From Clostridia bacterium (GTDB lineage: Bacteria > Bacillota > Clostridia > Monoglobales > Monoglobaceae), in NCBI GenBank assembly GCA_017409575.1, contig JAFQSM010000038.1, positions 1-64,000 on the forward strand: a stretch of 64,000 nucleotides of DNA, in the 5' to 3' direction. The position numbers and the translations under genes were made by a program. Of the stretch, positions 1 through 64,000 are shown one piece after another (position 1 is the stretch's first letter; every line of letters begins with the position of its first letter). Under the pieces are notes generated by a model. The model saw only the letters and a list, made by a program, of their open reading frames with translations. It had not been told where the DNA came from and made no database searches.

Positions 1-63
1 AAATCTTGATATAAACAAAAACTTTGAGGGAGTATGTATATTTATTGATAATGAAGTCAAACA

Positions 64-115
64 ATCCCTCAGTCAACTCCGTTGACAGCTCCCTTTACAC
101 AAGGGAGCCTTTTTT
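64..115. repeat. Intergenic double-hairpin repeat with terminator-like end
   Basis: Two adjacent perfect hairpins. The first pairs 72-77 with 81-86 around a 3-base loop. The second pairs 88-95 with 101-108 around a 5-base loop and is followed by a T run (110-115). I recall similar 'ctccctt...aagggag' elements scattered between genes in gut Firmicutes, but only this copy is in the window. It may end transcripts entering from the left. Confidence 0.55.
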
Positions 116-134
116 ATAAGTGTCATTTAAAAGT

Positions 135-162
135 GTCGGAAAAATGCGGAAGTTTTTCCGAC
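135..162. repeat. Perfect 10-bp inverted repeat
   Basis: Bases 135-144 pair exactly with 153-162 around an 8-base loop (145-152). The stem ends in an A/T block, so the RNA would resemble a weak terminator. No gene overlaps it. It lies in a 390-base stretch that holds only repeats, a possible nested hairpin and the promoter of the lipoprotein gene. Confidence 0.45.
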
Positions 163-236
163 CGCACTATTTTTGTTGATTTTACCCCTTAAAAAGCATA
201 GTTTTTTAGAAAAATTAATAGGCAAATACATAAAAG

Positions 237-288
237 TGTTGTTTTTTCCTTCTTCGGGGATATCCACCAGAAGGAGCTTACCACAACA
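237..288. other. Possible nested hairpin element
   Basis: An outer 6-bp stem (237-242 with 283-288) encloses a 6-bp stem (248-253 with 69-74 of the same hundred, i.e. 269-274). It is GC-richer than its surroundings. I do not recognise a family. It could be structured RNA or the end of an old mobile element. Confidence 0.25.
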
Positions 289-317
289 GGGCATTATGAT
301 GAAAATTGTTGAAATTG

Positions 318-346
318 TTGACTTTAGGGCGTGATTCTGCTATAAT
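318..346 (+). promoter_or_regulatory. Sigma-A-type promoter of the lipoprotein gene
   Basis: A -35 TTGACT at 318-323 and a perfect -10 TATAAT at 341-346 are separated by 17 bases. The downstream start codon is at 395. Confidence 0.75.
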
Positions 347-394
347 TTAGGTAAAATATAGGAAATGGAGTGAATGTTTGAGAGGAGTGGTGTT

Positions 395-904
395 ATGAAA
401 AAGAAACCAATCTTGATTTTAATTTTACTTTTTGTTTTTGTTGTTTCATTATCAGGTTGTGCAGACAACCACAAGGAAACTGATATATTTGACAGTTTGC
501 CTAAATTGAAGATAACAACAGATACAAAAGAAATTAATGCCCAATACCTTGAACATATTTGGAGATGGAAGAACTGTGACCATGTCCTTAGTGCTATGTC
601 TAATCCATTTTTATGTGTTGCATTAGAAAATAAGGAATATATGCCCACCCTTGAAACAACACAATCAAAACAACTAATATTTAGTTTTGACAATATTCCT
701 GATAATATTTTAGAAGTTATATGTTGGAATGATAAAGCGTGGGAAGGGATTGAGGTTGAAACGGAAAATGTAAACTTCAATTCCGAAATGCTTGAATTGA
801 AAAAAGGTGGGTATATATATAAAATTACTGCTGAATGGACTGATAAATCTGACAAAAATGGTTATGGGCAGATTTCATATTGTTTTCATGTAAATGCAGA
901 ATGA
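395..904 (+). CDS. Orphan lipoprotein, unknown function
   Basis: 169 residues. The N-terminus is a classic lipoprotein signal: MKKK, a long hydrophobic stretch, then lipobox LSGC, with the modified Cys at about residue 22. The mature protein should be anchored to the outer face of the membrane. The start at 395 follows a good ribosome site (agaggagtgg, 381-390); an upstream in-frame ATG at 374 has none. The rest has no motif I recognise. Its C-terminus (KITAEWTD then a GYGQISYCF strand) looks like a small beta-sandwich. The gene stands alone, with its own promoter and terminator, is visibly more AT-rich than the ribosomal genes beside it, and is flanked by repeats. It may be a recent acquisition, but that is an inference. 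Confidence 0.7.
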   Translation: MKKKPILILILLFVFVVSLSGCADNHKETDIFDSLPKLKITTDTKEINAQYLEHIWRWKNCDHVLSAMSNPFLCVALENKEYMPTLETTQSKQLIFSFDNIPDNILEVICWNDKAWEGIEVETENVNFNSEMLELKKGGYIYKITAEWTDKSDKNGYGQISYCFHVNAE

Positions 905-911
905 AAATATT

Positions 912-943
912 AAAGGGCGAGGTTATAAACCTTGTCCTTTTTT
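912..943 (+). terminator. Terminator of the lipoprotein gene
   Basis: An imperfect hairpin with G-T pairing (aaagggcgaggtt against aaccttgtccttt) around an ATAA loop, ending in six Ts just downstream of the stop codon. Confidence 0.65.
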
Positions 944-1028
944 GCACACTAAAAATCAATTTCTTTGCGAAATCTCAACAAAAAAATTATTCCACAGAAA
1001 ATAAAGTTATAGGCAGGAAAATTTATGC

Positions 1029-1057
1029 TTGACAACACTCGAAAAAGGTATTATAAT
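1029..1057 (+). promoter_or_regulatory. Promoter of rpsF-ssb-rpsR
   Basis: A consensus -35 TTGACA (1029-1034) and -10 TATAAT (1052-1057) with a 17-base spacer, about 60 bases upstream of the rpsF start. This fits a strong ribosomal-protein promoter. Confidence 0.85.
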
Positions 1058-1078
1058 TTATTGGTTAGAGAAATCCTT

Positions 1079-1099
1079 ACTTTCGGCACGACCGAAAGT
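1079..1099 (+). promoter_or_regulatory. Leader hairpin upstream of rpsF, possible S6:S18 site
   Basis: A perfect 8-bp stem (1079-1086 with 1092-1099) has the loop side CGG-CACGA-CCG. It sits in the 5' leader just before the Shine-Dalgarno. Many bacteria have an S6:S18 autoregulatory hairpin here with a conserved CCG feature. The placement fits; the identity is inferred. Confidence 0.4.
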
Positions 1100-1124
1100 C
1101 AAAGTCCATAAGGAGGTGAAAAAA

Positions 1125-1424
1125 ATGGTTGAAGTTATCAACAAGTACGAAGCCTTGTTTATTATCAGCGCTGCAAAAAGCGAAGAAGAAACAACCGCTC
1201 TCGTTGATAAGTTTAAGTCATTGATCGAAGCTAACGGTACAATTGAAAGCGTTGACGAATGGGGACGCAGAAGATTGGCTTATCCGATTGATGATGTAAC
1301 TGAAGGCTACTATGTTTTGATAAACTTTGCGGCAAAGGCAGACTTCCCCGCAGAGCTCGAGCGTGTATTCGGCATTACCGACGGCATCCTCAGAAACATG
1401 GTTATCAAAAAGGAAAACAAATAA
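1125..1424 (+). CDS. rpsF: 30S ribosomal protein S6
   Basis: 99 residues, the normal length for S6. It is a small-subunit protein that pairs with S18 on the central domain of 16S rRNA. The family pattern is plain: NKYEALFII at the start, the WGRRRLAYPI segment in the middle, and FGITDGILRNMVI near the end. The open frame extends upstream, but the start at 1125 follows a perfect aaggaggtg site (1110-1118). It is the first gene of the conserved rpsF-ssb-rpsR operon. Confidence 0.97.
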   Translation: MVEVINKYEALFIISAAKSEEETTALVDKFKSLIEANGTIESVDEWGRRRLAYPIDDVTEGYYVLINFAAKADFPAELERVFGITDGILRNMVIKKENK

Positions 1425-1462
1425 TTATGCTTTAAAACAAAGCACAGAAAGCGAGATTGCTT

Positions 1463-1900
1463 ATGATTAACAAAGCGATTTTGATGGGCAGACTTACCCG
1501 CGACCCCGAGCTCAGGCACACAGGCAGCGGCACCCCCGTTTGCAGTTTTACTGTTGCTATTGACAACGGCTACGGCGACAACAGAAGCACAGACTTCATC
1601 AATTGTGTCGCTTGGAACAAAACAGCCGAATTTGTTGAAAAATATTTCACAAAGGGCAGAATGATTATCGTTGTCGGCAGAATCCAGACAAGAACTTGGG
1701 AGGGTCAGGACGGCAAAAAGAACTACGCAACCGAAGTTGTTGCAAGCGAGGTTTCGTTTGGCGAATCCAAGCGCAGCGCTGACGAAGGCAGTTCGTTTGC
1801 TCCAGCGGCAAGTGCACCTCTTGACGATGTTGCCGAGATGCCTGTTTCGCAGGATGACGATTTTGTCACCCTTGAAACAAACGACGATTTGCCGTTTTAA
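1463..1900 (+). CDS. ssb: Single-stranded DNA-binding protein
   Basis: 145 residues. It binds single-stranded DNA during replication, repair and recombination. The OB-fold starts with the family signature MINKAILMGRLTRDPELR and contains the DFINCVAWNKTAEFVEKY core. A low-complexity linker leads to the acidic tip DDLPF, which recruits partner proteins. The start at 1463 is chosen because the family begins exactly there; a TTG at 1457 is possible. The ribosome site is poor (GAAAGCGAG), so expression may depend partly on coupling to rpsF 38 bases upstream. Confidence 0.97.
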   Translation: MINKAILMGRLTRDPELRHTGSGTPVCSFTVAIDNGYGDNRSTDFINCVAWNKTAEFVEKYFTKGRMIIVVGRIQTRTWEGQDGKKNYATEVVASEVSFGESKRSADEGSSFAPAASAPLDDVAEMPVSQDDDFVTLETNDDLPF

Positions 1901-1965
1901 AAAAGATTTTCAGAGACGGTGTTTTTAAAATCACCGATTATTGATTGAAAAAGGAGGATATTTCA

Positions 1966-2214
1966 ATGGAAGAGATGGAAAGAAATGACAAAGCAAGAAA
2001 CAGAAGACCCAAAAGAAAGGTTTGTGTTTTTTGCGCTGACAAAGTAGATTGCATCGACTACAAAGATGTAGCAAAGCTCAGACGCTATATCACAGAAAGA
2101 GCAAAGATTCTTCCCAGAAGAATCAGCGGTTGCTGTGCAAAGCATCAGAGAGAGCTTACAGTTGCTATCAAGAGAGCAAGATATATGGCACTTTTGCCGT
2201 ATTCTGCTGACTAA
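1966..2214 (+). CDS. rpsR: 30S ribosomal protein S18, zinc-type
   Basis: 82 residues. It binds 16S rRNA together with S6. The S18 core ([24 protein letters not shown], read in parts) is intact. It is the cysteine-containing form: a V-C-x2-C cluster near the N-terminus and a GCCAKH segment later could hold a zinc ion, as known for one class of bacterial S18. The start follows an aaggagg site at 1950-1956. It is the last gene of the operon, with a terminator right after it. Confidence 0.97.
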
Positions 2215-2227
2215 TAAGCAAAAATTA

Positions 2228-2256
2228 AATGCCACCCTTTTGGGTGGCATTTTTTA
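2228..2256. terminator. Bidirectional terminator between rpsR and glgP
   Basis: A GC-rich stem (gccaccc, 2231-2237, with gggtggc, 2242-2248), extended by A/T pairs and flanked by A and T runs. It can end both convergent operons. Confidence 0.85.
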
Positions 2257-2265
2257 TTTCTTAAT

Positions 2266-4743
2266 TTAAAGCTTCTCAAGCTTCCATATCTGTCTGTTGT
2301 AGTCCTCAATCGAACGGTCGCTTGAAAAATATCCTGCTTTTGAAACATTGATAATAGCTTTTTGATTCCAAAGTCCGGGGTTTACAAAGTCCTTAGCTGC
2401 GCTGTGGCTTGCATCAAGGTACGCTGCAAAGTCACGAAGCAAAAGGTATTGGTCCGAAAATCCGTTTCTTCCAAAAACAAGTTCGCGATAAAGCTCCTGA
2501 AACAAATCCTGATTGTTTTTTGAAAAAGTCCCGTCAATCAAAGAGTCTACCACCATTTTGACAACAGCATTTTGTGAGTACACTTCTCCACTTCCCGACC
2601 TGCCGGATGCATAGATATTTGAAGTTTCCTCTGCTGTAAGTCCAAAAATATAAATATTCTCACTTCCCACCAGTCTTGAAATCTCCACATTTGCGCCATC
2701 CATTGTACCAATGGTAAGTGCTCCGTTCAGCATAAGCTTCATATTTCCTGTTCCCGAAGCCTCTTTTCCCGCTGTCGAAATCTGCTCGCTCAGGTTTGCG
2801 GCAGCGACAATTTTTTCGGCGATAGAAACACTGTAGTTTTCGACAAATACTACTTTTAAAATATCGTTTACTCTTGGGTCATTGTTGACCACTTCCGCAA
2901 CATTGTTAATAAGCTTTATTATCAGCTTGGCGGTGTGATAACCCGGTGCTGCCTTTGCGCCAAAAATAAAGGTCTCAGGAAGAAGGCTTGCTTGCTCTTT
3001 GTTTTCGGTAATCATTTTGTAACGGTATATTATATGAAAAACCTTTAAAAGCTGGCGTTTATATTCGTGAAGTCTTTTAATCTGCACATCAAATAGCGAG
3101 TTTGGGTCAATCGTTATGCCGTTTGCTTTTTGTATATATTTGGCAAGTTTTTTCTTGTTCTCGCACTTTATTTCCGCAAATTTTTCTTTAAACGCCTCAT
3201 CTTTCGCAAATTTTTCTAAGTTTTTTAAATCTTCGGCATTTTTTATCCACGAATCACCTATTGCATCACTGATAAGCCCTGCAAGCTTTGGATTTGCCTT
3301 AAGAATCCATCTTCTTGGCGTAACTCCGTTCGTTACATTTTTAAACTTTTCGGGATACACGCTGTAGTAATCACGGAATGTTTCTTTTTTAAGAATTTCG
3401 GTATGAAGTTCTGCCACACCATTTATACTGTGGCAAGTGGTAAGACACAGATTTGCCATATTGACATTTCCGTTTGATATAACCGACATATAATCAATCT
3501 TTGCCGCATCACCACCAAACTTTTCGCCCAAAAACAATCTTTGTCTGCGGTCAATTTCCTTGACAATCATCGCAACTCTGGGAAGAAGTGTTTCAACCAT
3601 CGAAACCGGCCACCGTTCAAGCGCCTCGCACATAATAGTATGATTTGTATAGGCAAAAATCTTTTGAGCAATATCCCACGCCTCGTCCCAGCCAAATCCC
3701 TCGTCATCCATCATAATACGCATAAATTCGGGGATGGCGATGGTCGGATGTGTGTCGTTGATGTGAATCTGCACATACTTTGGCAAATCACAAAGATTGT
3801 GTCCACGGCGCTTTTGCTTTGCCAGAATCCACTGAATTGTTGCCGAGACAAAAAAGTACTGCTGCTTGAGTCTTAGAAGCTTACCCTCGTAATGATTGTC
3901 CTCGGGATAAAGGATTTGCGAAACCACCTCGGCAAGTTCCTTGTCTTTTACCGCCATTGCATAGTCGCCCCGATTGAATTCTGCCATGTTGATTACCTGA
4001 GGAGACCTTGCACGCCAAAGCCTTAGTGTGTTGACCAGTTTTGAGTCATATCCCGATATCGGCATATCATATGGCTCGCCAATAACGGTGTTGTAGTCAA
4101 CATGCCTAAACTTCATCCGGTTATCTTCATAATACTCCTCTATCCTGCCGTTATAATGGATTTCGACGCTGTCCTCGGGGCGTTCAATCTCCCACGCATT
4201 TCCGCTTTCAAGCCAGGGGTCAGGCATTTCCACCTGGTACCCATCTATGATTTTTTGCTTAAAGAGTCCATATTCATATCTGATTCCGCATCCAAAAGCC
4301 GGAAGTTCAAGGGTCGAAAGCGAGTCCAAAAAGCACGCCGCAAGTCTGCCAAGACCGCCGTTGCCAAGTCCTGCATCATTCTCGACCTCTTCGATTTTTG
4401 AAAGGTCAAGTCCCATTTCGGAAAGTGCCTCGCTATACACCTCGGTTTTAAGGATATTCATTATATTGTTCGCAAGCGACCTGCCGATTAAAAACTCAAA
4501 AGACAGATAGTACAACTCTTTTTGATTCCCTGATTCAAGGTTCTCACGCGATTTTGCCCACTTGTCCATAATCTCATCACGGACCGTCATGGCACACGCC
4601 TTGTAAATCTGTTCGTCTGTCGCAGTTTCTACTGTTTTGGCAAAATATCTGCGTAGCTTGCCCGAAATACTGCTTTTTATCTGTTTTTTTATTGTCTCTT
4701 TGCTTTGCTGTTTTTTTGCTTTGTTTGTGTTTGAATTATTCAT
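2266..4743 (-). CDS. glgP: Glycogen/maltodextrin phosphorylase
   Basis: 825 residues, the usual family length. It releases glucose-1-phosphate from the non-reducing ends of glycogen using pyridoxal phosphate. The cofactor site EASGTGNMKLMLNGAL is intact, with the Schiff-base lysine near residue 669. Other family blocks are the N-terminal YYLSFEFLIGR, GNGGLGRLAACF and HLNDTH-like HINDTHPTIAIPE. The ATG at 4743 has a gggagg site upstream; a TTG at 4746 is also in frame. It overlaps the glgA stop by 8 bases, so translation is likely coupled. It is the last gene of the glycogen operon and supplies the breakdown step. Confidence 0.97.
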   Translation of the reverse strand: MNNSNTNKAKKQQSKETIKKQIKSSISGKLRRYFAKTVETATDEQIYKACAMTVRDEIMDKWAKSRENLESGNQKELYYLSFEFLIGRSLANNIMNILKTEVYSEALSEMGLDLSKIEEVENDAGLGNGGLGRLAACFLDSLSTLELPAFGCGIRYEYGLFKQKIIDGYQVEMPDPWLESGNAWEIERPEDSVEIHYNGRIEEYYEDNRMKFRHVDYNTVIGEPYDMPISGYDSKLVNTLRLWRARSPQVINMAEFNRGDYAMAVKDKELAEVVSQILYPEDNHYEGKLLRLKQQYFFVSATIQWILAKQKRRGHNLCDLPKYVQIHINDTHPTIAIPEFMRIMMDDEGFGWDEAWDIAQKIFAYTNHTIMCEALERWPVSMVETLLPRVAMIVKEIDRRQRLFLGEKFGGDAAKIDYMSVISNGNVNMANLCLTTCHSINGVAELHTEILKKETFRDYYSVYPEKFKNVTNGVTPRRWILKANPKLAGLISDAIGDSWIKNAEDLKNLEKFAKDEAFKEKFAEIKCENKKKLAKYIQKANGITIDPNSLFDVQIKRLHEYKRQLLKVFHIIYRYKMITENKEQASLLPETFIFGAKAAPGYHTAKLIIKLINNVAEVVNNDPRVNDILKVVFVENYSVSIAEKIVAAANLSEQISTAGKEASGTGNMKLMLNGALTIGTMDGANVEISRLVGSENIYIFGLTAEETSNIYASGRSGSGEVYSQNAVVKMVVDSLIDGTFSKNNQDLFQELYRELVFGRNGFSDQYLLLRDFAAYLDASHSAAKDFVNPGLWNQKAIINVSKAGYFSSDRSIEDYNRQIWKLEKL

Positions 4744-6181
4744 CAAATCCTCCCATCAGCTTTTTATATATTCTGTCATACATTTTGGCAGATTCGTTCC
4801 ACGAAAAATCCTGCGCCATTGCATTTTTGACCAACCCCGACCAGACTTTTTTGTCCGAGTAGAAATGAAGAGCACGCCTGAGTGTATACAAAAAATCCTG
4901 TGCATCCGGCGGAGCAAAGCTGAATCCATTGCCCTCGCCCGTAAACTCGTTGTAAGGTCTTACCGTATCTTTGAGTCCTCCTGTTTCGCGCACCAGGGGT
5001 ACACTTCCGTACGCCATTGCAATAAGCTGACCAAGTCCGCATGGTTCAAAAAGGGATGGCATCAAAAAGATGTCACTTGCGGCATAAATCTGATGAGCCA
5101 GTCTGTTGTCAAAGCAGATGTTTGCAGATATCTTGTCGCTGTTTTCCCACGCTAAGCGCCTGAACATATTTTCATATTCTTCTTCGCCTGTTCCAAGGAT
5201 CACAAGCTGAACATCAAACTGTGAAAGTTCGTCTCTGGCATAGCGGATTATGTCAAGACCTTTTTGCCCCACCAATCTCGAAACCAGTCCAATCATCGGT
5301 TTTTCTGCATCAGGCAAAAGACCCAACTGTTTTTGAAGGGCTGTTTTGTTTTCTCTTTTCCCTTTCTGAAAGTCGCTGATTGAATACTGTTTTTCGATAT
5401 ACTTGTCAAAGCGAGGATTGTATTCAAAAGTATCTATGCCATTCAAAATTCCAAAAAGGTCATTTTCTCTGGCACGCAAAAGTCCGTCAAGGCCTTCGCC
5501 TCCCAAAGGGGTCTTTATTTCCTCTGCATAGGTCGGGCTTACCGTTGTTACAAGGTCCGCATATACAATTCCCGCTTTCATAAGATTTGCATCATTGTAA
5601 AATTCGAGCTTGTCGTCGGTAAAATAGCTTTGGTCAAGAGAGAAAAAATCTGCCACTGCATCTTTTGAATATCTTCCCTGATATTTAAGATTATGAATCG
5701 TAAAAACGCTTTTTATTCCCTGATAAAAATTATTTTTTTCGTAGTATGCCTTCAAAATTACAGGCACCATTCCCGTCTGCCAATCATTTAAGTGCAGTAT
5801 ATCCGGCTTGTAGTCAAGTTTTGGCAAAACTTCAAGTGCTGCCTTGTCAAAAAAAGCAAACCTTTCCAAATCATCCCAACGATAAAGTTCGGGGCCGCCA
5901 AAATAATATTCATTGTCCAAAAAGTAATATGTTACCCCGTTTTTTTTAAGCGAAAACACTCCGCAATACTTGTTTCGCCAGCCCAGGGGGACATATATAT
6001 AAAACAAAAACTGCATTTCTTCTTTATGCTTGGTATCAATTGACGCATACAAGGGAAGCATCACCCTTACATCGTGTCCCATAGTCGCAAGTGCCTGGGG
6101 AAGTGCCCCCAAAACATCCCCCAGTCCACCGCTTTTTGCATAAGGTGCACCCTCTGATGAAAGCATCAATATCTTGCTCAT
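4736..6181 (-). CDS. glgA: Glycogen synthase (ADP-glucose)
   Basis: 481 residues, a GT5 glucosyltransferase that extends alpha-1,4-glucan from ADP-glucose. The N-terminal KSGGLGDV loop that binds ADP-glucose is present (family KTGGLADV), as are HLNDWQTGMVPV and the C-terminal SLFEPCGLGQL loop. I start at 6181 (MSKILMLSSEGAPYAKSGG), which matches the family; an extended frame to 6211 would overlap glgD. The spacing to glgD is then 22 bases. Confidence 0.96.
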   Translation of the reverse strand: MSKILMLSSEGAPYAKSGGLGDVLGALPQALATMGHDVRVMLPLYASIDTKHKEEMQFLFYIYVPLGWRNKYCGVFSLKKNGVTYYFLDNEYYFGGPELYRWDDLERFAFFDKAALEVLPKLDYKPDILHLNDWQTGMVPVILKAYYEKNNFYQGIKSVFTIHNLKYQGRYSKDAVADFFSLDQSYFTDDKLEFYNDANLMKAGIVYADLVTTVSPTYAEEIKTPLGGEGLDGLLRARENDLFGILNGIDTFEYNPRFDKYIEKQYSISDFQKGKRENKTALQKQLGLLPDAEKPMIGLVSRLVGQKGLDIIRYARDELSQFDVQLVILGTGEEEYENMFRRLAWENSDKISANICFDNRLAHQIYAASDIFLMPSLFEPCGLGQLIAMAYGSVPLVRETGGLKDTVRPYNEFTGEGNGFSFAPPDAQDFLYTLRRALHFYSDKKVWSGLVKNAMAQDFSWNESAKMYDRIYKKLMGGFDE

Positions 6182-6203
6182 ACAAACACTCTGCCTTTCT
6201 TTT

Positions 6204-7337
6204 TTACACAATTGTTCTTTTGCCGATTACCAGTGGATACGTCTGCTGACCAATCAGCTTTTTGCCGCTCAGTAAAATCACTTCTTTGTCAAAAATCGAA
6301 TTTTCTACCTTGCAATTATCCATTATCCGTGAATTCTGCATTATCACCGAATCCCTTACAACCGAATCCTTGCCAACTTTTACCCCTCTGAAAATCACAC
6401 AATTTTCCACTTTCCCCTCGATGCTGCATCCGTCAGCCACAACCGAATTTTTGACCTCAGCCTCTGTTCCATAGCGAGTCGGGACGCTGTCTTTGACCTT
6501 TGTCATAATCGCTCTTTCGGTATCTGTGCCAAAAAGCTCACTTTGAATCTGAGGCGAAAGAAGGTCAAGATTAAATTCAAAAAACGACAATATACTGTTG
6601 ATGGCCTTGTGATAACCATCAAACCGGTACCCAAAAATTTTAAGCCGGTCAACGCATGCAAGTAAAATATTTTTTTCGATTGAATGTTTGTTGTGTGCAA
6701 GGCAGTCACCCACAATATCAATAAGCAAATCTTTTTTCAAAAGAAACATGTGCATATAATCTTTTTTAAGTTTTTGCCGCAAAGGATTCACCTGAACATC
6801 TCCCACTCTGCCATCTTCATCGACATCAAGAAGCACGCTGCTTTTAAGCCGGTCAGAAGAAAGCTCACCAACATCGGAGTATACCACGGTTATGTCTGCA
6901 TCATGTTGTTTGTGAAATTCCATCACATTTTCAAAATTTATATTGCAGACAATATTGCAGTCGCAAACAAGCACATACTCCTGCCGTGCCCGTTCCAAAA
7001 AGCTCATTGCACTGTTTATAAGGTCAATACCATTAAAAGATTTTATTGCTCCGGAACTTGCTTCGGAAACCGGCAAAAAAAACAACCCTGTCTCTTTTTT
7101 TGCCATATCCCACGCCTTTCCGCTTCCTATGTGGTCGCTCAAAGACCGGTTTTTCCCTCCGGTAATTATTCCGACATTTGCTATGCCCGAATTAACCATA
7201 TTTGAAAGCACAAAATCAATAATCCTGTACTTGCCGCCAACAGGAACAGCCGCAAGCGAACGGACTTTCATAATTTCACCCAGGTTAACCTCGGGGTTCC
7301 CCGAAAAAACCAAACCCATCATATTGTTATTTTCCAT
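6204..7337 (-). CDS. glgD: Glucose-1-phosphate adenylyltransferase regulatory subunit
   Basis: 377 residues, the GlgD paralogue of GlgC. In Bacillus-type systems GlgD joins GlgC in a hetero-oligomer and boosts activity without being the main catalyst. The nucleotidyltransferase fold is seen in [20 protein letters not shown], but the pyrophosphorylase loop is degraded: the segment equivalent to AGGQGSRLG reads FSGNPEVNLG. The C-terminal left-handed beta-helix repeats (SIEGKVENCVIFRGVKVGKD and similar) are present. It follows glgC by 14 bases with a ggaggg site. Confidence 0.95.
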   Translation of the reverse strand: MENNNMMGLVFSGNPEVNLGEIMKVRSLAAVPVGGKYRIIDFVLSNMVNSGIANVGIITGGKNRSLSDHIGSGKAWDMAKKETGLFFLPVSEASSGAIKSFNGIDLINSAMSFLERARQEYVLVCDCNIVCNINFENVMEFHKQHDADITVVYSDVGELSSDRLKSSVLLDVDEDGRVGDVQVNPLRQKLKKDYMHMFLLKKDLLIDIVGDCLAHNKHSIEKNILLACVDRLKIFGYRFDGYHKAINSILSFFEFNLDLLSPQIQSELFGTDTERAIMTKVKDSVPTRYGTEAEVKNSVVADGCSIEGKVENCVIFRGVKVGKDSVVRDSVIMQNSRIMDNCKVENSIFDKEVILLSGKKLIGQQTYPLVIGKRTIV

Positions 7338-7351
7338 AATAGTCCCTCCAC

Positions 7352-8626
7352 CTAAGCTGTTATTGTGTCAGCAGTTTTTTTTGCTGTTATTTCCATATTC
7401 TTTGCCCGTTTGACATTTCGCGTCACCATAGAGCCGGGAGCAATTTTTAAGTTTTCTTCAATCGCAACATCGGCTCCTACCAAAGTTATGTCGTCTGTGC
7501 AAATATTCGGGTCAAAGAAATCATCAATCGCATCCTTGCTTTGCTCGCCTATCCTACAGCCCTTTGAAATATATGCATTTGTCCCGATAATTGCTTTTTC
7601 GACCGTTGCACCTGACTTTACCCTGCAGTATGGCAAAAGTACCGAATTTTTAACAACTGCTCCGCGTTCGACGCTGACACCGCTGGATATAATCGAGTTT
7701 TCGATATTCCCATCTATTTTACAGCCTGCGGTAATATAACAGTTTTTGACCTCAGCCGTTGGAGAAATATAATGCGGTGCCATTGCAGGATTGCGGCTGA
7801 AAATTTTCCAGTCCTCGTCATCCAGCATAAATCCCGGTGTTTCAGAAAGCAAGTTCATATTTGCCTCCCAAAGGCTTTGGATTGTTCCAACATCCTTCCA
7901 GTACCCCGAAAATTTGTACGCAATAAGCCGGTTTTTGTCCGAAAGCATTTTGGGTATAATGTTTTTGCCGAAATCATTGTCGGACCTTGGGTCATTTTCG
8001 TCGGCAATAAGATACTTTTTGAGCATCTCCCAGGTGAATATATAAACCCCCATTGATGCCAGATTGCTTTTTGGTTTTTTGGGTTTTTCTTCAAACTCAA
8101 CAATATTCATATTTTCGTCCGTATTCATAATCCCAAATCTTGATGCATCCTCAATCGGCACTTCTATAACCGCAATTGTCGCTGCTGCATCCGCCGCCTT
8201 GTGAGCATTAATCATTTTTGAATAATCCATCTTATATATGTGATCACCCGATAAGACAGCAACATATTTGGGATTAAATCTGCTTATAAATCCAATGTTC
8301 TGATAGATAGCGTTTGCCGTACCCTTGTACCATTCGCCCTTTTCAGCTGACACATATGGCGGCAACACATAAACGCCCCCATCATTGCGGTCCAGATCCC
8401 AGGGTTGACCGTTTCCTATATAAGTATTGAGTTCAAACGGCTGATACTGTGTAAGCACCCCAACCGTTGTTATGCCCGAGTGTGCACAGTTGCTGAGCGG
8501 AAAATCAATAATCCTGTATTTGCCGCCAAACGGCACTGCCGGTTTTGCAACATCCTTTGTAAGCACACCCAGTCTGCTTCCCTGTCCTCCTGCAAGTATC
8601 ATTGCTACACATTCTTTTGATTTCAT
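7352..8626 (-). CDS. glgC: Glucose-1-phosphate adenylyltransferase catalytic subunit
   Basis: 424 residues. It makes ADP-glucose from ATP and glucose-1-phosphate, the committed step of glycogen synthesis. The catalytic loop [12 protein letters not shown] is intact, followed by [19 protein letters not shown], the [11 protein letters not shown] region and [10 protein letters not shown]. The C-terminal beta-helix hexapeptides are clear. The strong cggagggg site lies before the ATG at 8626. Together with GlgD it should form the heteromeric enzyme. Confidence 0.97.
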
Positions 8627-8659
8627 CTAAAACCCCTCCGTCTTTAATTTTTCATGTCC

Positions 8660-10576
8660 TTATCCTGACTTCTTCTTGGGTTTTGCTTTTTTTATATATA
8701 CAGCCGAAAGTTCGGGCAAATCAAGCTCGATTACATATGGAAATTCGCTTGTTCCGCCTTTCTTTGCTGTCATTTTTTTAAAACTTGCTTTTTCGCCACC
8801 GTATTTTTTGTTTTCGGTCCCAAGCATCACCTCATACTCGCCTGCCGTCAAAACTCCAACCTGATATTTTTTGTGTGTCTTTGCTGCAAAGTTGAACACT
8901 CCAATAATTTTGTCACGACGGCTTTTGCTTATCCGCACAAAAGAAAGTACCGCATTCTGACGGTCTTCGGCATTTATCCATCTGAATCCGCTCCAGTTTG
9001 AATCGTTTTCGTACAGTGCGCGGTTTTTTGAATAACACTCATTCAAATCTTTGACAAAGTCTTTAATCTGTCTGTGCTTTTCATAATCCAGAAGATTCCA
9101 TCCAAGCTGGTCGTCGAACTTCCACTCGTCAAACTGACCAAGCTCGGTTCCCATAAAAGTAAGCTTTTTACCGGGATGTGCATACATAAACAAAAGCAAA
9201 AGCTTGAGTCCTTTAAACTTTTGTTCGTATGAGCCATACATTTTGCCGATGAGTGACCCTTTGCCGTGTACCACTTCGTCATGTGAAATGGGAAGAATAA
9301 AGTTTTCCGAAAAAGAATACATCATCGAAAATGTCAAAAGTCCAAGGTTGTCTCCCCGAAAATACGGGTCTATGCTTACAAATCTCAAAACGTCATTCAT
9401 CCACCCCATATTCCACTTAAAGTTAAATCCCAGACCGCCATGGTGCACAGGCAATGTCACGCCCGGCCAGGCGGTTGATTCTTCAGCAATCATCAATGCA
9501 TTAGGGAACCGCCTGAAGACCTCGGTATTAAGTTTTTTCAAAAACTCAATTGCATCAAGGTTTTCGTTTGTACCATACTTGTTTTTTACCCATTCATCGT
9601 TTTTTCGATTGTAGTCAAGATAAAGCATACTTGACACAGCATCAACCCTGAGTCCGTCTATATGATACTCCTGAAGCCAGAAAACAGCATTCGAAATCAA
9701 AAACGAATGAACTTCGGTCTTCCCCCAGTCAAAAACAAGTGTGCCCCACTCCTTGTGTTCCCCAAGTCGTGTATCGGGATGCTCAAAAAGATGCGTTCCG
9801 TCAAAGTGACTTAGGCCATGCTCATCACGCGGAAAATGTGCCCCGACCCAGTCCATAATAACCCCAATTCCGTTTTTGTGGCATTTGTCAACAAACTCCT
9901 TAAGTTCTGCCGGCGTTCCATAGCGACTGTTTGCCGAAAAATATCCGCTTATCTGATACCCCCACGAGCCGTCAAATGGATACTCTGCAACCGGCATAAG
10001 CTCGATATGTGTATATCCCAAATCCTTGACATATGGTATAAGCTCATCAGCCATATCGCTATATTTGTAAAAGCTCCCGTCTTCGTGCCTTTTCCACGAT
10101 CCAAAATGTACCTCATAAATATTCATCGGCTTTTCGTAGGGACTTGTTGTCATTTTCTTTTTCTGCCATGCGGTATCCCTCCACAAATAATCCATATCTG
10201 CAACAACCGACGCATTTTGAGGTCTGAGCTCGCTTTCAAAAGCAAATGGGTCCGCTTTCAAAATGACCTCTCCCGATTTGGTTTTGATGCTGTATTTGTA
10301 TTTCTCTCCATAGGAAACTCCCTCAACAAATATGCTCCAGATTCCGCTTTCTGAATCAAGCTGCATTCTGTCTTTTTCGGGGTCCCAATTGTTTGAATCG
10401 CACACCACCGAGACTTTTTGGGCATTTGGTGCCCACACCGCAAAATGACAGCCATCCTCCGTTTTGTGCGCGCCAAGCATATTGTATGCTTCAAAGTTTT
10501 TTCCCTCATTAAACAAAAACATCATTTCTTTGGACAATGCCAAAAACTTTCCTTTATCACTCTTCGGATTTTCCAT
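8660..10576 (-). CDS. glgB: 1,4-alpha-glucan branching enzyme
   Basis: 638 residues, GH13 family. It cuts alpha-1,4 chains and rejoins them as alpha-1,6 branches. An N-terminal glucan-binding module (FAVWAPNAQKVSVVCDSNNW) precedes the catalytic barrel. Catalytic residues sit in DGLRVDAV (nucleophile Asp), IAEESTAW (acid/base Glu) and ISHDEVVHGKGS (Asp). The start at 10576 follows aaggaggagga; the open frame reaches 10597. It overlaps the end of the upstream amylase by 20 bases. Confidence 0.96.
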   Translation of the reverse strand: MENPKSDKGKFLALSKEMMFLFNEGKNFEAYNMLGAHKTEDGCHFAVWAPNAQKVSVVCDSNNWDPEKDRMQLDSESGIWSIFVEGVSYGEKYKYSIKTKSGEVILKADPFAFESELRPQNASVVADMDYLWRDTAWQKKKMTTSPYEKPMNIYEVHFGSWKRHEDGSFYKYSDMADELIPYVKDLGYTHIELMPVAEYPFDGSWGYQISGYFSANSRYGTPAELKEFVDKCHKNGIGVIMDWVGAHFPRDEHGLSHFDGTHLFEHPDTRLGEHKEWGTLVFDWGKTEVHSFLISNAVFWLQEYHIDGLRVDAVSSMLYLDYNRKNDEWVKNKYGTNENLDAIEFLKKLNTEVFRRFPNALMIAEESTAWPGVTLPVHHGGLGFNFKWNMGWMNDVLRFVSIDPYFRGDNLGLLTFSMMYSFSENFILPISHDEVVHGKGSLIGKMYGSYEQKFKGLKLLLLFMYAHPGKKLTFMGTELGQFDEWKFDDQLGWNLLDYEKHRQIKDFVKDLNECYSKNRALYENDSNWSGFRWINAEDRQNAVLSFVRISKSRRDKIIGVFNFAAKTHKKYQVGVLTAGEYEVMLGTENKKYGGEKASFKKMTAKKGGTSEFPYVIELDLPELSAVYIKKAKPKKKSG

Positions 10577-12491
10577 TTTTTCCTCCTCCTTGCACAAGCA
10601 ATATGCATCCGTATTCTTTAAGCCTTATATTTATAGTCAGGCCATTTTTGCCAAATTCCCCGCTCCCTGCAAGCTGTTTGAACCCATTGCCATCTCCTTT
10701 TGCAATACAAAATTCAATTTCGCAAGGGGAATCATTTCTGTTTACCACACAAATTGCTGTTTGGTCCGGGTCTCTCCTTTCGTACGCAATCACGCCGTCT
10801 TTGGAATACAAAAATTCAAGTTCTCCTGTTCTAAGACAAGTCAGATTATTTCGCAATTCTACCAACTTTTTGTGCCAGTTAAAAATCTGGGGGTCGACAG
10901 ACCGCCAGGTATAGGGTCTTCGGTTGAATGGATCATCAAGCCCCTGCATACCTATTTCGTCACCGTAATATATGCACGGCACACCAATAAAAGTCATCTG
11001 CATAAACACCGCAAGTCTGAGGCGTCTGAGCGCCAGAGTCTCGTCTGCACCTTTTATGCTGAATTCGCTTTTTTGCGTTTGGCTGAGACTCCGTTCGGGA
11101 ATTTTGCCACTCAAAACAGTTTTCGCACGGCAGGTATCGTGGCTTCCTATCAGGTTTATGCTTGACAAAAGGGCTTCCTTTGGGTAGTTTTCAATCAGTG
11201 AGCAAACCTCTGCTTTAAAATCTTCGGCACTTTTTTCACCAAGCAAAAACTTTAAAACCCCATCACGAAAAACATAATTCATTACACCGTCAAGCTCGTG
11301 ACCACCAAAATACTGTCGCTTTTGCCCATAACTTATTTTGTTTGAGGCATCCTCCCATACTTCACCAATAATTACCGAATCTGCTTTTTCGGCTTTTGCT
11401 TCATTTCTCAGTATTTTTATAAACTCATCAGGAAGCTCGTCGGCAACATCCAGCCGCCAACCTGACGCCCCGCTCTTCAGCCACTTTTTTATTATAGCAT
11501 TGCTACCTTTCAGAATGTAGTCGATATATGTCGGCTCAAGCTCATTTACATTTACAAGATTCGAGCATCCCCACCAGCTTGAATATGTGCCGTCATCATT
11601 TTGGGTATACCACTTCGAATAAGGCGAACTGTCATTTTGTGCAGCGCCGACATTTTCGCCATAACTTTTGTACTTATTAAAATATATACTGTCACTCCCC
11701 GTATGACTGAATACTCCGTCAAGGATAATCCGTATTCCCCTTTCCTCTGCTTTTTTGCAAAGCTCGGCAAAGTCCTCGTTTGTGCCAAGAATACCATCAA
11801 TTTGGCTGTAATCTCCCGTATCATATCTGTGATTTGAAAATGCTTCAAATATTGGGTTTAAATAAATTGCACCTATTCCAAGGTCCTTAAGATAATCAAG
11901 CTTTGACATAATACCTTTAAGATTTCCGCCATAAAAATCGTTGCAGGCAGGGCCATCCTCAAAGGGATGTCTGTCAAAAAAATAATCCTCGTACCAATCA
12001 TCGTGAATCCTGTAGTCGCTGTGTCTTTTGGGGAAATCCTTTTCGTTCCCCAAGCGAAAGAACCTGTCGGGAAATATCTGGTACAAAACGACATTTTTAA
12101 ACCAATCGGGAGTATGAAAATCCTTGTCATACACCGTTATCTGATAAGACCTGAATGAAGGTGTTTCTTCCATAACACCCACACCGCCAAGCTGTCTTTG
12201 GTTGTTTGAATAAAATAATTTTTTGCCGTTCGTCTCAACTTCAAAAAAATACCACAGAAGCTGTGCCTCGCCCGGCATTTTGAGCCGTACCGAGTACCAG
12301 AGTTCCTGTCCATCCCGCCTTGAAAGCTCCATTTTTACAAAATTCTCGCTTTTGGTCCAAAGTCTGACTTTTACCGAATCGGGAACAATCTCTGATATCA
12401 CCTTTATCAAAAGCCTTACCTCATCATCGGTTTTGACTGCACCTTTTGGAAATCTGTATTCCTCGTTTTGAGAATCGTGATAAAGCTGCAT
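10557..12491 (-). CDS. GH13 alpha-amylase / neopullulanase-like glucan hydrolase
   Basis: 644 residues, first gene of the glycogen operon. An N-terminal domain that starts MQLYHDSQNEEYRFPKGAV is typical of neopullulanase/cyclomaltodextrinase proteins. The catalytic barrel carries GWRLDVADEL (Asp), IIGEVWEDAS (Glu) and LIGSHDT (Asp). There is no signal peptide, so it probably acts on intracellular glycogen or imported maltodextrin. The start at 12491 matches that family; the Shine-Dalgarno (aaaggagg) is about 13 bases away, which is long, and the open frame extends to 12536. Exact substrate (pullulan, cyclodextrin or limit dextrin) cannot be told. Confidence 0.88.
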   Translation of the reverse strand: MQLYHDSQNEEYRFPKGAVKTDDEVRLLIKVISEIVPDSVKVRLWTKSENFVKMELSRRDGQELWYSVRLKMPGEAQLLWYFFEVETNGKKLFYSNNQRQLGGVGVMEETPSFRSYQITVYDKDFHTPDWFKNVVLYQIFPDRFFRLGNEKDFPKRHSDYRIHDDWYEDYFFDRHPFEDGPACNDFYGGNLKGIMSKLDYLKDLGIGAIYLNPIFEAFSNHRYDTGDYSQIDGILGTNEDFAELCKKAEERGIRIILDGVFSHTGSDSIYFNKYKSYGENVGAAQNDSSPYSKWYTQNDDGTYSSWWGCSNLVNVNELEPTYIDYILKGSNAIIKKWLKSGASGWRLDVADELPDEFIKILRNEAKAEKADSVIIGEVWEDASNKISYGQKRQYFGGHELDGVMNYVFRDGVLKFLLGEKSAEDFKAEVCSLIENYPKEALLSSINLIGSHDTCRAKTVLSGKIPERSLSQTQKSEFSIKGADETLALRRLRLAVFMQMTFIGVPCIYYGDEIGMQGLDDPFNRRPYTWRSVDPQIFNWHKKLVELRNNLTCLRTGELEFLYSKDGVIAYERRDPDQTAICVVNRNDSPCEIEFCIAKGDGNGFKQLAGSGEFGKNGLTINIRLKEYGCILLVQGGGKNGKSEE

Positions 12492-12526
12492 CTTTTCATC
12501 AGTTCCTCCTTTGGCGACATTTTTTG

Positions 12527-12555
12527 TTGCAATCATTGTCTTAAAATGTTATAAT
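12527..12555 (+). promoter_or_regulatory. Promoter upstream of the AddB-like gene
   Basis: A -35 TTGCAA (12527-12532) and -10 TATAAT (12550-12555) with 17-base spacing. It leaves a leader of about 115 bases before the start at 12678. It lies just inside the upstream end of the divergent glycogen operon. Confidence 0.65.
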
Positions 12556-12567
12556 AAAACCATGGCT

Positions 12568-12641
12568 TTTAGTTTTCGTTTGTAAAAACAAATAACGACT
12601 ATTTTAGAAAAGTCTTTCATCAATATATGCCGAAAACTAAA
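12568..12641 (+). promoter_or_regulatory. Potential three-way-junction leader of the AddB-like gene
   Basis: An 11-bp perfect stem (12568-12578 with 12631-12641) encloses two small hairpins: 12579-12583 with 12588-12592, and 12597-12605 with 12608-12614. All lie in the predicted 5' leader. The stems are AT-rich, so stability is modest. No riboswitch family is recognised. Confidence 0.35.
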
Positions 12642-12677
12642 TTTTTAGTCATTATTTTTAAAAAGGAGTGTGAAAGT

Positions 12678-15600
12678 ATGCTGGAGTTTTTGCTTGGAAC
12701 CAACGAAAGTGCAAAAACCGATGAAATATACCGCCGTGCATCAAACGATGCCCAAAGCGGAACTCAGGCCTTTATTCTTGTGCCTGAGCAATATTCCATG
12801 TGTGCTGAGCAGGAGCTGATTTCGCGGCTTGGTCTTTCCGCTCAGAACAAAATACAGATACTTACATTTTCGCGGCTTGTAAATATGCTTTTTTCGAAGC
12901 TCGGTCCCCTCAGGACAAAATACATTGACAAAGCGGGCAAATATCTGCTTGCCTGCCGCAGTCTTCAGTTTTGCCGCAAAGACCTTAAATTTTTTGACAA
13001 AAACATAAACCAACCCGGCTTTGGCGGACTTGTTGTTTCGCTGATTTCCGAATTTAAACGATATGGCATTTCACCGGAAGAACTCAAAACACAAGCCGAA
13101 AATGTTTCCGACGGAATTCTTTCGGCTAAGCTTTTGGACCTTTCGGTTATCTATAAAAAATTCAATGCCCTTGTAGAAGAAAACTGGCTTAACGCCGAGG
13201 ATAACCTCAGTCTTGCTCTTCCCAAAATACAAAAAGCCGACTTTTTAAACGGAAACCTTTATATAAATTACTTCCGCTCGTTTACCCCGGTTGAATATGC
13301 TGCAATCACAGCACTTATGCAAAAAATGAACATCTGCATCTCGCTTTGCACAAGCTCTCTTGACGAAGACTTGACTGTCTTTTCTTCGCAAGTCCTGGTC
13401 CACAAGAACTTATGTCTGGCGGCATCCGCGGCTGGAATTGCTATCGGTCAACCGACTTTTTTCGAAGATGGCAAAAACTCCGACTTTTCGCCCGAAATCC
13501 TGCATCTTAAGAAAAATTATTTTGTTCAAAACCCTGCCGTTTTTTCGGGCATTCCCAAGGATGTTCATATTGCAAGACCGCAGAACTATTATGCCGAGGT
13601 TGAGTATGCTGCAAGGCTTATCCGTCGTTTATGCCGCACTAAAGGTTATACACTAAACGACTTTCTTGTTTTGTGCGGCTCGCTTGAAAATTACGAGCTT
13701 ATTTTGCCCGCAATTTTCGAAAAGTTTGATATAAACTTTTTCCTTGACCAAAAAACAGTTCTTGCCGAAAGCCCGTTTATGCGGATGATTTTGTCGGTCC
13801 TTGAAATTCTTGCTTTTGGATTTTCTTACGAAAGAATTATGTCCATTCTTCGTTCCGGCTTTTGGGATATCACAGATACTGAAGCTGACATATTTGAAAA
13901 TTATATCCTTGCAGCTGATATACCCCACAAAAATTGGCGCACTCACGAGGACTGGACTTTCAACCCCTCGCCTGCTCAATTTGATATGACCCAAATAAAC
14001 CAAATCAAATCAAAAACTGTTTTGCCTCTCCTTGACCTTGCGGGGTCCTTCAGCGGCCGCAAAAACATTGACGATATTGCTTTTAAGTTCTGTGCATGGC
14101 TTGAACATCTTGGGATACCCACCCGGGTTTCTTCAAAAATTGACCGGCTTAAATCCGACTGCAACTTTGAAGCAGCAGACAGACTTTTGGGAGTATGGAA
14201 CAGCTTTGTTTCGCTTATAAACCAAATGTCTGACTGTATGGCAGACATGCCTGCAACTTTCAGTGAATTCTACGAATTGTTTTCGTCGTGTATAAATGAA
14301 CTCAGTACAGGTGTAATTCCTCCCACTCAGGACAAAGTAACCATAAGCGAGACTCAGCGTTTTCGTACAACCGGTGCAAAGGTTGTAATTGTTCTTGGAG
14401 TGCTTGACAAAAGTTTTCCAAAAAGTCACATTGCAGAGGGTATCCTGTCAGACGCCGAAAGACTTGCTCTTAAAGAATGTGGTATGGAGCTTGCACCTGA
14501 TTCGTATTCGCGTCAAAAAGAAGAACAGTTTTTGATATATTCTGTTTTTGGCTCTGCACAGAATGAACTGTACCTATCCTCTCCCTTGAGTGACCGTGAC
14601 GGCAAAAGTCTTGGAAAATCCGAAATACTAAGAAGAATAAAAAGCTCCATCTTCCCCGACATCGTCCCGGAAAACGAGACCGAGGCAGACCTTATTGAAG
14701 GCAAAGAACATACTTTTTTTGAGCTTTGCGCAAAACTTTTCGAGTGTGATTTCGACCCCAAAAAACTCCCCTCGCTTTGGAGGGCTGTATACTCCTGTTT
14801 CGAAGCCAATGCCGACTACTCTTCAAAGCTCCGGTACTTTTTCGAAATGTACTGCCGCGAAGCCGAGCCCGAATCCATTTCAAAAGCTCTAGCAAAAAAG
14901 CTTTATGGCTCGCCGCTTTCTTTAAGTGTCTCAAAGCTTGAAAAATACAATTCGTGTGCTTTTTCATTTTTTATGCGATATGGTCTTCTGGCAGAAGAAC
15001 GTCTGCTTGGAGGTCTTAAAGCGACCGATACGGGTACAATATTACATGATGTGTTGTGCCGTTACTTTGAGACAAAGGCGCAAAACAACTGTGATTATTC
15101 TGCCATAAGCAAAAACGATTGCTTTGACGAAATCTCGGGGCTTGTAAATGACTTTGCAAAAAATTCTGACAACGCTATGTTTACCGTCTCAAACTACTAC
15201 AAGTATATGTTGATGCGTCTTAAAAACATAGCCGGCTCCACCGCATGGAAGCTGGTGAAATTCTATTCGCAAAGCAAATTCAGACCAAGCGGATTTGAAG
15301 TCAGCTTTGGCGGTCGGGGAAAGCTTCCCCCCTACAAACTTTCGACAAAAGACGGGGATGTCTTTTTGAAAGGCTTTATAGACCGGACGGACAGTGCTGA
15401 GATAAACGGACAAAAATATATTACTGTCGCCGATTACAAATCTTCCGAAAAACGCCTTTATGCTGACCTTATCGAAGCCGGGGTAACTCTTCAGCCTCTT
15501 ATCTATGCAAATGCACTTTCAAATGCTGACAAAGACACAAAAGCAGCAGCACTTATGTATTTTCAGATGAACGACCCTGTTCTTAAATTTGAAAGCACTC

Positions 15601-15914
15601 CCACAGAAGATGAATGGGAAGCCGAATTCAACAGCAACATCAAAGTCCATGGACTGTTTTTGGATAACAAAGATGTTCTTGATGCGCTGGATGCAAATCT
15701 TGATGACAAGGACGCTGTCCACTACATAAACTGCGACAAAAAGTCAAGGCTTGTTGAAGAATTGTTTGAGAAAAAACTCACAGATGCCGAAAAATGTGCC
15801 ATTCAAACCGCCGAAAATATTGGCGATGGATTGATTGAAGCAAATCCACCCGATGTTTCGGGGTTTGACCCTTGCGAATACTGTCCGTACGGATGTATAT
15901 GTCAGCAAGAATAA
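12678..15914 (+). CDS. addB: AddB-type ATP-dependent deoxyribonuclease subunit B
   Basis: 1078 residues. AddB pairs with AddA to process double-strand breaks. The N-terminal helicase-like half keeps the family's VPEQYSMCAEQEL and QILTFSRLV blocks. The nucleotide loop is GTNESAKT, in which Ala replaces the usual Gly before Lys. The C-terminal PD-(D/E)XK nuclease shows LHDVL, GFIDRTD and VADYKS. Cysteines for an Fe-S cluster are present: one in KYNSCAFSFF and a C-x2-C-x3-C-x-C group at the extreme C-terminus (family spacing C-x2-C-x5-C is met). The start at 12678 follows aaaaggagtg. No addA is adjacent; an AraC gene follows. Confidence 0.88.
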   Translation: MLEFLLGTNESAKTDEIYRRASNDAQSGTQAFILVPEQYSMCAEQELISRLGLSAQNKIQILTFSRLVNMLFSKLGPLRTKYIDKAGKYLLACRSLQFCRKDLKFFDKNINQPGFGGLVVSLISEFKRYGISPEELKTQAENVSDGILSAKLLDLSVIYKKFNALVEENWLNAEDNLSLALPKIQKADFLNGNLYINYFRSFTPVEYAAITALMQKMNICISLCTSSLDEDLTVFSSQVLVHKNLCLAASAAGIAIGQPTFFEDGKNSDFSPEILHLKKNYFVQNPAVFSGIPKDVHIARPQNYYAEVEYAARLIRRLCRTKGYTLNDFLVLCGSLENYELILPAIFEKFDINFFLDQKTVLAESPFMRMILSVLEILAFGFSYERIMSILRSGFWDITDTEADIFENYILAADIPHKNWRTHEDWTFNPSPAQFDMTQINQIKSKTVLPLLDLAGSFSGRKNIDDIAFKFCAWLEHLGIPTRVSSKIDRLKSDCNFEAADRLLGVWNSFVSLINQMSDCMADMPATFSEFYELFSSCINELSTGVIPPTQDKVTISETQRFRTTGAKVVIVLGVLDKSFPKSHIAEGILSDAERLALKECGMELAPDSYSRQKEEQFLIYSVFGSAQNELYLSSPLSDRDGKSLGKSEILRRIKSSIFPDIVPENETEADLIEGKEHTFFELCAKLFECDFDPKKLPSLWRAVYSCFEANADYSSKLRYFFEMYCREAEPESISKALAKKLYGSPLSLSVSKLEKYNSCAFSFFMRYGLLAEERLLGGLKATDTGTILHDVLCRYFETKAQNNCDYSAISKNDCFDEISGLVNDFAKNSDNAMFTVSNYYKYMLMRLKNIAGSTAWKLVKFYSQSKFRPSGFEVSFGGRGKLPPYKLSTKDGDVFLKGFIDRTDSAEINGQKYITVADYKSSEKRLYADLIEAGVTLQPLIYANALSNADKDTKAAALMYFQMNDPVLKFESTPTEDEWEAEFNSNIKVHGLFLDNKDVLDALDANLDDKDAVHYINCDKKSRLVEELFEKKLTDAEKCAIQTAENIGDGLIEANPPDVSGFDPCEYCPYGCICQQE

Positions 15915-15951
15915 TTGATTTTTTAAAACGATCGAAAGCGAGATTTGTCTT

Positions 15952-16794
15952 ATGAAAAACCAGTTTGATTATCCAAGGCTTCTTATAAAAGAAAGACCCG
16001 AAAATCACGACGACTTTTTTATCCGCAAGAAGAAACTTCATGACTACGAACTGCACTGGCACGATTACTTTGAAATCGAGCTTATCTTAAGCGGAACTGC
16101 TATTCACGAACTTAATGGTATAAAATATCATCTTTCGCCGGGAGATATTTATCTTCTTAATCCGACCGACTTTCACAGTATAAAAAGCAACGATGCTGAG
16201 GTTTATAATATTATGTTCAGCGAAAATCTGCTTGATGATGAGCTTTTGCAAAAAATTCTCAGCGTCAAAAACAATCTTGCTTTTCATCTTGACAAATCGG
16301 AATTTCGTCGCGTTACCGCGCTTATTGAACAGATATTGTTTGAATTCAATTCTGACGATAACTATTCCGCTGACTACATAAAAAATCTGCTTGAGTGCCT
16401 TTTTATCACATTCCTCCGGAAATGTGACTTTTCTTCCGCTCCCATTATGGATTCTACTTCGGCACAAATCCGCAAGGCAATTCTTTATATCCACGGACAC
16501 TTCCGCGAAAACCCCTCAATGCAGATGGTCGCAAAAATATCGGGATTTAACAAAAATTACTTCAGTACATTGTTCCACAAATCAACAGGCAAAACATACA
16601 AGGAATATATCTCGGTTTTAAAACTCGAGCACTCAAAGAAGCTTATTTTGTCAGGAGAGCTTGCAATTTCTGAAATTTGCTTTGCCTCGGGCTTTTCGTC
16701 GCTTCCAAACTTTTTGCGAAGTTTCAAATCGTATTTCAAACTTTCTCCGGGCGAAATGCGAAGAGCTCATCTTAAATCACTTCAGAAATTGTAA
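15952..16794 (+). CDS. AraC-family transcriptional regulator
   Basis: 280 residues. The N-terminal half is a cupin-like ligand pocket (LHWHDYFEIELILSG, then LSPGDIYLLNPTDFH), and the last 100 residues are a paired helix-turn-helix AraC domain ending FLRSFKSYFKLSPGEMRR. The ligand is unknown; the pocket type often senses sugars. It lies 37 bases after addB and 125 bases before the ABC exporter pair in the same direction, so that transporter is the most likely target, possibly through the palindrome at 16865-16886. The ribosome site GAAAGCGAG is weak and resembles that of ssb. Confidence 0.9.
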   Translation: MKNQFDYPRLLIKERPENHDDFFIRKKKLHDYELHWHDYFEIELILSGTAIHELNGIKYHLSPGDIYLLNPTDFHSIKSNDAEVYNIMFSENLLDDELLQKILSVKNNLAFHLDKSEFRRVTALIEQILFEFNSDDNYSADYIKNLLECLFITFLRKCDFSSAPIMDSTSAQIRKAILYIHGHFRENPSMQMVAKISGFNKNYFSTLFHKSTGKTYKEYISVLKLEHSKKLILSGELAISEICFASGFSSLPNFLRSFKSYFKLSPGEMRRAHLKSLQKL

Positions 16795-16822
16795 ATAATT
16801 TGTATCTTTTGATTTTAACCAA

Positions 16823-16850
16823 TTGACAAATTTTTCTGATTATTTATAAT
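16823..16850 (+). promoter_or_regulatory. Promoter of the ABC exporter operon
   Basis: A consensus -35 TTGACA (16823-16828) and -10 TATAAT (16845-16850) with a 16-base spacer, in the 125-base gap after the AraC gene. Confidence 0.75.
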
Positions 16851-16864
16851 TGTTATTATCTGAC

Positions 16865-16886
16865 AAAACAGTTTTCAAACTGTTTT
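16865..16886. promoter_or_regulatory. Perfect palindrome in the ABC operon leader
   Basis: AAAACAGTTT, a 2-base centre TC, then AAACTGTTTT. It starts about 15 bases after the -10 box, so a bound protein would block the promoter. It could instead be a weak terminator for the AraC gene, since a short T run follows. Confidence 0.5.
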
Positions 16887-16919
16887 TAAGTTATCTATCT
16901 TTGAAAGGAATGACCCAAA

Positions 16920-18653
16920 ATGCTTAAAAAACTTGCCTCGTGCATTGGCGAATATAAACGGCCCTCAATTCTTGCACCTCTTTTTGTTATGCTTGAGTGT
17001 GTGCTTGAGGTTCTTATTCCCTGGCTTATGTCTTATATAATCGACCACGGCATTGAAAAAGGCGATATCCGACTGGTGGTGGCCATTGGTATTTTGCTCA
17101 CTTTTTTGGTTGTGCTTTCTATGTTTTGCGGTGCAATGTCCGGCAGATATGCTGCAATTGCATCGGCAGGTTTTGCAAAAAACCTCCGAAAGAAAATGTT
17201 CCATTCTGTTCAGGACTTCTCGTTCTCGAATATTGACAAATTCTCGACCCCGGGACTGGTAACAAGGCTTACTACAGATGTTGCAAATCTTCAAAACTCT
17301 TATCAGATGGTAATTCGTATAGCCTTCAGATGTCCCGCGATGCTTATTTTCTCGCTTTCGATGGCATTTTTCGTAAACTCCAGGGTTGCGCTTATTTTCC
17401 TTGCAATCATCCCTGTCCTTGGCGGAGGGCTTATCCTTATTGCTACCAAAGCTCACCCCATCTTCGAAAAAGTATTCAAAACCTATGACCGTCTGAACCG
17501 TGTTGTACGCGAAAACCTTCGTGGTATGCGCGTTGTGAAAGCCTTTGTGCGCGAAGCCTTTGAAGAAGAAAAATTCAAGACCGTCTCAAAAGAAATATAT
17601 GACAAATTCAGCAGTGCCGAGCGTCTGCTTTCTTTCAACGCACCGCTTATGCAAAGCTGTATGTATATTTGTATGCTTCTTATAGCATGGTTTGGCTCCA
17701 AACTGATCGTTGCAGGCGATATGACTCAGGGAAATCTTGTCAGTCTGATTTCATACACAAATCAGATACTTATGAGTCTTATGAGCTTTTCTATGATTTT
17801 TGTAACACTCACCATTTCAAAAGCTTCTGCCGAACGAATTACCGAAGTTTTGAGTGAAGTCTCAGACCTTTCAGACGGCAAAGAAAATATATGTGAGGTC
17901 AAAGACGGCTCGATTGAATTTAAAGATGTATCATTCAGCTACAACAAAAGCAAAAACAGTCTTTGCCTCAAAAACATCAGTTTCTCCATAAATTCCGGCG
18001 AGACGATAGGCATAATCGGCGCAACAGGCAGTGCCAAATCATCTCTTGTTCAGCTTATTCCAAGGCTTTATGACGCTTGCTCAGGCACAGTTCTTTTGGG
18101 TGGCAGAGATGTAAAGGAATACAACCTTAAAGCACTTCGCGATAATGTTTCGATGGTTCTTCAGAAAAACGAACTGTTTTCGGGCACAATTGCCGAGAAT
18201 CTGCGTTGGGGAAAAGAGGATGCTACCGAAGAAGAGATGATTCACGCTTGCCAACTGGCACAGGCAGACGACTTTATAAACAGCTTCCCTGACAAGTACA
18301 ACACGCATATCGAACAAGGCGGCAAGAATGTATCAGGCGGACAAAAACAGAGGCTTTGCATCGCCCGGGCCTTGCTTAAAAACCCCAAGGTGCTGATTCT
18401 TGACGATTCTACAAGTGCAGTTGACACACAAACGGACAGCCTTATTCGTTCGTCTTTTGCAAAAGAAATTCCCAATATAACAAAAATAATTATCGCTCAG
18501 CGAATATCATCAATACAGCACGCTGATAGGATTATTGTTATGGAAAACGGCGAAATAAGTGCTTTTGCACCACACGAAGAACTTCTTGAAACCAACCGGA
18601 TTTACCGCGAAATATATGAATCTCAGCAACGGGAGGTGATAGGCAATGAGTAG
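16920..18653 (+). CDS. ABC exporter half-transporter, degenerate-site subunit
   Basis: 577 residues: six membrane helices (about 1-310) then an ATPase domain. It is a type IV (MDR-like) half-exporter whose partner is the next gene. Two features mark its ATP site as the weak one of a heterodimer. Walker B ends in LDDS, with Asp where the catalytic Glu normally stands. Walker A reads GATGSAKS, with Ala at residue 372 in place of Gly (codon gcc at 18033-18035). Its own signature VSGGQ is close to normal. Substrate is unknown; drugs, peptides or lipids are typical for BmrC/BmrD-type pairs. Confidence 0.92.
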   Translation: MLKKLASCIGEYKRPSILAPLFVMLECVLEVLIPWLMSYIIDHGIEKGDIRLVVAIGILLTFLVVLSMFCGAMSGRYAAIASAGFAKNLRKKMFHSVQDFSFSNIDKFSTPGLVTRLTTDVANLQNSYQMVIRIAFRCPAMLIFSLSMAFFVNSRVALIFLAIIPVLGGGLILIATKAHPIFEKVFKTYDRLNRVVRENLRGMRVVKAFVREAFEEEKFKTVSKEIYDKFSSAERLLSFNAPLMQSCMYICMLLIAWFGSKLIVAGDMTQGNLVSLISYTNQILMSLMSFSMIFVTLTISKASAERITEVLSEVSDLSDGKENICEVKDGSIEFKDVSFSYNKSKNSLCLKNISFSINSGETIGIIGATGSAKSSLVQLIPRLYDACSGTVLLGGRDVKEYNLKALRDNVSMVLQKNELFSGTIAENLRWGKEDATEEEMIHACQLAQADDFINSFPDKYNTHIEQGGKNVSGGQKQRLCIARALLKNPKVLILDDSTSAVDTQTDSLIRSSFAKEIPNITKIIIAQRISSIQHADRIIVMENGEISAFAPHEELLETNRIYREIYESQQREVIGNE

Positions 18654-20547
18654 ACCCAGAGGTGCAATGCACATTTCAAAGCGTCCCAAGGATACAAAAG
18701 GAACTTTGTCAAGACTTCTTTCGTATATCTTTGGAAGCTACAGACTGCATCTTGCAGCAGTTTTAATTTTTATAATCATAAGCTCTGTCACCGGTGTACG
18801 AGGCTCGATGTTTGTCAGAACTGTTCTTGATAATTATGTGACACCTATGCTCAAAACCGGTTCGCGTGACTTTTCGCCACTTTTTCTGGCTGTCCTTCAG
18901 ATGCTGGGGATTTATGTAGCAGGAGTTTTGTCAACATTCCTTTATAACCGCATAATGATTATAGTGGGACAGGGTGTACTCAGAGATATCAGAGACGATA
19001 TGTTTGCAAAGATGCAAAAGCTTCCTCTATCCTACTTTGACACCCACTCTCATGGTGACACAATGAGCCGTTACACCAACGATGCTGACACTCTTCGCCA
19101 AATGATTACGCAAAGTATACCTCACACGTTCAGTTCGGTTATAACAATAATTTCTGTTCTTGTTGCAATGATATCGACCAGCATTCCTCTTACATTAGTC
19201 GTTCTTTGCATTGTGGCGCTTATTTTGCTTGTCAGCAAAAAAATAACAGGCAGAAGCTCGGGATTTTTTGTTGCTCAGCAAAAGTCGCTTGGTGGAGTAA
19301 ACGGTTTTATAGAAGAGCATATAAACGGACAAAAGGTTGTAAAGGTCTTTTGCCACGAAGAAAAAGCCAAAGCTGATTTTGACAAACTCAACGAGGAGCT
19401 TTGCCAAAATGCTACAAATGCAAATGTTCTGGCAAATATTCTGATGCCCATTATGGGAAACCTGGGTCACTTGCAATATGTACTTCTTGCAATGGCAGGT
19501 GGAATTCTTGCAATTTTGGGTGTACCCGGAATAACAGTCGGTATAATTGCCGCATTTTTGCAGCTTAGCCGAAGCTTCACCATGCCGATAAGCCATATGT
19601 CCCAGCAAATCAATTCGATAATAATGGCTCTTGCAGGGGCGGAGCGCATTTTTGAACTTGTTGACGAATCACCCGAAACATACGGCGGCACCGTATCTTT
19701 GGTCAAAGCAGACGAAGTTGACGGCAAACTTTCAGAGGTTTCAAAACGCACCGGAATCTGGGCATGGAAAAAGCCACTGGAAGACGGAACGTACAGCTAC
19801 ACACGCCTTTCGGGAGATGTTTTGCTGGAGAATGTAAACTTTGGATATACCCCCGAAAAAACAGTTTTGCATGACATTTCTATTTTTGCAAAACCGGGTC
19901 AAAAAATCGCACTTGTCGGGGCCACAGGCGCAGGCAAGACCACAATAACCAATCTTTTAACCCATTTTTATGATATAAATGACGGTAAAATCTTTTATGA
20001 CGGAATAAATATATCCGACATAAAAAAATCTGACCTTCGTATGTCGCTGGGGATGGTTCTTCAGGATACGCATCTGTTCACAGGAACAGTTATGGAAAAC
20101 ATCCGGTACGGCAGACTTGATGCTACCGATGAAGAAGTATACGAGGCGGCACGCCTTGCCAACGCCGATGGCTTTATCAGAATGCTTTCGGACGGATACA
20201 ACACTGTACTGAAAAGCGGTGGTGAGGGACTTTCGCAAGGACAAAGACAGCTTCTTGCCATAGCAAGAGCAGCAATTGCAGACCCTCCTGTTATGATTCT
20301 TGATGAAGCCACATCCAGTATTGATACCAGAACGGAACGGATTGTCCAAAAGGGCATGGATTCGCTTATGCAGGGAAGAACTGTATTCGTTATTGCACAC
20401 AGGCTTTCCACCATACAAAATTCTGATGTCATTATGGTTATGGACGGTGGCAAAATCATCGAGCGTGGCGACCACGACAAACTGATTGCTGAAAGGGGTC
20501 GGTACTACAGCCTTTATACCGGCTCGTTTGATGCAGACGAAGAATAA
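18646..20547 (+). CDS. ABC exporter half-transporter, catalytic-site subunit
   Basis: 633 residues, overlapping the previous gene by 8 bases, so the two are co-translated. Six membrane helices precede an ATPase domain with normal Walker A (GATGAGKTT) and Walker B with catalytic Glu (MILDEATSS). Its signature is LSQGQ, not LSGGQ. In heterodimeric exporters that altered signature faces the partner's degenerate Walker site, which fits the Asp and Ala seen in the first subunit. An insert of about 45 residues between the membrane and ATPase domains (VDGKLSEVSKRTGIWAWKK) is typical of the longer partner of such pairs. Confidence 0.93.
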   Translation: MSRPRGAMHISKRPKDTKGTLSRLLSYIFGSYRLHLAAVLIFIIISSVTGVRGSMFVRTVLDNYVTPMLKTGSRDFSPLFLAVLQMLGIYVAGVLSTFLYNRIMIIVGQGVLRDIRDDMFAKMQKLPLSYFDTHSHGDTMSRYTNDADTLRQMITQSIPHTFSSVITIISVLVAMISTSIPLTLVVLCIVALILLVSKKITGRSSGFFVAQQKSLGGVNGFIEEHINGQKVVKVFCHEEKAKADFDKLNEELCQNATNANVLANILMPIMGNLGHLQYVLLAMAGGILAILGVPGITVGIIAAFLQLSRSFTMPISHMSQQINSIIMALAGAERIFELVDESPETYGGTVSLVKADEVDGKLSEVSKRTGIWAWKKPLEDGTYSYTRLSGDVLLENVNFGYTPEKTVLHDISIFAKPGQKIALVGATGAGKTTITNLLTHFYDINDGKIFYDGINISDIKKSDLRMSLGMVLQDTHLFTGTVMENIRYGRLDATDEEVYEAARLANADGFIRMLSDGYNTVLKSGGEGLSQGQRQLLAIARAAIADPPVMILDEATSSIDTRTERIVQKGMDSLMQGRTVFVIAHRLSTIQNSDVIMVMDGGKIIERGDHDKLIAERGRYYSLYTGSFDADEE

Positions 20548-20550
20548 TTA

Positions 20551-20593
20551 AATGGGGATGTTTAAAAACATAGTTTTTAAACATCCTTCCATT
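20551..20593. terminator. Long AT-rich hairpin after the ABC operon
   Basis: A perfect 14-bp stem (20556-20569 with 20573-20586) around a 3-base loop, extended by aatgg/ccatt. There is no T run, so it may slow or protect transcript ends more than terminate them. Confidence 0.5.
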
Positions 20594-20620
20594 AGGGGAT
20601 AGGTAAAATTGATTCAGAAC

Positions 20621-20697
20621 ACGCAAACCGAGCCAAAGTCTTGACTTTGGGTTACCCGAAGGTGTACTTGTGTACACCGAGAGGCGAGGTTTGTGCG
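20621..20697. repeat. Structured dispersed repeat (three-way junction)
   Basis: An outer stem (20622-20629 with 20688-20697, one bulge) encloses two hairpins: 20633-20640 with 20643-20650, and 20661-20667 with 20672-20678. The fold is clover-like but lacks tRNA signatures. Read on the minus strand it gives a peptide (THKPRLSVYTSTPSGNPK) that I recall from many short spurious proteins in gut Clostridia, so it is probably a repeated non-coding element. Confidence 0.6.
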
Positions 20698-20718
20698 TAG
20701 CAAAAAGAATATAAAAAC

Positions 20719-20748
20719 AGAAAAATCGCATTGTTATGCGATTTTTCT
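20719..20748. terminator. Symmetrical terminator hairpin
   Basis: AGAAAAATCGCAT, a TGTT loop, then ATGCGATTTTTCT: a perfect 13-bp stem with A and T runs that can act in both directions. It follows the structured repeat. Confidence 0.75.
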
Positions 20749-20902
20749 ACATTTATAAGAGTTTTTTATTGCTAATTCAAGAAGAATACTATTTGCTTTT
20801 CCAGTCTTTTTGCGGTCTGGACTATTTTAACATCCCCTTTTTGGGTTTTCCAAAAATTTTTTTACTTTTTTTCAAATTCCCCTTTTATATTGTCGAAAAA
20901 TA

Positions 20903-20911
20903 TGTTATACT
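20903..20911 (+). promoter_or_regulatory. Extended -10 promoter element
   Basis: TGT-TATACT (20903-20911) is an extended -10 box. No good -35 is visible. It lies 41 bases before the DUF1846 gene. The rest of 20761-20951 shows nothing else I can name. Confidence 0.45.
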
Positions 20912-20951
20912 TTAACTTGTATATTAACCAAAGACCTAAGGAGCACTTAAA

Positions 20952-22436
20952 ATGACAAAGATTGGATTTGATAATCAAAAATATCTGACCATGCAGTCAG
21001 AACAAATACGAAATCGCATTGCACAATTCGGCGGCAAACTGTATCTCGAGTTTGGTGGCAAACTTTTTGACGATTATCATGCATCCCGCGTTTTGCCCGG
21101 TTTTGCTCCTGACAGTAAAATCCGTATGCTTCAGCAGCTTGAAAAAGAAGTTGAAATTGTCATCACTATAAGCGCCGAAGATATCGAGGCAAACAAAACC
21201 CGCAGTGATATTGGTATCACCTATGACAGCGACGTTTTAAGACTGATTGACACATTCAGGGATATGAACCTTTATGTCGGCTCGGTAGTTCTCACGCGTT
21301 TTAACAGCCAGCCATCTGCCGTTGCCTTTTTAAAACACCTTTCCACTTTGGGAATCAAATGCTACAAACACTACTCAATCGCAGGGTATCCGTCGGATAT
21401 TCCTCATATTCTCAGCGATGAGGGTCTTGGCAAAAACGATTACATCGAGACAGACCGTTCACTTGTAGTTGTGACGGCTCCCGGTCCCGGAAGCGGCAAA
21501 ATGGCAACCTGCCTGAGTCAGCTTTATCATGACCACAAACGCGGAATAAACGCAGGTTATGCCAAGTTCGAAACTTTTCCGATTTGGAATCTTCCGCTCA
21601 AACACCCTGTCAACCTTGCATATGAGGCTGCAACCGCTGACCTTGACGATGTCAATATGATTGACCCGTTCCACCTCGAAGCTTACGGCAAAACTGCCGT
21701 AAACTACAATCGTGATGTCGAAATTTTCCCTGTTCTCAATACTATTTTTGAAAGAATTCAGGGTTATTCACCATACAAATCTCCAACCGATATGGGTGTA
21801 AATATGGCAGGTTTTTGCATTTTTGATGACGATGCTTGCTGCACCGCTTCAAAATTTGAAATTATCCGCCGGTACTATACCGTTGCATCCAATGCTTTCC
21901 GCGGCAGATGCGACGAAAATCAGACAAAGAAAATCGAGCTCCTTATGAATCAGGCAGGTATCACTCCCGACTTTTGTCCTGCAGTTACCGCAGCTCTTGA
22001 AAAAGCTGAAAAAACCAATTCGCCGGCAGGTGCATTGCTTCTTCCTGACGGGCGAATTGTCACAGGAAAAACGTCCAGCACACTTGGCGCAGCATCAGCA
22101 CTTTTGCTTAACGCCTTAAAAGTTCTGGGGAATATCGACGACAATCTTGACCTTATCGACGCAAAGGTGCTTGAACCTATCTGCGACCTTAAAACAAAGT
22201 ACCTTAAGCACAAAAACCCACGACTTCATACCGACGAGGTTTTGCTTGCACTTACCATTTCGGCTCTTTCCAATCCGATTTCAAAATCTGCAAAAGAAGA
22301 GCTTGAAAATTTAAGAGGAAGTGTTGCACATTTCTCGGTTATCCTAAGCGAAGAAGACGAAAAAATTCTTAAACGGCTGGGTATAAACGTAAGCTTTGAG
22401 CCAAGATACGAAACGAAAAAATTGTATCAAAAATAA
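20952..22436 (+). CDS. DUF1846 family protein
   Basis: 494 residues, the normal length of this family of conserved Firmicutes proteins. A P-loop-like segment APGPGSGKMATCLSQLYHD lies near residue 175. The N-terminus (IGFDNQKYLTMQSEQIRNRI) and FGGKLYLEFGGKLFDDYHASRVLPGF are characteristic. A structure is known for the family, but no reaction is established, so the role (nucleotide-dependent enzyme) is inferred. It is a single-gene unit with its own promoter, an aaggag site and a strong terminator. Confidence 0.9.
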   Translation: MTKIGFDNQKYLTMQSEQIRNRIAQFGGKLYLEFGGKLFDDYHASRVLPGFAPDSKIRMLQQLEKEVEIVITISAEDIEANKTRSDIGITYDSDVLRLIDTFRDMNLYVGSVVLTRFNSQPSAVAFLKHLSTLGIKCYKHYSIAGYPSDIPHILSDEGLGKNDYIETDRSLVVVTAPGPGSGKMATCLSQLYHDHKRGINAGYAKFETFPIWNLPLKHPVNLAYEAATADLDDVNMIDPFHLEAYGKTAVNYNRDVEIFPVLNTIFERIQGYSPYKSPTDMGVNMAGFCIFDDDACCTASKFEIIRRYYTVASNAFRGRCDENQTKKIELLMNQAGITPDFCPAVTAALEKAEKTNSPAGALLLPDGRIVTGKTSSTLGAASALLLNALKVLGNIDDNLDLIDAKVLEPICDLKTKYLKHKNPRLHTDEVLLALTISALSNPISKSAKEELENLRGSVAHFSVILSEEDEKILKRLGINVSFEPRYETKKLYQK

Positions 22437-22444
22437 AACAACAA

Positions 22445-22485
22445 AAAGAGCTGTGACAAAGATTTTGTCACAGCTCTTTCTTTTT
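22445..22485. terminator. Bidirectional terminator
   Basis: A perfect 16-bp stem (22445-22460 with 22464-22479) around GAT, with A and T runs outside. It separates the convergent DUF1846 and cyclophilin genes. Confidence 0.9.
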
Positions 22486-22493
22486 AAAAATTG

Positions 22494-23723
22494 TTATCTA
22501 ATTGTTATTGACTTTATAACAATCGGCTTTTTGGGTGAAGCAAATTCGCCCATACTGTTGTATTCCATTTCGTTTTCAAGAAATGCATCAACAGTTTCCA
22601 TACCGCTTGTTACCTTGCCAAATGCCGCATACTGTCCATCCAAGAACGACGCATCGTTGTAGCAAATAAAGAACTGGCTTGATGCACTGTCAAAGTGCTG
22701 AGCACGAGCCATCGAAATCACACCGCGCTTATGCGAAAGTGTGTTTTTGTCAAATCCGTTTGCCACAAATTCACCTTTGATATTGTTCTTTGCGCCGCCC
22801 ATTCCGTTACCCAACGGGTCGCCACCTTGTGCCATAAAGCCCTCGACCACGCGATGGAATGTAAGACCATTGTAAAAGCCGCTTTTTGCAAGACTTACAA
22901 AATTGGCAACTGTCTGTGGTGCATATTCGGGATAAAGCTCGATTTCAACCCTTTTGTTGTCACTCATTGTCATTATTGCAACAGGATGGCCCTGAGGAAT
23001 CTCATCATAGGTAATCAAAGATTCCTTTATCTGATTTTGATATTCCTCTTCAAGCTTAATCTGAGTTTCAATAGCATCCGAAAGCATCTTGTCAAAACGG
23101 TTGACAACAGTTATTGCCTCTGCACGGGTGCCGTTGTCAAATGCATTGAAACAGCTTTTTTCGTCACCGGTCATAACAGAAAATTCGTTGCAGACAAAGA
23201 TTGATTTTGCAATAATGTCGGGAAGCTCGGCATTTATTGTATCAGCATCCTTAAACTCAACCGACTGTACGCCTTGCGAAGTTACTCCTATAACATTTCC
23301 CATTGCATTGGCAAGCATAAACGCCATTTCCCATCTTGAAATAGCCTTTTCAAATTCAGCCTCCGTCTCCATAATTCCGGGTTTTACTCCATGGACTTCG
23401 CTGTTTATTCCTTCGTAGATATAAGAATTTGCAAAGTTGTGATACTTTGATGACCAATGAACACCATCATCAAATTCCTGCGGAATTTCTACTTCGGCTC
23501 TTTTGCAGATATCCGCTGCCAGCATTTTCAAAAACTCGGCTCTTGTGATTGTGTCATCAGGTCTGAATTTTCCATCAGGGTCACCATTTATTGCTTGGTT
23601 TTCAAAGCCTTTTTCTATCTCTGCCTCTGCCCAGTGTCCCGAAACATCACTGAACGGATGAGCAAAAGCAATGCTTGTGCAAACTAATATACTTGCAACA
23701 ATTGCAGAAATTATTTTTTTCAT
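22494..23723 (-). CDS. Secreted SLH-domain cyclophilin (peptidyl-prolyl isomerase)
   Basis: 409 residues. A signal peptide (about 1-23, ending AFA) is followed by SLH repeats, clear in the first (FSDVSGHWAEAEIEKG ... TRAEFLKML) and more divergent in the next two up to about residue 210. The C-terminal 165 residues are a cyclophilin: FHRVVEGFMAQGGDP, SMARAQHFDSASSQFFI and FLDGQYAAFGKV. SLH domains tether proteins to cell-wall polymer, so this should be a wall-bound foldase. ATG 23723 follows aggtg; a GTG at 23732 is possible. It lies directly after a second cyclophilin. Confidence 0.9.
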   Translation of the reverse strand: MKKIISAIVASILVCTSIAFAHPFSDVSGHWAEAEIEKGFENQAINGDPDGKFRPDDTITRAEFLKMLAADICKRAEVEIPQEFDDGVHWSSKYHNFANSYIYEGINSEVHGVKPGIMETEAEFEKAISRWEMAFMLANAMGNVIGVTSQGVQSVEFKDADTINAELPDIIAKSIFVCNEFSVMTGDEKSCFNAFDNGTRAEAITVVNRFDKMLSDAIETQIKLEEEYQNQIKESLITYDEIPQGHPVAIMTMSDNKRVEIELYPEYAPQTVANFVSLAKSGFYNGLTFHRVVEGFMAQGGDPLGNGMGGAKNNIKGEFVANGFDKNTLSHKRGVISMARAQHFDSASSQFFICYNDASFLDGQYAAFGKVTSGMETVDAFLENEMEYNSMGEFASPKKPIVIKSITIR

Positions 23724-23737
23724 AGTCTTCACCTGCT

Positions 23738-24400
23738 TTATTCGGTTATTATTGTAACACTTTTCATAACAATCGGCTCAACCGGAGAAGCTTCCTCGCC
23801 CATTGAATTATAAGTTCTTTCTACATCAAGAAAAGCGTCAACTGTTTCCATACCCTCGATTACTTTGCCAAAAGCTGCGTACTGCCCGTCAAGGAAGCTT
23901 GCATCATCATAGCAAATGAAGAACTGGCTTGATGCGCTGTCGGGGTCCTGGCTGCGCGCCATCGAAATCACACCGCGTGTATGCGAGAGCGTGTTTTGTG
24001 CAAATCCGTTTGCTGCAAATTCGCCCGGAATCTGAACGCCGCTGCCGCCCATACCTGTGCCTTCGGGGTCGCCGCCCTGTGCCATAAATCCGTCAACTAC
24101 TCTGTGGAAGCCTACACCATCATAAAAACCGTCTGTAACCAAATCTACAAAGTTCTGAACAGTCTGAGGTGCATATTCGGGATAAAGTTCGAGGACAAAC
24201 TCCCCGCCATTTTCCATTTCCACCAATACCTTTACATTGTCTTCTATCATTTGTTTTTCCTCCTTGCCGCCGTTTACACTTAAAGCAATCACCACCGCCG
24301 CAAGAACGATAACCGCTGCCAGACCGACTGTAATACCGATTTTATTAAGTGATTTTTTCTTTTTTACGACTTTTTTATTTGAATTTTTATTATTTTTCAT
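23738..24400 (-). CDS. Membrane-anchored cyclophilin
   Basis: 220 residues. A lysine-rich start is followed by one membrane helix (about residues 22-43), with no lipobox, then a cyclophilin domain (FHRVVDGFMAQGGDPEG, SMARSQDPDSASSQFFI, FLDGQYAAFGKV). The domain should face outside the membrane and help fold secreted proteins. It is the first gene of a two-gene operon. Its isomerase domain is closely similar to the one in the SLH protein downstream, which points to a local duplication. Confidence 0.93.
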   Translation of the reverse strand: MKNNKNSNKKVVKKKKSLNKIGITVGLAAVIVLAAVVIALSVNGGKEEKQMIEDNVKVLVEMENGGEFVLELYPEYAPQTVQNFVDLVTDGFYDGVGFHRVVDGFMAQGGDPEGTGMGGSGVQIPGEFAANGFAQNTLSHTRGVISMARSQDPDSASSQFFICYDDASFLDGQYAAFGKVIEGMETVDAFLDVERTYNSMGEEASPVEPIVMKSVTIITE

Positions 24401-24435
24401 AATTTACTGCAATCCTTTCATCTTTTGCTAAAGAT

Positions 24436-24464
24436 ATTGTAATTCTTCCGCATTGTTTTGTCAA
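24436..24464 (-). promoter_or_regulatory. Promoter of the cyclophilin operon
   Basis: On the minus strand, TTGACA (24459-24464) and TACAAT (24436-24441) are spaced by 17 bases, 35 bases before the start at 24400. Confidence 0.75.
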
Positions 24465-24609
24465 TACTAAGAATGTTGCAATTTTATGAATTTTTTCCTT
24501 TTGCTATTGTTTTTAATTTGTTTTTATGATAGTATAAATAGTATATATTTGCAAATTCTTCCGCTTTTTCAGCGGAGTTGAAAATTTAACCGAAAACGGA
24601 GGCATTAAT

Positions 24610-26472
24610 TTGAAAAAATATTTGCGTGGGCTTGGATTTTATCTGGTTTTGTTCTTGATGATAATAACTATCTTCGTACTTACCTCTATGCCCCAAACCA
24701 CAACAACTTACATTTATTCGGACCTTCTCAATATGATTCGCAGTGGCCAGGTCAAGGAGCTTCAAATTTCTGACATTGACGCAATTGCTACTCTTAACGA
24801 TAACACAAAAATATCTGTTGTCACACCCGGCTATGGTGCGCTTTATGCAAGCGTAGGCGAAGATATTGAAAGACAGGTCGCAGCAGGAACACTCAGGGTT
24901 GACACTCCCGAGCCTGCTTCGCCCCCATGGTGGCTCAGCTTTTTGCCATCACTCGGACTTATTGTTATTATGATTGTGTTCTGGGTTATCTTTATGAAAC
25001 AATCCCAGGGCGGCGGTCCGGGCGGCGCTATGGCATTTGGCAAGAGCCGGGCAAAAATGGTTAATGACGAAAAAAACAAAAAGACCTTTGACGATGTTGC
25101 AGGTGAAGACGAAGAAAAAGAGGAACTTCGCGAAATCGTTGATTTTCTTAAAAATCCTCAGAAATTCCGCGAGCTTGGTGCAAGAATACCAAAAGGTTTC
25201 TTGCTTGTCGGCCCTCCGGGAACAGGTAAAACCCTGCTTGCCAAAGCAGTTGCAGGCGAGGCAGGAGTTCCCTTCTTCTCGATCTCGGGTTCTGACTTTG
25301 TGGAAATGTTTGTCGGCGTTGGTGCGTCGCGTGTCCGCGACCTTTTTGACCACGCAAAAAAGAACTCACCCTGCATAATCTTTATTGACGAAATCGATGC
25401 AGTCGGCAGACAAAGAGGCGCAGGTCTTGGCGGCGGTCACGACGAGCGTGAGCAAACCCTTAACCAGTTGCTTGTTGAAATGGATGGCTTTACTCTTAAT
25501 GAGGGCGTAATCGTAATAGCAGCAACAAACAGGCCCGACATTCTGGACAGCGCACTTCTCCGACCCGGGCGTTTTGACCGCCAGGTACTTGTTGATGCAC
25601 CTGATGTAAAAGGCCGTGAAGAAATCCTTAAAGTTCATACAAAGGGCAAGCCCCTGAGTACAGATGTGCGCCTTGACGTATTAGCAAAAACAACTGTTGG
25701 ATTTACCGGTGCAGACCTCGAAAACCTTGTAAACGAAGCGGCGCTCCGTGCTGCAAAGAACGGACAAAAAGAAATAACAATGTTTGACCTTGAAGAGTCC
25801 ATTATGAAAGTTATCGCGGGTCCCGAAAAGAAAACACGTGTTGTGACCGAAAAAGAGCGGAAACTCACAGCCTTCCACGAGGCAGGTCACGCGGTTGTTT
25901 CAAAGATGCTTCCCACTCAGGACAGAGTTCATCAGATTTCAATCATTCCAAGAGGCAGAGCAGGCGGATATACGCTTTCTCTTCCCAAAGAAGACGCGTC
26001 ATATACCTCAAAAACCGAAATGGCTGAAGAAATTGTTTCACTCCTCGGTGGCAGAGTTGCCGAGCAGTTGTTCCTTGACGACATCAGCACGGGTGCTTCG
26101 AATGATATCGAGCGAGCAACTGCAATTGCAAAAAATATGGTTGTCAAGTATGGTATGAGTGATGCCCTTGGCACACGCACCTTTGGCAGCAGCAACGACG
26201 AGGTATTTATCGGCAGAGACTTTGGTCACACAAAAGACTACAGTGAAGCAATTGCTGCAAAAATTGATGAAGAAATCAAAAATATCATTGACTCGGCTTA
26301 TGCAAAATGCCGCGAAATTCTTGCCGCACAGGAGGATAAGGTGCGTGCAACAGCAAATCTTCTTCTTGAAAAAGAAAAGGTTGATGCCGACGAATTTGAG
26401 GCGCTGTTTAACGAGACAAATGACAATACCGAAATTGAGGCTGACACAGTTAACACTAACGATAAGGAATAA
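24610..26472 (+). CDS. ftsH: ATP-dependent zinc metalloprotease FtsH
   Basis: 620 residues. It degrades misfolded or regulatory membrane and cytosolic proteins. Two membrane helices (about 8-28 and 109-129) flank an outside loop. The AAA+ domain has Walker A GPPGTGKT (201-208), Walker [10 protein letters not shown] and the NRPD...RPGRFDR arginine-finger block. The protease site is HEAGH (423-427), with the distal Asp in [15 protein letters not shown]. The start is a TTG at 24610, supported by cggagg 7 bases upstream and by the match to the family N-terminus. A MATE gene follows after 5 bases. Confidence 0.97.
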
Positions 26473-26477
26473 TTTCG

Positions 26478-27818
26478 ATGAAAGATAATACAAAAAGACT
26501 TGGTGAAGATTCAATAGCAAAACTACTCTGGAGCTTTTCTGCTCCGGCAATTGTTGGTATGGTTGTAAACGCCATATACAACATAGTTGATAGAATTTTT
26601 GTAGGTCAGGCAGTAGGGGACAAGGCACTTGCTGCCTTGTCCTTTGCTTTTCCGTTTATGACTGCAATCATGGCGGTTGCAATGCTTGCAGGGCTTGGCG
26701 GCACATCTCTTGTTGCAATCAGCCTTGGCGAAGGTAACCGTGAAAAAGCTGAACGCATACTTTCCAATGTATGCTTTTTTTCGGGAATATCCGAGGTGTT
26801 TGTGTCCATTTTGGGTTACATATTTTTAAAGCCGCTCCTCCGTCTTTTCGGCACTCCTGACGGATTGATTATGGACTATGCATGCCAATATATGAATATT
26901 GTCCTTGCCGGCTCTGCATTTCAGGGAATAGGCTTTTCTCTTAATGCAATAATCCGCTCGGACGGAAATCCCACTATGGCAATGATTTCTATGCTTGCAG
27001 GCGCAATCACAAACATCGTTTTTGACTGGCTTTTTACTATAATTTTTCCTCTTGGTGTCAGGGGCGTTGCTATAGCAACCGTTATGGGACAGCTTGCCAC
27101 TATGGTATGGGTGCTGTTTTATTTCACAAAAAAAAGCAACCTGAGACTTAATTTCCACAATTTCCATATAGACTTTTCTCTTATATCAAAGATTGCATTT
27201 ATCGGTTTGTCACCGGCACTTATGCAGCTTGCGATGGCAAGTGTAAGTATATCCTACAACAACCTGCTTATGAAATACGGTGGCGATATTGCAGTATCCG
27301 CATTTTCGGTTTATAACAGTGCGATGACAATCGCGATAATGCCAATTTTTGGTATAAACCAGGGAGTTCAGCCAATTGTCGGATACAACTATGGTGCAAA
27401 AAAATATGACCGTGTTCGAACGGTTATGAATTACGGAGTAATTTCGGCGACAGTCATTGTTGTTCTCGGCTCGGTTTTGGTGCGTCTTTTCCCCGAACAA
27501 ATTGTGCGTGCCTTCAATTCTTCGTCCGAGCTCATTAAGCTTGGGAAGCAAGCTCTTGTGACAAACTCACTTGCTTTACCCATTGTTGGTGCACAGATTA
27601 TATACTCCAACTACTTCCAGTATATAAACAGACCTAAAATTGCTGTGTTTATGGGACTTTCAAGACAATGTCTGTTTCTGCTTCCAACACTTTTTATTAT
27701 GGCAAATTTCTTTGGACTTAACGGAATCTTTTACGCTCAGCCCATTTCAGACCTTATTTCGGCATCTATCGCCGCAACTGTAACAATTTATTCTTTAAAA
27801 CGCTTGGGCAAAGAATAA
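26478..27818 (+). CDS. MATE family efflux transporter
   Basis: 446 residues with twelve predicted membrane helices. It is of the MepA-like branch of MATE exporters, which swap H+ or Na+ for cationic drugs or metabolites. The family start (MKDNTKRLGEDSIAKLLWSFSAPAIVGMVVNAIYNIVDRIFVG, read in parts), GLGGTSLVAISLGEG and GINQGVQPIVGYNYGA are clear. The ribosome site lies inside the ftsH end, so it is likely co-transcribed. Substrate cannot be told. Confidence 0.93.
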   Translation: MKDNTKRLGEDSIAKLLWSFSAPAIVGMVVNAIYNIVDRIFVGQAVGDKALAALSFAFPFMTAIMAVAMLAGLGGTSLVAISLGEGNREKAERILSNVCFFSGISEVFVSILGYIFLKPLLRLFGTPDGLIMDYACQYMNIVLAGSAFQGIGFSLNAIIRSDGNPTMAMISMLAGAITNIVFDWLFTIIFPLGVRGVAIATVMGQLATMVWVLFYFTKKSNLRLNFHNFHIDFSLISKIAFIGLSPALMQLAMASVSISYNNLLMKYGGDIAVSAFSVYNSAMTIAIMPIFGINQGVQPIVGYNYGAKKYDRVRTVMNYGVISATVIVVLGSVLVRLFPEQIVRAFNSSSELIKLGKQALVTNSLALPIVGAQIIYSNYFQYINRPKIAVFMGLSRQCLFLLPTLFIMANFFGLNGIFYAQPISDLISASIAATVTIYSLKRLGKE

Positions 27819-27847
27819 TTTAAAAATATAACAAACAGGTGCTTATT

Positions 27848-28702
27848 ATGAAAAAACCCTTAGTTATCAAATGTCCTGCAAAGGTAAACCTTTCGCTTGA
27901 TGTTGTGAATCGCCGCGACGATGGCTATCACAACCTCAGGATGATTATGCACACCGTCAAGCTTTTTGACACGCTTACCGTCACTGCATATCCTTCGCCC
28001 ACTACAGAAATTACCCTTACTTCAAATCTCAAATTTCTTCCTGTTGACGAAAGAAACCTTTGCTTTAAATCCGCAAAATTATTTTTGGAAAAAGCTAATC
28101 TTAGTGCAAGAGTAAATATCAAAATTCAAAAGAACATTCCTGTAGGTGCAGGTCTTGGCGGTGGGTCAACCGATGCCGCAGGCACACTTCTGGCGCTGAA
28201 TACTTTGTTTGGGTCTCCATTTGGGAAGCCCGCTCTTTCGGACCTTTCAAAAACGATTGGTGCAGATGTCCCGTTTTTCATTTATGGCGGATGTATGCTT
28301 GCCGAGGGCATAGGCGAAATTCTGACGCCTCTCCCGACACTTGAAAACGCTGTTTTTTTGCTGGCAAAACCAAAATATGCAATTTCAACACCCTATGTAT
28401 ACAAAAAACTTGAGATTGAAAAGGTTTACAATCATCCGGATATTAATACTGCAATCTCAGCAATCGAGCTAAATGATTTTGACAAGCTTGGAAGTGTCGC
28501 AGGTAATGTCCTTGAAACAGTAGTAACAAAAGAATACTCCGAGATTGAACAGTACAAACAAATAATGAACAATCACGGAGCAATATATTCGCTCATGAGT
28601 GGCAGCGGCTCGACTGTGTTTGGCGTTTATCGGGCGCGCGAAGATGCCGAAAAAGCTGCAAAAGAGCTTAAAAAATTTACAAAGCTTGTGTATTTAGCCT
28701 AA
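27848..28702 (+). CDS. ispE: 4-diphosphocytidyl-2-C-methyl-D-erythritol kinase
   Basis: 284 residues, GHMP kinase family. It phosphorylates CDP-methylerythritol in the non-mevalonate isoprenoid pathway. The N-terminal CPAKVNLSLDV and RRDDGYHNL blocks and the ATP loop IPVGAGLGGGSTDAAG are intact, as is the C-terminal LMSGSGSTVFGVY. I use ATG 27848, 6 bases after aggtg; a GTG at 27839 is in frame. It is the last gene before a terminator. Confidence 0.96.
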   Translation: MKKPLVIKCPAKVNLSLDVVNRRDDGYHNLRMIMHTVKLFDTLTVTAYPSPTTEITLTSNLKFLPVDERNLCFKSAKLFLEKANLSARVNIKIQKNIPVGAGLGGGSTDAAGTLLALNTLFGSPFGKPALSDLSKTIGADVPFFIYGGCMLAEGIGEILTPLPTLENAVFLLAKPKYAISTPYVYKKLEIEKVYNHPDINTAISAIELNDFDKLGSVAGNVLETVVTKEYSEIEQYKQIMNNHGAIYSLMSGSGSTVFGVYRAREDAEKAAKELKKFTKLVYLA

Positions 28703-28703
28703 A

Positions 28704-28735
28704 AAAGTACTGTGCCGGTGGCACAGTACTTTTTA
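28704..28735. terminator. Bidirectional terminator after ispE
   Basis: A perfect 13-bp stem (28704-28716 with 28720-28732) around GGT, with A and T runs. It separates ispE from the convergent secreted-protein gene. Confidence 0.9.
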
Positions 28736-28738
28736 ATA

Positions 28739-29212
28739 TTATTTTATTTCGTATCCGCCTTTTACCATTACAAGAACTTTTTCGGTTGCCTTTATTCCTC
28801 TGCCGTCCGCCACCGGAACAATAAGCAGATGATTTGAAGGCATTGAAGTTCCGTTTTGCAAGTCAAATCCGGCTGTAGTATCTGCAAGACCACCCTTTTC
28901 TGTTGCAATTATATCAGCTTTTCCCATTCTGAGGATAAGTTCGGTCCCTGCCGAACAAATCATTTCTTTGTCTGCAGCGACCTCAACAACCTTAAAGGTA
29001 TCGCTCGCCTGAGTGCTTCCTGTGCCTGTATTGACTTCGCTTATTTTATTCTCTACAAACTGTTTTATCTCAGGGATAAGAACAGTATCAATATATGCTT
29101 TTGAAACAAGCGGATCGTCTGTACTTCCCGGCTCGGCAAGCACCACGGTAAAAATCGACAGCGCACACAAAATAAGCGCCACTACTCTGAATTTTCCTTT
29201 ACTTTTTTTCAT
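28739..29212 (-). CDS. Conserved secreted protein, unknown function
   Basis: 157 residues. A signal peptide (about residues 1-26, ending VLA) is followed by AYIDTVLIPEIKQFVENKI, a short Thr/Ser linker, and a compact C-terminal domain (KVVEVAADKEMICSAGTELILRMGKADIIATEKGGLADTTAGFDL, read in parts). I recall similar small secreted proteins in Clostridia, without known function. ATG 29212 follows aggggtgg; a GTG at 29221 is in frame. It lies 29 bases after the MazF gene, so it may be read from that operon. Confidence 0.75.
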   Translation of the reverse strand: MKKSKGKFRVVALILCALSIFTVVLAEPGSTDDPLVSKAYIDTVLIPEIKQFVENKISEVNTGTGSTQASDTFKVVEVAADKEMICSAGTELILRMGKADIIATEKGGLADTTAGFDLQNGTSMPSNHLLIVPVADGRGIKATEKVLVMVKGGYEIK

Positions 29213-29241
29213 AAGTACCACCCCTGTTTTTTATGGATTTT

Positions 29242-29586
29242 TTATAAAAGTCCAAAGCTTATCTCAAGAGCCTCGTTGACCTGACTCATCAGTTTTTCAT
29301 CAAGATGCCCTATTTTTTCCTTAAGCCTTTGTTTGTCAATTGTCCTGATTTGTTCGGCCAGAACCACCGAATCCTTCGAAAGTCCGTATTCGTGCGCATC
29401 AAGCTCGATATGTGTAGGCATTTTGGCTTTGTTGATTTGTGAAGTAATTGCCGTTGCAATCACAGTCGGGCTGTATTTGTTGCCTATGTCATTCTGGATT
29501 ATAAGAACAGGTCTTACTCCGCCCTGCTCCGAGCCTACCACCGGACTTAAATCTGCATAATAAATGTCGCCTCTTTTTACTATCAC
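29242..29586 (-). CDS. ndoA: MazF/EndoA-family mRNA interferase toxin
   Basis: 114 residues, close to Bacillus EndoA. It cuts single-stranded mRNA at short sequence sites unless neutralised. The family core is intact: [33 protein letters not shown], read in parts, then [10 protein letters not shown] and the [20 protein letters not shown] segment with the catalytic Arg and Ser/Thr residues. It starts with GTG, sharing GTGA with the antitoxin stop, so its synthesis is coupled to the antitoxin. Confidence 0.95.
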
Positions 29587-29768
29587 TTATTCTTCACACT
29601 CCGCAAGTTTTGTTCTGCGAGGGAAAGTGCATCATTGTCAGACTGCACAGATTCCTCCGCCAAACTCAGATTAATCAGGGACATATTACGATAGCCTGTT
29701 TTAAGCTGCTCTTTAAGCGCTTCTTCGGCAGTTTTTTGCGGTTTTTCTTTTACTCCGCTAAAACTCAT
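29583..29768 (-). CDS. Short MazE/EndoAI-like antitoxin lacking a DNA-binding domain
   Basis: 61 residues. Residues about 18-45 ([22 protein letters not shown]) match the toxin-binding tail of Bacillus EndoAI (RRGYMEMAKINLNISSE). The ribbon-helix-helix that normally occupies the first 45 residues is missing; only about 17 residues precede the tail. An in-frame TAG lies at 29790-29792 and a good ribosome site (gggggaag) precedes the ATG, so this is a true short gene and not a wrong start. It should neutralise MazF but not repress its own promoter. The family assignment rests on position and the tail. Confidence 0.8.
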
Positions 29769-29856
29769 AATCTTCCCCCGTTTCTTAATCTAATACATCT
29801 TACGCAAGTGCTTTCGTTTTGGCTAATGCAAATACCAAAATTTTCTTATGTAGTAT

Positions 29857-31053
29857 TTACTTGCCTTTCTCGTCACAAAGATAGTTAATACTCCTTGTCG
29901 GCTTGCCGTCGATAATATAAACACGGGGAATGCGCCTGGCAACCAAACACGCAATCTCATAATTGATTGTTCCTATTTGCTCTGCAACTTCTTCAATCGG
30001 TATAATGCCTCTCTCGTCGCCACCAAACAGGATAACCTCGTCACCGATGTTTATATTATTGACATTTGTTACATCAATCATACATTGATCCATACAAATT
30101 CTTCCTAATTGTTTTGCATAAGCTCCATTTACCAAAACATTCACCTTGCCCGAAAGAAGCCTTGAATAACCGTCTGCATAACCAACAGCGATGGTCGCAA
30201 TTTTTGTTGGAGCCTCCGTTGTATACTGTCTGCCATAGCTTATGGATGCGCCTTTATCCAATTCTTTCAAAGCGGTAATTCTTGTCTTGAATGTCATTAT
30301 GGGCTTTAAGCTGAGTCCCGCACGTCTCACCGCTTTTGACGGAAACATCCCATACATCACAAGTCCTGCACGCACCATATCAAGCTGCATTTCAGGGTAT
30401 CTTACCAGAGCGGCACTGTTTGCAATATGCTTTATTGGGATACTGATGCCTGCTTTCAAAAGGGTATCTGTCAATTCGGTAAAAAGTCCAAACTGTTTGC
30501 GGGTATAGCTTTCATCTTCCTCGTCCGATGTTGCAAAATGCGAGAATATTCCCTCAATTTCTATGTTGGGAAGCTTCGAAATTCTTGTTATTTTTTCAAT
30601 TGTCTTTTCCTGTTCCAAAATATTTCCGTCATACAAAAATCCTATGCGGTGCATACCTGTATCTACTTTTATGTGAACCTTTACGGTCTTGCCTGCATTT
30701 TTTGCCCATTTTGAGAGTTCCTCGGCAAAATCGATACTGAAAACTGCAGGGGTAATATCATATTCTATCAAATCATCAATTACCTCAAAAGAAGAGTTGC
30801 CAAGTATCAGAATCGGCACCGAAAAGCCCGCCTTGCGAAGTTCAATAGCCTCGTCAACAAAAGCTACAGCCAATTGGTCAACGCCATTTTCCAGAACGAT
30901 TTTTGCAGATTCGCAAACACCATGTCCATAGGCATTAGCTTTTATAACACCCATAAGTTTGACGCCGGGTTTCAGGCACTTTTTAATTTCGATTACATTT
31001 TGTGCAAGACTGTCAAGGTTTATCTCGACCCATGCTCTTTGAGTATTATCCAT
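29857..31053 (-). CDS. alr: Alanine racemase
   Basis: 398 residues, fold-type III PLP enzyme that makes D-alanine for peptidoglycan. The cofactor lysine is K38 in VIKANAYGHG. The catalytic Tyr region of the C-terminal domain is seen in SISYGRQYTT, and MVRAGLVMYGMFP is typical. A strong aaaaggagg site precedes the ATG. The block acpS-lipoprotein-alr-antitoxin-toxin repeats the Bacillus subtilis order. Confidence 0.97.
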   Translation of the reverse strand: MDNTQRAWVEINLDSLAQNVIEIKKCLKPGVKLMGVIKANAYGHGVCESAKIVLENGVDQLAVAFVDEAIELRKAGFSVPILILGNSSFEVIDDLIEYDITPAVFSIDFAEELSKWAKNAGKTVKVHIKVDTGMHRIGFLYDGNILEQEKTIEKITRISKLPNIEIEGIFSHFATSDEEDESYTRKQFGLFTELTDTLLKAGISIPIKHIANSAALVRYPEMQLDMVRAGLVMYGMFPSKAVRRAGLSLKPIMTFKTRITALKELDKGASISYGRQYTTEAPTKIATIAVGYADGYSRLLSGKVNVLVNGAYAKQLGRICMDQCMIDVTNVNNINIGDEVILFGGDERGIIPIEEVAEQIGTINYEIACLVARRIPRVYIIDGKPTRSINYLCDEKGK

Positions 31054-31068
31054 TTCTTACTCCTCCTT

Positions 31069-31686
31069 TTAATCAAAAAGCCTTTGGTCAGGCTTTGCAT
31101 TTCGTATAAATCCCAAAAATTTGACAACAACCACTGGTTTTTTGTCAATATCATATGTTGTCAGTTTTAGCGGAAGATATGTCTTGTTGTCAACCTCAAG
31201 ACTCTGCATAAATCTTTTGGGATTGCTTCCGCCAAGATAACAGCTGAGTGTGGTGGTCTTTTCTGTTATGCCCCCGCTTGTCTCAAGAAAGGTTTCTTCG
31301 CTTTTGTAGTATTCTTCAAAAAAATCACACACAAATATGGTATTCTTCTCATTTGGGAACACTATGTCCAAAACCTTTTCGTCTCCAAAGCCTGACTTCA
31401 GGGTGTATTTGCCCTCCCTTGCGGTATAGCCGCTACCCGCGACCTCCTCGGGAGAGTCAACAACCACTGAGAATTTATCAGGGGCTTCGTAAAACTGTCT
31501 TGCGATATACTCACTTGACATTTTTTCATTTTTGACGGTTATGCTGACCTCTGCATAAAAGGACTGCATTTCGTTATATCTGGTGTATATTTCTTTGTAG
31601 ACATCATGCTGAGACTTTTTGCCGCAGCCTGCAAGGTTTATCATAAGTACAACAGCGGCACAGACCGCTACTATACTTTTTTTCAT
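31069..31686 (-). CDS. YdcC-type lipoprotein (LolA-like fold)
   Basis: 205 residues. A lipoprotein signal (lipobox LAGC, Cys about residue 21) precedes a domain of the outer-membrane lipoprotein carrier type found in monoderms: MQSFYAEVSITVKNEKMSSEYIARQFYEAPDKF, read in parts, then ADDs of beta strands ending LPLKLTTYD. The equivalent gene ydcC lies between acpS and alr in Bacillus subtilis. Function is unknown; a role in lipid or lipoprotein handling at the membrane surface is only suggested by fold. Confidence 0.82.
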   Translation of the reverse strand: MKKSIVAVCAAVVLMINLAGCGKKSQHDVYKEIYTRYNEMQSFYAEVSITVKNEKMSSEYIARQFYEAPDKFSVVVDSPEEVAGSGYTAREGKYTLKSGFGDEKVLDIVFPNEKNTIFVCDFFEEYYKSEETFLETSGGITEKTTTLSCYLGGSNPKRFMQSLEVDNKTYLPLKLTTYDIDKKPVVVVKFLGFIRNAKPDQRLFD

Positions 31687-31710
31687 AAATCCTCTCCTGA
31701 TGAAATTTTA

Positions 31711-32928
31711 TTATTTCTCTACTTTCAAAATTGCTTCGGGGATGCTTTTTGCAACATCCGACGCAATCATTCCAAAAGTGCCTTTTCTCTCTTTTGCTAC
31801 GTCCCCTGCCGCTCCGTGAATAAAAACTCCAAGTTTTGCAGCCTCAAATGGCTTTAAACCCTGTGCGGCAAATGCCGCAATTGTTCCCGCCAGAACATCA
31901 CCTGTGCCTGCTGTTGCCATTCCCGAATTTCCGGTCGGGTTCACAAACGAAGTCCTGTCTTTTGCCGAGACAACCGTTTTGTTCCCTTTCAAAACAACAC
32001 AAACATCATACTTAGCTGCAATCTTTTCAGCGACTTCCATTCTGTTTTGTTGTACCTCTTTGGTGGTCATCTTGCACAATCTTGACATTTCGCCCGGATG
32101 CGGTGTAAGAATTACATCGCAGGTTTTTTCCATCAGAATATCCATATTCTTGCTGAGTGCGTTTAATCCATCTGCATCAATAACCAACACACCGGTATAA
32201 TTTTTAAGAATTTCTGCAAGGATAAGTCCAATATCCCGACCCTTTCCAATCCCCGGGCCAAAAACCATCACATCTTTATCTTCCGAAAGTCTGAATATGT
32301 CTTTCAGCGCATCGGTACAAATTATACCGTCTTTCGATGGAAGTCCCGCGGTCATAATCTCGGGATAAAATCCTGCCGTAATAGGTCTTTCGGTTTCAGC
32401 CGTTGCCAAAGTGACAAGCCCTGCACCGCTTCTGAGTGCAGAGTATGCCGAAAGCGCCGCCGCACCCGTCATACCCTTGCTGCCCGCAACCACCAATATT
32501 TTGCCAAAGTCGCCTTTGTTTGCGTTCTCCGGTCGTTTGGGCAAAAGCTTTTTCATATCGTCTTTAAGCGGAAGTTCTTTTTGGTATTGCTCACCGTACA
32601 CCACCGCAACCGCAACAGTTTTTTCGTGGGATATGCTGAGCGAAACATCCTGCTTTTCACCTTTAAACACAATAAACGGTGCACCTTCAGGACTATGTTC
32701 AACCGATACATCCGAAAAATTGAATCCCGAAATCCCTGTCCCCAGATATTTGGCAAACGCCTCTTTTGCCGCAAAGAAACCGGCAAGTGATTCAACTCCG
32801 TTACTCTTTTTATTATAATATTCAATTTCTGCCGCAGAAAAAACTCTTTTCAAAAAATTACTGTTCTTTTTTATCGCCGAGTCTATCCGCGAGATTTCAA
32901 CTATATCTACTCCGCAATTTGTCATCAT
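31711..32928 (-). CDS. Fused holo-ACP synthase and ADP-dependent NAD(P)H-hydrate dehydratase
   Basis: 405 residues. Residues 1 to about 115 are AcpS, which puts the 4'-phosphopantetheine arm on acyl carrier protein: CGVDIVEISRI, FAAKEAFAKYLGTGI and SLSISHEK are intact. Residues about 125-405 are the NnrD (YjeF C-terminal) repair enzyme: VVAGSKGMTGAAALSA, FGPGIGKG, VIDADGLNAL, LTPHPGEMSRL and NSGMATAGTGDVLAG. The NnrE epimerase half usually fused to NnrD is absent. ATG 32928 overlaps the previous stop; ATG 32925 is as likely. No stop or frameshift separates the domains. Confidence 0.94.
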   Translation of the reverse strand: MMTNCGVDIVEISRIDSAIKKNSNFLKRVFSAAEIEYYNKKSNGVESLAGFFAAKEAFAKYLGTGISGFNFSDVSVEHSPEGAPFIVFKGEKQDVSLSISHEKTVAVAVVYGEQYQKELPLKDDMKKLLPKRPENANKGDFGKILVVAGSKGMTGAAALSAYSALRSGAGLVTLATAETERPITAGFYPEIMTAGLPSKDGIICTDALKDIFRLSEDKDVMVFGPGIGKGRDIGLILAEILKNYTGVLVIDADGLNALSKNMDILMEKTCDVILTPHPGEMSRLCKMTTKEVQQNRMEVAEKIAAKYDVCVVLKGNKTVVSAKDRTSFVNPTGNSGMATAGTGDVLAGTIAAFAAQGLKPFEAAKLGVFIHGAAGDVAKERKGTFGMIASDVAKSIPEAILKVEK

Positions 32929-33443
32929 CAGTACCTTTTGGGATTGAGTTTTTCAATCACCGAGATTATCTCGTCACTTGGTGAGAATATAAGCATTTTT
33001 CTGGTTGCGTCCTCGCTGTAAACCAAAAAATAATTATCTTCGGACTTCTTTTGTCTGCAAGCAAACACCTTTTTGATACTTACATCCTTAAGGCATTTTT
33101 CAAAATCTGCACCTGTACTTTTGCCAAAAAAGTCCAACCTTCTGAGGTTTACGCTGGTCAGCTTTTTCCTCCGCTTTTTTGCCGCAATCTTGTCAACATC
33201 TATCTCGGAATTAACAAGCGCATATTCGTATTCAAGATTGAAATCCCCTGACAGAATATAAGTAAAATACACCGCTATAACTATCAGCCCGATCATAATT
33301 GACGAAAACTGCGGAATAAGTGCAGATACAAAAAACAAAATCACCGAAAGCACTACACTCAGCAAAACCAGACCAAACATCGCCAGTTTGTCAACGGCGG
33401 TATTTTGTTTTTTTACTATTTCTTCAACAAAGATATCGTTCAT
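32928..33443 (-). CDS. DUF6106-like membrane protein
   Basis: 171 residues. The start MNDIFVEEIVKKQ is followed by two adjacent membrane helices (about 24-46 and 50-70), then a basic cytosolic domain with KRRKKLTSVNLRRLDFFG and a C-terminal FSPSDEIISVIEKLNPK. I recognise the pattern as a conserved Clostridia family without known function (DUF6106). ATG 33443 is used; a TTG at 33464 is in frame. It overlaps the AcpS fusion start by one base, so the two are probably linked in expression. Confidence 0.75.
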   Translation of the reverse strand: MNDIFVEEIVKKQNTAVDKLAMFGLVLLSVVLSVILFFVSALIPQFSSIMIGLIVIAVYFTYILSGDFNLEYEYALVNSEIDVDKIAAKKRRKKLTSVNLRRLDFFGKSTGADFEKCLKDVSIKKVFACRQKKSEDNYFLVYSEDATRKMLIFSPSDEIISVIEKLNPKRY

Positions 33444-33460
33444 AATATGTGGTCCTTCTT

Positions 33461-34705
33461 TCAATTATCTTTTTTTGAATGAGGAGTATGAAACCACTCT
33501 TTTTCGTTCCGTTTCAAAAATCCCATCACGGCAACCGGAATCCACGATATTATATATATCAGAAATCCGGGAGAATTCTTCATTATGTTTTTATCAAGTT
33601 TTTGGTCGTTATAAAGTCCTGCAAGGATAAGAACAAGGTTTCCCCACACAAAAACCGATAATACAAGCAGCCTGAGCGGTGTGTTCCAGAACCCGCAAAC
33701 TGCTGAATAAATGCCTGACGACTTTTCGAGGAAAATCCCCAATATATAAATCACCCAGAAAAATCCCAACGCAAGCGGATAGAGCGTATCGCCCCAAAAG
33801 TTCATAAGCATATGAAGTGCTGACGGAGATTTTTGGAGAATTCCTTTTTTTGCAAGAGGTTTTACGTACCGGCTTGCAACCTCAGAAAGCCCTTGCATCC
33901 AACGCTTCCGCTGATGAATTGAAGTATCAAACCGGAGCGGTTTTTCGTCATAAACCACCGCATCGTGCGCCCATCCTACTTTTATGTCATTAAGCATCAG
34001 CTTGAGTGTAAACTCGGTGTCTTCGGCAAGGCAGGTAGCACCCCATCCGTATTCTTTTATTAAATCCGACGAAACAGCAAAGCCTGTGCCGCCAAGACGG
34101 CATCCCAGATCCAGATTCCCTCTCGCAAGCTGTGACAAGCGATTGTTTAGCCAATACCACATCGAATAAGCAAATGTCAGCCAGTTGTCTGTGGGATTCT
34201 TGCTGTCAAGATACCCCTGAACCGCACGATATCCCTCGTTTATCTTGTTGTTCATATGCACAAGAAAATCTTTTTTCACAAGATTGTCTGCATCAAATAT
34301 GCAGATATATTCATAAGAATTCTCCATCTTAAACAATTTTTCAAATGCAAACTCCATTGCATAGCCTTTGCCGCGCCTGGTATCATCAAAGCGCTCCCAC
34401 ACAACCGCGCCGTTTTCACGGGCAAGCTCTGCGGTATGGTCTGTGCAATTGTCTGCAACAACAAAAATTTCGTATTTATCTTTTGCATATTCAAGTTCTT
34501 TAAGGCTTTTTACAAGATCGCCTATAACTGTTTCTTCGTTGTGAGCTGCAACAATCAGCGCAAATGTATTAAGCCGCGGCGATTTGCTTTTGGTCTCGCG
34601 CACGGTAAGTGAAAACAGAGCAACTAAAAAGTAATAACAACCTGCCAGAAACAAAACTATCTGCACAGCAGAAAGCAGCACTGTTAAAAACAATTCTTTC
34701 ACCAT
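33461..34705 (-). CDS. Membrane glycosyltransferase, family 2
   Basis: 414 residues. One N-terminal membrane helix, a GT-A catalytic domain (about 45-290) and about three C-terminal helices. The motifs of processive inverting enzymes are present: VVADNCTDHT, FDADN (metal site), CLAEDTEF (catalytic base) and QRKRW. There is no PilZ domain. It probably builds a cell-surface polysaccharide or glycolipid. It is the first gene of the leftward operon; aaagga sits very close to the ATG, so the start is less sure. Confidence 0.88.
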   Translation of the reverse strand: MVKELFLTVLLSAVQIVLFLAGCYYFLVALFSLTVRETKSKSPRLNTFALIVAAHNEETVIGDLVKSLKELEYAKDKYEIFVVADNCTDHTAELARENGAVVWERFDDTRRGKGYAMEFAFEKLFKMENSYEYICIFDADNLVKKDFLVHMNNKINEGYRAVQGYLDSKNPTDNWLTFAYSMWYWLNNRLSQLARGNLDLGCRLGGTGFAVSSDLIKEYGWGATCLAEDTEFTLKLMLNDIKVGWAHDAVVYDEKPLRFDTSIHQRKRWMQGLSEVASRYVKPLAKKGILQKSPSALHMLMNFWGDTLYPLALGFFWVIYILGIFLEKSSGIYSAVCGFWNTPLRLLVLSVFVWGNLVLILAGLYNDQKLDKNIMKNSPGFLIYIISWIPVAVMGFLKRNEKEWFHTPHSKKDN

Positions 34706-34752
34706 TCCTTTGATTATATATTTATTCTCTTTTACGCATAATATACAAGAGT

Positions 34753-34781
34753 ATTATACATCAAATGACAAACAAATTCAA
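34753..34781 (-). promoter_or_regulatory. Promoter of the glycosyltransferase-acpS-alr operon
   Basis: On the minus strand, TTGAAT (34776-34781) and TATAAT (34753-34758) are 17 bases apart, 48 bases before the start at 34705. Confidence 0.7.
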
Positions 34782-34914
34782 TAGATTTTGTAAAGTTTTT
34801 GGCGGTTTTGCGTCACATTTTGTCATTTGCAACATATCTTGAAAGATACCGGCTTTTTTATTTTTGTAAAAGTAATAAATTTCGATTATTTTTTCCATAA
34901 TTTTAAGAAAGTGC

Positions 34915-34943
34915 TTTACTCAAATGGAATTTTAGTGTATAAT
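34915..34943 (+). promoter_or_regulatory. Promoter of cysE-cysS
   Basis: TTTACT (34915-34920) and TATAAT (34938-34943) are 17 bases apart. The leader is only about 20 bases, too short for a T-box. Confidence 0.7.
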
Positions 34944-34970
34944 GTATTATGAAACAGTGAGGTTTGCGGT

Positions 34971-35624
34971 ATGAAATTTTTTAAACGCTTAAACGAAGAA
35001 ATTAATCTTGTTTTTGAACGCGACCCTGCAGCAAAAAACAAACTGCAGGTGTTGTTTTTGTATCCGGGATTAAAAGCCATACTAAGCTATCGTTTTGCCC
35101 ACATGCTGTATGTCAACAAATTATACTTTCTTGCAGACTGGGTATCAAAACGCACACGCCGTAAAACAGGGATTGAAATCCACCCTGCCGCAAAAATAGG
35201 CAAAGGTCTTTTTATTGACCACGGAATGGGTGTGGTTATCGGCGAAACCACCATAATCGGCGACAACTGCACTATCTATCAGGGCGTGACCCTTGGCGGT
35301 ACCGGCAAGGACAAAGGCAAAAGACATCCAACCATCGGCAACAATGTGACCATCGGCAGCGGTGCCAAAGTGCTTGGGCCATTCACAGTCGGTGACAACA
35401 GCAAAATTGCCGCAAACGCCGTTGTTCTTAACGAAATTCCACCCAACAGTACATGTGTAGGTGTTCCGGCGCATGTTGTAAAACGCGACAACATCAAGGT
35501 TGCTCCGGCAAAAATCGACCTTGACCAGATTCACATTCCGGACCCTGTCTCGATGGAGCTTTGCAAATTGCGTGTTGAGCTTGAAGCTCTTAAAAAACAG
35601 TTTAAAGAGCAACCCGAAAAATAA
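34971..35624 (+). CDS. cysE: Serine O-acetyltransferase
   Basis: 217 residues. It makes O-acetylserine from serine and acetyl-CoA for cysteine synthesis. An N-terminal helical region leads to the left-handed beta-helix: [26 protein letters not shown], read in parts, with the catalytic His in IDHGMG, then [21 protein letters not shown]. Length is usual for the short EpsC-like form. cysS follows 33 bases later, the common Firmicutes arrangement. Confidence 0.96.
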
Positions 35625-35657
35625 ACTGAGTATTCTTTTTGGAAAGGAAATGCCGAT

Positions 35658-37061
35658 ATGAAAATTTTTAATACATTAAATCGCAAAAAAGAAGAATTTG
35701 TACCTGTCGAAAAAGGAGTCGTAAGAATGTACTCCTGCGGTCCTACTGTTTACAATTACTTTCACATAGGCAACGCAAGACCGTTTATTATATTTGACAC
35801 ACTCCGCAGATTTCTTGAATACAGTGGCTATACCGTTTATTTTGTTCAGAACTTTACCGATATCGACGACAAAATGATAAACAAAGCCAACGAGATGGGC
35901 ATTACCGTCAAAGAGCTTGCAAACTGCTATATTGACGAATATTTCAAAGATGCCGACGGACTTGGCATCAAGCGTGCAACCTGGCATCCGCGCGCAACCG
36001 ACAACATTGATGCCATCATTGACCTGGTAAAGACCCTTGAGGAAAAAGGTTATGCATACAATGTAGACGGAGATGTTTACTTTGCCGCTAAAAAATTCAA
36101 CGAATATGGCAAGCTGTCGCATCAGCCGCTTGAAGACCTTGAAAGCGGTGCACGCATAGATATAAACGAAGCAAAGCGTGACCCGATGGACTTTGCGCTT
36201 TGGAAAAAGCAAAAACCGGGTGAGCCTGCATGGGAAAGCCCCTGGGGTCTTGGAAGACCCGGCTGGCACATCGAATGCAGTGCAATGGCAACAAAATTTC
36301 TTGCCAAAACAATTGATATCCACAGTGGCGGACAGGACCTTATCTTCCCTCACCACGAAAACGAAATTGCACAAAGTGAATGTGCCCATGATGTGACATT
36401 CGCAAATTACTGGATGCACAACGGCTACATCAACATCGACAACCGCAAGATGTCCAAATCGCTTGGCAACTTTTTCACCGTTCGTGAGATAGCTGCCGAA
36501 TTTGACTATGAAGTAATCCGTTTCTTTATGCTTTCGGCGCATTACAGAAGCCCCATCAACTTCAGCAAAGCGCTTATGGAATCTTCAAAGGCAAGCCTTG
36601 AAAGAATTTACAACTGTCTTTCGGATATGAAATTTGCATCCGAAAATGCCGAAAGCCGTGCGGAATACACTCCCGACGAAAAAATATACATTGACTGCAT
36701 CAAAGTTCTTAAGGACAAATACCTTGACGCAATGAATGATGACCTCAACACCGCAGATGCGATTTCGGTAATTTTTGAAATGGTTTCCGAGGCAAACAAG
36801 AACATAACTGCAAAGAACGGTTTTTCCAAAGAGACAATTGATTTTACAATTGACACCATCCGCGAGCTTGGCGGGGTTTTGGGTCTGCTTTCGGGCAAAG
36901 ACGAAGAAATCGGTGACGAAATAAATGCTCTTCTTGAAGAAAGAGCCGCTGCAAGACTTGCAAAAGACTGGGCAAAATCTGATGAGCTTCGCGACAAACT
37001 TCGTGATATGGGCATAATAGTAAAAGATACACCACAGGGTCAGCAAGTAACAAAGGCGTAA
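35658..37061 (+). CDS. cysS: Cysteinyl-tRNA synthetase
   Basis: 467 residues, class I enzyme that charges tRNA-Cys. The zinc/cysteine site begins at C27 in [18 protein letters not shown], with the HIGH-type motif HIGN at 36-39. [10 protein letters not shown] and [10 protein letters not shown] supply further zinc ligands, and KMSKSLGN is intact. The ribosome site is ggaaagg. It lies between cysE and mrnC. Confidence 0.98.
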
Positions 37062-37075
37062 GCCGAGGTGCATTT

Positions 37076-37477
37076 ATGCTTGATACTTTTACAAAAGAAT
37101 TTAATCTGGGGGACAAAATTCCTCCTTCGCAATACTCTGCTTTGGCACTTGCCTATCTGGGTGACTGCGTGTACGAGTTGTTTGTAAGAACATATCTTTT
37201 AAAAGACCTCAATCTGCCTGTCCAGCGTCTGCACAAGTCTGCAATCAAGCTTGTCAACGCAAAAGCACAGTCAGACCTTTATCAAAAGATAAAGGACAAG
37301 CTTTCTGATGAAGAGATTGCCGTTTACAAAAGGGGCAGAAACACAAACTCCCACCCACCAAAAAACGCAGACCTGACAGACTACAAATCTGCGACAGGGG
37401 TGGAAGCTCTTATCGGCTATCTTTATCTTAAAGGTGACAGCGAAAGAATTCTGGAACTTCTTAAACATCTGATTTAG
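37076..37477 (+). CDS. mrnC: Mini-ribonuclease III
   Basis: 133 residues. It is an RNase III catalytic domain without a double-stranded RNA-binding domain; the Bacillus homologue matures 23S rRNA. The signature ALAYLGDCVYELFVR has the acidic metal ligands, and ATGVEALIGYLYL supplies the second set. It starts 14 bases after cysS, as in many Firmicutes. Confidence 0.95.
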   Translation: MLDTFTKEFNLGDKIPPSQYSALALAYLGDCVYELFVRTYLLKDLNLPVQRLHKSAIKLVNAKAQSDLYQKIKDKLSDEEIAVYKRGRNTNSHPPKNADLTDYKSATGVEALIGYLYLKGDSERILELLKHLI

Positions 37478-37530
37478 CTTATAATTATTGCATTTTTACA
37501 TATCAAACATATTATGAGGTGATTGTAAAA

Positions 37531-38367
37531 ATGCGTACAAAGTTCAAACTGTTTTTAAAAGTGGTTGCCGGTACCTTAATATCAGCAATCGCACTGAATG
37601 TTTTCTTGGCACCTATGGACATTGCTCCGGGGGGCATCAGCGGTCTTGCAATTGCAATAAACCACTTGACCCGGGCCCCTTTGGGTATCATTATATTTGC
37701 ACTTAATATACCCATTTTCATCTGGGCATTCAAGCATTTTGGAGCATCCTTTATTGTTACTTCTCTTGCAGGAATGATTTTGCTTTCGCTCTTTGTTGAT
37801 GCATTGGGGTTTTTGCCAAAACTCACCGGTGACATACTTTTGTCTGCAATATACGGTGGTGTGCTCCTTGGTCTTGGCATCGGGCTTGTATTCAGTTCGG
37901 GTTATACCACCGGCGGCACCGATATAATTGTCCACATACTGAAAAGCAAGCACCGCAGAATTTCGGTCGGCAAACTTGTCCTTATTATAGACGCCTTTAT
38001 TATAGCCTTTGCCGGTCTTGTGTTTAAGAAATGGGAAACTCTTCTTTATTCAGCCATTTCGCTTTATATAAGTGCATTCATCATCGACCTGATTGTCGAA
38101 GGCGGAAATTCCGCCAAAATTGTGTATATAATCTCGAAAAACCCTGCGCTGATTGCTTCGGCTATTTCTGCCGGCATCGGGCGCGGAACTACCAGTCTTC
38201 ATGCATCGTCATTTTTTTCAAACACCGAAAAATCGGTGCTTATGTGTGTTGTTAAAAACTATGAAATAACAAGGCTCAAAAACATAGTCAAAAACGCTGA
38301 CAATCTCGCTTTTGTTATACTCTCCGATGCCCGCGAGGTTTTGGGGAACGGTTTTGAAAACTATTGA
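37531..38367 (+). CDS. YitT family membrane protein
   Basis: 278 residues. Five to six membrane helices precede a soluble C-terminal DUF2179 domain (about 215-278, VLMCVVKNYEITRLKNIVKNAD). The family pattern NVFLAPMDIAPGGISGLAIAIN and SSGYTTGGTDII is clear. Function is not established; transport is guessed. ATG 37531 follows gaggtg; a GTG at 37519 is in frame. The next gene starts 43 bases on with its own strong ribosome site. Confidence 0.92.
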   Translation: MRTKFKLFLKVVAGTLISAIALNVFLAPMDIAPGGISGLAIAINHLTRAPLGIIIFALNIPIFIWAFKHFGASFIVTSLAGMILLSLFVDALGFLPKLTGDILLSAIYGGVLLGLGIGLVFSSGYTTGGTDIIVHILKSKHRRISVGKLVLIIDAFIIAFAGLVFKKWETLLYSAISLYISAFIIDLIVEGGNSAKIVYIISKNPALIASAISAGIGRGTTSLHASSFFSNTEKSVLMCVVKNYEITRLKNIVKNADNLAFVILSDAREVLGNGFENY

Positions 38368-38410
38368 TTCAGTAAATTAAATATCATTAATATATACGGA
38401 GGTTTAGCTA

Positions 38411-39259
38411 ATGCAAACAGAAACCATCACTTCTTTAAAGATTTCTGCCGCAAGAGTAAGAAAGATGACCCTTGAAGCAATCCACAGCGCCAAAGCCGGT
38501 CATCCGGGCGGTGCTCTTTCTTCGGCAGATATTCTTACCTATCTTTATAAAAAAGAAATGAACATTGACCCCCAAAACCCCAAAGACCCGGACCGCGACA
38601 GATTTGTTCTTTCAAAAGGTCATGCTTCTGCCGGTCTTTACGGAATCTTGGCAGAATGTGGTTACATACCCAAAGAAGATATAAAAACCTTCCGCAAGGC
38701 CGACAGCTATCTTCAGGGACATCCCGAAATGAAAGGTGTTCCCGGTGTTGATATGTCGACCGGATCACTTGGCCAGGGAATCAGTGCTGCGTGCGGAATG
38801 GCACTTGCTGCAAAAATTGATGGCAAAGACTATCGTGTTTACACCATTATTGGCGACGGTGAAAGTGAAGAAGGTCAGGTTTGGGAGGCTTTAATGTTTG
38901 CTGCTCATTACAAACTGGACAACCTCACCGCATTTCTTGATTTCAATGGGCTTCAGATTGACGGAGACATAACCAAAGTTATGAATCCCACACCCTTTGA
39001 CAAAAAGTTTGAAGCATTCAACTGGAATGTCATTATAATCGACGGTCACAACTACGAAGAAATCGAAGAAGCTGTAAACAAAGCAAAAGAAACCAAGGAC
39101 AAGCCCACCATCATAATCGCAAACACAACCAAAGGCAAAGGCGTTTCGTTTATGGAAAACGAAGCCGGCTGGCACGGCATAGCTCCAAACGACGAGCAAT
39201 ACGAAGCAGCTGTGGCTGAACTTGACGAATATATCAAATCTCTTGGAGGTGAATTTTGA
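38411..39259 (+). CDS. Transketolase, N-terminal subunit
   Basis: 282 residues. This is the thiamine-diphosphate-binding half of a split transketolase, which moves two-carbon units in the non-oxidative pentose phosphate pathway. Seen are KAGHPGGALSSADILTYLY, LSKGHASAGLYG, STGSLGQGISAACGMAL and the cofactor motif GDGESEEGQVWEA. The start has an acggagg site. It overlaps the second half by one base. Confidence 0.96.
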   Translation: MQTETITSLKISAARVRKMTLEAIHSAKAGHPGGALSSADILTYLYKKEMNIDPQNPKDPDRDRFVLSKGHASAGLYGILAECGYIPKEDIKTFRKADSYLQGHPEMKGVPGVDMSTGSLGQGISAACGMALAAKIDGKDYRVYTIIGDGESEEGQVWEALMFAAHYKLDNLTAFLDFNGLQIDGDITKVMNPTPFDKKFEAFNWNVIIIDGHNYEEIEEAVNKAKETKDKPTIIIANTTKGKGVSFMENEAGWHGIAPNDEQYEAAVAELDEYIKSLGGEF

Positions 39260-40206
39260 TGTATAAAATAGGCGAGAAAAAAGCAACCCGTGAAGCATAC
39301 GGCGCAGCTCTTGCAGAATTTGGCTGTGACGAAAGAATTGTCGTTTTTGATGCAGACCTTTCAAAATCGACCAAAACCGACAACTTCAAAAAAGTGTACC
39401 CCGAAAGATTTTTTAATGCAGGTATTGCCGAGGGCAATATGATGTCTGCCGCTGCCGGAATGGCATCGTGCGGCAAGATTGTTTTTGCAAGCTCGTTTGC
39501 TATGTTTGCATCAGGTCGTGCCTTTGAACAAATCCGCAACTCAATCGGCTATCCCAGGCTGAATGTTAAAATTGGCGCAACACACGCAGGAATCTCGGTG
39601 GGTGAAGATGGTGCAACTCATCAATGTCTTGAAGATATCGGACTTATGCGCACAATCCCGGGTATGGTTATTATGAACCCTGCAGATGCAACCGAGGCGC
39701 GTCTTTGTGTAAAAGCAGCAATTGACCACGACGGTCCTGTTTATCTTCGTTTTGGAAGACTTGCTGTCCCCACAATTTTCGGCGATGACTACAAATTTGA
39801 AATCGGCAAAGGCGTTGAGCTTGCCGACGGTACCGATGTTACCATTATTGCAACAGGGCTTATGGTTCCTTATGCAACCGAAGCACGCGAAGTTCTTCGC
39901 GAACAGGGGATTTCGGCAAGAGTTGTAAATATGCCCACCATCAAGCCTATTGACCGCGAAATTATTGTAAAAGCGGCAAAAGAAACCGGTGCAATAGTAA
40001 CTGCCGAAGAGCACAACATAATCGGCGGTCTTGGCTCTGCCGTAAGCGAAGTTTTGGTTGAGGAATATCCGGTTCCTATGCAAAGAGTCGGCACAAACGA
40101 TGTTTTTGGCCGTTCGGGTACCCCTGCAGAACTTTTCGAAATTTACGGTCTTGACACAAAGACAATAGTCGAAAAAGCAAAGGCTGCAATAGCAAAAAAG
40201 AGATAA
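39259..40206 (+). CDS. Transketolase, C-terminal subunit
   Basis: 315 residues. This half supplies the pyrimidine-binding and C-terminal domains; both halves make one active enzyme. RFFNAGIAEGNMMSAAAGMA holds the catalytic Glu, and HAGISVGEDGATHQCLEDIGLMRTIPGM, read in parts, is typical. ATG 39259 has ggaggtg 7 bases upstream and shares an A with the TGA of the first half, so translation is coupled. Confidence 0.96.
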   Translation: MYKIGEKKATREAYGAALAEFGCDERIVVFDADLSKSTKTDNFKKVYPERFFNAGIAEGNMMSAAAGMASCGKIVFASSFAMFASGRAFEQIRNSIGYPRLNVKIGATHAGISVGEDGATHQCLEDIGLMRTIPGMVIMNPADATEARLCVKAAIDHDGPVYLRFGRLAVPTIFGDDYKFEIGKGVELADGTDVTIIATGLMVPYATEAREVLREQGISARVVNMPTIKPIDREIIVKAAKETGAIVTAEEHNIIGGLGSAVSEVLVEEYPVPMQRVGTNDVFGRSGTPAELFEIYGLDTKTIVEKAKAAIAKKR

Positions 40207-40219
40207 AGTCGGTGAAAAT

Positions 40220-40396
40220 ATGTCAACAAACTGCGAAACTTGTGCGCATTACGAATATGACGAATACTTTGAGTGTTATGTCTGTCAGATAGATCTTGAC
40301 GAAGATGAAATGCAAAGATTTTTAAGTGGAAGCAGTTTTGACTGTCCTTATTGGCAAAACGGCGACGAGTATGCCATTGTCAAAAAGCAGGCGTAG
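40220..40396 (+). CDS. Small Cys-rich protein, DUF6472-like
   Basis: 58 residues: MSTNCETCAHYEYDEYFE then CYVCQIDLDEDEMQRFL and a FDCPYW end. Two C-x2-C pairs and one further Cys suggest a metal site, and the middle is very acidic. I recognise it as the small DUF6472 family of Clostridia, function unknown. It starts 13 bases after the transketolase stop with a short ggtg site and ends just before a strong terminator facing rnfB. Confidence 0.85.
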   Translation: MSTNCETCAHYEYDEYFECYVCQIDLDEDEMQRFLSGSSFDCPYWQNGDEYAIVKKQA

Positions 40397-40412
40397 TTTA
40401 TTTCTTAAAACA

Positions 40413-40446
40413 AAAAAGGCTGTGACTCATGTCACAGCCTTTTTAT
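40413..40446. terminator. Bidirectional terminator
   Basis: A perfect 14-bp stem (40413-40426 with 40431-40444) around TCAT, with A and T runs. It ends the cysE-to-DUF6472 run and the leftward rnf operon. Confidence 0.92.
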
Positions 40447-40455
40447 ATTTGATTA

Positions 40456-41259
40456 TTAAATCGTTGGAACTCCATTAAGCATCCGGATTACATCACGTGG
40501 ACATTTTTCCTGACAAACTCCGCAACCTGTACATTTTGTATAGTCTACACTTGCGCAGTTCCCCTCAACAGTTATCGCTTGTGCCTCGCAGTTTTTGGCA
40601 CAAATGCCACAGCCTATACATCCAACGCCGCACGCATTTCGGGTATCCTTCCCCTTATCCTTTGAGGTGCATACAACCACGGTTTTTGCCGAATACGGAA
40701 CTCTTTTGATAATATGTCTTGGGCACTCCGCCATACAAGCGCCACAATTGGTACACTTTTCGCGGTCCACAACCGCAACTCCGTTTTGCAGAGACAACGC
40801 ACCAAACTTGCACTTCGCCACACATGACCCAAAGCCAAGACATCCAAAGCGACATTCCTTCATTCCGCCACCCAGACGATTTGCAGTATGACAATCGATT
40901 GTTTCGTTGTTGTCATACTTGTTTTTTGCCGTATCACTGTTTCCCGAACACATAACAAAAGCTGTCTGTCTTTCGGTCTCTTCGGCAGTTATGCCCATAA
41001 TCTCTGCAATTTTTCTTGCCGATTCTGCACCGCCTACCGGACAAACATTAGCGAAAGCTTCACCCTTTACCACGGCTTCTGCCGCAGCACTGCAGCCTGC
41101 AAAGCCACAGCCTCCGCAATTTGCTCCCGGCAAACACTCCTCTATCAAAGGAAGTCGTTCGTCTTTTTCGACCGCAAATATTTTGGCAGCAATTGCAAGA
41201 AGTGCTCCAAAAATGAGTCCCATTCCACCGATTGCCAAAACAGGTAGTAAAATTTCCAT
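40456..41259 (-). CDS. rnfB: Rnf complex subunit B (iron-sulfur protein)
   Basis: 267 residues. It takes electrons from reduced ferredoxin into the Rnf complex. One N-terminal membrane helix leads to the GANCGGCGFAGC four-cysteine cluster, then several ferredoxin-type C-x2-C-x2-C-x3-C sets (CTNCGACMAEC, CIGCGICAKNC, CTGCGVCQEKC). It is the last gene of the rnf operon, 15 bases after rnfA. Confidence 0.96.
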   Translation of the reverse strand: MEILLPVLAIGGMGLIFGALLAIAAKIFAVEKDERLPLIEECLPGANCGGCGFAGCSAAAEAVVKGEAFANVCPVGGAESARKIAEIMGITAEETERQTAFVMCSGNSDTAKNKYDNNETIDCHTANRLGGGMKECRFGCLGFGSCVAKCKFGALSLQNGVAVVDREKCTNCGACMAECPRHIIKRVPYSAKTVVVCTSKDKGKDTRNACGVGCIGCGICAKNCEAQAITVEGNCASVDYTKCTGCGVCQEKCPRDVIRMLNGVPTI

Positions 41260-41274
41260 ATCTATTTGCCCCCT

Positions 41275-41865
41275 TTAAAAGCTAAGTCCCGAAAATCCCA
41301 TAAACGCAATGGACAAAAGTCCTGCAGTAATAAGCGTTATGGGCATCCCCTTTAAAAATCCGGGGATGTTCGAGCTTTCAAGGCGTTCTCTTACCCCTGC
41401 AAAAAGTACAATTGCAAAGGTAAACCCAATTCCTGCCGTCGCACCATAAACTACCGATTTAATAAAGCCGAAATCCATACCGCCAAATCTGGTTATGTTT
41501 ACAATAGCAACGCCAAGTACCGCACAGTTTGTTGTTATAAGCGGCAGATATATACCCAGTGAATTGTAAAGCGAGGGTATTGATTTTTGCAAAAACATTT
41601 CAACAAACTGAACAAGCACCGCAATTACCAGAATGAATGCTATCGTCTGCAGATATTCGATATTGAAAAGTATCAAAAGCTGCTGCACCGCCCAGGTAAT
41701 TGCCGATGCACACGCCATAACAAAAACCACTGCAAGTCCCATACCTATTCCTGTTTCAACTTTTTTTGAAACACCCAAAAAAGGACATATTCCAAGAAAC
41801 TGAACAAGGACAAAGTTCTGAATAAAAATTGCCCCAATGCTGATTACAAGTAGATCCTTAAGCAA
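41275..41865 (-). CDS. rnfA: Rnf complex subunit A
   Basis: 196 residues, six membrane helices. RnfA and RnfE are inverted-topology relatives that hold an intramembrane iron-sulfur centre; the conserved cysteines are in FLGICPFLGV and TTNCAVLGVA. The start is TTG at 41865, supported by an aaggaggag site; it overlaps the rnfE stop by 8 bases. Confidence 0.96.
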   Translation of the reverse strand: MLKDLLVISIGAIFIQNFVLVQFLGICPFLGVSKKVETGIGMGLAVVFVMACASAITWAVQQLLILFNIEYLQTIAFILVIAVLVQFVEMFLQKSIPSLYNSLGIYLPLITTNCAVLGVAIVNITRFGGMDFGFIKSVVYGATAGIGFTFAIVLFAGVRERLESSNIPGFLKGMPITLITAGLLSIAFMGFSGLSF

Positions 41866-42469
41866 TTTTACTCTCCTCCTTCTTCTTTTTTCTTGCAGAA
41901 ATAATGTTTATTGTCATTACAATAAGTCCAAGTGTGATAAATGCTCCGGGGGGTAAAATCATTATTGTTATCGGGTTGAAGGCCTCGCCAAAAATTGAGA
42001 AACCGAAAAATGTTCCGGCTCCCAAAATTTCGCGTATGCTTCCTATAATGGTCAACGCACAGGTAAAGCCAAGTCCCATACCAAGACCGTCAACTGCTGA
42101 AGCAAGAGGTCCGTTTTTTGAAGCAAACGCCTCGGCTCTGCCAAGGATGATACAGTTTACCACGATCAAAGGGATATAGATGCCAAGTGACTCGGATATA
42201 CTTTGTGCATACGCCTTAAGAAGCATCTCGACAATCGTAACAAACGCCGCAATAACCACAACATATGCAGCAATACGCACTTTGTCGGGTATGAATTTTC
42301 GAAGTAAAGAGATAAAAATATTCGAAAAAATCAAAACCATCATTGTCGAAAGGCCCATTCCCACTGCGTTGAACGCGCTTGTTGTGACAGCAAGAGTCGG
42401 GCACATACCCAAAAACAAAACAAAGGTCGGATTTTCCTTTAAGAGTCCGTTCAGAAATACTTTTTTCAT
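41858..42469 (-). CDS. rnfE: Rnf complex subunit E
   Basis: 203 residues, six membrane helices, partner of RnfA. Conserved cysteines lie in FLGMCPTLAVTTSA and VVNCIILGRAEA. It shares one base with the rnfG stop (TAATG), so synthesis is coupled. Confidence 0.96.
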   Translation of the reverse strand: MKKVFLNGLLKENPTFVLFLGMCPTLAVTTSAFNAVGMGLSTMMVLIFSNIFISLLRKFIPDKVRIAAYVVVIAAFVTIVEMLLKAYAQSISESLGIYIPLIVVNCIILGRAEAFASKNGPLASAVDGLGMGLGFTCALTIIGSIREILGAGTFFGFSIFGEAFNPITIMILPPGAFITLGLIVMTINIISARKKKKEESKIA

Positions 42470-43134
42470 TATTTCTTTTCCCCTCCCTCTTCTTTGGATA
42501 TTTGCTCGGCTGTTTGTTGCTTAATTTCCTCAAGTTTTTTGGTTGTTTCTTCAATTTGGGCATTCTGACCTTTTTGTTTTGCCGCATCAAGTGCGGTATT
42601 TACGCAAGAGGTCACCGCCCTGGATGTAATTGTTGCACTGGCTATTGCCGAAATTTCGTTTTCTTTTGCCGCGCCTTTTACAACACTCAAAGCGCTGTCA
42701 GCACCAACAAACTGGTCTGCAAATTCCGATTTTGAAGCATTTGCGCCAAGTCCTGCCGTCTCGGAGGATTCCATAATTTTAATTCTTGTAACTTTAAATT
42801 CGCTATCAATACCTACCATAACCTTAACATCGCCGCCGTAGCCTTCGTGCGATGTTGCAACTACAACATATCCACAGACTTTTCCGTCAGGTTTGCTGAT
42901 TCCGACGCTGATTTTTTCAATATCAGCTTTTGCATTATCAAGTTTGGGGAGTTCTCCCGTCATAAACTCAGCCGCCTCAGGCAAAACCTCCTGTTGCAAA
43001 CGGATTTCGGTCTGTTTGTTGTTTTCTGCTATCACAGGCTTTGTGGTTTTGTTGACAACAGCAAGGCAGAGAGCAGCAATCGCTGTTATCACAAACAGCT
43101 TTAAAGATACCGTCAAAACTTCTTTGTTAAGCAT
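42469..43134 (-). CDS. rnfG: Rnf complex subunit G (covalent FMN)
   Basis: 221 residues. One N-terminal membrane helix, then an extracytoplasmic FMN-binding domain. The flavin is attached to the Thr in the segment ASATITSRAV (family SGATxTS; here the first Gly is Ala). SSETAGLGA is also conserved. A charged, Lys/Glu-rich tail of about 35 residues ends the protein. ATG 43134 is used, with aaggggg upstream; the open frame runs on to 43215 inside rnfD. Confidence 0.94.
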   Translation of the reverse strand: MLNKEVLTVSLKLFVITAIAALCLAVVNKTTKPVIAENNKQTEIRLQQEVLPEAAEFMTGELPKLDNAKADIEKISVGISKPDGKVCGYVVVATSHEGYGGDVKVMVGIDSEFKVTRIKIMESSETAGLGANASKSEFADQFVGADSALSVVKGAAKENEISAIASATITSRAVTSCVNTALDAAKQKGQNAQIEETTKKLEEIKQQTAEQISKEEGGEKK

Positions 43135-44134
43135 CTTTTTTGCCCCCCTTCGCGCTGTATACAAATCCAAATTTTTTGGGAACAGTAAATCTGTCAATAA
43201 GCGGAGCCATAACATTCATCAAAAGGATTGAATATGAAGCGCCTTCGGGATATCCGCCCCAAAGTCTGATTATCGAAGTCAGAAGTCCGCAACCTATGCC
43301 GAATATAATCTGTCCCTTGGGTGTGTAGGGTGTGGTTACATAGTCGGTTGCCATAAAGAATGCCGCAAGAACAAGTCCGCCTGAAAGCAGATGCCTTAAA
43401 ACATCACCGCTGAACAAACCCTCGTCACCGCCAAAAACAAAAACCATAACCGCAGTTGTCAGGATATAGCTTGCAGGAATTTTTAAGTCAATAACCCTTT
43501 TGGCAAGCAGATATATTGCACCCAAAAGCAAAGCAAGTGTCGAAACTTCGCCCACGCAACCTCCGATTTTGCCCAAAAACATATCCATATACGAAGGCAA
43601 TTCGCCGCCGCCCTCTTTGATGATTGAAAGCGGTGTAGCCATCGAAACTGCATCAGCATTCCCAAAAAGTGATACCTTTGAAAACGGTGCAACCCAGGTG
43701 GTCATAGGCTGTGCCCATGAAGTAAGCAAAAATGCGCGTGCAGCAAGTGCCGGGTTCATAAAGTTGTGTCCAACTCCGCCAAAAAACTGCTTTACAACAA
43801 CAATTGCAAAAAGTGCACCGATTATTGCCATCCAAAAAGGCATGGTCACCGGCAGGTTGAGTGCAAGCAAAAGTCCTGTGACAACAGCGCTGAAGTCACC
43901 GACTGAAGACGGTTTTTTAACTATCTTGCACCACAGCCACTCAAAAATCACTGATGCCGAAACGCATACCGCAGCCAAAACTGCTGCGCGATAACCAAAA
44001 ATCAATACTCCTGCAATAAGTGCCGGTATAAGCGCAATCACAACATCCAGCATAATCCCCTGGGTTGTCTGACCGCTTCTTATATGCGGAGACTCGCTTA
44101 CTGTCAGCTTTTCTTTCAGTTTTTCAATTGCCAT
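43127..44134 (-). CDS. rnfD: Rnf complex subunit D
   Basis: 335 residues, about eight to ten membrane helices. It also carries covalent FMN; the target Thr lies in SMATPLSIIK. GGVGHNFMNPALAARAFLLTSW is the family signature. Start 44134 shares a base with the rnfC stop and has an aagggagg site; the open frame reaches 44236 inside rnfC. Confidence 0.95.
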   Translation of the reverse strand: MAIEKLKEKLTVSESPHIRSGQTTQGIMLDVVIALIPALIAGVLIFGYRAAVLAAVCVSASVIFEWLWCKIVKKPSSVGDFSAVVTGLLLALNLPVTMPFWMAIIGALFAIVVVKQFFGGVGHNFMNPALAARAFLLTSWAQPMTTWVAPFSKVSLFGNADAVSMATPLSIIKEGGGELPSYMDMFLGKIGGCVGEVSTLALLLGAIYLLAKRVIDLKIPASYILTTAVMVFVFGGDEGLFSGDVLRHLLSGGLVLAAFFMATDYVTTPYTPKGQIIFGIGCGLLTSIIRLWGGYPEGASYSILLMNVMAPLIDRFTVPKKFGFVYSAKGGKKDA

Positions 44135-45498
44135 TATTTGCTCGCCTCCCTTATCTTTGTTTTTCCTGTGCGTATATACCGAAGCGGATTTTGCTCGGCC
44201 GGACAAACATATGTGCATGACCCACACTGAATACAATCCATAATATTAAGCTTTGAAAGCTTTTCCAAATCATTTGCACAAACAGCTTCTTTAAGCATAT
44301 TAGGGAGCAAATTCATCGGGCATCCTGCCACACATTTCCCGCATCTTAAACAACTTTTTTCTGTTCTTTCGGGTACCATTTCTTCGCTAAATGCAAGAAG
44401 TGCAGACGAGCCTTTAATCACCGGGACATCAGCAGAAGAAAGTGCCATACCCATCATCGGTCCGCCCATAATAAGCTTTGAAGTAGGTTTTTTAAGTCCG
44501 CCGCACGCCTCAATAAGCTGCGAGAAGCTTGTTCCAATCGGTACGCGGAAGTTCTTTGGATTTTCTACCGCATCACCGCTGACCGTAACAATTCGTCTTG
44601 TAAGCGGCTTGCCGTCAAATACCGCTCTTGCAATTGCCGCACACGAGTCGATGTTGTTGACCATTGCTCCAACATCCATTGGCAGCTTGCCTGACGGAAC
44701 ACTGAGTCCTGTAACCGCTTTGATAAGATGTTTTTCGGAGCCTTGCGGATATTTTGTCTTAACGGCAACGACCTTTATTTTAAAATCTTTTTCACGGTTT
44801 GCGTGCTCGGTCATTACCTTTATTGCATCGGGTTTGTTTGTTTCTATCGCTATGTACCCCTCGGTAAGACCAAACAGTTTCATTGTAAGCTTCAATCCAG
44901 CTATTATCTCATCCGGATTTTCAAGCATTTCGCGATGGTCCGAAGTCAGATACGGCTCACATTCCGCGCCGTTTATTATGACATATTTTATCTTTTTCCC
45001 CTCAGGTGGACTGAGTTTTACATGGGTCGGGAATGCCGCTCCGCCCATGCCGACAATGCCGGCTTCCCTGACAGCATTTATTATTTCCTGCGGCGTAACT
45101 TCGTCAAATGTATATTTTTTCATTCCCGGATGCCACTCATCAAGCCCGTCGTTTTCTATCACAACCGACATTACTTTGTTTCCTGACGGATGCGGTCTTT
45201 CTTCTATTGCCACAACTGTACCCGAAACAGATGAATGAATATTTGCCGACACAAAACTATCTGCTTCCCCTACTTTTTGCCCTGCAAGAACTCTGTCACC
45301 TACCGAAACACATACCTTTGCAGGTGCACCGATATGCTGTCCAAGTGGGAATACCAATTCGCCCTTTGGTTCAAAATCTTCGATTTTCTTTCTCTCGGTT
45401 CTTTTTTTCATATCATCAGGATGTATTCCGCCGGTAAATGTAAGAACTTTGTTCATTCCAAGTTTTTGTCTGAGCCAGTTCAAGCTTAATTTAGTCAT
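44134..45498 (-). CDS. rnfC: Rnf complex subunit C (NADH-binding)
   Basis: 454 residues. It passes electrons between the complex and NAD. The N-terminal barrel-sandwich region (FPLGQHIGAPAKVCVSVGDRV) leads to the nucleotide/FMN fold GIVGMGGAAFPTHVKL and VIINGAECEPYL, then two ferredoxin clusters: CLRCGKCVAGCP and CIQCGSCTYVCP. It begins the rnf gene set 16 bases after dnaC, with an aaggcggtg site and no visible promoter of its own. Confidence 0.96.
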   Translation of the reverse strand: MTKLSLNWLRQKLGMNKVLTFTGGIHPDDMKKRTERKKIEDFEPKGELVFPLGQHIGAPAKVCVSVGDRVLAGQKVGEADSFVSANIHSSVSGTVVAIEERPHPSGNKVMSVVIENDGLDEWHPGMKKYTFDEVTPQEIINAVREAGIVGMGGAAFPTHVKLSPPEGKKIKYVIINGAECEPYLTSDHREMLENPDEIIAGLKLTMKLFGLTEGYIAIETNKPDAIKVMTEHANREKDFKIKVVAVKTKYPQGSEKHLIKAVTGLSVPSGKLPMDVGAMVNNIDSCAAIARAVFDGKPLTRRIVTVSGDAVENPKNFRVPIGTSFSQLIEACGGLKKPTSKLIMGGPMMGMALSSADVPVIKGSSALLAFSEEMVPERTEKSCLRCGKCVAGCPMNLLPNMLKEAVCANDLEKLSKLNIMDCIQCGSCTYVCPAEQNPLRYIRTGKTKIREASK

Positions 45499-45514
45499 AG
45501 CGCACCGCCTTGTC

Positions 45515-46483
45515 TTAAATATTTCGTTTCCTCAAAATCTCTCTCAGGTCTTTGCCCGAAGTCTGCAATAGCTGATAGTTTCCCACAAATCTTGAAGTAA
45601 TTCGCTGACTGTAAAGATTGGAAAGCTCCTCAAACCCAAGATTTGTAGAAATTACAGTACTTTTTCCTGATATAATCCTTGAATTTATTATATCAAAAAG
45701 TGCCGCCAATGTAAATTGTGTTGTAAATTCTGTCCCCAGGTCATCAACAATCAAAAGATCAACATCATATGCATATTTGACAAGCTCTGCCGAATCGTCG
45801 TCGCCCTTGTTGAATCTGGAATTCTCCAGAATTTCAAACAGTCTGAAAGCAGTCTGATAATAAACCGTCTTTCCGCGCTCAAGTGCACGGTTTCCTATAC
45901 AACTTGTAATAAAGGTTTTTCCTGTGCCTGCATTGCCCATTATCAAAAAATTCTCGTGCGTAAGGTCAAATTTCTCGGCAAAGTCAATCGCTTTTTCGCA
46001 CACCTTTTGCATAATTTTAAGTGTGGTCGCCGTATTTTCGCCCTGATTTGCAAAAAGCGAAAAATCGAACTTTTCAAATGTCTGCTCACGCATATATTCA
46101 GTCAGATTTGAATTTTCGCCAATGTATTTTGATACAAGCTTTTTAAGACAATCGCATCTTCGCCCATCCACAAACCCTGTATCACGGCATTTTTCGCACG
46201 AATATATATCATCAAGAAAGTCTTCGGCAAATCCGTTTTTCAAAAGAAGCTCGGTCTTTTCTTTTTGTAAGGATTGTATGTTCTTTTTGATATCCTCAAA
46301 ATCCTCACATTTTTTCAGCACACAGCTTAAAAGACGCGTACCCTGTTTCATAAGGTCCGCCTCTATTTCGCCCAAATTCGGGGCTTTCATCAAAGCTTCG
46401 TTGTGCCGGATGTTTTGCAGTTCCGCATTTTTTTGTCTGATTTTTTCAAGTTCTTTGTTTGCCTGAGTGTAAGCCGATTCCAT
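45515..46483 (-). CDS. dnaC: DnaC/DnaI-type helicase loader
   Basis: 322 residues. It is an AAA+ protein that loads the replicative helicase. An N-terminal helical part is followed by a zinc site (CEKCRDTGFVDGRRCDC). The ATPase domain has Walker A GNAGTGKT, Walker B LLIVDDLGTE and arginine-finger SQRITSRF. It is of the DnaI-like branch found with DnaD in Firmicutes. The start has aaggagtg. Confidence 0.93.
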   Translation of the reverse strand: MESAYTQANKELEKIRQKNAELQNIRHNEALMKAPNLGEIEADLMKQGTRLLSCVLKKCEDFEDIKKNIQSLQKEKTELLLKNGFAEDFLDDIYSCEKCRDTGFVDGRRCDCLKKLVSKYIGENSNLTEYMREQTFEKFDFSLFANQGENTATTLKIMQKVCEKAIDFAEKFDLTHENFLIMGNAGTGKTFITSCIGNRALERGKTVYYQTAFRLFEILENSRFNKGDDDSAELVKYAYDVDLLIVDDLGTEFTTQFTLAALFDIINSRIISGKSTVISTNLGFEELSNLYSQRITSRFVGNYQLLQTSGKDLREILRKRNI

Positions 46484-46501
46484 ATCCTAAATCACTCCTT
46501 T

Positions 46502-47500
46502 TTAATCTGCAAGCATATCGTTTAAGATTTGTTCTGCAAAGTTTGAATAATCTGGTTTGTTTGTATCAACATAATTTACAAACTTGCTCTTTTTTGAAGA
46601 AGATTTTTCCTTGCTTGGTGCGGTTTTGAGTTTAAACAAGGTTTCCCTTTCCTCTACCTGTGAAACAGTGGTCAAGCCATCTTCGTGCCAGCTTGTAAGA
46701 ATTTTATTCATATATGCCCAACTGAGCTTTCCCGTTGCCGAAACTGTACGGTCATAAGCTTCTGCAACCAACTCTACCGGAATATTTTTTTCTTTTGTCC
46801 ACAGACTTATATATTTCTTCTCGGTCTGAGAAAGCGCTCTGTCATATATCCCCAATATGCTGCGGATTTTGCCTTCGTTTGAAATCCTCAGCTCAATCTC
46901 GCGGATGTATTCCTCTGCACTTTCGTATGTATCAATTCCTTTGTCTGCCCAATCCATTGCAACAGTTTCGAGATACCGTTTGCCTGTCTTTCCGTGGCTT
47001 GCCGCAAACCTCAAAATCATTATAACAACCTCAATCGGCAGCCCAAGCCAGTCAACAAATGAATAGATCATCTCGAAGTCCGACGGACTCAGTATCTTGC
47101 CCAGAATCCGTTCTGCCTCGCGAAACAAACAGTCAATCGCTTTGTTGTTTGCTGCAGCCGCATCAATCTCGGCAGAATTATAAGATGGTCTTGTCCTCAA
47201 GTTAAGCTTTGCCGATGTTTCCTCTTGGCCCAGGCTGGAGGCATCAGCCGAAAGTTCTTCTGCAATAGAATATCCGCGGCCTCTTTTTTCAAAAACCCCT
47301 GCCGTAATCCAAAAATCAATTGCGTTTTCGGTCAGGGTTTTGTCCATGCTGATTTTTTTTGCAACCTCACCTGCCGGCAAAAGCTTTTTGTCTTTTTCCC
47401 ATATATATAATATATAAAGGTAGACTTGCAAATACTCAGCCTTTGCAAATCTTCCCCACTTCTCCATAAATTCAAATTTGATTTCAAACTTTTCTGACAT
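46502..47500 (-). CDS. DnaD-domain replication initiation protein
   Basis: 332 residues. An N-terminal winged-helix part (about 1-100) and a DnaD-like/DnaB2 domain (about 130-290) with the signature SWAYMNKILTSWHEDGL. Such proteins remodel the origin with DnaA and help recruit the helicase loader, which is encoded next. ATG 47500 matches family starts and has aaaagga upstream; the open frame begins at 47545. Confidence 0.92.
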   Translation of the reverse strand: MSEKFEIKFEFMEKWGRFAKAEYLQVYLYILYIWEKDKKLLPAGEVAKKISMDKTLTENAIDFWITAGVFEKRGRGYSIAEELSADASSLGQEETSAKLNLRTRPSYNSAEIDAAAANNKAIDCLFREAERILGKILSPSDFEMIYSFVDWLGLPIEVVIMILRFAASHGKTGKRYLETVAMDWADKGIDTYESAEEYIREIELRISNEGKIRSILGIYDRALSQTEKKYISLWTKEKNIPVELVAEAYDRTVSATGKLSWAYMNKILTSWHEDGLTTVSQVEERETLFKLKTAPSKEKSSSKKSKFVNYVDTNKPDYSNFAEQILNDMLAD

Positions 47501-47576
47501 TTTCGGTGTTCCTTTTCCTTGTATTTTCAAATTTCGTTTAAACAAGGTGGATTGCCTGGGTCTTTGTCAATTGTTT

Positions 47577-48971
47577 TTACTTGCCGACGCAAAAGCGTTC
47601 AAACACCTTGTCTATTATTTCGTCCTGTACTGTCTCGCCTGTAATCTCGCCAAGAGCTGAGATAAGGTCTTCCAAATCTACATAAAGCACATCATTTGGC
47701 AGATTGTTGCTTATGCAGTTTTTCATATTCCGGGCTATCTGCGAAGCTTTAATAAGCGCATCCTTTTGTCGTTCATTTGATATAAACACATCATCTTTCG
47801 AGACATTTCCCGACATAAACTTGCCTGATATTTTTTCTTCAAGAAGTTCTATTCCCAAAAGCTTCCCATCTTTTGGCGTGGCTGTCATAACAAATTCGCC
47901 ACTGTCCATTCCCAGTTTTTCAGCAACTTCTGCTGTGTCACATGCCATACCTTTGTCTGTCTTATTTAATATAACTATTATCGGTTTATCCTTTGTATAC
48001 TCAAAAATATCTAAATCTTCATCCGATATTCCCATTGAAGCGTCAATCACAAACAAACAAAGCTGTGCATCTTCTATACATTCCTTTGCCTTTTCAATCC
48101 CTATCTTTTCGATAGAATTCCGGCTTTCTCTTATCCCTGCCGTGTCAATAAGCCTGAGTGCAATACCATTGACCGAGATATACTCCTCCACAGTATCCCT
48201 TGTGGTACCCGGTATATCTGTCACTATTGCACGCTCGGTCCGGCTGAGTGCATTAAGAAGTGATGATTTCCCGACATTTGGTCTGCCTGCAATAACTGTT
48301 TTTATTCCGTCACGCATAATTTTGCCTTTTTTAAAACCATCAAGCAAATCGTCAATATCCAATGATATACTTTCTACCTTGCTTAAAAGCTCATCCTCTG
48401 GGATTTCGTCAATCTCATCGGGGAAATCAGCAATTGCCGACAAATTCGCTGCAAGCGAAACTGCTTTCTCGCGAATTTTTTCCACCTTTTGCGAAAGCTT
48501 GCCCGAAAGGACATTAGCCGCATTGTTTCGACCCAGCTCAGAATTTGAATGGATAAGGTCAATGGTTGCCTCGGCACGAAGAAGGTCAGTCTTGCCGTTC
48601 ATAAACGCCCGTCTTGTAAACTCACCTGCTTCGGCTTGTCTTGCGCCCGCCTTAAATACTTCTTCCAGAACCGCCTCCGCCACTGCATACCCGCCATGAC
48701 AGTTTATCTCGACAACAGTTTCGCCGGTGTACGAATGCGGTGCGCGCATCACAGCAACAAGAGCCTCGTCAATCAGGCTTTTGTTGCTTGACCGTTTTAT
48801 GTCGGAAAGAACAAGCTTGTGTGTCTCAATACAAGATATAGCCCTCCCGCATTTCGGGAAGACTATATTACTTACACATTTCTCGGCATCCTCGCCGCTT
48901 ATTCTGATTATTGCAATTCCGCCCACCCCTACAGGTGTTGATATGGCGGCAATTGTATCAAAAATCTTCAT
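47577..48971 (-). CDS. mnmE: tRNA-modification GTPase MnmE
   Basis: 464 residues. With MnmG it modifies wobble uridine 34 of certain tRNAs. An N-terminal tetrahydrofolate-binding domain (FDTIAAISTPVGVGGIAIIRISG), helical domain, and an inserted G domain: GRPNVGKSS (229-236), DTAGIRES, NKTD. The C-terminal FCVGK is the essential Cys motif. It starts 11 bases after dnaA, an unusual place: the gene normally follows jag. The Shine-Dalgarno is about 15 bases away. mnmG is not in the window. Confidence 0.97.
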   Translation of the reverse strand: MKIFDTIAAISTPVGVGGIAIIRISGEDAEKCVSNIVFPKCGRAISCIETHKLVLSDIKRSSNKSLIDEALVAVMRAPHSYTGETVVEINCHGGYAVAEAVLEEVFKAGARQAEAGEFTRRAFMNGKTDLLRAEATIDLIHSNSELGRNNAANVLSGKLSQKVEKIREKAVSLAANLSAIADFPDEIDEIPEDELLSKVESISLDIDDLLDGFKKGKIMRDGIKTVIAGRPNVGKSSLLNALSRTERAIVTDIPGTTRDTVEEYISVNGIALRLIDTAGIRESRNSIEKIGIEKAKECIEDAQLCLFVIDASMGISDEDLDIFEYTKDKPIIVILNKTDKGMACDTAEVAEKLGMDSGEFVMTATPKDGKLLGIELLEEKISGKFMSGNVSKDDVFISNERQKDALIKASQIARNMKNCISNNLPNDVLYVDLEDLISALGEITGETVQDEIIDKVFERFCVGK

Positions 48972-48982
48972 AAAGCAAACAC

Positions 48983-50299
48983 TCAACCTTTCCTGATGTT
49001 TGATATGATTTCGTTTACAGTATTTTCAAGGTCTTTATCTGACTTTAAATCATTGGTTATCTTTTTTACATTATGCATAGCAGTTGTGTGGTCGCGTCCG
49101 CCAAATTCTTCGCCGATTTTGGGGAATGACGGATCATCCAGAAGTTCGCGGCAGATATACATGCCCACCTGTCTTGGCAAAGCAACATCCTTAGAGCGTC
49201 TGGGTGAAACAATCGAACCTTTTGAAAGTCTGAAGTATTTTTCCACCTCGTCAATAATTACCTTTGCGGTGATTGCTCTCTTGGGCTGCGATGCAAGTAT
49301 ATCACGAAGTGCAACGGTTGCAAGCTCCATCGAAATTTCGTTTGTACGCTTTATTCCGGCATAAACCAGAATTCTTTTTACCGCCCCTTCAAGGTCACGG
49401 ACATTTGACTTTACGCTGTCGGCGATAAACTCAACAATCTCATCATCAACAGACAAGTACTCGCTTTCGATTTTGTTCTTAAGGATTGCCATTCGGGTTT
49501 CGTAATCCGGTGGCTGAACATCCGCAACCAGACCCATATTAAAACGCGTCACAAGGCGTTCCTCAAGCTGTGGAATTTCGGACGGAAGCCGGTCACAGGT
49601 GAGAACTATCTGCTTGTCTTTTTCAAAAAGAGCATTAAAGGTGTGGAAAAATTCCTCTTGTGACTGTTCCTTGTTGGCAAAAAACTGCACATCATCTATA
49701 AGCAAAAGGTCAACCTTGCGGTATTTGTTGCGAAATGCCTGATTTGTCTTTTCGCGGATAGCTGTGACAAGCTCGTATGTAAATTTTTCGCTGGTTGTGT
49801 AAAGAACCTTCTTTTTGGGATAGTTCTCACGGTAATAGTTGCCTATTGCCTGCATAAGATGGGTCTTGCCAAGACCGCTGCCACCGTACAAAAACAATGG
49901 ATTGTAGGTTTTTGCGGGGCGTTCGGCAACCGCTAAAGATGCTACATATGCCAGATTATTATTATTACCCACAACAAATGACGAAAATGTATATTTGGAA
50001 TTGAGCGTGTTTTCAATCGTTATGGGGTCTGCCCCTGGGACATTCCCCTCCTCATCATCAACGATAACCTCAATTTCGAACTTGCGAAGCGTCACTGCTT
50101 CGACACAGCTTTCGATAAGAGATATATATTTTGTCATTATCATAGTTTTGTTAATTGGAAAAGGCACCTTGAGCGTAATCTTGTTTTCATCAATTGCTTC
50201 GGGTGTTATCGGTTTTATCCAAGAATCATAAGAAACTGTAGTTATATCTTTTGCAAGCTCCTCTGACACCTTTTTCCAAATTCGCTTTAATTCTTCCAA
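48983..50299 (-). CDS. dnaA: Chromosomal replication initiator DnaA
   Basis: 438 residues. Domain I (1 to about 85), short linker, AAA+ domain with Walker A GGSGLGKT (139-146) and Walker B LLIDDVQFF, and the DNA-binding domain IV with GGRDHTTAMHNVKKI. The start is TTG at 50299 with gggag about 10 bases upstream. It is divergent from rpmH, as in most Firmicutes, but dnaN does not follow it. Confidence 0.98.
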   Translation of the reverse strand: MEELKRIWKKVSEELAKDITTVSYDSWIKPITPEAIDENKITLKVPFPINKTMIMTKYISLIESCVEAVTLRKFEIEVIVDDEEGNVPGADPITIENTLNSKYTFSSFVVGNNNNLAYVASLAVAERPAKTYNPLFLYGGSGLGKTHLMQAIGNYYRENYPKKKVLYTTSEKFTYELVTAIREKTNQAFRNKYRKVDLLLIDDVQFFANKEQSQEEFFHTFNALFEKDKQIVLTCDRLPSEIPQLEERLVTRFNMGLVADVQPPDYETRMAILKNKIESEYLSVDDEIVEFIADSVKSNVRDLEGAVKRILVYAGIKRTNEISMELATVALRDILASQPKRAITAKVIIDEVEKYFRLSKGSIVSPRRSKDVALPRQVGMYICRELLDDPSFPKIGEEFGGRDHTTAMHNVKKITNDLKSDKDLENTVNEIISNIRKG

Positions 50300-50354
50300 A
50301 GCTTAAAGCTCCCTTCAATGTTATTGCTCGGTTAATACAGAAAACCACCTATAT

Positions 50355-50383
50355 ATAATAACAGACTTTTTTTCTTTTTTCAA
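50355..50383 (-). promoter_or_regulatory. Promoter of the dnaA operon
   Basis: On the minus strand, TTGAAA (50378-50383) and TATTAT (50355-50360) are 17 bases apart, 56 bases before the dnaA start. Confidence 0.65.
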
Positions 50384-50527
50384 CAACAAAAACTCCCAAA
50401 AACTACGCAGAAATTTTTCCAAAACCCCTTAAAACACAAAATGTTGGATTTTTATCATTTTCAGGTTACAATATCTTCTGTTTTTTCGCCAAAAAAATTT
50501 TTAAAAAATTTTTCACGCTTTAAGGTA

Positions 50528-50556
50528 TTGACAATATTTGTTTGTTGTGTTAAAAT
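50528..50556 (+). promoter_or_regulatory. Promoter of rpmH-rnpA-yidD-yidC-jag
   Basis: TTGACA (50528-50533) and TAAAAT (50551-50556) are 17 bases apart; the leader to rpmH is about 75 bases. Confidence 0.75.
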
Positions 50557-50636
50557 TGATAGTGCTGTTTTGAAAATTAGTATTAAATTTCAATATTTAT
50601 ACAATTAGATTAAATTTTGGTTTGGAGGGGATTTTG

Positions 50637-50771
50637 ATGCTTAGAACATTTCAGCCTAAGAAAAGACACAGAGCCAAGGAACATGGTTTCAGAAAAAGAA
50701 TGTCTACAAGAAACGGCCGCAAGGTATTGGCCAGAAGAAGACTTAAAGGCAGAAAGAAATTGTCAGCCTAA
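50637..50771 (+). CDS. rpmH: 50S ribosomal protein L34
   Basis: 44 residues, the exact family length: [18 protein letters not shown], then [17 protein letters not shown] and the end KGRKKLSA. It is a very basic large-subunit protein. The start has a ggagggg site. It opens the conserved operon beside the origin. Confidence 0.98.
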
Positions 50772-50793
50772 AGACGCCTTTGTGCGTCTTTTT
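50770..50793 (+). terminator. Hairpin with T run between rpmH and rnpA
   Basis: AAAGACGC (50770-50777) pairs with GCGTCTTT around a 6-base loop and runs into Ts. It probably reduces read-through, lowering rnpA relative to rpmH. Confidence 0.7.
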
Positions 50794-50867
50794 AACTATT
50801 CCGGTATTTTTGTTTTAAGAAGCGCGGACTTTTTCCGCATTGCTTAATTCTTACAGGAGCTTTGGAT

Positions 50868-51221
50868 ATGCAAAAATCTGCACGCAAATCGGCTACTCTA
50901 AATCTGAATACTCAGTTCAGACGGGTTTACAAATCAGGTGTGGCATCTGTCAGACCCACTTTGGTTTTGTACACAAAACAAAACGGGCTTAAAATCAACC
51001 GTCTTGGTATTACCGTCAGCAAAAAGATCGGCAAAGCGTGTGTCCGCAACCGTGCAAAACGCAGAATCCGCGAAGTTTATCGGGCATATCAAACTCAGCT
51101 TAAGTGTGGTTTTGATTTTGTTATTGTTGCAAGAGGACGCACCTCTGACGCGCCTTTTTCGCATCTTAACAGCGATTTTTTGATTGCTGCAAATGAATTA
51201 AAGGTTTTTAAAGATGAATAA
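50868..51221 (+). CDS. rnpA: Ribonuclease P protein component
   Basis: 117 residues. It helps the RNase P RNA cut tRNA 5' leaders. The RNA-binding signature [16 protein letters not shown] is intact, preceded by [16 protein letters not shown] 50868 is used, 7 bases after aggagc; an in-frame TTG is at 50862. It overlaps yidD by 8 bases. Confidence 0.97.
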
Positions 51222-51432
51222 AGTTCTTTCAAATTTACTTATCTTTCTTATCGGAATTTACAGGCGTTTTATATCGCCTCTCAAGCCGCCCTGCTGTCGA
51301 TTTCATCCGACATGTTCGCGGTATGCCATTCTTGCCATAAAAAAATACGGACCCATCAAGGGCTCGCTTAAGGCAATATGGCGGATACTTCGTTGCAACC
51401 CTTTTTCTAAGGGTGGGGTGGACTACCCATAA
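51214..51432 (+). CDS. yidD: Membrane protein insertion efficiency factor
   Basis: 72 residues. The family pattern [23 protein letters not shown], read in parts, then [16 protein letters not shown] and [13 protein letters not shown] is complete. It is a small membrane-associated protein that helps YidC-dependent insertion, and lies between rnpA and yidC as usual. Confidence 0.97.
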
Positions 51433-51481
51433 GATTTTAGGGTAGAAACATATTACTTTCAGATAATCGGAGGACAATTGT

Positions 51482-52537
51482 ATGACCTATATTATGATTG
51501 CTTTGGGTTGGATTCTGCAGCTCTTTTATCAACTGATAGGCAATTATGGTTTTGCCATTATACTCTTTACTGTATTTATCAAGCTTTGCTTGTTCCCACT
51601 CGATTTAAAACAGAAAAAATCGATGGCAAAAACCCAGAAAATTCAGCCCTTGTTGATGGAAATCCAAAAAAAATATGCAAACGACAAGGAAAAACAAAAT
51701 CAGGAAACAGTGAAGCTTTATCAGAAGTACGGCATCAGCCCGATGAGCGGTTGTCTGCCGATGCTTATTCAGCTTCCTATCATATTTGCACTTTATTGGG
51801 TAGTGCGCAAACCCATTGTCTATATGATGGGTGTTAATGCATCAGAAGTCTGGCGCATAGCCGAGGCATTTAACACATGGGCTGCAGCAAACGCAGATGC
51901 AGTTCCTGCCGCACTTAAGCAGTATATTCCTTTGACTTATCAAAAAGGAATGGGCGCTTCGAACACTTTTGGAAGCTATGAAATCCAGATTGCACAGCTT
52001 CTTTTCAAGCATCCTGAAATTCTTGAGCATTCGGCAATCGCAGCCTGGGACAAGGTTTTAAACCCAATTAACTTTGGTTTCTTTGGTATGGACCTTGCAT
52101 CGGTTCCTGACCTTAAGGCTTTTGGAGGAATGTTTATTGGAAGATTCTCGGGCATAACCCGCGGTGATGTTCTTCTTTGGATTATTCCTGTGCTTGCAGG
52201 TTTCAGCTCGTGGCTGTCAAGCAAAATTGCAACACCTGCCCAAAAGAAAGAAAAGGGCATTATTCTTTCTGAAGAAGAAAAGGCACAAAAACAGCAGGCT
52301 TCGGCAACAAACGATACAATGAAGACTATGACAACCATTATGCCTCTTTTCTCGGCTTGGTTTGCCTTCACACTTCCTGCCGCTGTAGGCCTTTACTGGA
52401 TAATCAGCAATGTAATCCAGATACTTCAGCATGTTTTTTTCACAAAATACTTCTCGGGCGGCATCAGCCAAGAGGAGATAGAAGGAGAGATTGAGAATGT
52501 TAAAAAAAGTAGAAAAAACCGCAAAAAGCGTAAATGA
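51482..52537 (+). CDS. yidC: Membrane protein insertase YidC
   Basis: 351 residues. The Gram-positive form lacks the large periplasmic domain. The conserved core GNYGFAIILFTVFIKLCLFPLDLKQKKS, read in parts, then SGCLPMLIQLPIIFALYWV and LPAAVGLYWIISN is clear, and the tail is strongly basic (KKSRKNRKKRK) for ribosome contact. There is no lipobox. A segment of about 100 residues between helices (AEAFNTWAAANADAVPAAL onward) is longer than in Bacillus SpoIIIJ. The end overlaps the jag start by 41 bases. Confidence 0.95.
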   Translation: MTYIMIALGWILQLFYQLIGNYGFAIILFTVFIKLCLFPLDLKQKKSMAKTQKIQPLLMEIQKKYANDKEKQNQETVKLYQKYGISPMSGCLPMLIQLPIIFALYWVVRKPIVYMMGVNASEVWRIAEAFNTWAAANADAVPAALKQYIPLTYQKGMGASNTFGSYEIQIAQLLFKHPEILEHSAIAAWDKVLNPINFGFFGMDLASVPDLKAFGGMFIGRFSGITRGDVLLWIIPVLAGFSSWLSSKIATPAQKKEKGIILSEEEKAQKQQASATNDTMKTMTTIMPLFSAWFAFTLPAAVGLYWIISNVIQILQHVFFTKYFSGGISQEEIEGEIENVKKSRKNRKKRK

Positions 52538-53288
52538 GGCTGTTGAACTTGCTGCCGCAGAGCTTGGCGTAACACCCGAAGAGGTTTCCTACACCGTTAC
52601 ACGCGAAATAGGCAAGGGTCTTATGAAATTTTTGGTAGGTTCCGAAGTTGACATTGTTGCGTGGCGCACAGCAGATGAAAAATCCGAAAAAAAATCTGCA
52701 GAAAAAGCACAAAAGCCTGCTCAGAAAAAGGCAGAAACCGAAAAGCCATCTAAGGAAGCCGAAAAGCCGGCTGATAAAAAGCCTGCAAAACCCGAAGTTG
52801 ACGACGATTTTGTAATTCCCAAAACAGCCGTTGACGATGCAAAATACTTTGTTTCCGAAATTCTTTCAAAAATCGGTCTTACTTTTGACCTTCATATCAA
52901 GCTTGACAAAAATGTCATCAACATTGATGTGTCAGGCGAAAAAATGGGTCTTCTTATCGGCAAGCGCGGCGACACAATCGACGCGGTTCAGATGCTTACT
53001 ATTCTGTATGTAAACCGAAATAAGAATATGCCTTATGTCAAGGTGAATCTTGATACCGAAAACTACCGCGCAAAAAGAGAGGCAACCTTGGTAAGACTTG
53101 CACACGGTCTTGAACGCAGCGTGCTTAAAGACAAAAAGTCTATCACTCTTGAGCCTATGACTGCAAATGAAAGACGCATTATACACGCAGCTCTTCAAAA
53201 CAATCCCAAAATAAAGACTTTCAGCATAGGCGAAGAACCAAACAGAAGAATGGTTGTTTCGTACAACAAGGACGACTCAGCTGAATAA
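52497..53288 (+). CDS. jag: Jag/KhpB RNA-binding protein
   Basis: 263 residues. Jag-N domain (1 to about 50), a Lys/Glu/Ala-rich linker (about 60-100), KH domain with GLLIGKRGDTIDAVQ, and a C-terminal R3H-type end (LEPMTANERRIIHAAL). Homologues bind RNA and influence cell division and elongation. The ATG at 52497 lies inside yidC with gaaggagag upstream; a TTG at 52491 is in frame. mnmE, its usual neighbour, is missing here. Confidence 0.95.
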   Translation: MLKKVEKTAKSVNEAVELAAAELGVTPEEVSYTVTREIGKGLMKFLVGSEVDIVAWRTADEKSEKKSAEKAQKPAQKKAETEKPSKEAEKPADKKPAKPEVDDDFVIPKTAVDDAKYFVSEILSKIGLTFDLHIKLDKNVINIDVSGEKMGLLIGKRGDTIDAVQMLTILYVNRNKNMPYVKVNLDTENYRAKREATLVRLAHGLERSVLKDKKSITLEPMTANERRIIHAALQNNPKIKTFSIGEEPNRRMVVSYNKDDSAE

Positions 53289-53301
53289 TTTTGACGTTTT
53301 T

Positions 53302-53342
53302 TAGCCACCAACAGACTTGTCTGTCGGTGGCTATATGTTTTT
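53302..53342 (+). terminator. Terminator of the rpmH-jag operon
   Basis: A stem TAGCCACC (53302-53309) with GGTGGCTA (53326-53333), with an inner ACAGA/TCTGT stem, followed by a T-rich run. Confidence 0.85.
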
Positions 53343-53385
53343 ACTATATTTTGTTTGCATAAAACATTGATATTTGTTGCATATT

Positions 53386-53404
53386 TTTGAATATTTATAC
53401 AAAA
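53386..53404. promoter_or_regulatory. ARG box 1 (ArgR operator)
   Basis: TTTGAATATTTATACAAAA. It matches the ArgR half-palindrome pattern TGAATA-n2-TATNCA and is repeated exactly at 53449. It lies just before the -35 box of the arg operon. Confidence 0.75.
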
Positions 53405-53409
53405 AATAC

Positions 53410-53438
53410 TTGACTTTTTTGCATAAATGTAGTTTAAT
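53410..53438 (+). promoter_or_regulatory. Promoter of the arg operon
   Basis: TTGACT (53410-53415) and TTTAAT (53433-53438), 17 bases apart, lying between two ARG boxes. Confidence 0.65.
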
Positions 53439-53448
53439 AATTAGTATG

Positions 53449-53467
53449 TTTGAATATTTATACAAAA
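53449..53467. promoter_or_regulatory. ARG box 2 (ArgR operator)
   Basis: An exact second copy of the 19-base box, 63 bases after the first. It covers the start of the transcript and touches the argC Shine-Dalgarno (aaaaggag from 53464). Two boxes around a promoter suit a looping or hexamer-bound repressor. Confidence 0.75.
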
Positions 53468-53478
53468 GGAGTACGGCA

Positions 53479-54417
53479 ATGAGCAAAACAAAAGTATTCA
53501 TTGACGGCAGTGTAGGTACAACAGGCTTAAGGATTTATGACAGGCTCTCTGCACGCGCCGATATTGAACTTATCGAAATAGAAGAAAAATACCGCAAGGA
53601 CTTATCTTCGCGAAAAGAAGCAATCGAAAGCGCAGACGTTGCCTTTTTGTGTCTTCCTGATACAGCGTCCATTGAGATTGTAAACGCATTGGGGAATACA
53701 TCAACAAAAATTCTTGACACATCAACCGCTCACCGCACCAACCCCGCATGGGCTTATGGTTTTCCCGAACTGAGCAATGCATTCCGTGAAAAAATTCTTG
53801 GCTCTGACAAAATTGCCGTTCCCGGCTGCCACGCAAGTGGCTTTTGTGCAATTGTAAAGCCTTTGATAGATAACGGCATAATAGCTGCTGATTATCCGAT
53901 TGTATGTACTTCGGTAACCGGTTATTCAGGTGGCGGAAAGTCAATGATTGCCGACTACGAGTCAGCAGACCGCGATTTGGAGCTGGACTCGCCCAGACAG
54001 TATGGACTTTCGCAAAAGCACAAGCATCTGCCCGAAATGAAGTCGGTATGCAGTCTTGAATACGAGCCTTGCTTCTCGCCCATTGTTGCAGATTTTTACA
54101 GCGGTATGACTGTTTCGATACCTCTTACAAAAAGACTGCTTGCAAAAAGTGCTTCGGCTGAAAATATACACAGTATTTTCGCCGAGCATTACAAAAAACA
54201 AAAAATGGTCAGCGTAAGAGCCTTTGGTGAGGGAACAATGCTTTCGACAAACGGTAAATCCGGTAAAGACAGTATGGACATTATAGTTACCGGCAACGAC
54301 GACAGAATTTTGATTGCATCAACCTTCGACAATCTTGGGAAAGGTGCCTCGGGCGCGGCAATCCAATGCTTCAACCTTATTACAGGCGCCGACGAAGCCG
54401 AAGGCCTGGTTATATAA
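53479..54417 (+). CDS. argC: N-acetyl-gamma-glutamyl-phosphate reductase, type 2
   Basis: 312 residues. It reduces N-acetylglutamyl phosphate to the semialdehyde. The start KVFIDGSVGTTGLRIYDRL and length mark the shorter, less common ArgC type 2. The catalytic Cys is in PGCHASGF; GEGTMLSTNGK and FDNLGKGASGAAIQ follow. The start at 53479 has aaaaggag; the open frame runs back to 53374 through the operators. It is the first gene of the arg operon. Confidence 0.94.
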   Translation: MSKTKVFIDGSVGTTGLRIYDRLSARADIELIEIEEKYRKDLSSRKEAIESADVAFLCLPDTASIEIVNALGNTSTKILDTSTAHRTNPAWAYGFPELSNAFREKILGSDKIAVPGCHASGFCAIVKPLIDNGIIAADYPIVCTSVTGYSGGGKSMIADYESADRDLELDSPRQYGLSQKHKHLPEMKSVCSLEYEPCFSPIVADFYSGMTVSIPLTKRLLAKSASAENIHSIFAEHYKKQKMVSVRAFGEGTMLSTNGKSGKDSMDIIVTGNDDRILIASTFDNLGKGASGAAIQCFNLITGADEAEGLVI

Positions 54418-54444
54418 AACACACACCGAAAGGAATTTCTTAAA

Positions 54445-55659
54445 ATGAAACAAATACAAGGCGGCGTTTGTGCCGCAAAAGGATTTAAAGCTGCGGGAGT
54501 GCACGCAGGAATCAGAAAAAACAAAACCAAAAAGGACTTCGCTTTAATCATAAGTGAAAAACGTGCTGCTGCAGCAAGCACCTATACACAAAATCTGGTC
54601 AAGGGTGCTCCAATATATGTTACAAAGGAAAATATCAAAGACGGATATGCCTCGGCAATAATATGCAACAGCGGAAACGCCAATACCTGCAATGCAAACG
54701 GAATCGAAATTGCAGAGGGTATGTGCAGTCTTGTGGAAAAGCACACTGATATATCAAAAAACGATGTTATTGTTGCATCAACAGGTGTAATCGGTCAGCC
54801 TCTTGACCTTACTCCAATGGAAAATGCTATGGAAGCTTTGGTTGACTCTCTCAGCCAAAACGGAAGTGAAGATGCCGCTAATGCAATAATGACCACCGAC
54901 CTTAGAAAAAAAGAAATCGCTTTTGAGTTTGAACTTGGCGGAAAAGTCTGCCATATAGGCGGCATTGCAAAAGGCTCGGGTATGATACATCCCAATATGG
55001 CAACAATGTTGGTTTTTGTGACAACAGACGTAAATATAACCCCACAGATGCTTCAAAAAGCGCTTTCTGCCGATATTTTGGATTCGTTCAATATGATTTC
55101 AGTCGACGGAGATACCTCAACCAACGATATGGTTTCTGTCCTTGCAAACGGTATGGCAGAAAATCCGGTTATTGACAGCGAAAATGCAGATTATGCTGTT
55201 TTCTGCGAGGCACTTTCAAATGTTACTACCTGCCTTTGCCGAAGCATCGCTAAAGACGGCGAAGGTGCAAGCAAGCTTCTTGAAAGCCGCGTTTCGGGTG
55301 CCAAAGACATCAAAAATGCAAAGCTTGTTGCAAAAAGTGTTGTTTGCTCGTCACTTTTTAAAGCTGCGATGTTTGGTTCTGATGCCAACTGGGGCAGAAT
55401 TTTGTGTGCTATAGGCTACAGTGGTGCTGACTGCGACGTTTCGAAGGTTGCGGTTTCTCTCCAGTCCTCGGCAGGTGACATTTTAGTCTGCAAAAACGGC
55501 AGTGGCGTTGACTTTGACGAGGAAATTGCTAAAAAAGTCCTCTTGGAAGACGAGATAATTATCAACATCTCACTTGGCGACGGTGAAGGCTGTGCCGTGG
55601 CTTGGGGATGTGACCTTACATATGACTATGTAAAAATAAACGGCGATTACAGAACTTAA
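54445..55659 (+). CDS. argJ: Glutamate N-acetyltransferase (ornithine acetyltransferase)
   Basis: 404 residues. It moves the acetyl group from N-acetylornithine to glutamate, and in some forms also uses acetyl-CoA. The precursor cuts itself before the nucleophile Thr187 in MIHPNMATML. GICNSGNANTCN-like ICNSGNANTCN and DANWGRILCAIGYSG are family blocks. With ArgJ present the pathway recycles acetyl, so argA/argE are not needed. Confidence 0.97.
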   Translation: MKQIQGGVCAAKGFKAAGVHAGIRKNKTKKDFALIISEKRAAAASTYTQNLVKGAPIYVTKENIKDGYASAIICNSGNANTCNANGIEIAEGMCSLVEKHTDISKNDVIVASTGVIGQPLDLTPMENAMEALVDSLSQNGSEDAANAIMTTDLRKKEIAFEFELGGKVCHIGGIAKGSGMIHPNMATMLVFVTTDVNITPQMLQKALSADILDSFNMISVDGDTSTNDMVSVLANGMAENPVIDSENADYAVFCEALSNVTTCLCRSIAKDGEGASKLLESRVSGAKDIKNAKLVAKSVVCSSLFKAAMFGSDANWGRILCAIGYSGADCDVSKVAVSLQSSAGDILVCKNGSGVDFDEEIAKKVLLEDEIIINISLGDGEGCAVAWGCDLTYDYVKINGDYRT

Positions 55660-55686
55660 TCCGGTTCTGGCAAAGGAGAAACAAAG

Positions 55687-56550
55687 ATGGAAAACAAACT
55701 GAACATTCCAATAGAAAAACGTGCCGAAATACTGATTGAAGCACTCCCTTATATCCAGGATTATTACAACAAAATCGTGGTAATAAAGTACGGCGGCAAT
55801 GCAATGCTTAATGACGAACTGAAGCAGGCTGTTATGGGTGACATTCTTCTTCTTTCGCTTATCGGCATCAAGGTAGTTCTTGTTCACGGCGGCGGTCCCG
55901 AAATTTCGGAAATGCTTGCCAAAGTGGGAACAAAAGCAGAATTTATTGACGGACTCAGGGTAACCGACAAAGAATCTGTTGACATTGTCCAGATGGTTCT
56001 TGCCGGAAAAATAAATAAAAACCTGGTAAACCTTATTCACACAATGGGCGGAAAGGCAATCGGTCTTTGCGGAATTGACGGACATATGATTGATGCAACT
56101 CAGCTTGACGAAGTTCACGGCTTTGTGGGCGAGATTTCTGATATAGACCCGACTCCTATCCTGGATGTTCTTGACAAGGGATATATCCCGGTAATCGCAA
56201 CCGTGGGTTGCGACAATAACGGCAATGTATACAACATCAACGCCGATACCGCAGCCGCAAAAATCGCAGGTGTCCTTAAAGCCGAAAGTCTTATCTCAAT
56301 GACAGATATACGCGGACTTCTTCGCGATAAAGATGACGAATCCACCCTTATTCCCGTGGTTAAAGCAAGTGAGGTCCCCGAGCTTGTTGCCGACGGTGTG
56401 ATTTCGGGTGGTATGATACCCAAGATTGATTGTTGCATTGAGTCAATCCGTCAGGGTGTAAACAAGGTATTTATTTTAGACGGCAGAGTTCCGCATGCAA
56501 TCCTCATCGAAATCCTTACCGACGAAGGTATAGGAACAATGGTTGTTTAA
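55687..56550 (+). CDS. argB: Acetylglutamate kinase
   Basis: 287 residues, amino-acid kinase family. It phosphorylates N-acetylglutamate. Signature blocks: VVIKYGGNAM, LVHGGGPEISEML, GVISGGMIPKID and the NADTAAAKIAG segment. The N-terminal helix of about 25 residues is typical of arginine-sensitive, hexameric forms, so feedback inhibition by arginine is possible. The ribosome site is aaaggag. Confidence 0.97.
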   Translation: MENKLNIPIEKRAEILIEALPYIQDYYNKIVVIKYGGNAMLNDELKQAVMGDILLLSLIGIKVVLVHGGGPEISEMLAKVGTKAEFIDGLRVTDKESVDIVQMVLAGKINKNLVNLIHTMGGKAIGLCGIDGHMIDATQLDEVHGFVGEISDIDPTPILDVLDKGYIPVIATVGCDNNGNVYNINADTAAAKIAGVLKAESLISMTDIRGLLRDKDDESTLIPVVKASEVPELVADGVISGGMIPKIDCCIESIRQGVNKVFILDGRVPHAILIEILTDEGIGTMVV

Positions 56551-56572
56551 AAGTTTGAGGGGTAGATATAAA

Positions 56573-57040
56573 ATGCAAGCAAAATCATCAAAAAAACAAA
56601 GGCATAACGCCATAATCGATATCATATCCAGAAATTCTATAGAGACTCAAGGTCAGCTTACGCATCACCTTGTAGCCAAAGGCTATGATGTGACACAGGC
56701 AACCGTATCGCGCGACATTCGCGAGCTCAAACTTATCAAAATTACAGACAAGGGTGACAAATACCGCTATGCGATGCCAGGCAAGGAAACTGATGCCGAC
56801 ATAAGACTGAGATATACAGCAGTTCTTACCCACGCCGTAATAACCATTCAATGTGCTCAGAATCTGGTGGTTGTCAAAACCATACCCGGTTCCGCACAAG
56901 GCTGTGCAATGGCAATCGAAACGCTTGAATTTGACAATATAGTCGGTGTTATCGCAGGTGATGATACATTATTTATTGCTATGAAAAACGAAAAAGAAGC
57001 CATTACTTTTTCAGAAAAACTTATGGCGGTTGTAAACTAA
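56573..57040 (+). CDS. argR: Arginine repressor
   Basis: 155 residues. The N-terminal winged helix has ATVSRDIRELKLIKI, and the C-terminal hexamer and arginine-binding domain has VVKTIPGSAQGCAMAIE and DDTLFIAM. It is likely to bind the two ARG boxes at the head of this operon, so the operon would be self-regulated. ATG 56573 has gaggggt; an earlier in-frame start at 56543 would overlap argB. Confidence 0.97.
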   Translation: MQAKSSKKQRHNAIIDIISRNSIETQGQLTHHLVAKGYDVTQATVSRDIRELKLIKITDKGDKYRYAMPGKETDADIRLRYTAVLTHAVITIQCAQNLVVVKTIPGSAQGCAMAIETLEFDNIVGVIAGDDTLFIAMKNEKEAITFSEKLMAVVN

Positions 57041-57061
57041 CTTTCTTAGAGGTGTATAAAG

Positions 57062-58222
57062 GTGAACACAAAAGGAATTGACAAAAAATATATAATGGAA
57101 ACTTACTCAAGAGTCGACATTGAGATTGAACGAGGTTTTGGCGCAACATTAGTGGATTCTTCGGGCAAGGAATATATCGACTTCGGAAGCGGAATTGCAG
57201 TAAACACTTTTGGTGCAGCCGATGCCGAATGGGCTCGTGCGGTAGGGGAGCAGCTTGCTAAAATTCAGCATACATCAAACTACTACTACACAAAGCCCTG
57301 CAGTGACCTTGCAAAGATGCTTTGCGAGAGAACCGGTATGAGCAAGGTCTTCTTCTCAAACTCGGGTGCCGAAGCCAATGAATGTGCCATCAAAGCCGCA
57401 AGAAAATACGGTACCGACAAAAACCCCGACAAAAATATTATTATTACTCTTAAAAACAGCTTTCACGGCAGAACAATAACAACTCTGTCGGCAACAGGGC
57501 AAGAGGTCTTTCACAAGAATTTTACACCTTTTACCCAGGGATTTTGCTATGTGGAGGCAAATAATATCGAGGATTTGACTTCTGCAATGAATGAATCCGT
57601 CTGTGCAATTATGTTTGAAGTTATTCAAGGCGAGGGCGGTGTTTTGCCTCTTACAAAAGAGTTTTTGGACAAAGCGGCCGACCTTGCCAAAGAGTATGAC
57701 GCACTTTTGGTAATTGATGAAGTACAGACTGGCAACGGCAGAACAGGAAAGCTTTATGCTCATCAGCATTTCGGCATAACTCCTGACATATTTACGACAG
57801 CCAAAGGACTTGGCGGTGGACTGCCCATAGGTGCAACCGTATTTTCGGAAAAGCTTTCGGATATTCTGCCTGCAGGCTCTCACGGCTCAACCTTTGGCGG
57901 CAACCCGGTTGCGTGCGCAGGGGCAGTAAACATTCTCAGCCGTATTGACCAAAAACTTCTTGACAATGTTTGCGAAAAATCAAACAAAATCGTCTCTGCT
58001 CTTAAAAACATTGACGAAGTTGAAGAAATTACAGGAATGGGTTTTATGCTGGGTATAAAAGCTCAAAAATCAGCAAAAGATATTCTTCACTATTGTCAGG
58101 AAAAAGGTCTTCTGGTGCTTACTGCAAAAGACAAGGTGCGCCTTCTTCCGCCGCTCAACATTTCGGATGCCGAGCTTTCAAAGGGTATTGAAATTTTAAA
58201 AGAAGCTATCAAAAATGCATAA
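57062..58222 (+). CDS. argD: Acetylornithine aminotransferase
   Basis: 386 residues, class III PLP aminotransferase. It converts N-acetylglutamate semialdehyde to N-acetylornithine. The lysine is in TTAKGLGGGLPIGA, with VIDEVQTGNGRTG upstream and FFSNSGAEANECAIKAAR. The start is GTG at 57062, chosen because the family N-terminus (DKKYIMETYSR) begins soon after, with gaggtg 12 bases upstream. Confidence 0.96.
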   Translation: MNTKGIDKKYIMETYSRVDIEIERGFGATLVDSSGKEYIDFGSGIAVNTFGAADAEWARAVGEQLAKIQHTSNYYYTKPCSDLAKMLCERTGMSKVFFSNSGAEANECAIKAARKYGTDKNPDKNIIITLKNSFHGRTITTLSATGQEVFHKNFTPFTQGFCYVEANNIEDLTSAMNESVCAIMFEVIQGEGGVLPLTKEFLDKAADLAKEYDALLVIDEVQTGNGRTGKLYAHQHFGITPDIFTTAKGLGGGLPIGATVFSEKLSDILPAGSHGSTFGGNPVACAGAVNILSRIDQKLLDNVCEKSNKIVSALKNIDEVEEITGMGFMLGIKAQKSAKDILHYCQEKGLLVLTAKDKVRLLPPLNISDAELSKGIEILKEAIKNA

Positions 58223-58242
58223 ATAGAAAGGTTTTGAAAAAA

Positions 58243-59148
58243 ATGAAACACTTACTTAAACTATCTGACTTGACCCCCGAGGAAATCGTAAATCTTCTGG
58301 ATATCGCAGACCAGCTTAAATACGAAAAGAAAAACGGTATCCCTCACAAACACCTTGAGGGAAAGTCCCTTGGTATGATTTTTGAAAAATCATCCACCCG
58401 TACACGTGTATCTTTTGAAGTTGGAATGTACGAGCTTGGCGGAAATGCACTTTTCCTCAGTTCTAACGACCTTCAGATTGGCAGGGGCGAACCTGTCGAG
58501 GATACCGCAAGAGTTCTTTCAAGATTCCTGGATGGTATTATGATAAGAACTTTCGAACAAAAAGAAGTCGAGGATTTGGCAAAATACGGTTCAATCCCTG
58601 TTATAAACGGACTTACCGACTACTGTCATCCGTGTCAGGTTCTTGCTGACCTTATGACAATCCGCGAGCATAAAGGAACTCTTAAAAACCTTAAAATGTG
58701 TTTTGTCGGCGACGGCAACAATATGGCAAACTCGCTGATGGTTGGATGTATCAAAATGGGTATCGAATTTTCCATCGCTTGTCCAAGTGGCTACGAGCCT
58801 GATGCAGACCTTATGAAATGGGCATCAGAAAACGGCAAATTCACCTGCACTCCTGACCTTATGCTCGCTGCAAAAGACGCAGATATCTTAGTAACCGATG
58901 TTTGGGCATCAATGGGTCAGGAAGAAGAAGCTGCTATGCGCAAAAAGATTTTTGCTGATTATCAAATTAATTCCGCTCTTATGTCGGTTGCAAAGCCTGA
59001 TGCAATGGTTCTTCATTGTCTTCCTGCTCACCGCGGCGAAGAAATCACAGCTGAAGTTCTTGAAGCTCATGCTGACGAAATTTTTGATGAAGCCGAAAAC
59101 AGACTTCATGCACAAAAGGCTGTTTTGCTTGCTCTGATGAAAGATTAA
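58243..59148 (+). CDS. argF: Ornithine carbamoyltransferase
   Basis: 301 residues. It makes citrulline from ornithine and carbamoyl phosphate. SSTRTR (50-55) binds carbamoyl phosphate; DYCHPCQVLADLMT and MVLHCLPAHRGEE are the other signatures. ATG 58243 is used; a TTG at 58234 is in frame. It is the last gene of the operon; argG and argH are not here. Confidence 0.97.
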   Translation: MKHLLKLSDLTPEEIVNLLDIADQLKYEKKNGIPHKHLEGKSLGMIFEKSSTRTRVSFEVGMYELGGNALFLSSNDLQIGRGEPVEDTARVLSRFLDGIMIRTFEQKEVEDLAKYGSIPVINGLTDYCHPCQVLADLMTIREHKGTLKNLKMCFVGDGNNMANSLMVGCIKMGIEFSIACPSGYEPDADLMKWASENGKFTCTPDLMLAAKDADILVTDVWASMGQEEEAAMRKKIFADYQINSALMSVAKPDAMVLHCLPAHRGEEITAEVLEAHADEIFDEAENRLHAQKAVLLALMKD

Positions 59149-59156
59149 ACATTTTC

Positions 59157-59190
59157 GCAGGAGTGTGTTTTTTGCCCTCCTGCATGTTTT
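59157..59190 (+). terminator. Probable terminator of the arg operon
   Basis: GCAGGAG (59157-59163) pairs with CTCCTGC (59177-59183), followed by a T-rich run. Confidence 0.55.
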
Positions 59191-59217
59191 TTAATTACTT
59201 AAAAAGGTGGTGTTTTT

Positions 59218-59973
59218 ATGAAGCTAGTACTCATTACGGCACTTGGAGTTGGAGGAGCAACCCTTTTCGGCTCAATTATTGGGTTTTTAATCGGGAAGGT
59301 CTCGCACAAATTTACCGACATAATTTTGTCATTTGCGGCGGGAGTTATGCTTGCCGCTGCCGTTTTGGGACTTATCCTTCCCTCTCTTGAATATGGCGGC
59401 AAATTCGCTCTTGCAACAACTATTGCAGGTATCTTTGTTGGTGCATTCTGCCTGAATATTATCGACAAAGGTGTTCCGCATATTCACAAATTTGTGGCAA
59501 CAGACAACGCAAACAGCGAAAGTTCCGCAAGTGTACACAAGGTGCTTTTGTTTGTTCTTGCTATTGCAATCCACAATTTGCCCGAGGGAATTGCTGCAGG
59601 TGTCGGTTTTGGCTCGGGCAACACAGCAGAAGCATTTTTGATTGCCGGAGGTATAGCACTTCAGAACATTCCCGAAGGCATCGTAATTATCGGACCAATG
59701 CTGGCTGCCGGAATAAGTCCCAAAAAGACCTTTTTTTGTGCCTTTGCGACCGGACTTGTTGAGGTTGTGGGGACATTGCTTGGCTACTTTGCAGTAAGCA
59801 TTTCAACTGCAATTTTGCCCTTTGCACTTGCTTTTGCCGGTGGAACAATGCTTTATATAATAAGCGATGAAATGATTCCCGAAACACATTCGCACGGTGC
59901 AGAACGCGGTGCGACCTATTCCCTTTTAGCAGGATTTTGTTTGATGCTTGTATCTGATGTTTTGCTTGGGTAG
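59218..59973 (+). CDS. ZIP family metal transporter
   Basis: 251 residues, about eight membrane helices. It imports zinc or other divalent metals. The metal path is seen in helix 4 (IAIHNLPEGIAAG) and helix 5 (IALQNIPEGIVI), the double H/N-x3-E pattern of GufA/ZupT-like ZIPs. A short His-containing loop (HIHKF) lies between helices 3 and 4. The gene follows the arg operon with an aaggtgg site. Confidence 0.94.
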   Translation: MKLVLITALGVGGATLFGSIIGFLIGKVSHKFTDIILSFAAGVMLAAAVLGLILPSLEYGGKFALATTIAGIFVGAFCLNIIDKGVPHIHKFVATDNANSESSASVHKVLLFVLAIAIHNLPEGIAAGVGFGSGNTAEAFLIAGGIALQNIPEGIVIIGPMLAAGISPKKTFFCAFATGLVEVVGTLLGYFAVSISTAILPFALAFAGGTMLYIISDEMIPETHSHGAERGATYSLLAGFCLMLVSDVLLG

Positions 59974-59990
59974 TTAAAATCTTAAAAAGA

Positions 59991-60024
59991 AAAAAGTCAC
60001 AAGGCAAATGCCTTGTGACTTTTT
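59991..60024. terminator. Bidirectional terminator
   Basis: A perfect 16-bp stem (59991-60006 with 60009-60024) with A and T runs, between the convergent ZIP and SLH genes. Confidence 0.92.
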
Positions 60025-60041
60025 TAATTGTTTTTGAAAAA

Positions 60042-62888
60042 CTATCTCTTTATAATTAGGTTCTGAACATTTGATGCGCTTGACATATGAACGAAAATTT
60101 CTGTTCCTGCCTGACCTCTAAGTTCTTCCAAAACGTCCTCGCCTGTACGGACTGTGATATAGTCTTCGTCCAGTTCGCTCTTTGCAGAGTCTATCTCAAA
60201 TATGTTTGCATTTGCAAACCAGCCTGTTTCCATATCGAATGTGTCGCCTTCCGGAAGTTCTACAATAAAACGCTCCTTCTCATCTATATTTAATGAAGAA
60301 ACATTTCCCCATACTATCTGGGATACCACAGAACCATCAATAAGTTCTCTCTTTGGATACTTGTTTTCAGTACTACTATTGCTAAATTCCTCACTGTTGA
60401 TTGCTGTATTACGATATCCAGCGGTCGCTGAACTGAAGAGCACATGTTTTTGTGCAGTTTCATAGAAACCGTCTCCATCTTTTGCAAGTCTCACAAGGTC
60501 ACCGCGCTTAATATTCGGAGCTACCGCAGCAGTGCCACCTACATATGTCGAAAGCTGGTATGATTGCTCTTCGCCTTTAATAAGTCCCTTCAAAGTATAT
60601 CTTACGATATTGTCAGCACTGGTATCTTTTGATATCTCGGTAACAAACATTACCGGCGAATTTGCCTTGACGCCACCGATAGCTGCCCCTGTCGGAACTT
60701 CATAAACCAATACAACCTTGGCAGTACCTGCTGCTGATACATCAAATACTTCGACTTTGTACTTCTTACCATCTGCGAAGTCACCTACACTCATAGTTTT
60801 GAAGTTGCTGTGATTCTTCTTGTTTGTGGGCAACTTGAAAATAATTGCGCTTCCGATGTATATCTTTTCGGATTCGTCTTCACTGACAAGCTGCTTGCTT
60901 GACTTTCTATATTCCAATTCGTCAGTTACCAAAACATTTTCGTACTGATAAAGCACATCCTCTGTAGCATTCTGCTTAACATCCGAAACGGTTACCGCAA
61001 CTATTTCATCGATCTGACCCTTACTGTCGGTTGTAAACTTTACAAGCTGATTATAATCTTCTGTTCCCCAATCAAGGTTTGTCAGAATATCAGCATCAGT
61101 ATAGGTACTGCCGCCTTTTATAAGCTTTGCATTATCAGCAAGTGTATAAAGCTTTCCTTTTGGATTTGCCTTTGTAACAATATACATCTTTATTTCGCTG
61201 TCAAAGCCGTTGGTTATTTCATCCGCATCTGTAATGTATCCATATTGCTGATTGCTTACTGTCTCGGTCTTGTCAAACGCAAGAAGGTTGCCGTCACAAT
61301 CGAGATAGAACTTTCCACTGTCTCCCATTGCAGGAGCTGTTGTGTCAGGTGACGCTCCTGAAATTCTGTTCTTCCAGGGAGCCTGATTGGATGATTTGTA
61401 TTTTTTGCCGTTTATGGTAACAGTCCCATCAGAGCTGGTTCCGCTGATTTTGCCCGAAACTGTGTTGTTGCAAACAACCGCAGTCTGCAAAAGTGAGCCG
61501 CCATTTGCTGCATTGCTTGTCTTGACACAAACAACTCCACCCTTTGATATTGAGCCAAAACTGCTTGTGTTGCCTGAAGCATCATAGAAAACTGTGTTAT
61601 CAGGATTGAGTATAATCTTGTTTGCAGGATCAGCAAGACCCTTTCTTAAAACATTGTCAACTATTGAATAGCTGGTTGTTGACTTTGATGAAACCACCCA
61701 TGCGTCATAGCTGTCAATAAATACTACATCGTAGTTATTATCATTGTTTCGATCCAAAAGTTTAACCTTTCCGATTGAGGGCATCGCATTTGCACCCTTT
61801 GCTGCACAATATGCCGAGAATGTGCTGTCTGAAACTCCGGTTCCATAAAGTTTGCCGTTGTAAACAACAACACTGTTTGCAGAAATACCCGCAGTTATTG
61901 TGCGCGAATCATCGGCAGATTTTACATACTCAATCGCAGTTGATGAAAAATCATAAAGATTGCTTGCTTCAATCTCGATTGTTTTGCTGTTTTCAACCTG
62001 AGCCATAATCAAATGCTTGAAGTTTGTATTTCTGTCAAGTGTGTAATAGAATGTTATCTGTGCCCCAAGCATATCTTTGTATTCGTCAGCATTTTCAACC
62101 TTGTAGGTATCAACCGAAACGCCTGTTGCCGTATTAACTGCAATCTGAACCTCATTGGCTCTGAGGTTTGAATCAGGTTTTGACAAGCTGATTTCGGGGT
62201 TTGCATCAATGTAACCTACATTTTTGGTAAGTTTAAGGTCATCCTCCAAAATTGTCTTATCGGTGATTGAATTGTTTTCTGCAAGATTTACTTCAAGACA
62301 GTTGTAAAGCATCTTTGCAATTGTTGCACGGGTTGCAGGAGTAGCAACTGCACCGCCTGCGCCTTCCAAAAAGCCAAGTGAAATAGCTGTGTTAAGATAT
62401 TTTGTATACCAAAATGCTCCCTCTGAGCCCATTTCGCCGTAGCCAAGTGCACAAACAATCATTTTTACAGCTTCTTCATAAGAAACATTGTTGTTTGGTT
62501 TGAATGTTCCGTCGTCATAACCATTGATAATTTTAAGCTCGCGAGCTGTGCGGATGTTGCCTATTGCCCACGAAACATCAGGAGTCACAACATCGGGGAA
62601 CGGCGGATTTTCGAGGCTGGTTGAACCAACCGCACCCATTCCGCGTGTTCTGAGAAGCATAGCTGTAAATTCTGCTCTGGTTACATTATTATCCGGCTTA
62701 AACTTTACTACGCCGTCTTCTTCATAACCGTTGATAATCCCCAATTTGTTGAGAACATCTACTGCTTCGTATGCATTGTTCTCTTTTGCAAGGTCCGAAA
62801 ACTCTGCAAAAACAGGTAATGCTGTGAAGGTTGATGCAATCATCAGCACTGCAAGTAATGCTGACATAAATCTTCTTGTTGCTTTCAT
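60042..62888 (-). CDS. Large S-layer homology (SLH) domain surface protein
   Basis: 948 residues. A signal peptide (about 1-28, ending VFA) is followed by three SLH repeats (about 29-75, 92-140 and 150-205; TRAEFTAMLLRTRG, INGYDDGTFKPNNNVSYEEAVKM, read in parts, TRATIAKMLYNCLE). The remaining 740 residues are Ser/Thr/Asp/Lys-rich beta structure with no enzyme motif I recognise; KVKLLDRNNDNNYDVVFIDS is typical of clostridial SLH proteins. It is probably a structural or adhesive surface protein, perhaps an S-layer component. ATG 62888 has cggaggt upstream. Confidence 0.88.
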   Translation of the reverse strand: MKATRRFMSALLAVLMIASTFTALPVFAEFSDLAKENNAYEAVDVLNKLGIINGYEEDGVVKFKPDNNVTRAEFTAMLLRTRGMGAVGSTSLENPPFPDVVTPDVSWAIGNIRTARELKIINGYDDGTFKPNNNVSYEEAVKMIVCALGYGEMGSEGAFWYTKYLNTAISLGFLEGAGGAVATPATRATIAKMLYNCLEVNLAENNSITDKTILEDDLKLTKNVGYIDANPEISLSKPDSNLRANEVQIAVNTATGVSVDTYKVENADEYKDMLGAQITFYYTLDRNTNFKHLIMAQVENSKTIEIEASNLYDFSSTAIEYVKSADDSRTITAGISANSVVVYNGKLYGTGVSDSTFSAYCAAKGANAMPSIGKVKLLDRNNDNNYDVVFIDSYDAWVVSSKSTTSYSIVDNVLRKGLADPANKIILNPDNTVFYDASGNTSSFGSISKGGVVCVKTSNAANGGSLLQTAVVCNNTVSGKISGTSSDGTVTINGKKYKSSNQAPWKNRISGASPDTTAPAMGDSGKFYLDCDGNLLAFDKTETVSNQQYGYITDADEITNGFDSEIKMYIVTKANPKGKLYTLADNAKLIKGGSTYTDADILTNLDWGTEDYNQLVKFTTDSKGQIDEIVAVTVSDVKQNATEDVLYQYENVLVTDELEYRKSSKQLVSEDESEKIYIGSAIIFKLPTNKKNHSNFKTMSVGDFADGKKYKVEVFDVSAAGTAKVVLVYEVPTGAAIGGVKANSPVMFVTEISKDTSADNIVRYTLKGLIKGEEQSYQLSTYVGGTAAVAPNIKRGDLVRLAKDGDGFYETAQKHVLFSSATAGYRNTAINSEEFSNSSTENKYPKRELIDGSVVSQIVWGNVSSLNIDEKERFIVELPEGDTFDMETGWFANANIFEIDSAKSELDEDYITVRTGEDVLEELRGQAGTEIFVHMSSASNVQNLIIKR

Positions 62889-62943
62889 TTTTACATACCT
62901 CCGTTTTTTTGGAATTTATTTGAAGTTAATAATTTTTAAAGTT

Positions 62944-64000
62944 TTATTTCAGGCGAACACCGCGCATCATAGAATCGCGTTCCAACGGCACATCTATTCG
63001 TATCCGCGCTACTTCCTGAGGTCTGTTTGCAACCTCAATTTCTTCGCCCTGCTCATTTTCAATATACTCTATTTTATGCTTTACAAAATCGCCTTTCGGT
63101 CTCAAAAACTCTACTTCCGAGCCTTTAAAAAATCGGTTCTTCTGAATTACTGTAACAAGCTTTGTCTTTGGGTCATAGCTTTCGACAATTCCCAAAAGCT
63201 CATAATCCCGTATATATGAACTCGAGCGGTAATTTTGCTCGGTTCCGCCGGGTTTTCCAAAGAAAAATCCTGTTGTGTAATCCCGGTAACTTACCTTTTT
63301 GATTTCGCTTAACCAATCCGGATTGGTAACGAAATTTTCGGGATCTTCAAAATATGCATCAATCGCATCCCGATAGGCTTTAACCACCGTCGCAAGGTAG
63401 TATTCGGTCTTGACTCTGCCCTCGATTTTAAAGCTGTCAAGTCCGCTTTCGATTAATTCCTTTATATGCTCAATCATACACAAATCCTTTGAGTTGTATA
63501 TAAATGTGCCTCGTTCATTTTCAAACACCGGCATATACTCGCCCGGTCTTGTCTCTTCAACAAGGTTATACTTCCAACGGCAGGGATGTGAGCACGCCCC
63601 CTGATTGCTGTCGCGGTTTGTCATATAGTTGCTGAGGAGACATCTTCCCGAATACGATATACACATTGCCCCATGCACAAACGCCTCAAGTTCCAGGTCA
63701 TCACTTGTGCGGCTTCGGATTTCGGCAATCTCGGCAAAAGACATTTCGCGGGCAAGAATCACTCTTTTTGCGCCCAATTTGTGCCAGGTCTCGGCACTTT
63801 TGTAATTGACATTGTTCGCCTGTGTGCTTATATGCACTTCAAGGTCGGGGGCAATCTCACGAGTCATCTGAAACATTCCCAAATCCGATACAATAATTGC
63901 ATCAAACCCTGCCGAAAGATATTCTTTCAAAAATTTTTCATACTTGTCGATATCCTCGTTGTGAGGGATTATGTTGGCGGTAAGATACACCTTTTTACCG
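62944..64000 (-). CDS. U32 family peptidase (partial, cut by window end)
   Basis: At least 352 residues; the frame is open to the last base and the codons before the apparent GTG (...GKK) continue the family sequence, so about 60-70 N-terminal residues lie outside. The U32 signature is clear: EAFVHGAMCISYSGRCLLSNYM, read in parts, with Cys residues and the SNQGACSHPCRW follow-on that suggests an iron-sulfur site. Relatives include the TrhP/YegQ proteins that hydroxylate tRNA uridine 34; a peptidase role is uncertain. Confidence 0.92.
   Translation of the reverse strand, partial: GKKVYLTANIIPHNEDIDKYEKFLKEYLSAGFDAIIVSDLGMFQMTREIAPDLEVHISTQANNVNYKSAETWHKLGAKRVILAREMSFAEIAEIRSRTSDDLELEAFVHGAMCISYSGRCLLSNYMTNRDSNQGACSHPCRWKYNLVEETRPGEYMPVFENERGTFIYNSKDLCMIEHIKELIESGLDSFKIEGRVKTEYYLATVVKAYRDAIDAYFEDPENFVTNPDWLSEIKKVSYRDYTTGFFFGKPGGTEQNYRSSSYIRDYELLGIVESYDPKTKLVTVIQKNRFFKGSEVEFLRPKGDFVKHKIEYIENEQGEEIEVANRPQEVARIRIDVPLERDSMMRGVRLK

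What the first reader, a model, noticed from the sequence alone, without database searches (positions are those of the whole stretch)
20554..20837. MITE-like island with a clover-shaped repeat
A 284-base non-coding island is bounded by inverted GGGGATGTT ends and holds a three-way-junction repeat (20621-20697) plus two terminator-like hairpins. The junction resembles a structured RNA and has the look of a family spread through gut Clostridia. I cannot name its class.
Basis: partly seen in the sequence, partly recalled or inferred. Interest (0 to 1): 0.5.

Follow-up and report, generated by a model that had tools for sequence, protein, structure and literature searches.

The report
Dispersed folded element at gene ends
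The island is one copy of a large, so far unnamed family of folded, repeated DNA elements that sit just behind genes in gut and rumen Clostridia, at places where relatives can have ordinary transcription terminators; what moves it and what its RNA does, if anything, is not known.

Summary
Window 20554-20837 is one copy of an interspersed family: 20 matches at E below 1e-6 in its own genome, 45 of 291 sampled genomes of its class (28 with ten or more), only the own genome among 398 of the phylum. The core covaries strongly (19 of 27 pairs with double changes; 220 double-change cells, 62.5 when shuffled); G-U over A-C (128:15) makes the window's + strand the folded one. No Rfam match. The core is kept more strictly than the ends: 38 of 82 nonredundant copies share a GGGATAGG-type left end, the others differ, some wholly. 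The junction's third arm is absent in 10 of 82. The gene beyond the right end runs against the element in 139 of 163, usually with its stop codon within about ten bases. At two occupied sites relatives show ordinary terminators. I read it as a non-autonomous, terminator-targeting mobile element that then acts as terminator; no mobilising enzyme was found (Y1 transposase, reverse transcriptase, IS110 tested). A functional RNA spread by other means remains a serious rival.

The parts
20554..20586 (+). left palindromic hairpin (arms 20556-20569 / 20573-20586); in some genomes a full terminator-like hairpin with a T-run; optional module
   Evidence: same module in copies; a hairpin of 10 or more pairs (G-T allowed) lies left of 85 of 145 complete elements (no shuffle control)
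20595..20618 (+). left end (LE), 5' strand of outer stem P1
   Evidence: fold; complementarity to the right end across copies
20619..20629 (+). stem A, 5' strand (pairs with 20688-20698)
   Evidence: covariation, (helix 1: 9 of 12 pairs with double changes)
20630..20632 (+). GA of the conserved tandem G.A mismatch plus a covarying G-C pair (with 20685-20687); Watson-Crick pairs replace the mismatch in L054, L194 and L125
20633..20650 (+). hairpin B, variable, absent in 10 of 82 copies
20655..20684 (+). hairpin C with conserved internal loop (CCCGAA / GAGAGG) and GTAC....GTAC stem; insertion point of a second repeat in other copies
   Evidence: inserts
20688..20698 (+). stem A, 3' strand
20700..20708 (+). 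stem D, 5' strand
   Evidence: pairs with 20805-20813; own partner beats swapped partners on average
20720..20747 (.). inner hairpin of the D loop; scores as terminator-like on the - strand
   Evidence: such hairpins in 40 of 78 (- strand) and 27 of 78 (+ strand) nonredundant copies
20805..20813 (+). stem D, 3' strand
20816..20837 (+). right end (RE), 3' strand of outer stem P1, followed by a T-run (20838-20842)
   Evidence: T enriched after RE
18646..20547 (+). upstream gene: ABC transporter (not part of the element)
20952..22436 (+). downstream gene: DUF1846 protein (not part of the element)

Best explanation
A non-autonomous mobile element of about 245 bp (about 284 bp with the left hairpin module) whose + strand folds into an outer stem P1, a conserved stem A with a conserved internal loop and hairpin C (plus an optional arm B), and a long stem D. 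It enters genomes at intrinsic terminators right behind stop codons and then serves as the terminator there, which keeps insertions harmless. Tandem arrays arise by insertion of further copies next to an existing right end. SHOWN: family, fold, folded strand, copy numbers, position and orientation relative to stop codons, unoccupied sites at two loci, arrays. INFERRED: that it moves by an enzyme acting in trans on the folded strand (as single-stranded DNA or RNA), that the terminator is the target, that arrays grow by insertion, and that it terminates transcription.
For: Copies: own genome 20 at E below 1e-6; 45 of 291 class genomes; in G100 about 40 full or partial matches, one at 81% and the others at 91-99%, while two copies of its congener G197 match at 72 and 75%. 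Fold: 95.8% of cells paired against 85.0% shuffled and at most 45.3% slid; own P1+D arms score 40.7 on average against 33.9 for swapped partners. Folded strand: G-U 128 against A-C 15 in 22 pairs of A1. Position: the right-hand gene is on the opposite strand in 139 of 163, its stop codon mostly within about ten bases of the right end; convergent neighbours 33 of 78 against 36 of 392 other pairs in the same loci (Fisher 2e-11); in same-strand neighbourhoods antisense 51 against 17 (4e-5). Unoccupied sites: G002 and G006 at the window locus, 281 and 269 bases shorter, with terminator-like hairpins by eye; G007 and G008 behind the orthologous gene of the C18 locus (by eye). Arrays in G095: neighbouring units 89-96% alike, all units 92.4% on average, up to 96.5%. 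A phage contig with terminase and holin genes carries a copy.
Against: No mobilising enzyme: in 55 genomes Y1 transposase is in 31, reverse transcriptase in 16, IS110 in 12, and element-rich genomes lack each of them. No gene-bearing copy found. No clear target duplication. Only 39 of 96 own P1+D scores exceed the 95th percentile of swapped ones, partly because many copies share one end type. The direct repeat of the right-end tail left of the element is weak overall (10 or more in 16 of 74 against 6.4% of swapped pairs). Same-strand bias against local background is modest (36:8 against 193:117, p 0.011). The window copy breaks the orientation rule (both neighbours on +). A third locus (C75 copy) gave no clear unoccupied terminator. 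Array evidence rests on 14 units and few neighbour pairs, most of them above the mean. Conserved unpaired core letters fit a functional RNA as well. Terminator-like D hairpins were seen in 46 of 78 copies on either strand.
Confidence: 0.55

Rival explanations
1. A multi-copy functional RNA (regulatory RNA or the RNA of an RNP) with its own terminator, transcribed from the + strand; its spread is secondary or by gene conversion.
For: Conserved unpaired letters in the core across the class (some fixed by the pattern), tandem G.A replaced by Watson-Crick pairs in three copies, T-run after the right end (4.1 T in 8 against 2.4 background), fixed place at gene ends.
Against: The consensus scan shows no + strand promoter inside the element in the window; lineage-specific sets of near-identical copies and arrays. 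No expression data; the identities of neighbouring genes were not annotated across loci, so a shared target gene is not excluded.
Confidence: 0.3
2. An ordinary MITE: a transposon deletion derivative moved through its terminal inverted repeats.
For: Complementary ends, dispersed copies, and a common end type in 38 of 82 nonredundant copies.
Against: The other ends differ, some wholly, while the core is kept more strictly; no parent transposon seen; no clear target duplication.
Confidence: 0.08
3. A REP-type element moved by a RAYT / TnpA-REP transposase.
For: Y1 proteins with open frames of about 250-305 aa, RAYT-like by my reading, occur in G000, G002, G005, G037, G058, G182, G239 and G325 (fragment in G171, weak 283-aa match in G059), all element-positive.
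Against: Element-rich G095, G150, G194, G204 and G296 have no Y1 match at E 1e-5; no element match in 20 loci of 3.3-7.8 kb around Y1 genes, some cut by contig ends; several of these genes are flanked by a different repeat (GGGGACGGTTCT type).
Confidence: 0.06
4. Convergent evolution of strong terminators that merely look alike.
For: They sit where terminators sit.
Against: The 90-position core with 94 bits is far beyond what terminators share.
Confidence: 0.01

Closest known systems
REP / BIME / REPIN repeats and RAYT transposases (PMC2817692, PMC3116915: search listing with start of abstract; PMC6006769: listing and found passages)
   Same: high-copy palindromic intergenic repeats without own transposase, in lineage-specific populations
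   Different: larger, two nested junctions, core conserved across a class, tied to stop codons with a preferred orientation; no Y1 match in several rich carriers
ERIC, BOX, Correia/NEMIS repeats (recalled, not tested)
   Same: structured non-autonomous repeats of roughly 100-250 bp in intergenic regions
   Different: here the end stems may change as long as they pair, while an inner core is kept
Group IIC introns (PMC10190682: start of abstract in a search listing; terminator targeting recalled)
   Same: structured element that targets hairpin DNA
   Different: no Rfam match in the loci scanned, no reverse transcriptase in several rich carriers
Intrinsic terminators
   Same: position right behind stop codons, T-run, terminator-like hairpin inside in about half of the copies
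   Different: carries a conserved fold of about 90 nt with no known role in termination
HEARO / IS605-associated RNAs (recalled)
   Same: conserved RNA that spreads in many copies
   Different: no match in Rfam scans; no nuclease gene seen attached

Membership tests
MITE | terminal inverted repeats shared by the copies | tested here: inconclusive
   GGGATAGG-type left end in 96 of 171 complete and 38 of 82 nonredundant copies; others differ, some wholly
MITE | target site duplication | tested here: inconclusive
   none seen by eye in own, G100 and G095 copies; T-rich on both sides
MITE | autonomous parent with the same ends | tested here: inconclusive
   none among 190 elements; 71 of 190 are overlapped by an ORF of 80 aa or more and 6 by one of 200 aa or more; the 20 of 150 aa or more run out over an end by the printed offsets; none was annotated there
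REP element of a RAYT | RAYT gene in the genome, flanked by the element | tested here: not met
IS200/IS605 derivative | Y1 transposase in the carrier | tested here: not met
   no Y1 match at E 1e-5 in element-rich G095, G150, G194, G204, G296; past loss of the enzyme not excluded
Group II (IIC) intron | reverse transcriptase and intron core | tested here: not met
   no RVT_1 in G000, G095, G100, G182, G239; no Rfam match
IS110 element with bridge RNA | IS110 transposase in the carrier | tested here: not met
   no match in G000, G100, G182, G239, G244
Any Rfam 15 family | score at or above the gathering cut-off | tested here: not met
   window, none; 20 carrier loci, only a tRNA; permissive scan of the island: every hit below its cut-off
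Intrinsic terminator | GC stem plus T-run behind a stop codon | tested here: inconclusive
   position and T enrichment met; termination itself not testable here
Structured RNA | covarying helices | tested here: met
Structured RNA | expression | not testable with these tools
   no transcript data

The most novel reading that the evidence does not exclude
The conserved fold is itself the unit of replication: a gene-less element whose RNA or single-stranded DNA is captured by an unknown host or phage enzyme and inserted at terminator hairpins, growing into arrays, so that in parts of the Clostridia a selfish folded element has taken over many transcription terminators.
Probability: 0.25. Interest if true: 0.85.

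Novelty: new variant of a known kind. Interest (0 to 1): 0.62.

Why it matters
It is a large, strongly covarying family with no Rfam 15 match in the loci scanned and no description in the papers that nine searches brought up. It combines traits not usually seen together: a conserved folded core, end stems that may change if they still pair, a preferred place and orientation behind stop codons, and many copies per genome. It gives a test case for how gene-less folded elements spread and how genomes replace terminators, and its model can annotate many gut and rumen genomes.

Tried and rejected
Rejected: single-copy or chance structure. Rejected: known Rfam family. No match of the window element in the plasmid or phage collections, nor of the phage-contig copy in the phage collection. 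Rejected as obligate partners: Y1, RVT_1, IS110; the link to RAYT-like proteins looked good at first (long forms only in positives) but failed on element-rich genomes and on flanking repeats. Rejected: an autonomous version in L195, L175 or L119; L195 is a truncated copy beside a serine-hydrolase-like gene, L175 looks cut by an IS3-like insertion, L119 is truncated (names by eye). Not informative: the C75 copy in the genus. Literature searches gave no description of this family; PMC8040213, PMC2864571 and PMC6006769 were seen as found passages only. Gene context used a simple ORF caller (80 or 100 aa), not a gene finder.

Rows dropped: of 105 nonredundant cores, 81 plus L001 went into alignment A1; I left out 24, mostly low-scoring or partial, which favours the covariation count. 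Of 190 elements, 19 scored under 36 and were left out of the context counts, and 8 of the other 171 had no downstream ORF.

Full report
WHAT IS THERE. The 284-base island lies between an ABC-transporter gene (stop at 20547) and a DUF1846 gene (start 20952). It holds a 14-bp perfect hairpin at the left, an outer stem, a branched core and a long stem with an inner hairpin. It folds better than 200 shuffles on both strands as RNA, and the element proper (20595-20837) also as DNA.

FAMILY. BLAST finds five more full-length copies (88-92%) and many partial ones in the own genome, and matches in 16 of 60 searched genomes, own included; two of these (G007, G055) have only one short match of about 35 bases. 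I aligned 82 cores and built model R1. R1 finds 20 copies at E below 1e-6 in the own genome, 22 at E up to 1, and matches in 45 of 291 genomes of the class, 28 of them with ten or more although at most 14 candidates per genome were scored. In a phylum sample that also held genomes of the own class, only the own genome matched, 1 of 398, with stricter filters. In the window there is one copy.

STRUCTURE. With the structure I named, 95.8% of cells pair; 19 of 27 pairs have double changes; 220 double-change cells against 62.5 shuffled; sliding destroys it. Relatedness inflates such counts, as the tool warns, but the margin is large. G-U pairs (128) outnumber A-C (15) in 22 pairs, so the window's + strand is the folded one. 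A tandem G.A mismatch inside stem A is replaced by Watson-Crick pairs in L054, L194 and L125. Arm B is missing in 10 of 82, so the three-way junction is not essential. Stem P1 and stem D vary and stay complementary: own partners score 40.7 on average, swapped ones 33.9, in 96 nonredundant elements; 39 of 96 exceed the 95th percentile of the swapped scores. The ends are not free of pattern: 96 of 171 complete and 38 of 82 nonredundant copies have a GGGATAGG-type left end, the others have other ends, some unrelated; mean ungapped identity is 0.53 for 12 bases of the left end and 0.75 for 42 bases of the core. So the core is kept more strictly than the ends, which is unusual for a MITE.

PLACE. 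For complete elements with simple ORF calls, the right-hand gene is on the opposite strand in 139 of 163, on the same strand in 22, not near in 2; left/right pairs are (+,-) 64, (-,-) 51, (?,-) 24, (+,+) 17, (?,+) 3, (-,+) 2, (+,?) 1, (-,?) 1. Its stop codon mostly lies within about ten bases of the right end. In loci of 5 kb or more, convergent pairs are 33 of 78 against 36 of 392 other neighbouring pairs. The window copy is one of the (+,+) minority. Left of the element there is often a hairpin (10 or more pairs in 85 of 145, no control), whose right arm resembles the element's own right-end tail in some genomes (weak overall). No gene was found inside a copy: ORFs of 150 aa or more that overlap one run out over an end (20 of 190).

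UNOCCUPIED SITES. At the window locus G002 and G006 keep both neighbours, with 135 and 53 bases where G000 has 416 and 322, and have terminator-like hairpins there by eye: in G006 one with GGGG/CCC ends and a T-run in the same place. At the C18 locus G007 and G008 have terminator-like hairpins behind the orthologous gene (by eye); the far side is not shared. The C75 locus was not informative.

SPREAD. G100 has about 40 full or partial matches, one at 81% and the others at 91-99%, many at contig ends; two copies of its congener G197 match at 72 and 75%. G095 has tandem arrays of about 240-bp units; neighbouring units are 89-96% alike, all 14 complete units 92.4% on average and up to 96.5%. That argues mildly for repeated insertion rather than duplication in place. 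IMG/VR contigs L205 and L207 share ORF sizes and may be one phage type; L207 has terminase and holin matches and a capsid-like protein below the Pfam cut-offs, and carries a copy next to the capsid-like gene; L206 looks bacterial.

MECHANISM. I propose insertion at intrinsic terminators by an unknown enzyme in trans that recognises the folded strand. D-loop hairpins score as terminator-like on the - strand in 40 of 78 and on the + strand in 27 of 78 nonredundant elements (both in 21), none in mononucleotide shuffles; on the - strand that would serve the right-hand gene, which could explain the orientation bias. This is inference. Tests for a partner failed: Y1 31 of 55, RVT_1 16 of 55, IS110 12 of 55 genomes, each absent from some element-rich genomes.

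KNOWN? No Rfam family matches, no plasmid or deposited-phage match. Nine literature searches found no description; supplementary candidate tables were not checked. I call it a new variant of the known kind 'dispersed structured non-autonomous repeat'.

Noticed in passing
L014, L015, L017, L019 (G000), L057 (G005), L298 (G100): A second sequence of about 230-290 bp is inserted at the tip of hairpin C in several copies of the element, in at least two genera; a shared stretch seen by eye suggests one family in opposite orientations.
   Followed up: partly
L278, L281-L284, L287 around the Y1 genes: Several RAYT-like Y1 transposase genes in these Clostridia are flanked by short palindromic repeats of the type GGGGACGGTTCT / AGAACCGTCCCC, which may be their own REPs.
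   Followed up: partly
L312, L313 (G000 contigs C73 and C75, ends): A short version without stem D; in L313 two copies in tandem with period 121 bp.
   Followed up: no
L207:4801-5004: A copy of the element sits in a phage contig beside a capsid-like gene, in the usual antisense orientation.
   Followed up: partly
G005:C14:46520-46638 (near L331): Hairpin plus right part without the core: an internal deletion derivative near the same gene that neighbours the full copy L005 in G000.
   Followed up: no
window 20824-20853, - strand: A promoter-like pattern overlaps the right end on the - strand, upstream of the D-loop terminator-like hairpin, so a short antisense RNA is possible (consensus match only).
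   Followed up: no
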